Source of the DNA: a virus
IMG/VR virus record: IMGVR_UViG_3300035438_000445
Coordinates: 1-32,412 of that record
DNA length: 32,412 nucleotides
Strand: one strand, 5' to 3'
Position 1 is the first letter of the stretch. Every line of letters begins with the position of its first letter. Made by a program: the position numbers and the translations under genes. The notes below the pieces were generated by a model. It made no database searches. It saw nothing but the letters and a program-made list of their open reading frames with translations, and had not been told where the DNA came from. Of the stretch, positions 1-32,412 are shown one piece after another.

Positions 1-475
1 CTATTTCTGCTTTTTGTAATTGTTCAGGGCTTTCAAAAGTTATTTTTAAAGTTGCTGGTTTGTTTTTTTCATCTCCTATTAAATCTTCATAGTTTGGCTC
101 ATTCATAAAAATTGGTAAATCTAAACCCCACATTTCGAGTTCTTCGGCATTCCAATTTTGCGCCAAATCCTGAAAGTCCCATTCGCCGAAACCGATATTA
201 TCTTTAATTATAAATTCACGTTGCTGGGCTTCGGTTAGATCTCTTGCCATTATAACGGGAATTTCTTTTAGTTTGGCTTCTTTGCACGCTTTTAAGCGCA
301 TATTTCCACCGAGTACAATATTATCTTCATTAATAACAATCGGGCGAATTTTAAGCATTTCGGGAAATTCCTTTATTGAATTAACCAGCTTTAAAAATTT
401 ATCGTCTTTTATTATTCGGGGGTTGTTTGGGTTCGGTTTAATATCCGAGATTTTATAAAGTTTAGTTTCGATCAT
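1..475 (-). CDS. ParB-like N-terminal domain protein, 3' end outside window
   Basis: 158 codons are visible from the ATG at 475 and the frame is still open at base 1. The N-terminus has the layout of a ParB/Srx-type nuclease-like domain: IKPNPNNPR at residues 12-20, RPIVIN at 44-49, LGGNMRLKA at 55-63 (the position of the ParB GERR box) and an EFIIKDN motif at 87-93. Stand-alone proteins of this kind are common in phages of Bacteroidota, often near the packaging genes, and are usually not plasmid partition proteins. The role here is unknown; DNA binding or nicking is an inference from the fold. The gene sits 12 bases downstream of an intrinsic terminator, so its expression probably depends on read-through or on a promoter inside the leader. 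Confidence 0.85.
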   Translation of the reverse strand, partial: MIETKLYKISDIKPNPNNPRIIKDDKFLKLVNSIKEFPEMLKIRPIVINEDNIVLGGNMRLKACKEAKLKEIPVIMARDLTEAQQREFIIKDNIGFGEWDFQDLAQNWNAEELEMWGLDLPIFMNEPNYEDLIGDEKNKPATLKITFESPEQLQKAEI

Positions 476-487
476 TAAACAAAGTTA

Positions 488-523
488 AATAAAAAAAGCC
501 GAACGAATTAACGCCCGGCTTTT
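488..523 (-). terminator. Intrinsic terminator between a short leader RNA and the ParB-like gene
   Basis: An 8-bp stem, AAAAGCCG (minus, 523-516) with CGGCTTTT (501-494), encloses a 14-base loop. It is followed on the minus strand by further T residues to 488. The arms are A- and T-rich on both sides, so it could work in both directions, but only minus-strand genes lie nearby. Confidence 0.75.
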
Positions 524-561
524 CGAAACTAAGTGTAACCCCTTACAGCTTATTCAAAACC
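488..561 (-). ncRNA. Candidate structured leader or small RNA upstream of the ParB-like gene
   Basis: A -7 type element ends at 568, so a transcript would start near 561 and stop at the terminator, about 74 bases. It contains a hairpin with stem TGTAA/TTACA (547-543 with 538-534) closed by a GGGG loop (542-539). The stem extends through a one-base bulge by TAAG/CTTA (552-549 with 533-530). TCGAAA at 526-521 could pair with TTTCGA at 567-562 if transcription starts a few bases earlier. The loop context AGGGGTT is complementary to AACCCCT found before several early genes. No ORF of note is present. It may equally be an attenuator for the ParB-like gene. No RNA family was recognised. Confidence 0.5.
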
Positions 562-567
562 TCGAAA

Positions 568-575
568 CAAATATA
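568..575 (-). promoter_or_regulatory. Candidate -7 promoter element TATATTTG
   Basis: TATATTTG on the minus strand fits the Bacteroidota -7 consensus TAnnTTTG. It lies just after the stop codon of the upstream gene. I do not see a TTG at the expected -33 distance, so this is a partial match. Confidence 0.45.
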
Positions 576-577
576 AT

Positions 578-910
578 TTAATTTTCGATTGCGGCGCGGG
601 TTAAATAATTTTCTTCGGGGAAAACTTCAATTTGTACTTCGCAATAGTCGAAGTTAATTAATTCAGATTCAGGGTTTCCGTTGCAAAAAAAGTAATTTAT
701 TTCAATGTGAATTCGATCCGATATTTTTTTGAATTCCTGATCTGAATTAAAAAGAAAATCAATTCCGAGTTTATTAAATGCAAGGGCTTTAATTCCAATA
801 TCGATTTTATCTTCGTCAAATAAATCGGTTAGGTTACAGTTCCAATTTTGGAGCTGCTGGATAAGTTCAACTTTCGTGAAAGTCAAAATTTGTTTTGTGT
901 ATCCTTTCAT
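578..910 (-). CDS. Hypothetical early protein, 110 aa
   Basis: The start at 910 shares an ATGA overlap with the stop of the upstream gene, which supports both as genes and implies coupled translation. The protein is acidic, with a WNCNLTDLFDE segment near residues 23-33 and alternating beta-like segments towards the C-terminus. It has no membrane segment or signal peptide, and I do not recognise the family. It is the last gene of the replication run before the terminator at 488-523. Confidence 0.7.
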   Translation of the reverse strand: MKGYTKQILTFTKVELIQQLQNWNCNLTDLFDEDKIDIGIKALAFNKLGIDFLFNSDQEFKKISDRIHIEINYFFCNGNPESELINFDYCEVQIEVFPEENYLTRAAIEN

Positions 911-1329
911 AGTTCGAATGTTTCGTTTTTGTTTTGCATTCCTAAATTATCTATTGTTTCGGGCGAATCGTTCCAGCTACAAATTAGTTTTTCGTTTGGC
1001 GTTCCGAAATCTGAATAAAGGAAGTTTAACGGGTTCGGGTTACCGTGTTTTGAAATTATTGTTTCATCGCAGTAAATTTCGCAGCGTGTAAATAAAAATT
1101 CAATCATTGATTCGTGATCTACGAAATCGAATCCGTTTTTTTTCAGGGCTTCCCGAATTCCGTTTTCTATAAATCGGGTGTACTGTTCGTGGGTTGAATT
1201 TAGTATTTCGATTGCGTCGGGATTATCTTTTAATTTAGTTTTTAGTAAATCGTTCCCGTAGATTTCGGCGGTAAATTTTAGCGCGCCTTTTATTTTTTCG
1301 CGTTTGTTGAAATTTGGTTTTGCTTTCAT
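907..1329 (-). CDS. Hypothetical early protein, 140 aa
   Basis: This gene lies 12 bases after the helicase gene and overlaps the following gene by four bases. The N-terminal 65 residues look helical and charged, and the C-terminal half contains two cysteines (FTRCEIYCDE). It has no recognisable catalytic motif, membrane segment or signal peptide. The position in the replication operon suggests an early accessory function, but that rests on context only. Confidence 0.7.
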   Translation of the reverse strand: MKAKPNFNKREKIKGALKFTAEIYGNDLLKTKLKDNPDAIEILNSTHEQYTRFIENGIREALKKNGFDFVDHESMIEFLFTRCEIYCDETIISKHGNPNPLNFLYSDFGTPNEKLICSWNDSPETIDNLGMQNKNETFEL

Positions 1330-1341
1330 ATTGTTTTTTTT

Positions 1342-2739
1342 TTAAAATGGTAATTCTCGATCGACTTCGTAAAATGATTTATTCGGCTGCAAATTAGTTT
1401 TTAATTCTTGAAATTGGTTTTGGCTTTCATTCATTCCGTGAAAACTGCTCATTGTAGAATTGTGCCGAAACCCTACGGAACCCGTCGCCCCTTGCCTATG
1501 CTTTTCAAATAGTAAAAATATTTCGTTCGTGTAAGGCGCGCCCGTTTCTTCGTTTTTTAGATCGTAGTATTCAGGTCTCCAAATAAACGCGACCGTGTCG
1601 GCGTCCTGTTCAATGGATCCCGATTCGCGCAAATGAGATAAAGACGGTTTTTTGTCGGTTGTTTCTTCGCATTTACGATTTAATTGAGCCAAAACAATAA
1701 ATGGAATGTTCAATTCCTTTTGCGCGGCTTTCAATGTGCGGGATATTTGCGAAACTTCCGCTTCCCTGTTACCGCCTTTAAAGCCCTCTAATGTCATTAA
1801 TTGCAAATAGTCGATAATTACCCAATTGCATTCATTTAAACGCGCGTGTCGTTTTATAATGCGTATTGCTTCATTTACCCCGCATCCAGCTTTATCATAA
1901 ATTTTGAAAGGTTTGTTTTCAACTATTCCGATTGTCTTTTCAAAATAGGTTAATTCTTCGGGGTTTAACGTGCCGTCCCTGAGTGCCGAAGATCGGATTC
2001 GCTCGTTTGAGTTTTGGAGAATTAAACGCTGGGTTAATTGCGATTGACTCATTTCGAGATTGAAATATATTCCGGGCTTTTGTGTTTGCATTCCGAAGAA
2101 AAGAGCTAAAGCGGTTTTTCCCATACTTGGACGCGCCCCGATTATAATTAATTCGTTTTGCCAGCCGCCTGTAAATTTATTTACTGATTCAATCCCCGTT
2201 TCCAATCCGCTCGTTTGTCCTGATTTTGCAAGTTCGGCGCGCCTGTAATATGCTTCGCGTTCGTTTGTTGTTAATTCGGGCATTTCAACAATTTTCTGCA
2301 GCTCGGAACCTTCCTCAGTTAGTTTGGTTAGGCGTTTAATCATTTCTTCGGCTATATCGCGACCGGGTTTCTTTTCGTGCAAACCTATTCCAACCTCATA
2401 ATAGATTTTAGTAATATTTCGCGTTATTAAGGCGTTATGCAGCGTTTCTATTAGTTCGGGTACATTCTCGTTATAAGTTACGTTTTGGCTCGTTGTAAGG
2501 GCTTCGCGGTATTCATCCATTGAAAAGGATTCCGAAGATTTCCACGCGTTCAAAAGTGAAACAGGATCGGGGCGTTTTCCTTCGTCATTTATTTTTTTTA
2601 TGAAATGGAATGCTTTTCGACAAAGTTCGTTTTCGAAGTGGTGCGGTCCTATTTGCGAAATTACCTCTTTGTAAATTTCATTCGGGCTTAAAAGGATTCC
2701 GATAAGCGTTTTTTCGATTTGATCGTTGGGGTTATTCAT
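1342..2739 (-). CDS. dnaB: DnaB-type replicative DNA helicase
   Basis: At 465 residues the protein has the full bacterial/phage DnaB layout. The N-terminal helical domain (about 1-105) begins with the typical IEKTLIGILL segment. A linker follows, then a RecA-like ATPase domain with Walker A GARPSMGKTA at 201-210, NLEMS at 227-231 and Walker B VIIDYLQLM at 307-315. A sensor-like region AQLNRKCE is at 351-358, LRESGSIEQDAD at 370-381, and the arginine-finger-like HRQGATG at 414-420. It should unwind DNA as a hexamer at the phage replication fork. The start overlaps the 3' end of the winged-helix gene by 8 bases, which fits initiator-helicase coupling. No helicase loader or primase is visible in the window. 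Confidence 0.97.
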   Translation of the reverse strand: MNNPNDQIEKTLIGILLSPNEIYKEVISQIGPHHFENELCRKAFHFIKKINDEGKRPDPVSLLNAWKSSESFSMDEYREALTTSQNVTYNENVPELIETLHNALITRNITKIYYEVGIGLHEKKPGRDIAEEMIKRLTKLTEEGSELQKIVEMPELTTNEREAYYRRAELAKSGQTSGLETGIESVNKFTGGWQNELIIIGARPSMGKTALALFFGMQTQKPGIYFNLEMSQSQLTQRLILQNSNERIRSSALRDGTLNPEELTYFEKTIGIVENKPFKIYDKAGCGVNEAIRIIKRHARLNECNWVIIDYLQLMTLEGFKGGNREAEVSQISRTLKAAQKELNIPFIVLAQLNRKCEETTDKKPSLSHLRESGSIEQDADTVAFIWRPEYYDLKNEETGAPYTNEIFLLFEKHRQGATGSVGFRHNSTMSSFHGMNESQNQFQELKTNLQPNKSFYEVDRELPF

Positions 2740-3460
2740 AATATATTTTAGATTTTGAAGGGGTTTTAATTTCGTATTTGCCAGCGTTTAAAGTATTTCG
2801 AATCCATTGCTGCAATTTATTTTGAATTCCAAAATTCCTTTGATGGTTTAATTCTATTCCGCCGTCCTTGTGCGGGGTTGAATAATAGTTAATGAAGTCC
2901 TTATAAAGAATTTCAGGGTAACCGCTATTCGGGTGTTCTTCCTTAAATTTATTTATTCGCTCCGTAAATTCTTCGGCGGTTGCTTTCACGAACCAATTAT
3001 GCAAACCTAAATTAGAACTTTTTGAAACTTGATTTTCATTTTCTGCAAAAAAGTCTTTATTGTTTAGTAAGTCTATATCGTTTTGTAAAGTCTTATGAAT
3101 ACTAACTTTGTTTTCAACAATGCTTTCAACTTGCTTTTTCAATTGCTTTGAACTTGCTTTATCATTTGCTTTCAACATTTTTGATAAAGCGATTCGGGTG
3201 CAAGTGAACTGATTTTTTGACCTTTCAACAATTATTATTAACCCGTGTTCTTCCAGCTTATCAATAGTGTTTTTATACGTATTAAAAGCTCCTATTCCCA
3301 AATGATTCATAGCGTGAGTTGAAGTAATTGTAAACGATTCGCGCCACCCTAAAGAATTATTTATGTGAACTAAATAAAAATACATTGCGGTAATATTCGG
3401 GCTATTTTTTTCGCCGTTATTTTCCGCCCATTTCCAAAATCCGTTAAAGTATTCAAACAT
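2732..3460 (-). CDS. Winged-helix replication-initiator-like protein
   Basis: The N-terminal 85 residues have the pattern of the winged-helix domain found in phage replisome organisers of Bacteroidota. They start FWKWAENN, have the LVHINNSLGW segment, and end with IDKLEEHGLIIIVERS, which reads as a recognition helix followed by a wing. The middle (about 90-145) is a lysine-rich, probably flexible linker. The C-terminal part (YKDFINYYS at about 186-194, QWIRNTL near 220) resembles the helicase-interacting tail of DnaD-like proteins. Together with the overlapping dnaB-type gene downstream, this suggests a protein that recognises the origin and recruits the helicase. That role is inferred from domain order and neighbours, and I saw no iterons marking an origin. 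Confidence 0.75.
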   Translation of the reverse strand: MFEYFNGFWKWAENNGEKNSPNITAMYFYLVHINNSLGWRESFTITSTHAMNHLGIGAFNTYKNTIDKLEEHGLIIIVERSKNQFTCTRIALSKMLKANDKASSKQLKKQVESIVENKVSIHKTLQNDIDLLNNKDFFAENENQVSKSSNLGLHNWFVKATAEEFTERINKFKEEHPNSGYPEILYKDFINYYSTPHKDGGIELNHQRNFGIQNKLQQWIRNTLNAGKYEIKTPSKSKIYYE

Positions 3461-3461
3461 A

Positions 3462-4145
3462 TTAAAAAAGTTTTATTTGTGTTGAAGGTTTGAAACTTGC
3501 TTCATATTTTTTGTTTTCCCCTTTTGGATATTCTAAAATTTTATAGGGTAACATTTGAAGCATTATTTTTTTTTCTCTTTTGCTTCCTGTAAAAATAAAA
3601 TATCGGTGTTTTCTCGATCGTTCAATATAATATAATCGATCTCCGAATATTTCCCTTAGTGCTTCAATTCGATTCACTTTGCCACGAACTAAATCTTCAA
3701 TAGTTGAGTGATGGGCGTTTTCTAAACCTTTTACCGCTATATCCTTAAACTCTTTTGAAAGCCCCGTGTAAATCCAATTTGTCGCCTGATAAATATAACC
3801 ATTGTGATTTTTTGATGTGTCTGCATAACTTACAATTACAAGGGGTTTAGGCATTTTTTTTAAAGTGTTTGAAACAAAATAACTTAAAATGTTTTTTTCT
3901 AAACCTTCATTAATTACAAGGCGGTTTAATTCCATTAACTTAAATTCATTTTTCCATAAATTTCGAAGCGTGCTGGAAACAGGCGTTCCAAAAGTTACAA
4001 TCCCCTGAATGATTCCGTTTAAATCAAATATTCCAAAAGCGTATTCAATAGGCGGCATTCTACGGGCGTAATGTTTTTTTAAACACCACTCTTTGCACTC
4101 GAAATATTCAATGGATTTAATCGAATATTTTTGTTTTAATTCCAT
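3462..4145 (-). CDS. Mom-like DNA-modification protein (GNAT-like fold)
   Basis: The 227-residue protein shows the conserved layout of Mom-family proteins. FGIFDLNGIIQGIVTFG at 37-53 and ELNRLVI at 72-78 come first. The signature SYAD at 106-109 is followed by HNGYIYQATNW at 114-124, and a basic RKHRYFIF segment lies at 178-185. In phage Mu, Mom modifies adenines to methylcarbamoyl-adenine and protects phage DNA from restriction. A similar anti-restriction role is likely here but is inferred from the family. The leader RNA in front of this gene ends in an intrinsic terminator 7 bases before the start codon, so expression is probably conditional. The gene begins the replication run and is followed after two bases by the initiator-like gene. 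Confidence 0.82.
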   Translation of the reverse strand: MELKQKYSIKSIEYFECKEWCLKKHYARRMPPIEYAFGIFDLNGIIQGIVTFGTPVSSTLRNLWKNEFKLMELNRLVINEGLEKNILSYFVSNTLKKMPKPLVIVSYADTSKNHNGYIYQATNWIYTGLSKEFKDIAVKGLENAHHSTIEDLVRGKVNRIEALREIFGDRLYYIERSRKHRYFIFTGSKREKKIMLQMLPYKILEYPKGENKKYEASFKPSTQIKLF

Positions 4146-4150
4146 TTTTT

Positions 4151-4223
4151 CAAATAAAAAAGCCCGTTAAAAGCTGCGGTAGTAGCGAAACAGTTTTCCC
4201 GTTTCTCGCAGCCCTCAACGGGC
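4151..4223 (-). terminator. Terminator hairpin in the leader of the Mom-like gene
   Basis: The outer stem is GCCCGTT (minus, 4223-4217) with AACGGGC (4168-4162), followed by TTTTTTATTTG down to 4151. Two inner helices are nested: GCTGCG (4212-4207) with CGCAGC (4178-4173), and GAAAC (4205-4201) with GTTTC (4191-4187). The T-run ends only six bases upstream of the Mom-like ATG at 4145. Confidence 0.85.
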
Positions 4224-4261
4224 AAAATGTTTTTAGATCATTCGAGCTACTACCTTCGAAC
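4151..4261 (-). ncRNA. Candidate riboregulator or attenuator RNA upstream of the Mom-like gene
   Basis: The roughly 110-base transcript would start about 7 bases after the TATATTTG element. A first hairpin, TTCGA/TCGAA (4260-4256 with 4245-4241), presents the ten-base loop AGGTAGTAGC. Nine loop bases, GGTAGTAGC (4254-4246), are perfectly complementary to GCTACTACC (4186-4178). That segment lies unpaired on the 3' side of the following terminator hairpin, between its innermost helix and its middle helix. The result would be a loop-bulge pseudoknot, or a switch if the two folds compete. There is no ORF inside. Promoter, structured RNA, terminator and gene in this order resemble an attenuator, or the RNA part of type III toxin-antitoxin loci, but no toxin family is seen here. 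Confidence 0.65.
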
Positions 4262-4267
4262 GTTTTA

Positions 4268-4293
4268 CAAATATAACCTTTTTTCAATTACAA
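4268..4293 (-). promoter_or_regulatory. Candidate promoter of the leader RNA and Mom-like gene
   Basis: TATATTTG at 4275-4268 fits the -7 consensus TAnnTTTG. A TTG at 4293-4291 lies 15 bases upstream, shorter than the usual spacing, so the -33 part is uncertain. The element overlaps the 3' end of the upstream gene. Confidence 0.55.
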
Positions 4294-4550
4294 CCTTTCA
4301 CGCTGCAAATAATTTTCCCGTGAACTACTTTTGCGTTTTCGCATTTACCCGCTCGAATATCGTAATAGTTAAAATCGCATCCAATTTTCCACATTTGCTG
4401 AAAAGCGTAATCCCTTTCGAATAATTCACAAAACTGTTCGAAATCTAAATCCATTTCATCCAACATTACGAAAGGTTCGGTTTTATGCTTTGCTAAATAG
4501 TTTTCAAATTCCGCTTTCATCTTCGAATGTTTTTCTATAATATATTTCAC
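4284..4550 (-). CDS. Hypothetical early protein, 88 aa, cysteine-containing
   Basis: The N-terminal 60 residues are acidic and helical (MDLDFEQFCELFERD near 33-47). The C-terminal part has three cysteines, in GKCENAK and IICSVKGCN, which could bind a metal but are not spaced like a known finger. The start lies 47 bases inside the 3' end of the upstream gene, a longer overlap than usual here. An internal ATG at residue 11 (4520) reduces the overlap to 17 bases and may be the true start. No family was recognised. Confidence 0.6.
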   Translation of the reverse strand: MKYIIEKHSKMKAEFENYLAKHKTEPFVMLDEMDLDFEQFCELFERDYAFQQMWKIGCDFNYYDIRAGKCENAKVVHGKIICSVKGCN

Positions 4551-4710
4551 CTTTCAAATAAAACGTTCCCTCATCGTAAGCGTTTATAATTTGTTCGCGT
4601 TCGATTTTTTTTGCTTCATTAAATAGATCCGTAAAAGACGGTCCTAATTCGCTTTTTAACTTTTTGTTTATTGCTTCATTGAGCCATTCAACCGCCGTTT
4701 TATTTTTCAT
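4504..4710 (-). CDS. Small early phage protein, 68 aa
   Basis: It begins KNKTAVEWLNEAINKKL and continues with EAKKIEREQIINAYDEG and GEIYYRKTFE. I recognise this pattern as a small phage protein common in Bacteroidota phages, with no known function. It is mostly helical and charged. It overlaps the nuclease gene upstream by 11 bases. Confidence 0.75.
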   Translation of the reverse strand: MKNKTAVEWLNEAINKKLKSELGPSFTDLFNEAKKIEREQIINAYDEGTFYLKGEIYYRKTFEDESGI

Positions 4711-5023
4711 TCAACAAAGTTTTTAAATCTTTAATTAAATCCTTTGAATTCTTTGCCGTGTACCTGAGTAATTTAAAACCCATTAACGAAGCGCGGTTAT
4801 ACTTTTCGCAATTTGCCGTGTAACCCGTTAGCGTTTGGTGTCCACCCATACCGCTCCAATGGTTACCGCCCATACCTTCAAATTCGATTAAACAATTAAA
4901 TTCAAGTATAAAATAATCGGACTTCCAACGGCGCGAAGTATCAAAACGAAATTCCTGAGCTAAGGTTAAATTATAAGCGCGGCAAAATAAATTAATATCG
5001 ATTTCAAAAACCTTTTTACTCAT
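4700..5023 (-). CDS. PD-(D/E)XK-type phage endonuclease (Vsr-like), 107 aa
   Basis: The sequence follows the small endonuclease pattern common in phages. An aromatic-basic RRWKSDYF places D36, a strand LIEFEG carries E47 and E49, and a glycine/histidine-rich loop includes GGHQTLTG at 60-67. CEKYNRASLMGFKLLRYT (72-89) closes the fold. The D-then-ExE arrangement fits a PD-(D/E)XK core with E49 in the place of the usual lysine side. Such proteins are thought to act in recombination or junction processing. Here the gene directly follows an exonuclease and RecT, which supports that, but substrate specificity cannot be read from sequence. Confidence 0.72.
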   Translation of the reverse strand: MSKKVFEIDINLFCRAYNLTLAQEFRFDTSRRWKSDYFILEFNCLIEFEGMGGNHWSGMGGHQTLTGYTANCEKYNRASLMGFKLLRYTAKNSKDLIKDLKTLLNEK

Positions 5024-5714
5024 TGCCGAAAAGGTTTAAATTCATCCATTCTCGGCACTCTAATACACGTTTGTTAATTGCTTCGATAGTTTCTTCGTTC
5101 CGTTCTATTTCAATTTCAAAAACGCGCTCATTAACAGGAATATCTTCATAAATAGAAAGCCGTTCAATTTCTTCGCAGCCAGCTAAATATTCAATGCTTT
5201 CAATATCGGGGCAATTCATTTTAAACCACAATGATTTTTTTTCCTGTTCAATTAAATTTAGCGGGGTATTAACTAAACAATAAGCAAGGGTCGAAGATTT
5301 CGCTCCCGTTAAACTCATATACCCGTGTAATTGAAAATAATAATCTTTGTTTAATGGTTCGTTTTTAGCTTTGAAGAAACTGAAAATATCCCAACTTGTT
5401 TTTATATCAGTAACAATTTCGTTTTTTAAAATATCCCATTCGCCCGTTATAAATTGATTTGACATTCGGGCTTTATTATTTACAAAGTAATTTTTTTTAA
5501 ACTTCGAATAAAGCGTTATCGATTCTTCTTCTTGGGAAATACCTTTTTCTAAATATTTGCTTTGAATCGATTTCGTTCGCCCGTATTTTTCGTTAATAAA
5601 AACCTTTATTAATTCGGATTTACAAGTTTCTGAAAGTTGCCCGGATTTTGTCCGGGCTTCTGTCATTAAAGCCCCTAAAGAGCTGCAACGGAATTTTATA
5701 TTATCTGCATTCAT
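5016..5714 (-). CDS. YqaJ/lambda-exonuclease-like recombination nuclease
   Basis: The 232-residue protein starts with the SSLGALMTEAR pattern that opens many YqaJ-type nucleases. It then has the catalytic arrangement E64 (EEES region), D94 in GEWDIL, D103 and K105 in VTDIKTSWD, and Q128 in YYFQLHGYM. This is the 5'-3' exonuclease partner of a RecT annealing protein: it makes the single strand that RecT anneals. It overlaps recT by four bases, the expected two-gene recombination cassette. It probably acts in phage replication and repair, and in recombination-generated concatemers. Confidence 0.85.
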   Translation of the reverse strand: MNADNIKFRCSSLGALMTEARTKSGQLSETCKSELIKVFINEKYGRTKSIQSKYLEKGISQEEESITLYSKFKKNYFVNNKARMSNQFITGEWDILKNEIVTDIKTSWDIFSFFKAKNEPLNKDYYFQLHGYMSLTGAKSSTLAYCLVNTPLNLIEQEKKSLWFKMNCPDIESIEYLAGCEEIERLSIYEDIPVNERVFEIEIERNEETIEAINKRVLECREWMNLNLFGNE

Positions 5715-6571
5715 TTTTCCGAAGGTGTTAAACTCATATATTTTTCTTGGAATAGCTGGCTAAGTTCTTCGGGGATTGAACTTGCATAAACTTCGAGTTC
5801 GTCGATCGTTTCGGAGCTTTCAATTAATTGCCTTAAACGTTCGATTTCGGGGTTAACTATTATTTCTTCGTGATCGACATAGGTTACATTTTCGCCCGTT
5901 TCATCGTTAATAACCGATTGATCTATTTTAACGGCGGTTTGCATTTCGATTGATAAAATACCCCATTTGCTCAAAGTTGATTTTAAAACGGTCTTTTTTG
6001 CCATTGCGTCGAAATCGGTTTTCCACGGTCCATTGTTAAACGATTTTGAATAACGTTTCCCGTGTTGAATTACTTTTTCCGTGGTCCAAAAGCAAGTTTT
6101 CTCGAATCCGTTTATTAGTTTGAAATAAGCTGCATAACCTATTATTTTCCCTTCGCCCGGCAAATCAAATTTTGCGGTTAGGTTTTCAGTTAACGTGTTG
6201 AAGCTCTCAAATTGATTTTCGTAAACTTCGATTACATTAATGTTTAGGTATTGTCCCGAACGCTGGGCAAGTTGAACTAAACCTTTAACGCCTAACTGAA
6301 ATTGCGCGGCTTTTCCGTAGGGTACAATCCAAGCGAAGCCCAAATTTTGGTTAATCGGCAAATCTAAAGTTGCAGCCATTAACGCGGCGTTATATACCGA
6401 AATCGGATCGGCATTTTTTAGCATTGAATTGTTAGCGGTAATTTGCAGAATCGAGCTAATAAACTGTGTTGAACGTTTGCCGATTACTTCCTGAAATTTA
6501 TTTTTTACGGCTGGTTTTTCGAAAAACGTTTTAATAGTATTTTCGATTTTTACGGGGGTTTTGTTTTCCAT
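5711..6571 (-). CDS. recT: RecT single-strand annealing protein
   Basis: The 286-residue protein has the RecT signature: PISVYNAALMAATLDLPIN at 56-74, a GFAWIVPYG block, and QFQLGVKGLVQLAQRSGQY around 91-109. A conserved end follows, GPWKTDFDAMAKKTVLKS near 182-199. It anneals complementary strands made by the adjacent exonuclease. The C-terminal 60 residues are acidic. The start at 6571 is preceded by AAAAACCCC and six bases, one of five early genes with this unusual spacing. Confidence 0.95.
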   Translation of the reverse strand: MENKTPVKIENTIKTFFEKPAVKNKFQEVIGKRSTQFISSILQITANNSMLKNADPISVYNAALMAATLDLPINQNLGFAWIVPYGKAAQFQLGVKGLVQLAQRSGQYLNINVIEVYENQFESFNTLTENLTAKFDLPGEGKIIGYAAYFKLINGFEKTCFWTTEKVIQHGKRYSKSFNNGPWKTDFDAMAKKTVLKSTLSKWGILSIEMQTAVKIDQSVINDETGENVTYVDHEEIIVNPEIERLRQLIESSETIDELEVYASSIPEELSQLFQEKYMSLTPSEK

Positions 6572-6577
6572 TTTACA

Positions 6578-6581
6578 GGGG
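6578..6581 (-). promoter_or_regulatory. CCCC motif six bases before the recT start
   Basis: AAAAACCCC then TGTAAA then ATG. A CCCC run cannot pair with the 16S anti-Shine-Dalgarno sequence, so it is not an ordinary ribosome site. The extended form AACCCCT is complementary to the loop of the RNA at 488-561. Confidence 0.6.
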
Positions 6582-6591
6582 TTTTTAATTG

Positions 6592-6954
6592 TTAAAAGTT
6601 GAATTTAAAGGTAAGGATTTTTGAAGTAGTATCGTTGTTTTCATTGATTCTTTTTACAGAAATAAGCCCTGTATTTTCGTGGAATTTTAAAACTTTTGAT
6701 ACGTCGGTAATTTGATTTTTAAATCTTATTTCATTAACCTTTTTATCGGTTCTTTTTATATGATTTCCAACGCCGTAATAATTCCTTAAATCATTTAAAA
6801 AATCGCGGGTTTTAAAATGTATTCCAGATAAGCAATTTTCAAAACGTTTTTCATTCGGTATTTCTTCCAGCGGTAAGGCGGTTTGAAAGTTTGCGATTTC
6901 ATCAGGTCTAAAAGTAATTTGAATTTCTCCGTTTGGCATTTGTTGAATTTTCAT
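6592..6954 (-). CDS. Hypothetical early protein, 120 aa
   Basis: It lies 20 bases upstream of recT in the same run and has the CCCC-N6-ATG leader. It reads as mixed alpha/beta, basic in its middle (NHIKRTDKKVNEIRFK), and ends in alternating hydrophobic residues SKILTFKFNF. No signal peptide or known motif is visible. Its place next to recT suggests a DNA-metabolism accessory, on context alone. Confidence 0.7.
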   Translation of the reverse strand: MKIQQMPNGEIQITFRPDEIANFQTALPLEEIPNEKRFENCLSGIHFKTRDFLNDLRNYYGVGNHIKRTDKKVNEIRFKNQITDVSKVLKFHENTGLISVKRINENNDTTSKILTFKFNF

Positions 6955-6960
6955 TTGTTT

Positions 6961-6964
6961 GGGG
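6961..6964 (-). promoter_or_regulatory. CCCC motif six bases before the 6954 start
   Basis: CAAAACCCC then AAACAA then ATG. Here the base after CCCC is A, so complementarity to the leader-RNA loop is shorter than at recT. Confidence 0.55.
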
Positions 6965-6971
6965 TTTTGGT

Positions 6972-7388
6972 TTAGTTAAAATGTTTATTTAAAATTGGTT
7001 CGAATGATTTTGTAATTTCAATATTTACCGAATTGAACGCGTGAACGAAATTTGCTTCGGTTGTAGCTTCGTAAGTCCTGAATAGGTTTAAACGGCTTTC
7101 GTTAAAATAGTCTTTTATTATTCGTTCGGCGTTCATTGCGTTACTATTTCGAACGTTTATCCCGTAACGGTCCATTATATTGATTACCTCGATAAACTGC
7201 TTTAAAACGGGGTTATAAGCATAATAATTTAATTCGCTGGAATTCGATTTAAAAAATATCCATTCCTTAAACTTGTTTGCTTTGTCGCAGCTTGTTTCGG
7301 GCTTCGGCTTTCTGTTGTTTGCGCGGGCGGTTAATATTCCGCCGAAGATTAAAAGCGCGGTTCCTGTTAATACAAATAAAGATTTCAT
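6972..7388 (-). CDS. Hypothetical protein with signal peptide or membrane anchor, 138 aa
   Basis: Residues 1-22 form a basic start plus hydrophobic stretch (SLFVLTGTALLIFGGIL) ending in TARANN, which fits a Sec signal peptide or an N-terminal anchor. The rest is soluble and helical, with several aromatic and asparagine residues and a single cysteine at 34. An exported early phage protein could act in superinfection exclusion or at the envelope, but nothing in the sequence proves this. The gene follows the 71-residue gene and the GGGCGG hairpin. Confidence 0.7.
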   Translation of the reverse strand: MKSLFVLTGTALLIFGGILTARANNRKPKPETSCDKANKFKEWIFFKSNSSELNYYAYNPVLKQFIEVINIMDRYGINVRNSNAMNAERIIKDYFNESRLNLFRTYEATTEANFVHAFNSVNIEITKSFEPILNKHFN

Positions 7389-7394
7389 TTTGTA

Positions 7395-7398
7395 GGGG
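7395..7398 (-). promoter_or_regulatory. CCCC motif six bases before the 7388 start
   Basis: TTAAACCCC then TACAAA then ATG, including the full AACCCCT. Confidence 0.55.
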
Positions 7399-7415
7399 TT
7401 TAAGGTTTTGAATAT

Positions 7416-7433
7416 GGGCGGTTTTACCCGCCC
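7416..7433 (-). other. GGGCGG/CCGCCC hairpin after the first gene of the 7730 promoter
   Basis: GGGCGG (minus, 7433-7428) pairs with CCGCCC (7421-7416) around a six-base loop. No T-run follows, so it is not a clear terminator. It could be a 3' stabiliser or processing site between the two genes. Confidence 0.5.
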
Positions 7434-7440
7434 GTTTGAT

Positions 7441-7656
7441 TTAGTTGTTAAAATGAAATGAAATAAGCTCTAATAGTGTTTCGTGTTGTTGGTTTCCACG
7501 TTCGGAAATCCAACGGTTTAAATTTTTTCTTTGTTCGGCTTCGCCCTTTAATTCCCAGCAATAAGCCCCGCTTGAATATGCGTTTGTTGCATCAATAGTT
7601 CTTTCAACACTTTCGTTTGTTAAGCAATCAATCATTTTTAAGGTTACCGTTTGCAT
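7441..7656 (-). CDS. Small early protein, 71 aa, first gene of the 7730 promoter
   Basis: The protein starts with two beta-like segments (TVTLKMIDCL, VERTIDATN) and continues with AYCWELKGEAEQRKNLNRWISERG, so it is probably a small alpha/beta fold. No known family is recognised. It is the first gene after a strong promoter with an operator-like dyad and should be among the earliest or most regulated products. Its leader carries AACCCCT, but 15 bases from ATG rather than 6. Confidence 0.75.
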   Translation of the reverse strand: MQTVTLKMIDCLTNESVERTIDATNAYSSGAYCWELKGEAEQRKNLNRWISERGNQQHETLLELISFHFNN

Positions 7657-7701
7657 CGTTTTAAATTTTTAGGGGTTAAACTTTTACCGTTTTGGTATAT
7701 T

Positions 7702-7730
7702 CAAAGATAGACTTTTTCTATCAATTACAA
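7702..7730 (-). promoter_or_regulatory. Promoter with operator-like dyad GATAG-N7-CTATC
   Basis: TTG at 7730-7728, an 18-base spacer and TATCTTTG at 7709-7702 form a near-ideal Bacteroidota promoter. The dyad GATAG/CTATC (7722-7718 and 7710-7706) covers the spacer end and the first half of the -7 box. A protein bound there would block RNA polymerase. The same dyad is at the promoter near 9980. Confidence 0.85.
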
Positions 7731-7800
7731 CACATTGCTAAAAATAAATTTTATTTGTTGTAAAGTGCTGAAAATGAATAGGTTTATTTTCCTTTTGACT

Positions 7801-7837
7801 TTAAAAAAGCCCTAAAAAGGTTAGGTTTTCAGGGCTT
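7801..7837 (-). terminator. Intrinsic terminator closing the upstream early operon
   Basis: AAGCCCT (minus, 7837-7831) pairs with AGGGCTT (7813-7807), followed by TTTTT. The 17-base loop can form an extra CCTAA/TTAGG pairing. It ends the run that starts at the 9990 promoter, and a new promoter begins about 70 bases further on. Confidence 0.8.
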
Positions 7838-7864
7838 CAAGTGCTTAAAATCGGCGTGTTTTGC

Positions 7865-7951
7865 TTAGTCTGAATCAAAATCCGTTAAATGGATTGCTAA
7901 AAAATACATCGAAACCGCCGCCGCCGTTAATCCAATTAATAAGACTAACAT
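7865..7951 (-). CDS. 28-residue single-span membrane peptide
   Basis: The ATG at 7951 overlaps the stop codon of the previous gene by 7 bases. The peptide has one hydrophobic segment, residues 2-20 (LVLLIGLTAAAVSMYFLAI), and an acidic tail DFDSD. It is the last gene before the intrinsic terminator. The compact overlap and clear membrane span support a real gene, but 28 residues gives little statistical weight. The function is unknown. Confidence 0.55.
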   Translation of the reverse strand: MLVLLIGLTAAAVSMYFLAIHLTDFDSD

Positions 7952-8238
7952 ATAACTTCGAATAAGTGATGTATAATATTCCCTTCGTGCTGGCTTAAGG
8001 TTGCAACGTGTTTTAAAAAGTAATCGGGGTCGGAATTATTAAAAGGGCGTCCCGTTCCAATATCCTGAAATATTCGAACCTCTGTTTCATTTTCTTCCTG
8101 ATTGGAAAGAAAGTAAACCGAAATAGTTTGATCCTTTTCGTTTATAATAGATGAAAGGAAAACCGAACCGCGCAAAACGTTTAAGGTCCACCTTTGATCG
8201 TTTTGGGGTAACGAATGTTTGATAATTACCTTATTCAT
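7945..8238 (-). CDS. DUF7352-like small protein, 97 aa
   Basis: The pattern is a strand (KVIIKHSLP), a short hydrophobic beta block (LNVLRGSVFLSSII), ETEVRIFQDIGTGRPF, and a closing HEGNIIHHLFE. It matches small phage and plasmid proteins of the DUF7352 type, which have no assigned function. I chose the start at 8238 because it gives an ATGA overlap with the upstream gene. An upstream ATG at 8256 would add six residues inside that gene. Confidence 0.7.
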   Translation of the reverse strand: MNKVIIKHSLPQNDQRWTLNVLRGSVFLSSIINEKDQTISVYFLSNQEENETEVRIFQDIGTGRPFNNSDPDYFLKHVATLSQHEGNIIHHLFEVIC

Positions 8239-8504
8239 AGTTTTGCAATTTTCCACGCGTTAACCTTAGTGAAATACTTATCGTTATACTCGCGGCTTTC
8301 CAAATTAATCGAAACGCTTAATTTATCATTTAACTGAATCCCATTTAACAGGTTTATTTTATCCCCGAATAAAGTAATCGAAAGGGGTTTCGGATATTGC
8401 CCCTCCTGTTCAATTATAATATTTTGGCTTGACCATTCCCCGCCGCCGTTTTTTTGTCCCGATTCAATCGGTAAAATTTTGATTAAAGTTCCTTGAATTT
8501 CCAT
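8235..8504 (-). CDS. DUF3127-like OB-fold protein (single-strand-binding type)
   Basis: The protein is 89 residues with five strands of an OB fold: IQGTLIKILPI at 3-13, WSSQNIIIEQ near 24-33, YPKPLSITLFGDKINLL near 37-53, KLSVSINLESREYNDKYFTKVNAWKI at the end. The SREY and AWKI signatures fit DUF3127, a Bacteroidota family thought to bind single-stranded DNA. It likely serves as the phage SSB in replication and in RecT-mediated annealing. No acidic SSB tail is visible. Confidence 0.82.
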   Translation of the reverse strand: MEIQGTLIKILPIESGQKNGGGEWSSQNIIIEQEGQYPKPLSITLFGDKINLLNGIQLNDKLSVSINLESREYNDKYFTKVNAWKIAKL

Positions 8505-8506
8505 TT

Positions 8507-8908
8507 TTAGTTTGTTTTAGTTTTGAATTCGTAAATCGGTTTTTCTGTTTTCGTTTGAGTTGTTTTTTTTTGCTTGCCGTTATATTTGCGTTTATCTTCC
8601 AGCGTTTCGATTTTATCCAAAAGCTCATTATTTAATCGCTGAAACTTTGCAAGGATATTTTTTAAATAATCCACGTTTATAAATTGGTTTTGCATTTGAG
8701 CGCGTAAATCGGAAATCGTTTCCGCCTGTTCGCTAATAACAAAATTTAAGTGCGCGCGGTGTTTTTTCAATTCGGCATTTTCGAGAAAATAATTAGTTTC
8801 CATTTTTTGAAGTTTTGAATATTTGTTTTTTATATACTTGTTTTGAATCGCCTGAACTGCTATCGTAATTGCAGCCCCTGAATAGATTAAAAAATTAAAT
8901 ACTTCCAT
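8507..8908 (-). CDS. Membrane-anchored coiled-coil protein, 133 aa
   Basis: Residues 5-20 form one membrane span (NFLIYSGAAITIAVQAI). Residues about 28-105 are a long charged helix with heptad-like leucines (SKLQKMETNYFLENAELKK, LKNILAKFQRLNNELLDKIE). The end is lysine-rich. It is placed among early genes, so it is less likely to be a lysis spanin. The 3' part of the upstream repressor gene overlaps this start by 14 bases. The role is unknown. Confidence 0.7.
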   Translation of the reverse strand: MEVFNFLIYSGAAITIAVQAIQNKYIKNKYSKLQKMETNYFLENAELKKHRAHLNFVISEQAETISDLRAQMQNQFINVDYLKNILAKFQRLNNELLDKIETLEDKRKYNGKQKKTTQTKTEKPIYEFKTKTN

Positions 8909-9107
8909 TGTTACGTTTTTTGGTTTTGAGTTTGTTTAAAGCGTTAATTATTATTTCGGCGTAATCATTTGAACAGTTCCTAAACCCGCTTTCAATATGT
9001 GAAATATATTTTCCATTTTGTAAACCGATTTCTTTTCCTAATTCGTTTTGCGTAATATCTAATTCACGCCTTAATTTTCTTATTCGCATTCCGTTTTCAT
9101 TTTTCAT
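8895..9107 (-). CDS. XRE-type helix-turn-helix regulator, 70 aa
   Basis: A single Cro/CI-type DNA-binding domain fills the protein: IRKLRRELDITQNELGKEIG at 9-28 contains helices 1-2, and KYISHIESGFRN at 33-44 is the recognition helix and turn. It has no dimerisation or sensing domain and so resembles Cro. It is transcribed from the 9990 promoter and is the most obvious candidate to bind the GATAG-N7-CTATC dyads there and at 7720, giving autorepression. That target is inferred. Confidence 0.85.
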   Translation of the reverse strand: MKNENGMRIRKLRRELDITQNELGKEIGLQNGKYISHIESGFRNCSNDYAEIIINALNKLKTKKRNNGSI

Positions 9108-9541
9108 ATTTCATTATCCTTTCTCATTTGATAAAACCTATCGGGATCGGGTTCGTCATTTTCGTTGGTTTCCGCTTCCAGCTCCAAAATGATTTTTTCG
9201 ATTTCATTTAAACTATCGCTGGAAAGCAAATAGGTTATATTTCTGTTTCGATAAACAACGGAACCAAATTCAAATTCGATTGAATCGGGATAATTCATTA
9301 AGCCGGGAAAAAACTCATAGGAATAATAAACCGTAATCATTCGCCCCTGAAATATTATACTTTTGTTTTTCATTTTTAATTTTTGTTTTCGTTTTAATTC
9401 GTTTGAAATGCGAACGTTTAATGTTCCAACGGGAACGCAATATTTTTTTGAAATGGAATCGACTGTTTCGTTTCCGTGCTTCCTGAAAAAGTATTTAACC
9501 GCTTCATTTAGCTTTTTAACATCGTATTTAATTGGATTCAT
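9104..9541 (-). CDS. Hypothetical protein with N-terminal helix-turn-helix, 145 aa
   Basis: Residues 18-45 read as a helix-turn-helix (ETVDSISKKYCVPVGTLNVR), resembling resolvase-type or sigma-like HTH. The following half is beta-rich (SIIFQGRMITVYYSYEFFPG, IEFEFGSVVYRNRNITYLL) and ends with an acidic tail rich in D and E. It could be a second DNA-binding regulator. It shares four bases with the XRE gene downstream, and its own start lies inside the end of the 58-residue gene. Confidence 0.65.
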   Translation of the reverse strand: MNPIKYDVKKLNEAVKYFFRKHGNETVDSISKKYCVPVGTLNVRISNELKRKQKLKMKNKSIIFQGRMITVYYSYEFFPGLMNYPDSIEFEFGSVVYRNRNITYLLSSDSLNEIEKIILELEAETNENDEPDPDRFYQMRKDNEI

Positions 9542-9704
9542 AAAACGTTTCGTAATGGATGCGCGCGGAAACTAAATCCGTAAGGGCTTTAATTAGGTTT
9601 TTCTTTTCGCTTTCCTGTTCAATTGTTAAATGATCAAGCTGCGTTAATTCGCGCAATTGATTTTTATAGTTTTCGATTATTAAATCGAGTGTTTCGTTTT
9701 TCAT
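9528..9704 (-). CDS. Small helical protein, 58 aa
   Basis: From the ATG at 9704 the frame stays open for 58 codons to a TAA at 9530-9528, overlapping the next gene by 14 bases. The peptide is strongly helical and charged (LIIENYKNQLRELTQLDHL, ESEKKNLIKALTDLVSARI) and likely a short coiled coil. The start has the CCCC-N6-ATG leader shared with four other early genes, which supports it as genuine. No family was recognised. Confidence 0.65.
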   Translation of the reverse strand: MKNETLDLIIENYKNQLRELTQLDHLTIEQESEKKNLIKALTDLVSARIHYETFYESN

Positions 9705-9710
9705 TTGATC

Positions 9711-9714
9711 GGGG
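9711..9714 (-). promoter_or_regulatory. CCCC motif six bases before the 9704 start
   Basis: TTAAACCCC then GATCAA then ATG; the base after CCCC is G. Confidence 0.55.
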
Positions 9715-9720
9715 TTTAAA

Positions 9721-9739
9721 GGGCGGTTATTAGCCGCCC
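9721..9739 (-). other. GGGCGG/CCGCCC hairpin after the first gene of the 9990 promoter
   Basis: GGGCGG (minus, 9739-9734) pairs with CCGCCC (9726-9721) around a seven-base loop, followed by only TTT. It could be a weak terminator or a processing site. The hairpin after the first gene of the other early promoter (7416-7433) has the same stem. Confidence 0.55.
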
Positions 9740-9745
9740 GATTTA

Positions 9746-9940
9746 TTAGATTGATTTTGAAAATTCTACAAATTCAGCTTCGGGCATTCTTTCGAAAAGA
9801 ATATCTGTTATAACCTCAAAAACTATATCCGAAGCGTTCGAAGCATCCAGCATTAATTTTTTAGCTTCTATGATTAAATCATTTGTAGAAATCGTGTTGA
9901 ATTTTTCAGTTGCGATTTTTTTGAATTCTAAAGTTGTCAT
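9746..9940 (-). CDS. Small acidic protein, 64 aa, first gene of the 9990 promoter
   Basis: The protein is entirely helical and acidic (LIIEAKKLMLDASNASDI, FEVITDILFERMPEAEFVEF), without motifs I recognise. It is the first gene after the dyad-bearing promoter and has the CCCC-N6-ATG leader. Small acidic early proteins of phages often inhibit host enzymes, but nothing here identifies a target. Confidence 0.7.
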   Translation of the reverse strand: MTTLEFKKIATEKFNTISTNDLIIEAKKLMLDASNASDIVFEVITDILFERMPEAEFVEFSKSI

Positions 9941-9946
9941 TGTATA

Positions 9947-9950
9947 GGGG
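9947..9950 (-). promoter_or_regulatory. CCCC motif six bases before the 9940 start
   Basis: CGAAACCCC then TATACA then ATG, including the full AACCCCT. Confidence 0.55.
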
Positions 9951-9966
9951 TTTCGTTTTGTTTCAA

Positions 9967-9994
9967 CAAAGATAGTATTATTCTATCATACAAA
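9967..9994 (-). promoter_or_regulatory. Second promoter with the GATAG-N7-CTATC dyad
   Basis: TATCTTTG at 9974-9967 is identical to the -7 box at 7702. TTTG at 9994-9991 serves as the -33 element with a 16-base spacer. The dyad GATAG (9987-9983) and CTATC (9975-9971) has the same arm length and spacing as at 7706-7722, while the seven bases between differ (AATAATA against AAAAAGT). Confidence 0.82.
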
Positions 9995-10054
9995 CCAAAT
10001 TTATTTTTAAAATAATTGCATTTTGTTCTGTAACCCTTGTAAAATATAGGAAAA

Positions 10055-10726
10055 TTATTTTGCCGAAGCAAGCCCGAAACCTAAAAATGCCCCGAAAGCG
10101 ATTTTAAAGCCCGTAGTTTCGAACCATTTTTTGCGGTCCTTAATATATATATTAGTCATTCCCTGAAGCTGGATATTAGGATTGTCAATGTGTAACCGTA
10201 CCACTTGATCGGATTTCCTGAATAAACGATTAAATAAACCGTTTCGCAGCGTGTCCCCTACTGAATAGGTAAATTGTGCGGGTGCAATCAAAGAATCGAT
10301 TAGAAGCGTTCCATTGGACAAAATTTGTCCATTTATAGAAAACCACATTTCACCCTTTGAAAACGAAACAGGAACCCGCAAATAATTAACTGAATCGATT
10401 TGTTCGGTTTCTGCAATCGGGATTTCCGTTTTAATAATATAACGCGTTTTAAATTGTATTACCTCTTTCGGTTTTTTGATCTTCATAACCCGAAGCGCAA
10501 ATATTTCTTGTTCGTTTTTTTTTAATTGATCGTCTTTTATTTTGATATTTATTTTTTGGCTATAAATAAAACTCGAATCCCGAAGCCGTGTTTTTTTGAA
10601 ATTGTTTATTTCGGAATCCTGTTTTTTTAGTTCGGTTAAATATTCGCGGTTTAAACTGCAGCTTCTAAACAAAAGCACAATTAAAATAAAACAAGCGATC
10701 AAAACTAAATTTATTCCTTTATACAT
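10055..10726 (-). CDS. Membrane-anchored coiled-coil protein, spanin candidate
   Basis: Residues 5-20 are a membrane span (INLVLIACFILIVLLF). A charged coiled-coil region at about 24-80 follows, then a beta-rich segment at about 88-200. A glycine-rich hydrophobic end, GFKIAFGAFLGFGLASAK (206-223), is probably a second membrane-associating stretch. The layout and its place at the end of the lysis cluster fit an inner-membrane spanin-like protein or another envelope-bridging protein. No lipobox partner is adjacent, so the spanin call is tentative. This is the last gene of the long late run. Confidence 0.6.
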   Translation of the reverse strand: MYKGINLVLIACFILIVLLFRSCSLNREYLTELKKQDSEINNFKKTRLRDSSFIYSQKINIKIKDDQLKKNEQEIFALRVMKIKKPKEVIQFKTRYIIKTEIPIAETEQIDSVNYLRVPVSFSKGEMWFSINGQILSNGTLLIDSLIAPAQFTYSVGDTLRNGLFNRLFRKSDQVVRLHIDNPNIQLQGMTNIYIKDRKKWFETTGFKIAFGAFLGFGLASAK

Positions 10727-10916
10727 TGACTTGGGTTATTAATAAAAGTTGCATCCAAAATTTACCGAAATCATTTTTATTTCGAAGATTGTTTTCTAAA
10801 ACATTTTTTGCAAAACTTAAAGGCATTTCCTTTTCCAAAACATAATTCGAAATTACTTTTATTAAACGTTCGTCCGCTTCTAAATCGGTTTTCGGTAAAA
10901 AGTTTTCTGCAATCAT
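10719..10916 (-). CDS. Hypothetical protein, 65 aa
   Basis: A small helical protein with no membrane span. It lies between the PAS-kinase fragment and the coiled-coil protein, overlapping the latter by 8 bases. I checked it as a possible remnant of a histidine-kinase ATPase domain and found no N, G1 or G2 box residues. Confidence 0.6.
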   Translation of the reverse strand: MIAENFLPKTDLEADERLIKVISNYVLEKEMPLSFAKNVLENNLRNKNDFGKFWMQLLLITQVNV

Positions 10917-10922
10917 TTTAAA

Positions 10923-11492
10923 TTAAATTTGCCGCGTTGCTTTTTTAACTAAATTATGAATTGATTTATCGAGCTGCTCAACTGATAAATTAACCATTTC
11001 GAGCAATTTAATATTTTCTTCGTCCGTTTGTGTAAAATCTTTTTCAATTAGCATTTTAACAAGTCCCGCAATGCTGGTTAATGGCTGCCTTAATTCGTGA
11101 GAAAGCATAAAGCGGAAATCCTCTAAAAGTTGCTTTTGTTTTTCGTATTCGTGGCTCGTTATACTTGTTACATCGGTAATAGGTAAACCTACAAAATGAA
11201 GCGAATTAAGAATAAAATAAATATTCCAAAGGTTCCAACGCATCGATCCGTTTTTTTGTTTCGTCTTTGCGTAAAATCGAATAGGTAACGGCGCGCGGTC
11301 CTTTGCTATTTTAACGGAATCCGAAAACTCGCTAAAATCGGAATTGTCCGAAATGATTTCAGAAACATTTTTCGGTTTAATATGGCTTGTATATTCCTTA
11401 AACAAATCGTTACTTCCCACAATAACCCCGCTTTCGTCGGTTACTACATAAAATAAATCGATTGAATTAGTTAAAATATACCTCGCGCTCAT
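10923..11492 (-). CDS. PAS plus histidine-kinase dimerisation domain without an ATPase domain
   Basis: Residues 1-110 match a PAS sensor domain (LFYVVTDESGVIVGSN at 13-28, FVGLPITDVT at 100-109). Residues 113-185 form a HisKA-type dimerisation and phosphotransfer helix pair with the phospho-acceptor histidine H132 in FMLSHELRQPLTSI. A complete kinase would continue with about 150 residues of HATPase_c, but the protein ends at residue 189 with TRQI, six bases before the next gene. It cannot autophosphorylate alone. It could pair with a host kinase, act as phosphatase or phosphotransfer partner, or block signalling as a decoy. It lies in the lysis and host-interaction cluster. The effect on the host is inference. 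Confidence 0.8.
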   Translation of the reverse strand: MSARYILTNSIDLFYVVTDESGVIVGSNDLFKEYTSHIKPKNVSEIISDNSDFSEFSDSVKIAKDRAPLPIRFYAKTKQKNGSMRWNLWNIYFILNSLHFVGLPITDVTSITSHEYEKQKQLLEDFRFMLSHELRQPLTSIAGLVKMLIEKDFTQTDEENIKLLEMVNLSVEQLDKSIHNLVKKATRQI

Positions 11493-11522
11493 TTATTTAA
11501 AATAAAGCCGCAAAATAGATTA

Positions 11523-11542
11523 ATAAACAATTAATTGTTTAT
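11523..11542 (-). repeat. Perfect 20-bp palindrome
   Basis: ATAAACAATT followed by AATTGTTTAT, with no central spacer, overlaps the stop codon of the upstream gene. It lies 31 bases before the PAS-kinase fragment start. It may be an operator or simple AT-rich chance; no T-run follows. Confidence 0.6.
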
Positions 11543-12048
11543 GATTTCAATGCAAAGTTGATTTTTGAAAACATCGTAAACCACGAATTAAAAGAGTTTA
11601 CCAAATAAACTAAACTGCAAACAAGCATTAAAGTAAATTCAATCCCTAAACAAAGCCCGTTTAAATCGTTTTTAACGCTTATTGTTTCTTTTTGGGGGTG
11701 TAATACTATTAATTCATTTGCGCTTCGTGTATCGCCTTGTTTTAGATATTGCAAATCATTTAGTTTTAAAGTATCTGAATATCGAATAACGGTTTCAGGG
11801 ATTACAAAATTATAATTAACCGCCGTTGTTTCTTTTTCAGTAAAAAAGATTTGCCCCGTTTCAGAAATAAAGTAGTTATTTTTTAAATCAAAGTTTTCGT
11901 TTAAATAATCGGTTTGCATTTCAATAGTTTTTCCGTACTTGCTTATAACTTCAATATGCTTGTATTTATGAATTTTGCATATTTCACCAATAACGCAAAC
12001 AGGATCTAGCGAATAAGTTATTAAAGTATCTAAATTATTATTAATCAT
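11539..12048 (-). CDS. Hypothetical membrane protein, 169 aa, in the lysis cluster
   Basis: Residues 1-125 look soluble and beta-rich, with cysteines at 18 and 24. A single membrane span lies at about 131-151 (GLCLGIEFTLMLVCSLVYLV), and the short tail is basic. It overlaps the holin candidate by 8 bases in the form ATGATTAA. The topology could fit a host-surface or lysis-control protein. No family was recognised. Confidence 0.65.
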   Translation of the reverse strand: MINNNLDTLITYSLDPVCVIGEICKIHKYKHIEVISKYGKTIEMQTDYLNENFDLKNNYFISETGQIFFTEKETTAVNYNFVIPETVIRYSDTLKLNDLQYLKQGDTRSANELIVLHPQKETISVKNDLNGLCLGIEFTLMLVCSLVYLVNSFNSWFTMFSKINFALKS

Positions 12049-12247
12049 TTTTCGCCTCCTTTTCTTTTGGCTTCCAAACCCATTTTAAAGTAATAACCGC
12101 CCCTATAATATACGCGAATGTTTCTTTATCTATTTGCTTTAAAAAGAATAACCAAAAGCCCGTAATAATTGCCATCGAACCAACGCAATAGTTCCAATAT
12201 TCAAAAACAATATTTAAAACGGTTCTTAGTTTGCGCGGTTCAATCAT
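12041..12247 (-). CDS. Two-span membrane protein, class II holin candidate
   Basis: From the ATG at 12247 the protein has 68 residues with two spans, about 19-36 (NYCVGSMAIITGFWLFFL) and 43-58 (TFAYIIGAVITLKWVW), a short loop, and a charged tail KPKEKEAKND. This is the topology of class II holins. I chose this start because it overlaps the stop of the upstream gene as ATGATTGA. A longer frame from 12349 runs inside that gene and has no support. The position three genes from the endolysin supports a lysis role. Confidence 0.68.
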   Translation of the reverse strand: MIEPRKLRTVLNIVFEYWNYCVGSMAIITGFWLFFLKQIDKETFAYIIGAVITLKWVWKPKEKEAKND

Positions 12248-13016
12248 TGCGAACGATTTTAAATTGTGTATTTCCTGAAACCGAACGCCCCGATAAATCA
12301 AAATAACTTTTAAAAGTTTCTTTTTTATTTCTGCATTCGAAATAAGCAATTTCCGAAGCCGTCGCGTTCCCGTTTAAATCGATTTCCCGAATCGCTAAAT
12401 AATTAATTCCATTTTCGAAGTTATTTGTTTGAACATTATAAACGCTTTCATTCGAATTGTTTTCGATTTGCGGCTGGATAGTTTCCGCAACGTTCCAGCT
12501 TATTAAATCCTTTGAAATAATTAATTCGAAACGATCCGTATTTGTATTTGAACACGTTTTAAATTGAACGTTTAAAAATTCCGCACCCATAACCGCCGAA
12601 AGCCCGCAAAACTCGACCGCTAAAGGCGAAATAATTAACGCGTAAGGGCAAAAATTATCGATTAATTCGGACGAAATCGAATAACAAATTACAACCGTAT
12701 CAATTCCCGCATCAATTAAATTTCCGTAACCTATAAAAATACAATCCGAATTATATTGCCGAATTTCATTTACTATTAATGGGCTTCCAAATGGGCTGCT
12801 AAAACTAAAACGCGCCTGTTGAGTTGCTAAAATCTTTTTAACCTTTACACAAATAGTTGTATCGGTAATATTTGCCGAAATACATTGCCCCGTATTATTT
12901 AATGAATTAAAAGACGGGAAACCCCAAAAGGATTTTATAACATTTGCCGAATCACATTGCGCGTTTCCAATGTTTACAAAAGTTAAAAAGGCGAATAAAA
13001 AAAGAATTGTTTTCAT
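12240..13016 (-). CDS. Secreted protein with T9SS-like C-terminal region
   Basis: Residues 1-20 are a clear signal peptide (ILFLFAFLTFVNIGNAQ) followed by C21. A cysteine-containing beta-rich region follows. From about residue 150 the pattern is that of host proteins carried by the type 9 secretion system: FELIISKDLISWN, then NGINYLAIREIDLNGN, then YFDLSGRSV at 238-246 and a short FKIVRND end. The last part corresponds to a type A sorting domain, though the usual GIYIV-type ending is degenerate. The gene sits between endolysin and holin candidate. It was probably captured from a host and may act at the cell surface, for example in exclusion or envelope disruption. That role is inference. Confidence 0.65.
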   Translation of the reverse strand: MKTILFLFAFLTFVNIGNAQCDSANVIKSFWGFPSFNSLNNTGQCISANITDTTICVKVKKILATQQARFSFSSPFGSPLIVNEIRQYNSDCIFIGYGNLIDAGIDTVVICYSISSELIDNFCPYALIISPLAVEFCGLSAVMGAEFLNVQFKTCSNTNTDRFELIISKDLISWNVAETIQPQIENNSNESVYNVQTNNFENGINYLAIREIDLNGNATASEIAYFECRNKKETFKSYFDLSGRSVSGNTQFKIVRND

Positions 13017-13054
13017 AAACCAAAATACGATTCAATCGCATTCAGGTTTTCAAT

Positions 13055-13507
13055 TTATTGCATAAAGTATAAATCGGATTCCGCTTTTCTTCGGCGTATT
13101 AATCCGGGTAACTTTTTACCGCCCGCATTAACCCATTTCGCGAACTCTAAAGCAATTGTTTTATCGTTTGGATTAAGTTTAGCTTTCTTTAATAAAGTCG
13201 ATTTAGCAAGCGCGCCAACGCCCAAATTAAAAGCAAAAGAAACAAGCGCGTTAAATTGGTTTTGCGTCAAAGTAACGTTATAAAATAAAGCCGAAACATT
13301 ATTTTCGAATTCCTCAACCGTTACAAATAATAAATCTTCGGCATCCTGAACACTATTTAATTTATCGGTTATTTTAATTGGGCTTCTATTAGGGTAATAA
13401 GTGGAACCGTAGCCAATTGTAACAACGCCCGCGCTGCATTTGTACGCCTTTAATCTGCAACCTTCAAAAGTTTTAATTAAATCATAACCAGCTTTATTGA
13501 TTTTCAT
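13055..13507 (-). CDS. Endolysin, GH24 lysozyme family
   Basis: The 150-residue protein starts KINKAGYDLIKTFEG. It has the Glu-8-Cys-5-Thr catalytic arrangement of GH24 lysozymes: E15 in FEGCRLKAYKC, C24, and T30 in TIGYGST. The conserved ends NALVSFAFNLGVGAL and PGLIRRRKAESDLY follow. It cleaves peptidoglycan between MurNAc and GlcNAc. There is no N-terminal anchor, so release by the holin is expected. The start at 13507 lies 5 bases after the fibre-like gene. An in-frame ATG at 13567 would reach into that gene and lacks support. Confidence 0.95.
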   Translation of the reverse strand: MKINKAGYDLIKTFEGCRLKAYKCSAGVVTIGYGSTYYPNRSPIKITDKLNSVQDAEDLLFVTVEEFENNVSALFYNVTLTQNQFNALVSFAFNLGVGALAKSTLLKKAKLNPNDKTIALEFAKWVNAGGKKLPGLIRRRKAESDLYFMQ

Positions 13508-13512
13508 ATTAT

Positions 13513-15387
13513 TTAATTTACGAATGTATAATAAACAGAACCCGAAGGCGCAATTAAAGGACCCCAATTTAATGTTCTGAATAAAGATATTGTAGTATTA
13601 TTTATATCGTCTCCATTTGAACCAAATGATGTTATTGTAGCCCCTGAATTGGAATCAATATCCTGTGTTGTAGTATATGCAACATTTTGGCTTCCCGTTC
13701 CATTTGTTAAAGTAAACTTTGCTTTATATCCCGCTCGCATTGAAAAAGATGTTCCAATAATTGCCGTTGCACTTGGTGTAATTGTAAACGTTGGAGATGT
13801 TCCCCCTGTAATAACTGGTCTGTTTGGTAATAATCCAATTAAACCAACAGGCGAAACCCCTGTATTTTGGGATAAAGTCATTCCAATGGATGGAATAGTT
13901 CCGCTTAAATAATTTAATTGACCAACGGGATTAATTGTTCCGTTAAATGTTGCAGAACCAGCCGCTTGTAATGTTATTCGATTTGCCAAAGTTCCTATTA
14001 ATGTCAATACACCATTTACAATATATTCAGCGTTTGGATTTGCTACAATATTTTGAAATGTAATTGCTGATCCGGGAACAGTATTAGTAAAATTTTGAGT
14101 TATAAATCCGTGAGTACCTCCAAATGTTGCACCACCTGTTAACAATAATGTTCCTGAAATTGGCGTAGTTGCTCCATTTATATTTAATGTGGTATTTGCG
14201 GGAATTGACATATTTACAAATTGAGTTACAGGCGTGCTATTATTAACAATTGTTAAAGGTGATCCACTTAATGTAAGTGTTGTTCCAATTGTAAAAATAG
14301 CATTACTATTAAATGTCAATGTTCTATTTGCTGCTCCCCACGTATTTGATGCAGTAAACGTAACAGTTGCAACGCCACTTTTATTTATAGTTAAATTATT
14401 TACTATTGTTCCCGTGCTTATTGTTGCATTAGATGAACCAACCATTTGAATAGTAGACGTCCCTGTTAATCCATTTGCTGGAATTAAGTTTCCACTAACA
14501 GATAAAGTAAATAAACCATTTATTGCGCCTGCCGCACCCCCATTAACACTTAAATTTCCTGTATTAGCATTTGAATTTAGTATAAGTTGTTGCCCTCCTG
14601 TTGCAAGAAAAGCCATTGATAAAAATGTAATACTTGAAACATTATTTAGTGTATTACTTACACCGCCAAATGAAACACCACCCGTAGATGTAAAAGTACC
14701 TGTAAATGGTGCAACAATACTAAAAATACAATTTGTAAGAGTAAGTCCAGCTTGTGTAATTATTGCAGTAGGGCTAATGTTGATAATTGCTGTTGTTATA
14801 CCTCCACTTAGTGTACTTGATACCCCTGTTCCATTTAAAACAAAAGTAATATTTGTGCAAGTGTAATTATTATTTGTAGTTAAACTGCCATTAATTGTTA
14901 TTATTCTTGCCGCTGCCGCAGTTATATTAACTTGAGCTATAGTTCCCAACATACTACCATTAATAGTCCAATTATCTCCAAAAGTAGTTGTAGCTCCTCC
15001 GATGCTTGAAGTTTGTAAACTACCGCTCCAAATTTTTCCATTAGATGTTAATGTACCTGAGCTTCCTGATCTAATTAATGTTCCTGTTCCTGTAACACTA
15101 AATCCTAATGCTGGAGATAATGTAAAACTATTTACAACAGTCATATTAGTAGCTATATTAAGTGTTCCAGCATAATTTCCTGTAATAGGATGCGTAAAAA
15201 AAATATTAGTAGCAGTTGCACCCGCACCTATTGTAACAGTACCCGAGCCCGAAGCCGAATCGAAATAAACGTCATCCCCAACCGCTGGAATAGTTGTATA
15301 AGTTGTACCGCCTGAAATTAAAGACCATTTGCTACCCGCTACGGTATTCCAAGTATCAGTTCCACCAACCCAATATTTAACCGCCAT
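13513..15387 (-). CDS. Large repetitive fibre or adhesin-type virion protein, 624 aa
   Basis: The N-terminus VKYWVGGTDTWNTVAGSKWS matches a phage structural motif seen in surface-exposed virion proteins. The body is rich in T, N, G, S and I with short degenerate beta repeats (TINGSLTTNNNYT, TLTFNSNAIFTIG), which suggests a beta-solenoid. The end (FRTLNWGPLIAPSGSVYYTFVN) is the probable distal part. Base use differs from neighbours: 14701-14880 has no CG dinucleotide, while flanking genes have several per 60 bases. It is likely a receptor-binding or host-range protein placed just before the endolysin, and the central part was probably exchanged between phages. Confidence 0.72.
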   Translation of the reverse strand: MAVKYWVGGTDTWNTVAGSKWSLISGGTTYTTIPAVGDDVYFDSASGSGTVTIGAGATATNIFFTHPITGNYAGTLNIATNMTVVNSFTLSPALGFSVTGTGTLIRSGSSGTLTSNGKIWSGSLQTSSIGGATTTFGDNWTINGSMLGTIAQVNITAAAARIITINGSLTTNNNYTCTNITFVLNGTGVSSTLSGGITTAIINISPTAIITQAGLTLTNCIFSIVAPFTGTFTSTGGVSFGGVSNTLNNVSSITFLSMAFLATGGQQLILNSNANTGNLSVNGGAAGAINGLFTLSVSGNLIPANGLTGTSTIQMVGSSNATISTGTIVNNLTINKSGVATVTFTASNTWGAANRTLTFNSNAIFTIGTTLTLSGSPLTIVNNSTPVTQFVNMSIPANTTLNINGATTPISGTLLLTGGATFGGTHGFITQNFTNTVPGSAITFQNIVANPNAEYIVNGVLTLIGTLANRITLQAAGSATFNGTINPVGQLNYLSGTIPSIGMTLSQNTGVSPVGLIGLLPNRPVITGGTSPTFTITPSATAIIGTSFSMRAGYKAKFTLTNGTGSQNVAYTTTQDIDSNSGATITSFGSNGDDINNTTISLFRTLNWGPLIAPSGSVYYTFVN

Positions 15388-15547
15388 TATTTAAAAAATT
15401 ATTAATTGAAAAAATAAGTTCTTCTAAACTATTTAGCTCAACATTAATTTCAAATTCAATTGGATCATTAAAATTTTCATTTTCAGAATCCCTTGTTACA
15501 ATTCTAATGCTTGTACCACGATTTATTATTTCACAAAATTGTATCAT
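15377..15547 (-). CDS. Small acidic protein between the two fibre-type genes, 56 aa
   Basis: The start at 15547 makes an ATGA overlap with the stop of the upstream fibre gene. Its stop overlaps the next start by 11 bases. The sequence is acidic and beta-rich (FEINVELNSLEELIFSINN). Its tight packing between fibre genes suggests a small fibre chaperone or attachment factor, but no family is recognised. Missing it would leave a 156-base gap with no gene. Confidence 0.65.
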   Translation of the reverse strand: MIQFCEIINRGTSIRIVTRDSENENFNDPIEFEINVELNSLEELIFSINNFLNNGG

Positions 15548-16830
15548 AACTTATTACATCTTAAAGTTAATGTTGCGTTTTTTATACCTGAAACAGAATT
15601 TACATAAAAACCGAAAACATCACCCGCCGCAAAAGTTATTGTCCAACCCGTTAAAGTTGTTGAAGTAATAAATTGAGCCGTTGTAAGTGTTGGCGGTGCT
15701 GAAGCCACAATACTATTTGCGGAAATTGGAATTGCAGCGTTCGTTTTCCATACGTCAAATTGAACGCTACCAACGGCATTTGTTGTAATGCTCCAACCCG
15801 TAATAGTTCCAGCGTAAGGCATTGTAACAAAACCCGTTTGACCGATTTGAATTATAGAAGAAACGCCGTCAACAGTAACGCCAAATGATCCAACTTGAAC
15901 GGGTAGTTGTTTATTTTTCCATAGCTGCGTTGAACTTTCATAAAATAACCCGTCATTATCTGCAACCGAAGTAATTAAAACATTATGCAATTCTTCCAAC
16001 TCGTACCCGTTTTGAATATTAAAAACTATTCGCCCCTGTGTTGGATGCGAACGAGCGCAATACCCGATAAAAACCGCGTGATCTGGTTGTGTTGGCATAG
16101 TTGCAGTAATACCACCCGCAACCGTTGGCGAAAGCCATAAAGCACCCCCCGCGGTAAAAGCCGAAGTATCTAAATCGTGCGCGCTTCCTGAAACCCCAAT
16201 AAACCCGTCGGAATTATTATTAATATTTGCAAAAACCCAACCGATTGTTTTCGAACTTGTTGCTTCGCTATTTGCTTGAGCTAAAACTGCATTCGGACGG
16301 TTTCCCGTTGCACCCGATAAATAAACAATTTGCCCCTTTGTTAATGTTACGCCCGTTGAATTTCGAACGATAATTTGCACGGTTTCCGCTTTGTCAACAA
16401 CCCCGTCATTATCGGTATCGTAAACGCTTTTAAACATATCGCCGCCGCCCGGTGCCGAAGTATTAACCCATTTCGACAAAGCCGAATCATAAATTAAAAC
16501 TTCTCCATTTGCAACCGAAGTTATTTCAACATCCGTTAAATCTTCTAAAGCCGTTGCACCGCCGCCCGTACCGAAATCCCCTAATAAATCATTTAATTCA
16601 TTCAGGAAATCCACGCCCGAAACAGGAAAAACCGAAGTCGCCCCGTTAATTAGTTCGACTTCATTATAATTAATTTCAATGTTTCTTCGGTTAATGAAAG
16701 TTATTCGAACTATATCGCCCAAATTAAACAACCGCAAACCGTCCTTTAAAACATTGTAATTATTAGTCAAATCATTTCTTAAATCGACTATTTCAATTCG
16801 ACCGCCCGCGTTAGTTATTGTAACGTCCAT
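15544..16830 (-). CDS. Tail fibre or receptor-binding structural protein, 428 aa
   Basis: Domains in order: an N-terminal region (1-95) ending in a glycine-rich hinge FGTGGGATALEDLTD, and the repeat motif EITSVANGEVLIYDSALSKWVN at about 102-123, which returns in variant form at about 287-310 (LITSVADNDGLFYESSTQLWKN). DMFKSVYDTDNDGVVDKAE (about 132-150) is a calcium-loop-like linker frequent in phage fibres. A capsid-surface-like beta domain lies in the middle, and the C-terminal domain (about 320-428) resembles a jelly-roll binding module. It follows the adaptor gene by one base. A host-attachment role is inferred from composition and place. Confidence 0.75.
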   Translation of the reverse strand: MDVTITNAGGRIEIVDLRNDLTNNYNVLKDGLRLFNLGDIVRITFINRRNIEINYNEVELINGATSVFPVSGVDFLNELNDLLGDFGTGGGATALEDLTDVEITSVANGEVLIYDSALSKWVNTSAPGGGDMFKSVYDTDNDGVVDKAETVQIIVRNSTGVTLTKGQIVYLSGATGNRPNAVLAQANSEATSSKTIGWVFANINNNSDGFIGVSGSAHDLDTSAFTAGGALWLSPTVAGGITATMPTQPDHAVFIGYCARSHPTQGRIVFNIQNGYELEELHNVLITSVADNDGLFYESSTQLWKNKQLPVQVGSFGVTVDGVSSIIQIGQTGFVTMPYAGTITGWSITTNAVGSVQFDVWKTNAAIPISANSIVASAPPTLTTAQFITSTTLTGWTITFAAGDVFGFYVNSVSGIKNATLTLRCNKL

Positions 16831-17373
16831 TTAAAAAAGTTTTCTTTTAAAAATACTCTTATTTCCACGAACAACGCCTAAATAAGCAGTTCCCGTATGG
16901 TTTATTTTGCCGCGAAAATTGCAGCTTGTTTCCCATTCGGGATAAGTTTCTGAATTATCATTTAAGAAATCAATTAATCTTTTCGCGTATTCCTGAGCCG
17001 AACCGCGCGCCGCCTTAATGGTCCTTTGCAAAGTTGGTTCGGGTACTAAATCGCTAAAGTCGGTTTTCTTTGAAACAACCCCGTAAGCGGTAACCGTTGT
17101 TTGATTTTGCGAAAGTAAACGCGCATAAGCCGAATAACAAAGAAACCCCGCGTAATGGTTTTTCAATTCGGGATAATAATAAGTTGCTGGAAATGTTGGG
17201 GGCGAAACTTCGGTAAAAAGTTTTAAATATAAATCCTTTCCTAAAAGTTCGTATAAATCCAATTCCTGAGCTTCGATAATATACGGATCTAAACGCGCTT
17301 CGGGTACATTATCGGAAATCGCCCGAAACATTTGAATATCTGAAACCGAAATTAATTTAATTGTTTGTGTCAT
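16831..17373 (-). CDS. Head-tail adaptor-like protein (DUF6712-like), 180 aa
   Basis: A helical N-terminus begins KLISVSDIQMFRAISDNV and is followed by EAQELDLYELLGKDLYLKLF, the pattern of small connector proteins in Bacteroidota phages. The C-terminal end FRGKINHTGTAYLGVVRG is conserved in my recollection of the family. It overlaps the portal gene by four bases, the usual position of an adaptor closing the portal ring. The specific adaptor role is inferred. Confidence 0.65.
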   Translation of the reverse strand: MTQTIKLISVSDIQMFRAISDNVPEARLDPYIIEAQELDLYELLGKDLYLKLFTEVSPPTFPATYYYPELKNHYAGFLCYSAYARLLSQNQTTVTAYGVVSKKTDFSDLVPEPTLQRTIKAARGSAQEYAKRLIDFLNDNSETYPEWETSCNFRGKINHTGTAYLGVVRGNKSIFKRKLF

Positions 17374-18707
17374 TTTCTTAAAGGATTTAACATTGAATCA
17401 ATTTGCGACGTTGTTAAAAATGGAAATGAAGCCCCGATAATTGCGCGCCCTGTTTCGGCTGGATAAATTCCCGCCGTTATGTTTGCAATGATTTCGTTTA
17501 ACGAAGCGATTTGCGCGCCGTTTAAAGCCGTTGCTGCAACATTTACGCTTTCTTCGACTATTGGCGCGTCGGTTGTATTCGGAGCCGTTAAAACGTTTGT
17601 TTCGACGTTTGCCCCTGAATTCAATTCCAACGGCAAAATAGAAACGGGCTTTCCAATCAAACGCGAAAACTGTTCTTCGAAAACAATTCGATCGGGTTCC
17701 GTTTCGGAATTATAAATAATATACGCTTCAACTAATTCGCTGGACGTTGCCAAACTTCCCGGCTGCAATACGCCAGCCAAAATATTAGGAATTGCAAAAC
17801 ATTTAACAATCGCTTGTTCAACAGATTTTTCGTGGTATTCGAAACGATTATCCACGCCCGAACCAGCGTTAAAAGGCGTGAACGTTGGGGCTTGTTGACC
17901 GGGTTCGACCTCAACATACATAATATTTCCCGCGCCGTCAGCCCCTTGAAATTCGGTTAAAACTTGTTGCTTTTGAAATCTAATATTTTCCGATTCCGAA
18001 ACCCCGAAATCAATATACATTCCAGAACTTGTAAACGAAGTTCGAATGTTTTTATTTTTATAAAGTTTCGCTTGGTAATCTGTTTCAATATCTTCAGCAA
18101 CGGGATCCGCTAAACCAACAGGATAAGCATTAAAACCCGCTTGCGAATACCAAAGAACTTGACCGGGATATTTTGCCGCTTTTTCTGCATAACTCAAACC
18201 CTCCATTTCGTTTATTTCTTCAATAACTTTCGACGGATCGAAGCGGTTTAAATAAACAATATCCCCGCGATTAAACTTTGTTATTTGGCTGGAACCGTCC
18301 CAATTATTATAATACGCAATTTGCCCGTTTAAAGCCAAACGCGTGTCCTGAAAAGGCATATAATTACGCTCGATAATTTGCCCTAATCCGTTGTATTTAA
18401 CGTGAACGGCGAAACCATATAAAGCCGCGTAATCATTCGCGCAAAGGTTCAATAGTTTATCCATTGTAACGCCGTTGCGATTCGTTACCGATTTATAAAT
18501 TAATGGATCGGAAAAGCCGCGCCCAACGATAAACCTTCGAAACCTATTTACGCAACGTGTCGCAACGCCCGAACACGCAATTAAATCGACCATTCTTTGC
18601 GGGTAACTATTATCGGAATCCCAACCGAGAATTTTCTCCTGTTTTAATGAAGTTATAATTAATCTTTTATTACTTCGCGGGATTGTTATTCGGCTGCCGT
18701 GTTCCAT
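17370..18707 (-). CDS. Portal protein
   Basis: At 445 residues with no transmembrane segment, it has the portal layout. It starts with an IVGRGFSDP segment (about 61-69) after a basic RFRRF. A wing region follows with FNRGDIVYLNRFDPS (about 144-158). The stem and crown-like helical region contains KSVEQAIVKCFAIPNILAGVL (about 293-313), which matches the conserved portal segment where the polypeptide closes the ring. It forms the dodecameric packaging channel and docks the terminase. Unusually it lies downstream of the major capsid gene rather than next to the terminase. Confidence 0.88.
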   Translation of the reverse strand: MEHGSRITIPRSNKRLIITSLKQEKILGWDSDNSYPQRMVDLIACSGVATRCVNRFRRFIVGRGFSDPLIYKSVTNRNGVTMDKLLNLCANDYAALYGFAVHVKYNGLGQIIERNYMPFQDTRLALNGQIAYYNNWDGSSQITKFNRGDIVYLNRFDPSKVIEEINEMEGLSYAEKAAKYPGQVLWYSQAGFNAYPVGLADPVAEDIETDYQAKLYKNKNIRTSFTSSGMYIDFGVSESENIRFQKQQVLTEFQGADGAGNIMYVEVEPGQQAPTFTPFNAGSGVDNRFEYHEKSVEQAIVKCFAIPNILAGVLQPGSLATSSELVEAYIIYNSETEPDRIVFEEQFSRLIGKPVSILPLELNSGANVETNVLTAPNTTDAPIVEESVNVAATALNGAQIASLNEIIANITAGIYPAETGRAIIGASFPFLTTSQIDSMLNPLRK

Positions 18708-18726
18708 TTTGAAAATAGTAATTTAA

Positions 18727-19290
18727 TTAATTTGTTTTTTTTGGTAAACGCCCGCCCCTTTTTTTTGTAATCTTTGAAAGTTTCGGAGCTTCAAATTTAC
18801 TTGAATCAATGTGAGTTTCTTCGATTACTTCGGGCGTAATTTCTTCGCTTAAAGTTTCGCTTTGAATTTCTTTTTTTGCTGGCTTTTCAACTAATTGAAA
18901 AAACTTTGAAAATTGCGGGTTAATTTTTAAAATCGCATCAATTTTTTCATCCGTTGCGTTTTCAGGTGTAATAGTATCGGGGCTTCCAAACATTCGAAAA
19001 CGGCTTGTAAGCATTTTGTATTTCTTTAAAGTTCCCATTTGTTTTTTATTAATTTGTTTAAATTCAGAATTCAAATTTACTGAATTATCCCAACCCTCGC
19101 CCAATGTGCTTATTTTCTTTAATTCAAAGAAAGCATCGACCGCGCATTGAAAACACCGCACGCCCCTCGGTTCGCGCCCTGTAACCGCTTTATAAATTAC
19201 AAAAACCCTTTGCATTGCATCCCCTTTTCGAGAATGTAGCAAAGGGCTTTTCAATTCTTCCAGCTCACGTTTTAGCTGGTCTAAAATCAT
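18727..19290 (-). CDS. Virion or assembly-associated hypothetical protein, 187 aa
   Basis: The N-terminal half contains GREPRGVRCFQCAVDAFFEL (38-57) with a CxxC pair. The C-terminal third is low-complexity, E- and K-rich, ending KKRGGRLPKKTN, so probably disordered. It lies between the portal and a structural gene. I remember similar proteins at this spot in Bacteroidota phages, but not a function. Confidence 0.62.
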   Translation of the reverse strand: MILDQLKRELEELKSPLLHSRKGDAMQRVFVIYKAVTGREPRGVRCFQCAVDAFFELKKISTLGEGWDNSVNLNSEFKQINKKQMGTLKKYKMLTSRFRMFGSPDTITPENATDEKIDAILKINPQFSKFFQLVEKPAKKEIQSETLSEEITPEVIEETHIDSSKFEAPKLSKITKKRGGRLPKKTN

Positions 19291-19871
19291 ACAGTTAATA
19301 AACTTTCTACGAATGCTTTTGTAGTCGCGTAATCCGTATCGAATAAAGTTGCTGGTAAATATGGTTCCTTGATTTGCTCCGAAGAACTCAAAGTAATATT
19401 ATAAGCCCCTTGCGTTTCCTGATCGTTTACAATACGCTCCATAACGGTAATTTCTAAACCGCTGCGAAGCCCGTAAATTTCAAAAGGAACTTCGCCCGTT
19501 GAACCTTTGTAATTATTTTCAACAATCGCAACAACCTTAGTATTTGTCATATATTCCAACTGTTGTTTAATCGAACTTGCATTATCAAAAACTTTGAAAA
19601 TACATTCGTGATTAAATGTGTTTGAATAACGCGCTTTTACAAGTGTGCTTTTCGGATCTATTGAATTATTTTTTCCCTCAAAACGATAAAGGAAAGCACC
19701 CGCAGCAAGCGTGAAACTTTCAATTAAATTAGGGTTTGTCATATCCTCTACAATCGTAGCAATATCGGCGAAATTCACCAAATAAAGCATATCTTTTACA
19801 CCCGCCGAAATTGGCTTGGTGCAATCTAAAAAAACATCGGCATTAATACCGGGACAACTTACGCTTGGCAT
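19287..19871 (-). CDS. Structural protein, possible tail tube or head completion, 194 aa
   Basis: A beta-rich protein of roughly tail-tube size with conserved features of a Bacteroidota phage family: DVFLDCTKPISAGVKDMLYL near the start, FEIYGLRSGLEITVMERI in the middle, and LFDTDYATTKAFVESLL at the end. The family is usually found next to the capsid gene. Tail tube is a reasonable guess from size and strand content, but head completion is possible. It is separated from the capsid gene by a terminator. Confidence 0.6.
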   Translation of the reverse strand: MPSVSCPGINADVFLDCTKPISAGVKDMLYLVNFADIATIVEDMTNPNLIESFTLAAGAFLYRFEGKNNSIDPKSTLVKARYSNTFNHECIFKVFDNASSIKQQLEYMTNTKVVAIVENNYKGSTGEVPFEIYGLRSGLEITVMERIVNDQETQGAYNITLSSSEQIKEPYLPATLFDTDYATTKAFVESLLTV

Positions 19872-19893
19872 AGTTTTATTTTTTTTATTAGTG

Positions 19894-19925
19894 AATAAAA
19901 AGCGGGGAAAAGTTAATTCCCCCGC
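19894..19925 (-). terminator. Intrinsic terminator after the major capsid gene
   Basis: GCGGGG (minus, 19925-19920) pairs with CCCCGC (19907-19902) around a 12-base loop, followed by TTTTTATT. It lies right after the capsid stop codon, so capsid mRNA can be made in excess over the genes downstream. Confidence 0.85.
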
Positions 19926-19934
19926 AATTAAAAT

Positions 19935-20987
19935 TTAGTAAGCTACTTGAATTAAATAATCTTGCATAATTTTCGCATCTACGCGATATTTACCCTTGAA
20001 ATTATTTAGTTCGGTATCTTCGGAATAATAAACTTTAAATGTTTCAGCATCCGCAAGTTTATCACTTCCAACTGCTAAATTCATTTTCGTTGTCATTAAA
20101 GCGCGGTGCGGTAAATCGTAAGTTGTACCATTATCGAAATCTGATTGAATTGTACGATCCCAAAAATCCATTCCGTAAATAGTAATGTTTCTATAACGTA
20201 ATGTTGAATAACCGTTTTCAATGCGAATAAATGAAGCATCCGAACCTTGACTTTCTAAATAAGACGCGTAATTATCCAATAAACTTGATGTGCAAATGAT
20301 AATTTTATCGGGCGCGCTTTTTAAACGTGCGTCCGCTGCATTAATCATTTTTTGGAAAGTATTAAAAGCGCGATTTGCAGCAAGTGCCATTTGAGCCGTT
20401 TTAGTCAATAAAGCATTTTCAGCAATCGTACTTAAACGCGAAGCATCGCCAGCAACAACCGCGAAAATTTGTTTCCACAAACCGTCGATAATATTGTAAT
20501 CTGTAATCGAAACGCCGTCCGTAATTACCCCTCCATCGTCTACATTTTCCGCATCCTTATCGTTAAACCAAATAATGCGAAGTAAATCTTCCTGAGCCGC
20601 TGCCGTCATACGTTCAACTACAAACGAAGCGATTGTAGTTCCCGTTACGTCCGAACGATCCATTCCTAATTTTTGAGCATAAACCCAAAATGAATTTAAC
20701 AAATCTTCGGCGCAAAGTTGCAACCAAATTTTAAGGTTTTCAGGTTCCCAAAACTTTTCAGTCATTGGAATGTTATTCGAGCTTACACCCGAACCGCAAC
20801 CCGCATCCTTTTTAGTAATTTTTGACAAAGTACCCAAAAAAGGAATTTGTTTTTTTGTAACGATTCCATCATAAACCGTCATTAAATCAGCAACCGCTGG
20901 ATTTTCGAAAATGCTTTCTATTACTGCTTCGCCTATGTCGCGTGCTTCCTGACCGTTAAAGGTCAAATCTGAAGGATCTAAAATCAT
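19935..20987 (-). CDS. Major capsid protein (HK97-fold type)
   Basis: The 350-residue protein has the compact pattern of Bacteroidota phage capsid proteins: DPSDLTFNGQEARDIGEAV at 4-22, an N-terminal arm, VYDGIVTKKQIPFLG, and DLLRIIWFNDKDAEN (134-148). DKIIICTSSLLDNYASYLE (about 227-245) and IYGMDFWDR follow, ending near DYLIQVAY. The protein lacks a long N-terminal scaffold domain, consistent with a separate scaffold encoded in the preceding protease gene. The terminator after the gene suits its high copy number. Confidence 0.9.
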   Translation of the reverse strand: MILDPSDLTFNGQEARDIGEAVIESIFENPAVADLMTVYDGIVTKKQIPFLGTLSKITKKDAGCGSGVSSNNIPMTEKFWEPENLKIWLQLCAEDLLNSFWVYAQKLGMDRSDVTGTTIASFVVERMTAAAQEDLLRIIWFNDKDAENVDDGGVITDGVSITDYNIIDGLWKQIFAVVAGDASRLSTIAENALLTKTAQMALAANRAFNTFQKMINAADARLKSAPDKIIICTSSLLDNYASYLESQGSDASFIRIENGYSTLRYRNITIYGMDFWDRTIQSDFDNGTTYDLPHRALMTTKMNLAVGSDKLADAETFKVYYSEDTELNNFKGKYRVDAKIMQDYLIQVAY

Positions 20988-21015
20988 TTTTTTATTTTTT
21001 TAAAAGTTAATTAAA

Positions 21016-21522
21016 TTAGTTTTTTGCTCTTTGATTTGGTTTGATTGCGCTTTTATCAAAAGACGAAACCGCCTTTGTTTTTGCTGCACCCTCAGCGCGT
21101 CCCGGTCCCGTTTGAACGGTTCTTTGTGATTTTGCACTTGGCGTAAATTCACCCGTAATATTCGAAAGGTTTGCAATGATCGGTTGAACTTCGGCTAAAG
21201 CCGTTTCAAGTTCCGAAATCCTTGCTTGCATTTCTTCAATTGATTGCGCTGCAACAGGGTTAATTTCTGTAATAATACCCGCAACCGTTACGATTACCAT
21301 TCCTGAATCCAACGTATGCGCTGCATCGGGTGCTGGTTCGCCTGTTTCCGCAATAAAAACTGCCATCCCAACGGCTGGTTCGCTTTCTTCGGTGTCAATA
21401 AATAACGCGGTTCCGTCTTCCAAAAAGGCATCGAGATTTTTAACCGCTTCGCCCGAAAGGGCTTTTAAAGCGCGTTTTGCAATCGCTTTAAAGTTTTGTA
21501 AATTAAAGTTTGGCTTGTTCAT
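21016..21522 (-). CDS. Possible internal-start scaffold product
   Basis: The in-frame ATG (M188 of the protease, MNKPNF) is preceded by AAAACAAAA, a strong A-rich start context for this host group. It would give a 168-residue scaffold made independently of the protease, as lambda makes Nu3 from C. The residues before it are an asparagine-rich linker. The separate product is not demonstrated. Confidence 0.45.
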   Translation of the reverse strand: MNKPNFNLQNFKAIAKRALKALSGEAVKNLDAFLEDGTALFIDTEESEPAVGMAVFIAETGEPAPDAAHTLDSGMVIVTVAGIITEINPVAAQSIEEMQARISELETALAEVQPIIANLSNITGEFTPSAKSQRTVQTGPGRAEGAAKTKAVSSFDKSAIKPNQRAKN

Positions 21523-22083
21523 TTTTGTTTTAATTAAATTATTGTTTGAATTGTTTTCGTTATATAATGCAACCGCTTTCATTGTATCAATTACCTCAGT
21601 CGCAAAACCCATTTTAACCGCTTCCGAAGCGGAATAATAAGTTTCTGTTTTCATCCAGCTTAAAATATCTGCAATATCAATTCCGATTTTTTTAGAATAA
21701 AACTTTGCCAACATTTTTTCTTCTTCTTTTAGCATCGAAGCGTATTTTTGCATACTTGCCGCATCCCCTTCATTCGCGCCCCACGGGTTATGAATCATAA
21801 ATTCGGAATTGCTTGTAATTTTTCTAACGGGTGCCGCTAAAAAAATAACCGTTGCAATTGATTTGCATTCGCCCTCTGCAATTGTTTCTAAATTAAAACC
21901 TAATTGTTTGGCTTGTGAAACTAAGTAATCATAAATCGCATAACCTTCCGAAACAAAACCGCCCGGCGAATGAATGTGAGCCGTTACCGTTTCCCCTGAA
22001 TGTACCGCGCCCATTTGTTCAATAACATTTTTTAAAAAAACGTCTTGCCCGATTACGCCGTATAAATAAATATGGTGGTTCAT
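21016..22083 (-). CDS. ClpP-like prohead protease with scaffold-like C-terminal half
   Basis: Residues 1-165 are an S14 ClpP-type protease. Ser75 is in GECKSIATVIFLA and His98 in MIHNPWG, with the HSPGGFVSEG segment at 38-47. Residues 166-190 form an asparagine-rich linker. The C-terminal half contains LEDGTALFIDTEESEPAVG and GMVIVTVAGIITEINP, a decoration-like beta fold, and a helical segment with a leucine heptad (ISELETALAEVQPII) of scaffold type. It cuts scaffold and capsid during head maturation. The start at 22083 is preceded by A-rich sequence. The preceding helical gene ends 53 bases upstream. Confidence 0.85.
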   Translation of the reverse strand: MNHHIYLYGVIGQDVFLKNVIEQMGAVHSGETVTAHIHSPGGFVSEGYAIYDYLVSQAKQLGFNLETIAEGECKSIATVIFLAAPVRKITSNSEFMIHNPWGANEGDAASMQKYASMLKEEEKMLAKFYSKKIGIDIADILSWMKTETYYSASEAVKMGFATEVIDTMKAVALYNENNSNNNLIKTKMNKPNFNLQNFKAIAKRALKALSGEAVKNLDAFLEDGTALFIDTEESEPAVGMAVFIAETGEPAPDAAHTLDSGMVIVTVAGIITEINPVAAQSIEEMQARISELETALAEVQPIIANLSNITGEFTPSAKSQRTVQTGPGRAEGAAKTKAVSSFDKSAIKPNQRAKN

Positions 22084-22136
22084 TTGTCAAAAGTATTTTA
22101 TTAAGTAAATCAAAAGTTTATCATTTTAGTTGTAAA

Positions 22137-22388
22137 TCATTTTTCGGAGATCCATTTTAACGCGCGGTAAATTGTTTGAATTCCGCAATTGTATTTTTGA
22201 GCCGCGTTATAAATCGCATCCATTCGCGTTTGCCCTATCTTTTGGAACGTGTCAACATCGAAATAAATGTTTCGGTATTTAATCGCAAACGGTTCTATTA
22301 ATCCAGCTTTGTAAAGTGAAATTATTTCGCCCGAATCGCTCAAACGTTTAATAATTTCTAATCGAGTTTCCTTTTTAAATTGTTCCAT
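22137..22388 (-). CDS. Small helical protein, possible HTH, 83 aa
   Basis: It is a helical, mixed-charge protein ending in a segment like a helix-turn-helix (MDAIYNAAQKYNCGIQTIYRALKWI, about 56-80). The protein sits between the tape measure and head genes and overlaps the tape-measure stop by 14 bases. It may be a regulator of late genes or a virion-assembly factor. I do not recognise a family. Confidence 0.65.
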   Translation of the reverse strand: MEQFKKETRLEIIKRLSDSGEIISLYKAGLIEPFAIKYRNIYFDVDTFQKIGQTRMDAIYNAAQKYNCGIQTIYRALKWISEK

Positions 22389-25299
22389 TTACGCGAACTT
22401 CTGAATAATCCGATTGTTTTTTATTTATATCCGTAACCTTGACGATCGGAGAAATACCCGAAATAGCCGAAATAAGGCGCTCAGTTGAATCGTTAGCCGC
22501 CGTTGGTACATTTGCCCCGCCAAAATTAATAACGCCCGTTGCGAAGCGATTTCGAGTATTTAGGAATTCAAGTAAGCCGGGGTAATTTGTTTGAGCAAAA
22601 TTAGTTCCCCTTGCAGTAATAACCGATTCGCCCCTTGAAAGCCGCGCGGGTATCGAATCGCTTGTTTCAGTTCCGGGACCATTTAACCCGATTACACCCT
22701 TTGCAAAGCCCGGAGCTGCTGGCGGCGGTTGCGATTGTATCGCCGAAATTTGCGCCGCCGTTAGTGCCGCCGTTGTAATAGCTGCAATTGCGCCCCCGAT
22801 CGGTCCTAATTGCGCAAAGCCCTGAATGATTGCTTGCGCCGCGCCTATTAACGCTTGCGCCGTTGCAAATGCTTTGTCGGTTTCAAATTGTTTTTTTGCA
22901 ATTTTATATTTTTCTTGCGCCGACTTTTTATTGATTTCTTTAATCCTTGCCGCTTTTTGTTCTTCGTTTAAAGTTGAATTATTAACCGCGTCTATTTCAG
23001 CTTGCGCGCCTTTGTCAATATTATTTAATTGAGTTTCGAATCCTAAATTAACAATTTCCTGAACTTTGTTTAATCCCGATCCAATAGCTTCGGCTGCTTC
23101 GGCTGCTTTTTCTACGTCTTCATCTGAAAGCCCTAAACTTTCCCCGAATGTAGGTTGGTCGGTTTTTACTTCGCCTAATCCTTTTCGCGCCGCTTCTAAA
23201 GCCGTTTGAATGGTTTGAATTCCTTGTAATTCAGTTTGAGTTATTAATCCATCCGCGCCCGCAAATTGAGCCGTTAACGCTAACTGTTGTTCTAAACTTT
23301 TTATTTGAATATCCAGCTTTGCCGCTTGCTTTTCGGCTTCCGTTGCCGTGCTTAAATCGACCGCATCTTGATCTAACTTTAATTGCGCGTTTAAAGCTGC
23401 AATTTGATTATTAAAATCTTCGGCGGCGAAAGTATCTTTTATTTTTTGAATTTCCGCTTGTTTGATTTTTTCTATTTGTACTTCCGTTGCACCTTGTTTT
23501 ATTAACGCCGCTTCCCTCGCTGCAAATGAATTTTCGAATAGTGCTAAACGATTTGTTAAACTGTCTTGTTCGGTTGCTAATAATTGCGCTTGTATGCTTA
23601 ATTCATTATCAATTCGCGTTTGCGTTTTATCTGCTTCGGCTTTTGCTAAATTTTCATCAAACTTTAATAAAGCCGCTTGTTTATCCGCTTCGATTTTTTC
23701 GCGAAGTTGAATTTCTTTTTCTCCGTTTCCTTTTAATGCTGCGGATTTGTCTGTAAATGTTTTCGCTAATTTTTCGCGTTCACTTAAATTAAATTCAGCA
23801 TCCAGCGAAACCAATGTTTCATTGTATTTTTTGCGGTCGGCGGCTGCTTTTTCGCCCGCTGCTTTATTTGCCGCTGCAATTTTTTCGTTTTTTTCGGTTT
23901 CAATTGCTATATCTTTTGCAGCCGTTTCAGTTTTTGAATCTAAAACTTTCCCTTGTAAATCCTGAATCTCGCGGCTTAATGCGATTTGTTCTTTTGCGCT
24001 AATTTTTGCCGCTTGCCCTAATTTCAATTGCGCTTGTAATTGTAAAATAAGTTTGTTTGTTGAATCCTCGAAACTTTTTGCTTTTTGTTTTTCAAGTTCA
24101 ACCGTATTTTTTCCCGCCGCCGAAGCTAATTTAATTTCGCGGTCGTAAGTTGCACCGACTATCGTCGAATACCTATCGTAAGCATCCCGCGCAAAATTGA
24201 TTGCATCCCCTTGTTTTTTATATTGTTCGGCTGCTAAAGTTGCGGCGCGTGTTTGTTCGCTGGTTAATCCTAAAAAATCCGTTACCGCGTTTTTAATATC
24301 GTCAAAATAAACAATTAAAGCCGCAATTCCACCAATTAAAGCCGCAACCCCTAAAGTTGCAATAGTCCACGCCGCCGCCGAAGCAACCCCGAACGCCGTT
24401 GTTATTCCCGTTAATACCGTAGTGCCAAAAGCTAAAATAGCATTTCCCGCAATTAAACTTTTTTGCGCGATTGCCGCGAAAGTATCTGCGATTGCGCCCT
24501 TTTCTTTTACAATGTTTGCGATTTGTTGACCGATTGCAAGCGATTTAACGCTGGCTGCCATTGCTTCGGTTACCTCTTTGTTTTCTCCGAATGCTAAACT
24601 AACTAATTGAGACGCCGAAGCCGCCGCGCCCGCCGTTGCTATGGTATCTTCGAAAGTTCTTTTCGCGGGGTTCTTCGGTTCCTTGTTTCCGAATTCGTCT
24701 AATTTCCCTTCTAATTGCCCGATTGCTAAACCTAAGTTTTCGGCTTCGGTTTTGGCTTCGCTAAATTGAACTGAATTGACATCGGTGCTTTGAATTACTT
24801 TTTGGAGATCGGATAATTTCGCCCGCATCCCTTCCAAAGTATTTCCGTAATTCCCTACGTTTTGCGTTCCTACGCTTATTCCCGAATTAAATAATAATAT
24901 CCCTTGCTTTGCCTGATCGACTTGTTTTTTTGCGTTAAAATACGCCTCTGTAAATTCGGTCGTACCGTCCGCATTTTGTTGAAGCGTTCCCGTTAAATTT
25001 TTTAATTCAACTTCGGCTAATTGAAAGTTTCTTAATAATTGTTCGTAGCTTCCAGCGTTCGCGTTTACCGCTTGCGCTTGCACTAATAATTGACGTTCGT
25101 TATTTGAAATTTCTTTTGTTAGAAATTTAATTTCAGTTGCGGTTTTAATATACGCGTCGGTAACTTGCCCTTCGCTTTTTAAAAGTTCTGCATTCGCGGT
25201 TTTTAATCCCGCAACCTGATTTTTTAAATCCGCCGTTTTTTTAATTACGTCCTCACTTTTGAATTGAATATCTAATATTAAAGTTTGCGTTTCAGCCAT
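22375..25299 (-). CDS. Tape measure protein, 974 aa
   Basis: A long protein with coiled-coil stretches at about 15-130 and 340-760, and hydrophobic alanine-rich segments at about 282-332 (VLTGITTAFGVASAAAWT) and again near 815-860. It ends with the motif SDSIPARLSRGESVITARG, which I recognise from tape measures. At about 0.15 nm per residue, the length predicts a tail of roughly 145 nm, so a long non-contractile tail is likely. The many alpha-helical repeats (QQLALTAQFAG, KAFATAQALIGAAQ) make shadow frames on the other strand. It is read from ATG 25299 just after the preceding tail gene. Confidence 0.93.
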   Translation of the reverse strand: MAETQTLILDIQFKSEDVIKKTADLKNQVAGLKTANAELLKSEGQVTDAYIKTATEIKFLTKEISNNERQLLVQAQAVNANAGSYEQLLRNFQLAEVELKNLTGTLQQNADGTTEFTEAYFNAKKQVDQAKQGILLFNSGISVGTQNVGNYGNTLEGMRAKLSDLQKVIQSTDVNSVQFSEAKTEAENLGLAIGQLEGKLDEFGNKEPKNPAKRTFEDTIATAGAAASASQLVSLAFGENKEVTEAMAASVKSLAIGQQIANIVKEKGAIADTFAAIAQKSLIAGNAILAFGTTVLTGITTAFGVASAAAWTIATLGVAALIGGIAALIVYFDDIKNAVTDFLGLTSEQTRAATLAAEQYKKQGDAINFARDAYDRYSTIVGATYDREIKLASAAGKNTVELEKQKAKSFEDSTNKLILQLQAQLKLGQAAKISAKEQIALSREIQDLQGKVLDSKTETAAKDIAIETEKNEKIAAANKAAGEKAAADRKKYNETLVSLDAEFNLSEREKLAKTFTDKSAALKGNGEKEIQLREKIEADKQAALLKFDENLAKAEADKTQTRIDNELSIQAQLLATEQDSLTNRLALFENSFAAREAALIKQGATEVQIEKIKQAEIQKIKDTFAAEDFNNQIAALNAQLKLDQDAVDLSTATEAEKQAAKLDIQIKSLEQQLALTAQFAGADGLITQTELQGIQTIQTALEAARKGLGEVKTDQPTFGESLGLSDEDVEKAAEAAEAIGSGLNKVQEIVNLGFETQLNNIDKGAQAEIDAVNNSTLNEEQKAARIKEINKKSAQEKYKIAKKQFETDKAFATAQALIGAAQAIIQGFAQLGPIGGAIAAITTAALTAAQISAIQSQPPPAAPGFAKGVIGLNGPGTETSDSIPARLSRGESVITARGTNFAQTNYPGLLEFLNTRNRFATGVINFGGANVPTAANDSTERLISAISGISPIVKVTDINKKQSDYSEVRVNGTI

Positions 25300-25320
25300 T
25301 GTAAAAAGTTTTTAAATTAA

Positions 25321-27339
25321 TTATCCAATTCGTAAAAGTTCAACCGAAGTGCTTTCGGACGAGCTGGTAAAATCTTTAATTTCTTGCACGTAATAAAAGC
25401 CCGAAGGATTTTCCAAATAAATAGGAATCGAAAAATCGAAATCCTGAATATCAAATTCAGTTAAACGAAATTCTAATTCAATTTTTAAAATGTTATTTGT
25501 AATTCCATTAAACAAACTTTGATAAAATGTTGGATATAAATAAGCCCAATCTAAATTAAAACTTTGAAAACTTTGTTCTTCAAATCCTAAGAATGGAATG
25601 TTTGTGTTTTCCGTAACGTTTGCTTCGCCAAAACTCGAATAAATAACTTCGGTGTTCTGAGTAAATAAAAACGCAATGCGCGGGGCTTTATTAAATTTCA
25701 TCATACTTTTATAAGTATAATTTGAATTTAATTGAATTTCGGGATTGTAATTATTTAAAAAAATAGTATTGAATGTTTTATTTAATATTCTCGAAAAACT
25801 TGAATAATTAAATAAACTTTTTATGTATTCAATTTCTTTTGGCAAACTTTCGTTTTCAATATTAATCGAATATCCAAATGTTGCATCGGGCAAATATTCA
25901 AATGTATTTAATTGACCGTACCCGTCAATTTTAAAAGTAAATGTTGTATCGTTTGATAAATCAATTTTACTTTGCCATTCCTTCGCAATTGATTTATTTT
26001 CATTCAATTCGTTAAACATCATTAACCGAATTGTTTTATCGTATTCGTTAACTATGGGAATAATTCCAAAAAGATTTGAAATTTCTTTTATAAAAGTTCC
26101 GCAAGTCCAATTCGGTAAACTTTCCTGAATGTTATACAATCGATTGTAATGAGAAACAGGAGCGTTTGTAATTTGCTCAATATTGAACGTTAAACTATTT
26201 ATTGTTAATGAATTATTTGCAAAAGAACCGGGCGCGTTTAAAACTTCAATAAAGGCGTAAACTTTTGTATTTTCCGAACCCGTTAAATTCGGGTTTAAAG
26301 TTGTTTCGATAAAATCTTCAAAAGCGCAATTAACTATTATTTGCCCCGTATGGTTTCCCGGTGTTGCAGTTTGAAATGTATTAAATGGAAACCCGTCTAT
26401 TGAATCTATTGAGCCGTCTAAAGTCCGGTAAACATTTAATTGTAATCCAGCACTTACGCCGTTACCGGGGAACGCTTCAATTACCGTAATATCGTAATCT
26501 AAAACAAATCGATAATTAGCTGGAATATGTAAATAATAAAAAAAGCCGTTTGGTGTAACATTCCATTTATCTACAAAAGCGCCGCCCGTTGTATTTTCAA
26601 TTAAATCGTAATCCTCAAAATTGAAATAAAAATCTAAAGGATTACTAATATAAGTTTTCGGAGTGTTTGAAATAAATTTACATTGTAATTCTTCAAGGTT
26701 TCGCGCTCCTACTTTGCAATCAATTACAGGCATTAATAAGTTTTCGAAATAACTTTCATCCCACGGACCGCCGTAAAAAGTATAACCGAAAGTTCCGCCT
26801 ATTTTTTGAAATAAGTATTTAACGAAAACCGAAGGAACTATTCCGAAACAATTTAATGAAGTTGTAAATTGACTTTGATAACCTGAATCGTGAATAGCGT
26901 ATATATAACCGTCATTAAAATCATTCCCGATTGAATTAATCATTTCGGTTTTTGTCCACAAATGATCTAAATCTATTAAATCTAATTCACGCAAAAATGT
27001 TTTTTTTATTAAATCAAAGAAAACAGCATTATCTGAATTAATTAAAACTTCTATTCGATCGCTTAAACTTTCAAAACTGAATTGCGCGGCATTCATTATT
27101 TCGATTCCATTTGCAGAAACCGAACCCAATTGTTTAATATATTTTTTTGTCGAATTATCGCTTCCCTGAACCATTCCAATCGCGGCTAAATTATTTGCCG
27201 TTGCGGGTAAGTTTAGTTTGTTTGTAAAGCTCGATTGACGTTCCAGCGTTCCAATATTCGCCACGCGCTTAGTAGTGGAAATAACCGTTCCCGAATCTAA
27301 ATCTAAAGGCGTTTCACCGATTTTAATTATTTGATTCAT
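25321..27339 (-). CDS. Large tail-tip or distal tail protein, 672 aa
   Basis: The protein starts with TPLDLDSGTVISTTKRVANIGT and is beta-rich with many aromatic residues (YFNFEDYDLIEN, YNRLYNIQESLPNWTCG) and no helix-rich regions. It is the size and type of distal tail or tail-tip proteins and lies between the 582-residue tail protein and the tape measure. The start forms TAATG with the preceding stop. The exact homologue is not clear to me. Confidence 0.65.
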   Translation of the reverse strand: MNQIIKIGETPLDLDSGTVISTTKRVANIGTLERQSSFTNKLNLPATANNLAAIGMVQGSDNSTKKYIKQLGSVSANGIEIMNAAQFSFESLSDRIEVLINSDNAVFFDLIKKTFLRELDLIDLDHLWTKTEMINSIGNDFNDGYIYAIHDSGYQSQFTTSLNCFGIVPSVFVKYLFQKIGGTFGYTFYGGPWDESYFENLLMPVIDCKVGARNLEELQCKFISNTPKTYISNPLDFYFNFEDYDLIENTTGGAFVDKWNVTPNGFFYYLHIPANYRFVLDYDITVIEAFPGNGVSAGLQLNVYRTLDGSIDSIDGFPFNTFQTATPGNHTGQIIVNCAFEDFIETTLNPNLTGSENTKVYAFIEVLNAPGSFANNSLTINSLTFNIEQITNAPVSHYNRLYNIQESLPNWTCGTFIKEISNLFGIIPIVNEYDKTIRLMMFNELNENKSIAKEWQSKIDLSNDTTFTFKIDGYGQLNTFEYLPDATFGYSINIENESLPKEIEYIKSLFNYSSFSRILNKTFNTIFLNNYNPEIQLNSNYTYKSMMKFNKAPRIAFLFTQNTEVIYSSFGEANVTENTNIPFLGFEEQSFQSFNLDWAYLYPTFYQSLFNGITNNILKIELEFRLTEFDIQDFDFSIPIYLENPSGFYYVQEIKDFTSSSESTSVELLRIG

Positions 27340-29087
27340 TACGCGTATTGATTAAAGTATTTCGGTTTAACAAAAGTTAATTCGATATTAAAATAATTAT
27401 CCTTTGTTGAACGAATGTTAAATGTACCCGGTTCAATTATTACACCGATCCATTTTTCAAGTTCTTCGTTATACCAGTATATTTTTGGCGAAGTTGTTAA
27501 AACTTTTAATCCTTCGGCTTCGTTTTTTGTTAACGTGCTGGAACCAACTTGCACCGCTGGAGAAACATTTTTAAAAGTAACATTTTCGAAATCTGAAATT
27601 CCCGAAATATTATCAAAATAACTTTCGTAATTATTCCCGTTTTCTACGTTTAACGCTTCATAGATTTTATGCTCAAATAACCAATAATCCCAACCGCCTA
27701 ATGTATTTAGCCATCGAACATAAAAAGTGTTACACGACTGTTCTAAAGGGCGTTTAACGTTCAAAGTAATCGGGGCTAAACAATCAATAAACAAAAGTGT
27801 TTCATCGTAACGCCCAAATCTTATTTCCATTTTTTTTGCTTTTAAAATTTCATTCCCGATAAATTCAGCATAAACAATTTCGGTTATATTAATTCGAGCT
27901 AAAGAAATAAATTCAGTAAAAACAATTGGTGCGCTTTCATAGGGCGTTATATTTCCGTTTGCTTGCGTTACTGTATATTTAATAATATATTCTTCAAAAT
28001 CCGTTAAAGTTGAATTTCCTAAAAAAGAAAGCGTAAAAGGAAACAACGGGAAAAATACAGGGTTTTCGAATTGCGTTAACCATTGCGGCATAACTTCAGG
28101 ATAAAAAGAACTTCCAGCCGTGTTCGCAAAGTATTTATTATAATATCCGTTATTCGGATCCCCGATTTGAAACGCGCCCGCAATTGCAAATTTAACGTCT
28201 TCGGGATCGTAGTAAGTAATAAAACTTTCGGAGCTTCCAATCCAATTATCTTTTGTTGCAAAATAAAAAGGCGTGTATAAATTTGTATCTTCGGTTCGGG
28301 CTGCGTTTGGATCGATTAAATCAATAGTAAAATTCAAATTAATTAAGCTCCTTAAAGCCCCCGAAATTTCAGCACGAATAAATGCGTTCGAATCTGGCGT
28401 GAATCTCAAATCTCTATAAATAGGTACGAAATCCCCGTTTTTAATTCTTAAAGTAACATAAAAGTTTAATCGCGAAGTAAAGTTAATTGAAGCTAAAAAA
28501 AATGGGCTAAACGCGCTGAAAAGTTTATCGAATGTTGCGTATAAAATACCGCCCGAACTTGAAATGTTTAAAATTGTATGGTTAAATGCGTTTGCTGAAT
28601 TATCCGCTATTACCTGAATAACCGCCCCAACTTCGAAACCCTCAACTAAAACCCATTCGCCCATAAAAACGGTTCCGCAAGGGATTGAAACATATAAAGA
28701 ATTCCAAGTACTTTGAAGCGTATTATCTTCATAATCCTTTCTTCGCATTTCAATAACAACGGGATTAAATGCAGCAACAACCCGAACATCGAAATTTTCA
28801 CTTCCAGCCGTTGGGGGTAAAATAATTAATTCAGTAAATGAAGGGGGTAAAAAAACATTGTATGGTATTGTATCGATTGTAACATTTAAGCCCGTTATAT
28901 CGACTATAAAGCCGCCTAATTGCTCACTTGTAAACCTAATATAATCCCCAATGTTTAAATCTCCGGGTGTTGCAAAACTAAATTGATAAAAAGCGGGGTT
29001 AAATGTACTTTGAACAAAGTTTGCAGAAACTCGAATTCCTTTTTGTTCTAATACCGAATTAATATTAGTAATAATTTCAGTTGCCAT
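27339..29087 (-). CDS. Large tail structural protein, 582 aa
   Basis: Almost entirely beta-structured, with long stretches of alternating hydrophobic and aromatic residues (FNPAFYQFSFATPGDLNIG, FPLFPFTLSFLGNSTLT). It has no transmembrane segment. It likely forms part of the tail tip or baseplate alongside the next gene. It overlaps the gp10-like gene by 11 bases. Assignment is by size, fold type and place only. Confidence 0.62.
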   Translation of the reverse strand: MATEIITNINSVLEQKGIRVSANFVQSTFNPAFYQFSFATPGDLNIGDYIRFTSEQLGGFIVDITGLNVTIDTIPYNVFLPPSFTELIILPPTAGSENFDVRVVAAFNPVVIEMRRKDYEDNTLQSTWNSLYVSIPCGTVFMGEWVLVEGFEVGAVIQVIADNSANAFNHTILNISSSGGILYATFDKLFSAFSPFFLASINFTSRLNFYVTLRIKNGDFVPIYRDLRFTPDSNAFIRAEISGALRSLINLNFTIDLIDPNAARTEDTNLYTPFYFATKDNWIGSSESFITYYDPEDVKFAIAGAFQIGDPNNGYYNKYFANTAGSSFYPEVMPQWLTQFENPVFFPLFPFTLSFLGNSTLTDFEEYIIKYTVTQANGNITPYESAPIVFTEFISLARINITEIVYAEFIGNEILKAKKMEIRFGRYDETLLFIDCLAPITLNVKRPLEQSCNTFYVRWLNTLGGWDYWLFEHKIYEALNVENGNNYESYFDNISGISDFENVTFKNVSPAVQVGSSTLTKNEAEGLKVLTTSPKIYWYNEELEKWIGVIIEPGTFNIRSTKDNYFNIELTFVKPKYFNQYA

Positions 29088-29565
29088 AAATTTCCGTTTT
29101 TGCGCTTTTTACAAAATCCAAAATTAACCTTTTACTTAATTGATTTATTCTCCCATCATTGATAACTGAATTTATTATTCCTGTTGGTGCTTTCATTTTG
29201 CGAAAGTTTTGTTTTGAACTATGCAATAAATCGCCCTCCCTATGAATTTTTCGAGCGATTAAAAACGCTAAAGTTTCTTTTGAAATTTTATCTTTTGGAA
29301 TTATTCCCTTTAAATTAATCCATTCCAAAATAATTCCTTTTAAACTTCCATTACCGCCGCCCGAAGTAGGTTTTCGCCCGTACTCTAAACCGAAAATAAA
29401 TGGACGCCCAAAAAGTTTATAAGAATTTAAAGTTATATCCGATTTTAAACTTGCTTTCGTTTTCCCGCTTGTAGTCGTTCCCGCTGCATCCAAACTTTTT
29501 CGTAAGTCCGAAATTAATTTTTTGTCGAAATCTTCGAGCGTTTTTTTATCCAGCGATAAGCTCAT
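29077..29565 (-). CDS. HK97 gp10-like tail completion protein, 162 aa
   Basis: The N-terminus is a helical segment (LEDFDKKLISDLRKSLDAAG). Then comes the pattern YKLFGRPFIFGLEYGRKPT (about 49-67), typical of gp10-like proteins where a glycine-rich loop follows, and IARKIHREGD. This family joins tail to head. The gene follows the tail-terminator-like gene with one base between them, a standard order. Confidence 0.72.
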   Translation of the reverse strand: MSLSLDKKTLEDFDKKLISDLRKSLDAAGTTTSGKTKASLKSDITLNSYKLFGRPFIFGLEYGRKPTSGGGNGSLKGIILEWINLKGIIPKDKISKETLAFLIARKIHREGDLLHSSKQNFRKMKAPTGIINSVINDGRINQLSKRLILDFVKSAKTEIYGN

Positions 29566-29566
29566 T

Positions 29567-30295
29567 TTAATCGAGTAAAATAGTTAAACAATTTTCAAAA
29601 GTAAATAGCATCGAATCGGGATTTGTAACCGTTACCGAACGCGTACCAATTAAAGCCGCAATATTTACCGAAATGTTTATTTCTATTTCAGTTGCGGAAA
29701 TAAAATCAGTTGAATTAATTGTAATTAAAGTTCCGTTAATTGAAATAGTTGCACCCTCAACAAAACCGCTTCCATAAATTGAAATTGTTTTTGTTTCTCC
29801 CTGAAAAATGGAATTATCTACTATTAAATCAATAACAGGATTTGAATAATAAAATGGAGCTTGCGGGCAAATAGCATCTTCGGGCTTTAATTTTACTTGA
29901 AATTGCAAAACAACGCCCGTTAAATTTTGATCTAGGAAATTAAAAACATCATTTAATGCAACTTCATAAACTTCGAAAACATCGGGGTGCGAAATTAAAT
30001 TAGTTATGAATTGATTTGCAATTAAACGCCGCGTTTCAATTATTTCGTTATGCTGCTCCTGTGTAAATTCAGGTTCGGACTTATCGCAAAATAAAATGAT
30101 AGGTTGGTACTGTTCTTTAATTTGAGCGTATTTCGAATCCCGAATAAATTTAAAATCTATCGGTTGATCCATAAAAACGCAAGGCAAAGAAACATTATCA
30201 GCTTGCACGTTTTGAAGCCACTTCGGACCCGAATAAAACAAGCCCGCGCCCATTATCGGGTTTGAACAACTTTTTAAAATTTCAACTATTCTCAT
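29567..30295 (-). CDS. Tail-terminator-like protein with C-terminal IPT/TIG domain, 242 aa
   Basis: Residues 1-140 are an alpha/beta domain with FYSGPKWLQNVQADN and QPIILFC, in line with tail terminator or minor tail proteins. Residues about 152-236 form an IPT/TIG-type Ig-like domain (VIDLIVDNSIFQGETKTISI, YGSGFVEGATISINGTLITI, TRSVTVTNPDS). Ig-like domains decorate many phage virions and can bind cell-surface sugars. The terminator call is by position and size and is weaker than the Ig-like call. Confidence 0.65.
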   Translation of the reverse strand: MRIVEILKSCSNPIMGAGLFYSGPKWLQNVQADNVSLPCVFMDQPIDFKFIRDSKYAQIKEQYQPIILFCDKSEPEFTQEQHNEIIETRRLIANQFITNLISHPDVFEVYEVALNDVFNFLDQNLTGVVLQFQVKLKPEDAICPQAPFYYSNPVIDLIVDNSIFQGETKTISIYGSGFVEGATISINGTLITINSTDFISATEIEINISVNIAALIGTRSVTVTNPDSMLFTFENCLTILLD

Positions 30296-30299
30296 TTGT

Positions 30300-30578
30300 T
30301 TATTTTTTGTGTTTTCGTTCGTGTTCGCTCATTACTAATTTTTCGTAACGCTGGTTAAACTTTCTTAATTCGGATCGCATTTTAAAAGTTAAATTAACTT
30401 CATACATTGACAAATCTAAAACCGCGCTAAACTTTAACGGGTTACCTTCTGCGAGCGAATAAACCGTGCCGAACTTACCAAACTTTTCCAGCTCTTTAAT
30501 TCCAGCGCGGGTTTCGAGTTCAGAATATCCTTCATTGCTTCCCGCTGTCTTTGAACTGAAATTTGCAATTTGTTCAAA
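30300..30578 (-). CDS. Second half of the tail-chaperone pair, reached by -1 frameshift
   Basis: This 93-codon frame (including stop) has no start of its own and begins in the T9 run. In the -1 frame the ribosome reads F177 then EQIANFSSK and continues, with AGIKELEKFGKFGTVYSLAEGNPLKFSAV near the middle, to TAA at 30302-30300. It then contacts the next gene, whose ATG is five bases away. The coding quality and the absence of stops fill an otherwise empty 138-base gap. A fused protein of 268 residues would result. Confidence 0.78.
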   Translation of the reverse strand, partial: FEQIANFSSKTAGSNEGYSELETRAGIKELEKFGKFGTVYSLAEGNPLKFSAVLDLSMYEVNLTFKMRSELRKFNQRYEKLVMSEHERKHKK

Positions 30579-31105
30579 AAAAAAGCGGAAACAGGATAAG
30601 CAATATAAACAGGCATATTCATTACTTCATTGTTTGCAATATTTTCAATATCCTTTCGAGCTTCTATTTCGCGATCCCGAAACTTTCCTTTATAAATCAT
30701 ACTTGCCAGCATCAAAGGTATTTTTTCACAAAAGTTAGTCGATTCGTTCGAAATTGTTTTTTCAAAAATCTCCATACATCCGTAATTCATTAAACCCGGA
30801 TCGATTGACGTTTTATAAACGTTTTCCCCGCACTTAAATTCCTTCGGGCATTCCCATTCGTCCTTATCTAATTTCGTTTGCAAAATGAAGTTATAAGCGG
30901 GCGCGGCTATTTTTGTTATTACCTCGTAAGGATAATCTAACAATTCAGATTTATCGAGCGTCGAAACAATCGAAGCAAGGGTTACTAAATCCTTTTCATC
31001 CCCGTTCGCCCATTGCAGCAAATCGATTGTTTGCCCTACGGTTAAATCCTCCCAACTGCCAGCGATTAAAATAGTTTTTCCGTTAATTTCAAAAGGTAAA
31101 TTCAT
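30434..31105 (-). CDS. Candidate tail-assembly chaperone, 223 aa (zero-frame product)
   Basis: The 0-frame protein starts MNLPFEINGKTILIAGSWED and has a helical middle (QWANGDEKDLVTLASIVST) and a cysteine-containing loop (WECPKEFKCGENVY). It ends KSWKSLVSSARFIRSQKVTR. The slippery T9 at residues 174-177 (AFFL) allows a -1 shift to the downstream frame. This two-product design with a G:GT-like ratio is typical of siphovirus tail-assembly chaperones, which keep the tape measure soluble. Here the gene lies five genes upstream of the tape measure, not next to it. Confidence 0.68.
   Translation of the reverse strand: MNLPFEINGKTILIAGSWEDLTVGQTIDLLQWANGDEKDLVTLASIVSTLDKSELLDYPYEVITKIAAPAYNFILQTKLDKDEWECPKEFKCGENVYKTSIDPGLMNYGCMEIFEKTISNESTNFCEKIPLMLASMIYKGKFRDREIEARKDIENIANNEVMNMPVYIAYPVSAFFLNKLQISVQRQREAMKDILNSKPALELKSWKSLVSSARFIRSQKVTR
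30575..30586 (-). other. -1 ribosomal frameshift site: run of nine T
   Basis: GC-TTTTTTTTT-G on the minus strand. In frame 0 the codons are GCT TTT TTT TTG. After the T TTT TTT slip the next codon is TTT, then GAA. The heptamer form fits the X XXY YYZ rule with all T. Confidence 0.78.
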
Positions 31106-31114
31106 AAATTTTTA

Positions 31115-32341
31115 TTATCGTTTTCCGGGTGTTGTTATAATTGATTCTTTTGTTTTTTTTCCGAGCAAACCAACAACCCCGTAGCGAATCGCGTCTAAAG
31201 CATGATTGAAACGGTCTACGGGTTTATTGATTGTTTTGCCTTGTTTATCTATTTGCCAAATGTAATTCTTTATTTCTTTTTGAATGTTCGGGCTTCGAAC
31301 TAAAAAAACGGGGTATTGTTTTATTTTTTGAATTCCCTGAATAATTGAATCGGGTCCTTTTACCGTGCTTTGAATATTAAAGCCGCTGGTTAATATTTCT
31401 TTTATTGATTTCGGTTCGGCGGAATCTGCGAAAATAGTATCGTTTCTTTTTATACCCGCTTCGCTCATACGTTTGCAAATTTCGGGGTTCGTTAGCCCGT
31501 AATCATAAATAAGCTCCTGAATATAAATTGCACCCTCTGAAAGTCGAATGTGAACAAGCGCGCTCGGATCATTCGTAAAACCGAAATCCAGCCCGTAACA
31601 TTCCATTTTAAAGTTTTCGGGCATAACGTCAACCGATTGCCAATTTTCGAAAACCTTTCCACGTTTACCGCCGCCCCAAAATCCGAAAACATCGGAACGC
31701 GCCGCTTCGGGATCGTCTTTAATCATTCGCTCCAAAACTCGAATGTAATCGGGGTGTAAGTTTTTAAAATTATCTTTATAAGTTGCGTGAATTAGCAAAG
31801 TATCTTCGGGGCGAACTTTATCGTGGAATTCAGATTTTAAAAAACAATCTTCGTTATCGGTGTTATAAGTGAAAATTATTTCGAGTTCCGCACCTTTTAC
31901 CGAACGCAAACTTTTATCTAATTTATCGAAATCGTCCTTATTAACTTCGTCGGCTTCCTCAATCCAAACAAAAGTTGCTTCGGTTATCGATTTCATTTTA
32001 GCGGTTGAATTACCCGAAGCCGCCCGAAACCCTTTTGCAAATATTCGGTTTCCTGTTTTCAGGTGGGTAATTTGCATCGTGTTTTCAAGAATATGAAAAT
32101 CGCTTTGCAGTTCTTTTTCTTCGATTATATCGATAATTTGCTGAAAGCTCGACCCGCGAATATCTGCGAAATGTTGGCGGGCTAAAATTCCGCGGAAATA
32201 TTCAGGTGAATAAAGTTTCGTTATAGCGTATTGTGCGACTTCGAATGACCTTCCAGCCCCGCGACCGCCGAATAAGTGCTTATAACGCTTCTTTGCCCTA
32301 TACAAATCGACGTAAGCGGAATTAACATTAAGTTGTTTCAT
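31115..32341 (-). CDS. Terminase large subunit (PBSX-type)
   Basis: The 408-residue protein has both motor and nuclease domains. The ATPase has a Walker A of the GGRGAGRS form at 25-32, with arginine where a lysine is usual in ATPases (a common variant in this family), and Walker B FVWIEEADE at 124-132. The nuclease domain has D252 in GLDFGFTNDPSA, D306 in FADSAEP and D383 in ALDAIRY. It cuts and pumps DNA into the prohead through the portal. Its start overlaps the small subunit's end by 14 bases. Confidence 0.96.
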   Translation of the reverse strand: MKQLNVNSAYVDLYRAKKRYKHLFGGRGAGRSFEVAQYAITKLYSPEYFRGILARQHFADIRGSSFQQIIDIIEEKELQSDFHILENTMQITHLKTGNRIFAKGFRAASGNSTAKMKSITEATFVWIEEADEVNKDDFDKLDKSLRSVKGAELEIIFTYNTDNEDCFLKSEFHDKVRPEDTLLIHATYKDNFKNLHPDYIRVLERMIKDDPEAARSDVFGFWGGGKRGKVFENWQSVDVMPENFKMECYGLDFGFTNDPSALVHIRLSEGAIYIQELIYDYGLTNPEICKRMSEAGIKRNDTIFADSAEPKSIKEILTSGFNIQSTVKGPDSIIQGIQKIKQYPVFLVRSPNIQKEIKNYIWQIDKQGKTINKPVDRFNHALDAIRYGVVGLLGKKTKESIITTPGKR

Positions 32342-32412
32342 TCATATTTTGAAATATAACGCGCAACGGTTCGCCGTCTTTTCCTGAATGCTCGAAACTT
32401 TGAACGGCTTTT
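32328..32412 (-). CDS. Terminase small subunit, C-terminal end only
   Basis: Twenty-seven residues of a frame entering from the right edge end at TAA 32330-32328: AVQSFEHSGKDGEPLRVIF then QNMNETT. The segment EHSGKDGEPLRVIF matches the end of small terminase subunits of this class. The gene overlaps the large subunit by 14 bases, as expected for the pair. The 5' part, with the DNA-binding domain, lies outside the window. Confidence 0.7.
   Translation of the reverse strand, partial: KAVQSFEHSGKDGEPLRVIFQNMNETT

Follow-up and report, generated by a model that had tools for sequence, protein, structure and literature searches.

The antisense RNAs that set plasmid copy number (ColE1 RNAI/II, the IncB/IncL-M pseudoknots) act through loop-loop contacts, and the phi29 pRNA, about 110-170 nt long, carries two complementary loops that pair between molecules and are said to covary between phages. 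In P4, the CI RNA pairs with seqA and seqC, the sequences flanking it, and terminates the transcription of that phage's replication operon (PMC4825925). In phage Mu, Com is described as a zinc-finger protein that activates translation of mom (PMC6483171). Here we set beside these systems a structured RNA encoded in IMG/VR record IMGVR_UViG_3300035438_000445, a viral DNA of 32,412 nt that was analysed over its positions 1 to 32,412 (hereafter, the window).

The element lies on the minus strand, as do all features described below, and is flanked by a small gene (4284-4550) and a Mom-like DNA modification gene (3462-4145; Pfam PF25680, 2.4e-31; phrog_1384, 1.6e-52). Its -7 box, TATATTTG (4268-4275), is of the TAnnTTTG type, i.e., the published consensus of Bacteroidota promoters (PMC6847099, PMC9723704), and as its position implies initiation near 4263, one base ahead of hairpin 1, this hairpin would form the very 5' end of the transcript. 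The spacing from the -7 box, the structure and a covariance model (R1, matching the window at 4156-4271 with 117.7 bits) together define a predicted RNA of ~108 nt that runs from the start site to the end of a U tract (4156-4263). Hairpin 1 (4239-4262) has a 7-bp stem, C4262-A4256 with T4245-G4239, and holds in its loop a nine-base sequence, GGTAGTAGC (4246-4254), that we call code A. An A-rich single-stranded linker (4224-4238), whose A columns are near-invariant in the alignment of relatives, separates it from terminator hairpin 2 (4162-4223; GCCCGTT...AACGGGC), composed of an outer stem (GCCC.../...GGGC), a middle stem (CTGCG/CGCAG) and an inner stem, with code B, GCTACTACC (4178-4186), unpaired in a bulge on its 3' side. 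The U tract TTTTTT (4156-4161) follows, so that a GC-rich stem and U tract are placed between promoter and gene, as in an intrinsic terminator or attenuator. The ATG of the Mom-like gene (4145) is found 10 bases past the end of the T-run, where the sequence-only reading, an earlier inspection of this DNA without database searches, had counted six. The fold energy is -43.5 kcal/mol, against -26.0 +/- 3.5 for shuffled sequences (z = -5.05), none of the 200 shuffles being as good.

Relatives of this RNA, all of them from metagenomic viral contigs, were collected in three scans. The exact 9-mer pair was present in 18 viral contigs, at least ten of which carry the same RNA. Because that scan had fixed the 9-mer, a second one left it free and used only the flanking stems of the terminator and the U tract as anchors, which yielded 50 loci; hairpin 1 is intact in 49 of these (the remaining one, L034, ends at the contig edge), and in every one of the 49 the loop is complementary to its own bulge over 8 or 9 consecutive bases, despite differing letters. 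The third scan, anchored on hairpin 1 with the interior of the terminator free, returned 25 contigs, all 25 of them family members with matching codes and one (L137) having a new code along with a compensatory stem change. The proposal of a structured RNA with loop-bulge pairing and a terminator, made from the window alone, is thus upheld by its relatives.

Aligning 46 distinct RNAs showed only Watson-Crick pairs (100%) in the 8-bp helix between loop and bulge. Double-sided changes occur at four of its eight pairs (in 26, 10, 27 and 15 sequences), the other four being invariant, with no one-sided change and no G-U pair anywhere in the helix; the result is 11 different 8-letter codes, all within the frame GTNNNANC. 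The stems behave similarly, with 95% of cells paired and double-sided changes at 5/7 pairs in hairpin 1, and 96.9% of cells paired and double-sided changes at 7 of the 17 outer- and middle-stem pairs in hairpin 2. The U tract comprises 5-8 T in 45/46 relatives, and 35 of the 46 RNAs have TAnnTTTG at -19 to -21 relative to the loop, most others having TAnnTTTA there. When the 3' partners of the whole structure were slid, pairing fell from 94% to 30-44%. Chance performs poorly elsewhere too: a pattern search of 85k cellular genomes (one per species, 257 Gb) gave only 20 chance matches, with complementarity of at most 7 bases, and 7 or more complementary bases upstream were seen in just 4 of 80 unrelated phage terminators. 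As the sequence-only reading had supposed, the nine-base match between loop and bulge is not due to chance, since the pairing survives sequence change, and the compensatory changes between GGTAGTAGC and GCTACTACC on which the sequence-only reading had staked its case are present in the homologues. The element is a genuine RNA family with a pseudoknot and a promoter-terminator layout, spread through many uncultured phages that probably infect Bacteroidota; that its function lies in the RNA of the minus strand follows from the promoter, the U tract and the G-U pairs conserved in the terminator.

The code changes quickly. Between close pairs of sequences, divergence in its columns is about 5-6 times that in the remaining RNA; L036 and L039 differ at only 1 of 93 other sites, yet at four of the eight code sites. 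Each large phage contig carries one strong copy of the RNA, and searches of 22 phage contigs on either strand for further copies of their own code returned none above chance (6 against 6.3 expected; 7 against 6.7), which leaves B, in the same RNA or in another molecule of it, as the sole partner of A. That the code changes fast and is nevertheless always matched suggests that it matters whether RNA molecules from the same type of phage can pair. Phages found together in a sample showed no avoidance of each other's codes, 2 of 14 pairs being of the same code where 2.5 were expected. One contig (L055) also harbors, 1 kb upstream of its first copy, a second and diverged RNA (9353-9466, plus strand) of the same layout, likewise with TATATTTG and a terminator and with a different code, TGGAATC/GATTCCA.

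What the RNA precedes is best described as a replication module. In the window it is followed by the Mom-like gene, then by a putative replication-initiator-type gene (2732-3460, cluster c0) and by a gene for a DnaB-like replicative helicase (1342-2739, cluster c4; PF03796, 8.1e-73). Of 22 large contigs, 19 have c0 at a distance of 0-1.3 kb downstream of the RNA and 14 have DnaB within about 2 kb; the three contigs without c0 encode an SF2 helicase together with a 716-aa protein instead. The first gene, by contrast, varies, and may encode proteins of methylation or nuclease type (Mom, C5- and N4/N6-type DNA methyltransferases, HNH nuclease, PD-(D/E)XK-like and other nucleases), small proteins without assigned function, an SF2 helicase or DUF6291 proteins. 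Given this constancy of c0 and DnaB, we place the RNA at the head of the replication module and regard Mom as one of several inserted genes. With the exception of the diverged second copy in L055, the ATG of the first gene stands 2-19 nt past the U tract, a gap that leaves no space for another promoter, and the replication genes should therefore need read-through of the terminator.

The interval between the RNA and the initiator looks like a cargo hotspot (2732-4145 in the window and the corresponding positions in L039, L047, L065, L037 and L059), where Mom, C5 and N4/N6 DNA methyltransferases and HNH and PD-(D/E)XK-like nucleases take turns. The initiator-type proteins (2732-3460 in the window and the first genes of L012, L069 and L051) look modular as well, combining a similar C-terminal end with differing N-terminal parts; members of c0 bear either DUF6291 or another N-terminal part, and several relatives among the first genes have DUF6291. 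Such modularity suggests an exchange of origin specificity.

It had been proposed that the leader controls the DNA-modification gene, and one part of this stands, i.e., that the downstream genes can be reached only through the terminator; the tie to Mom does not, as homologous RNAs precede many genes. Most RNAs of the family are not placed before mom, and the expectation that phages with Mom-like genes share the RNA failed at eight Mom-relative loci in other contigs, none of which has it in front of Mom. We therefore rejected a linkage to Mom, given that the neighbours vary, that relatives of Mom occur without the RNA and that the constant partners are an initiator-type gene and a helicase. 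In a related phage (contig G018) the Mom-like gene is situated about 4.5 kb downstream, away from the RNA, which also supports their independence. For the same reason a ligand-binding riboswitch, or a sensor of phage state, governing the Mom gene is barely credible. Although in the window a structured leader with a terminator does stand directly before Mom, in relatives Mom gives way to unrelated genes too diverse to form one regulon, no conserved aptamer-like core is present in the family, the transcript begins with hairpin 1 itself and so has no space for an aptamer, and Rfam holds no match. The riboswitch reading, with its ligand, is largely refuted by the neighbouring genes.

Searches for a described counterpart were negative throughout. 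Rfam 15 gave no match at gathering score in the window or in 13 related loci, and a permissive scan of the window region gave none either; the covariance model of the C4 antisense RNA (RF01695) matched 0/8 contigs at E <= 1. The covariance model of the family, run on 395 Bacteroidota genomes under strict filters that may miss diverged copies, found no RNA, several family RNAs had no blastn match in cultured phages, and a literature search recovered no earlier description of this RNA.

Other layouts share the nine-base pair. The exact 9-mer led to four GC-rich contigs (L016, L018, L019 and L026) with three hairpins, A (GGTAGTAGC), B (GCTACTACC) and C (GGTAGTAGC again), in which a -10-like box comes just before A, hairpin B is followed by no terminator, and hairpin C holds a Shine-Dalgarno GAGG and then the start codon of a replication-type gene. 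Their stems covary (6 pairs, matched by 0/500 shuffles), whereas the pairing of the 9-mers is argued from position and identity, because the 9-mer is invariant in the four contigs; two of the four encode a tyrosine integrase. No code variants of this class were detected, other matches being chance or tRNA genes. The three copies and their hairpins lie at 8440-8560 (plus strand) in L016, the third extending over the ribosome-binding site; the window contig has no third copy. In two further contigs recovered through the exact 9-mer, L020 and L021, A is within or next to hairpin 1 and B occupies a terminator loop, before replication-type genes. In a phage of another type (L017, near 1758-1816, minus strand), GGTAGTAGC is in a hairpin loop and GCTACTACC is the terminator loop, with an extra hairpin between. 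A supposed larger class of plain-loop terminators resembling L020 and L021 was discarded, as its 80 matches are chance terminators. The GC-rich, L020 and L021 versions are grouped with the window family by layout and 9-mer, a grouping that does not imply common descent. Shine-Dalgarno sequences are absent in Bacteroidota (PMC6847099), which would explain the use of a terminator there and the masking of the Shine-Dalgarno in other hosts.

On balance we consider, at a probability of roughly 0.55, that the leader RNA is a conditional transcription terminator heading the replication operon and switched by homotypic A-B pairing. Transcription would initiate on the opening base of hairpin 1 and as a rule end at hairpin 2, giving a stable RNA of ~108 nt, and the operon (cargo such as Mom where present, followed by the initiator-type gene and DnaB) would be made only when the polymerase reads through. 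The switch would be the pairing of the hairpin 1 loop (code A) with the terminator bulge (code B): formed inside the nascent RNA, it would set termination one way, while RNAs of the same code that had built up in previous rounds or came from a sister phage would compete for A or B and produce the opposite setting. The phage could thereby meter or restrict its own replication, with cross-talk limited to phages of the same code. In favour of this count the loop-bulge covariation, the replication context, the missing promoter space, the fast code and the lack of other code targets; against it, the pseudoknot and the full terminator are not mutually exclusive on paper. We infer the read-through control, its direction and the action between RNA molecules from sequence comparison. 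An alternative 5' antiterminator hairpin, GCCC/GGGC, was dropped for want of covariation.

The main rival is a free-standing small RNA of the phage, acting in trans or as an RNA-RNA multimer and possibly self-assembling, in which case its place before the replication genes would reflect conserved gene order and not control in cis. An own promoter and terminator, the single strong copy per phage contig, a downstream gene that is freely exchanged, a sole code partner sitting in the same RNA and strict covariation with changing letters, as expected of a self-assembling RNA, all agree with it. However, the constant position at the head of replication genes, a start codon too close to the U tract to leave promoter room and the GC-rich version, whose hairpin B has no terminator behind it and whose ribosome-binding site contains the code, point towards the operon, and we regard a free-standing RNA as possible but rather on the unlikely side. 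At the level of DNA, the two 9-mers form an inverted repeat, no G-U interrupts the code helix and the element adjoins initiator-type genes, so that a protein-bound repeat or a replication-origin structure might be imagined. Nevertheless, the other stems retain conserved G-U pairs, which in DNA or when read from the opposite strand would fail to match, a U tract is present, the promoter comes exactly before hairpin 1 and the code letters vary freely, unlike those of a protein site, all of which makes such an element very improbable.

A further alternative would be an RNA of superinfection immunity or replicon incompatibility in the manner of P4 CI or P1 C4, whereby the RNA of a resident phage would pair with an incoming leader of the same code and stop the replication operon. 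The seqA/seqC order of P4 CI (PMC4825925) corresponds to the A-B-C order of the GC-rich phages, half of which have an integrase, and fast code change is what specificity groups would be expected to show. Yet neither integrase nor resolvase, i.e., the sign of a temperate element as in P4 CI-type leaders, was identified in any Bacteroidota-type contig, the window included, so that a role in prophage immunity is unsupported in these phages; moreover, no copy turned up in the 85k genomes (by pattern) or the 395 Bacteroidota genomes (by model), and codes do not exclude one another within samples. We consider this reading doubtful. More tentatively than the conditional terminator itself, one may imagine that a rapidly changing, self-complementary identity code lets replicating phages identify RNA from phages like themselves and gate the replication operon accordingly, through a terminator in Bacteroidota devoid of Shine-Dalgarno sequences and by masking the ribosome-binding site in hosts that use them. 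If true, this would be an RNA-based self/non-self system for phage replication, and it raises the question of whether virulent phages meter or defend their replication via RNA self-recognition. In any case, a previously uncatalogued and strongly covarying RNA family is present in phages of a major bacterial phylum, at the decision point of DNA replication.

Among the known systems, P4 CI with seqA and seqC (and also P1 C4 and Gifsy IsrK) is alike in being the leader of a replication operon in which adjacent hairpins hold a short sequence and its complement, and in P4 this pairing is linked to early transcription termination, in the A-B-C order shared with the GC-rich relatives (PMC4825925). 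That P4-type layout before replication genes was seen in L016, L018, L019 and L026, whereas the Bacteroidota phages have A and B only, no integrase, and a code that changes rapidly under strict pairing. The window family also differs in that its B lies inside the intrinsic terminator itself, and it shows no sequence or Rfam similarity to P4 CI or P1 C4, the C4 family RF01695 being absent. As for phage Mu, a Mom-like gene does follow an RNA hairpin here, but no com gene was identified next to the Mom of the window, and the Com/mom analogy is inapplicable because this RNA is tied to replication genes and not to Mom. The phi29 pRNA differs in its four-letter loops, unrelated structure and packaging function, while the present family adjoins replication genes and ends in a terminator. 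Plasmid antisense RNAs are alike in their loop complementarity near a replication initiator and in drawing specificity from a few loop letters, and unlike in that both partners here are on one strand of one RNA, with no antisense transcript needed. We view the likeness to the P4, P1 and phi29 systems as a functional analogy. A contact that is always matched, but changes faster than the rest of its RNA, suggests selection for specificity, of a kind so far seen mainly in plasmid incompatibility and prophage immunity.
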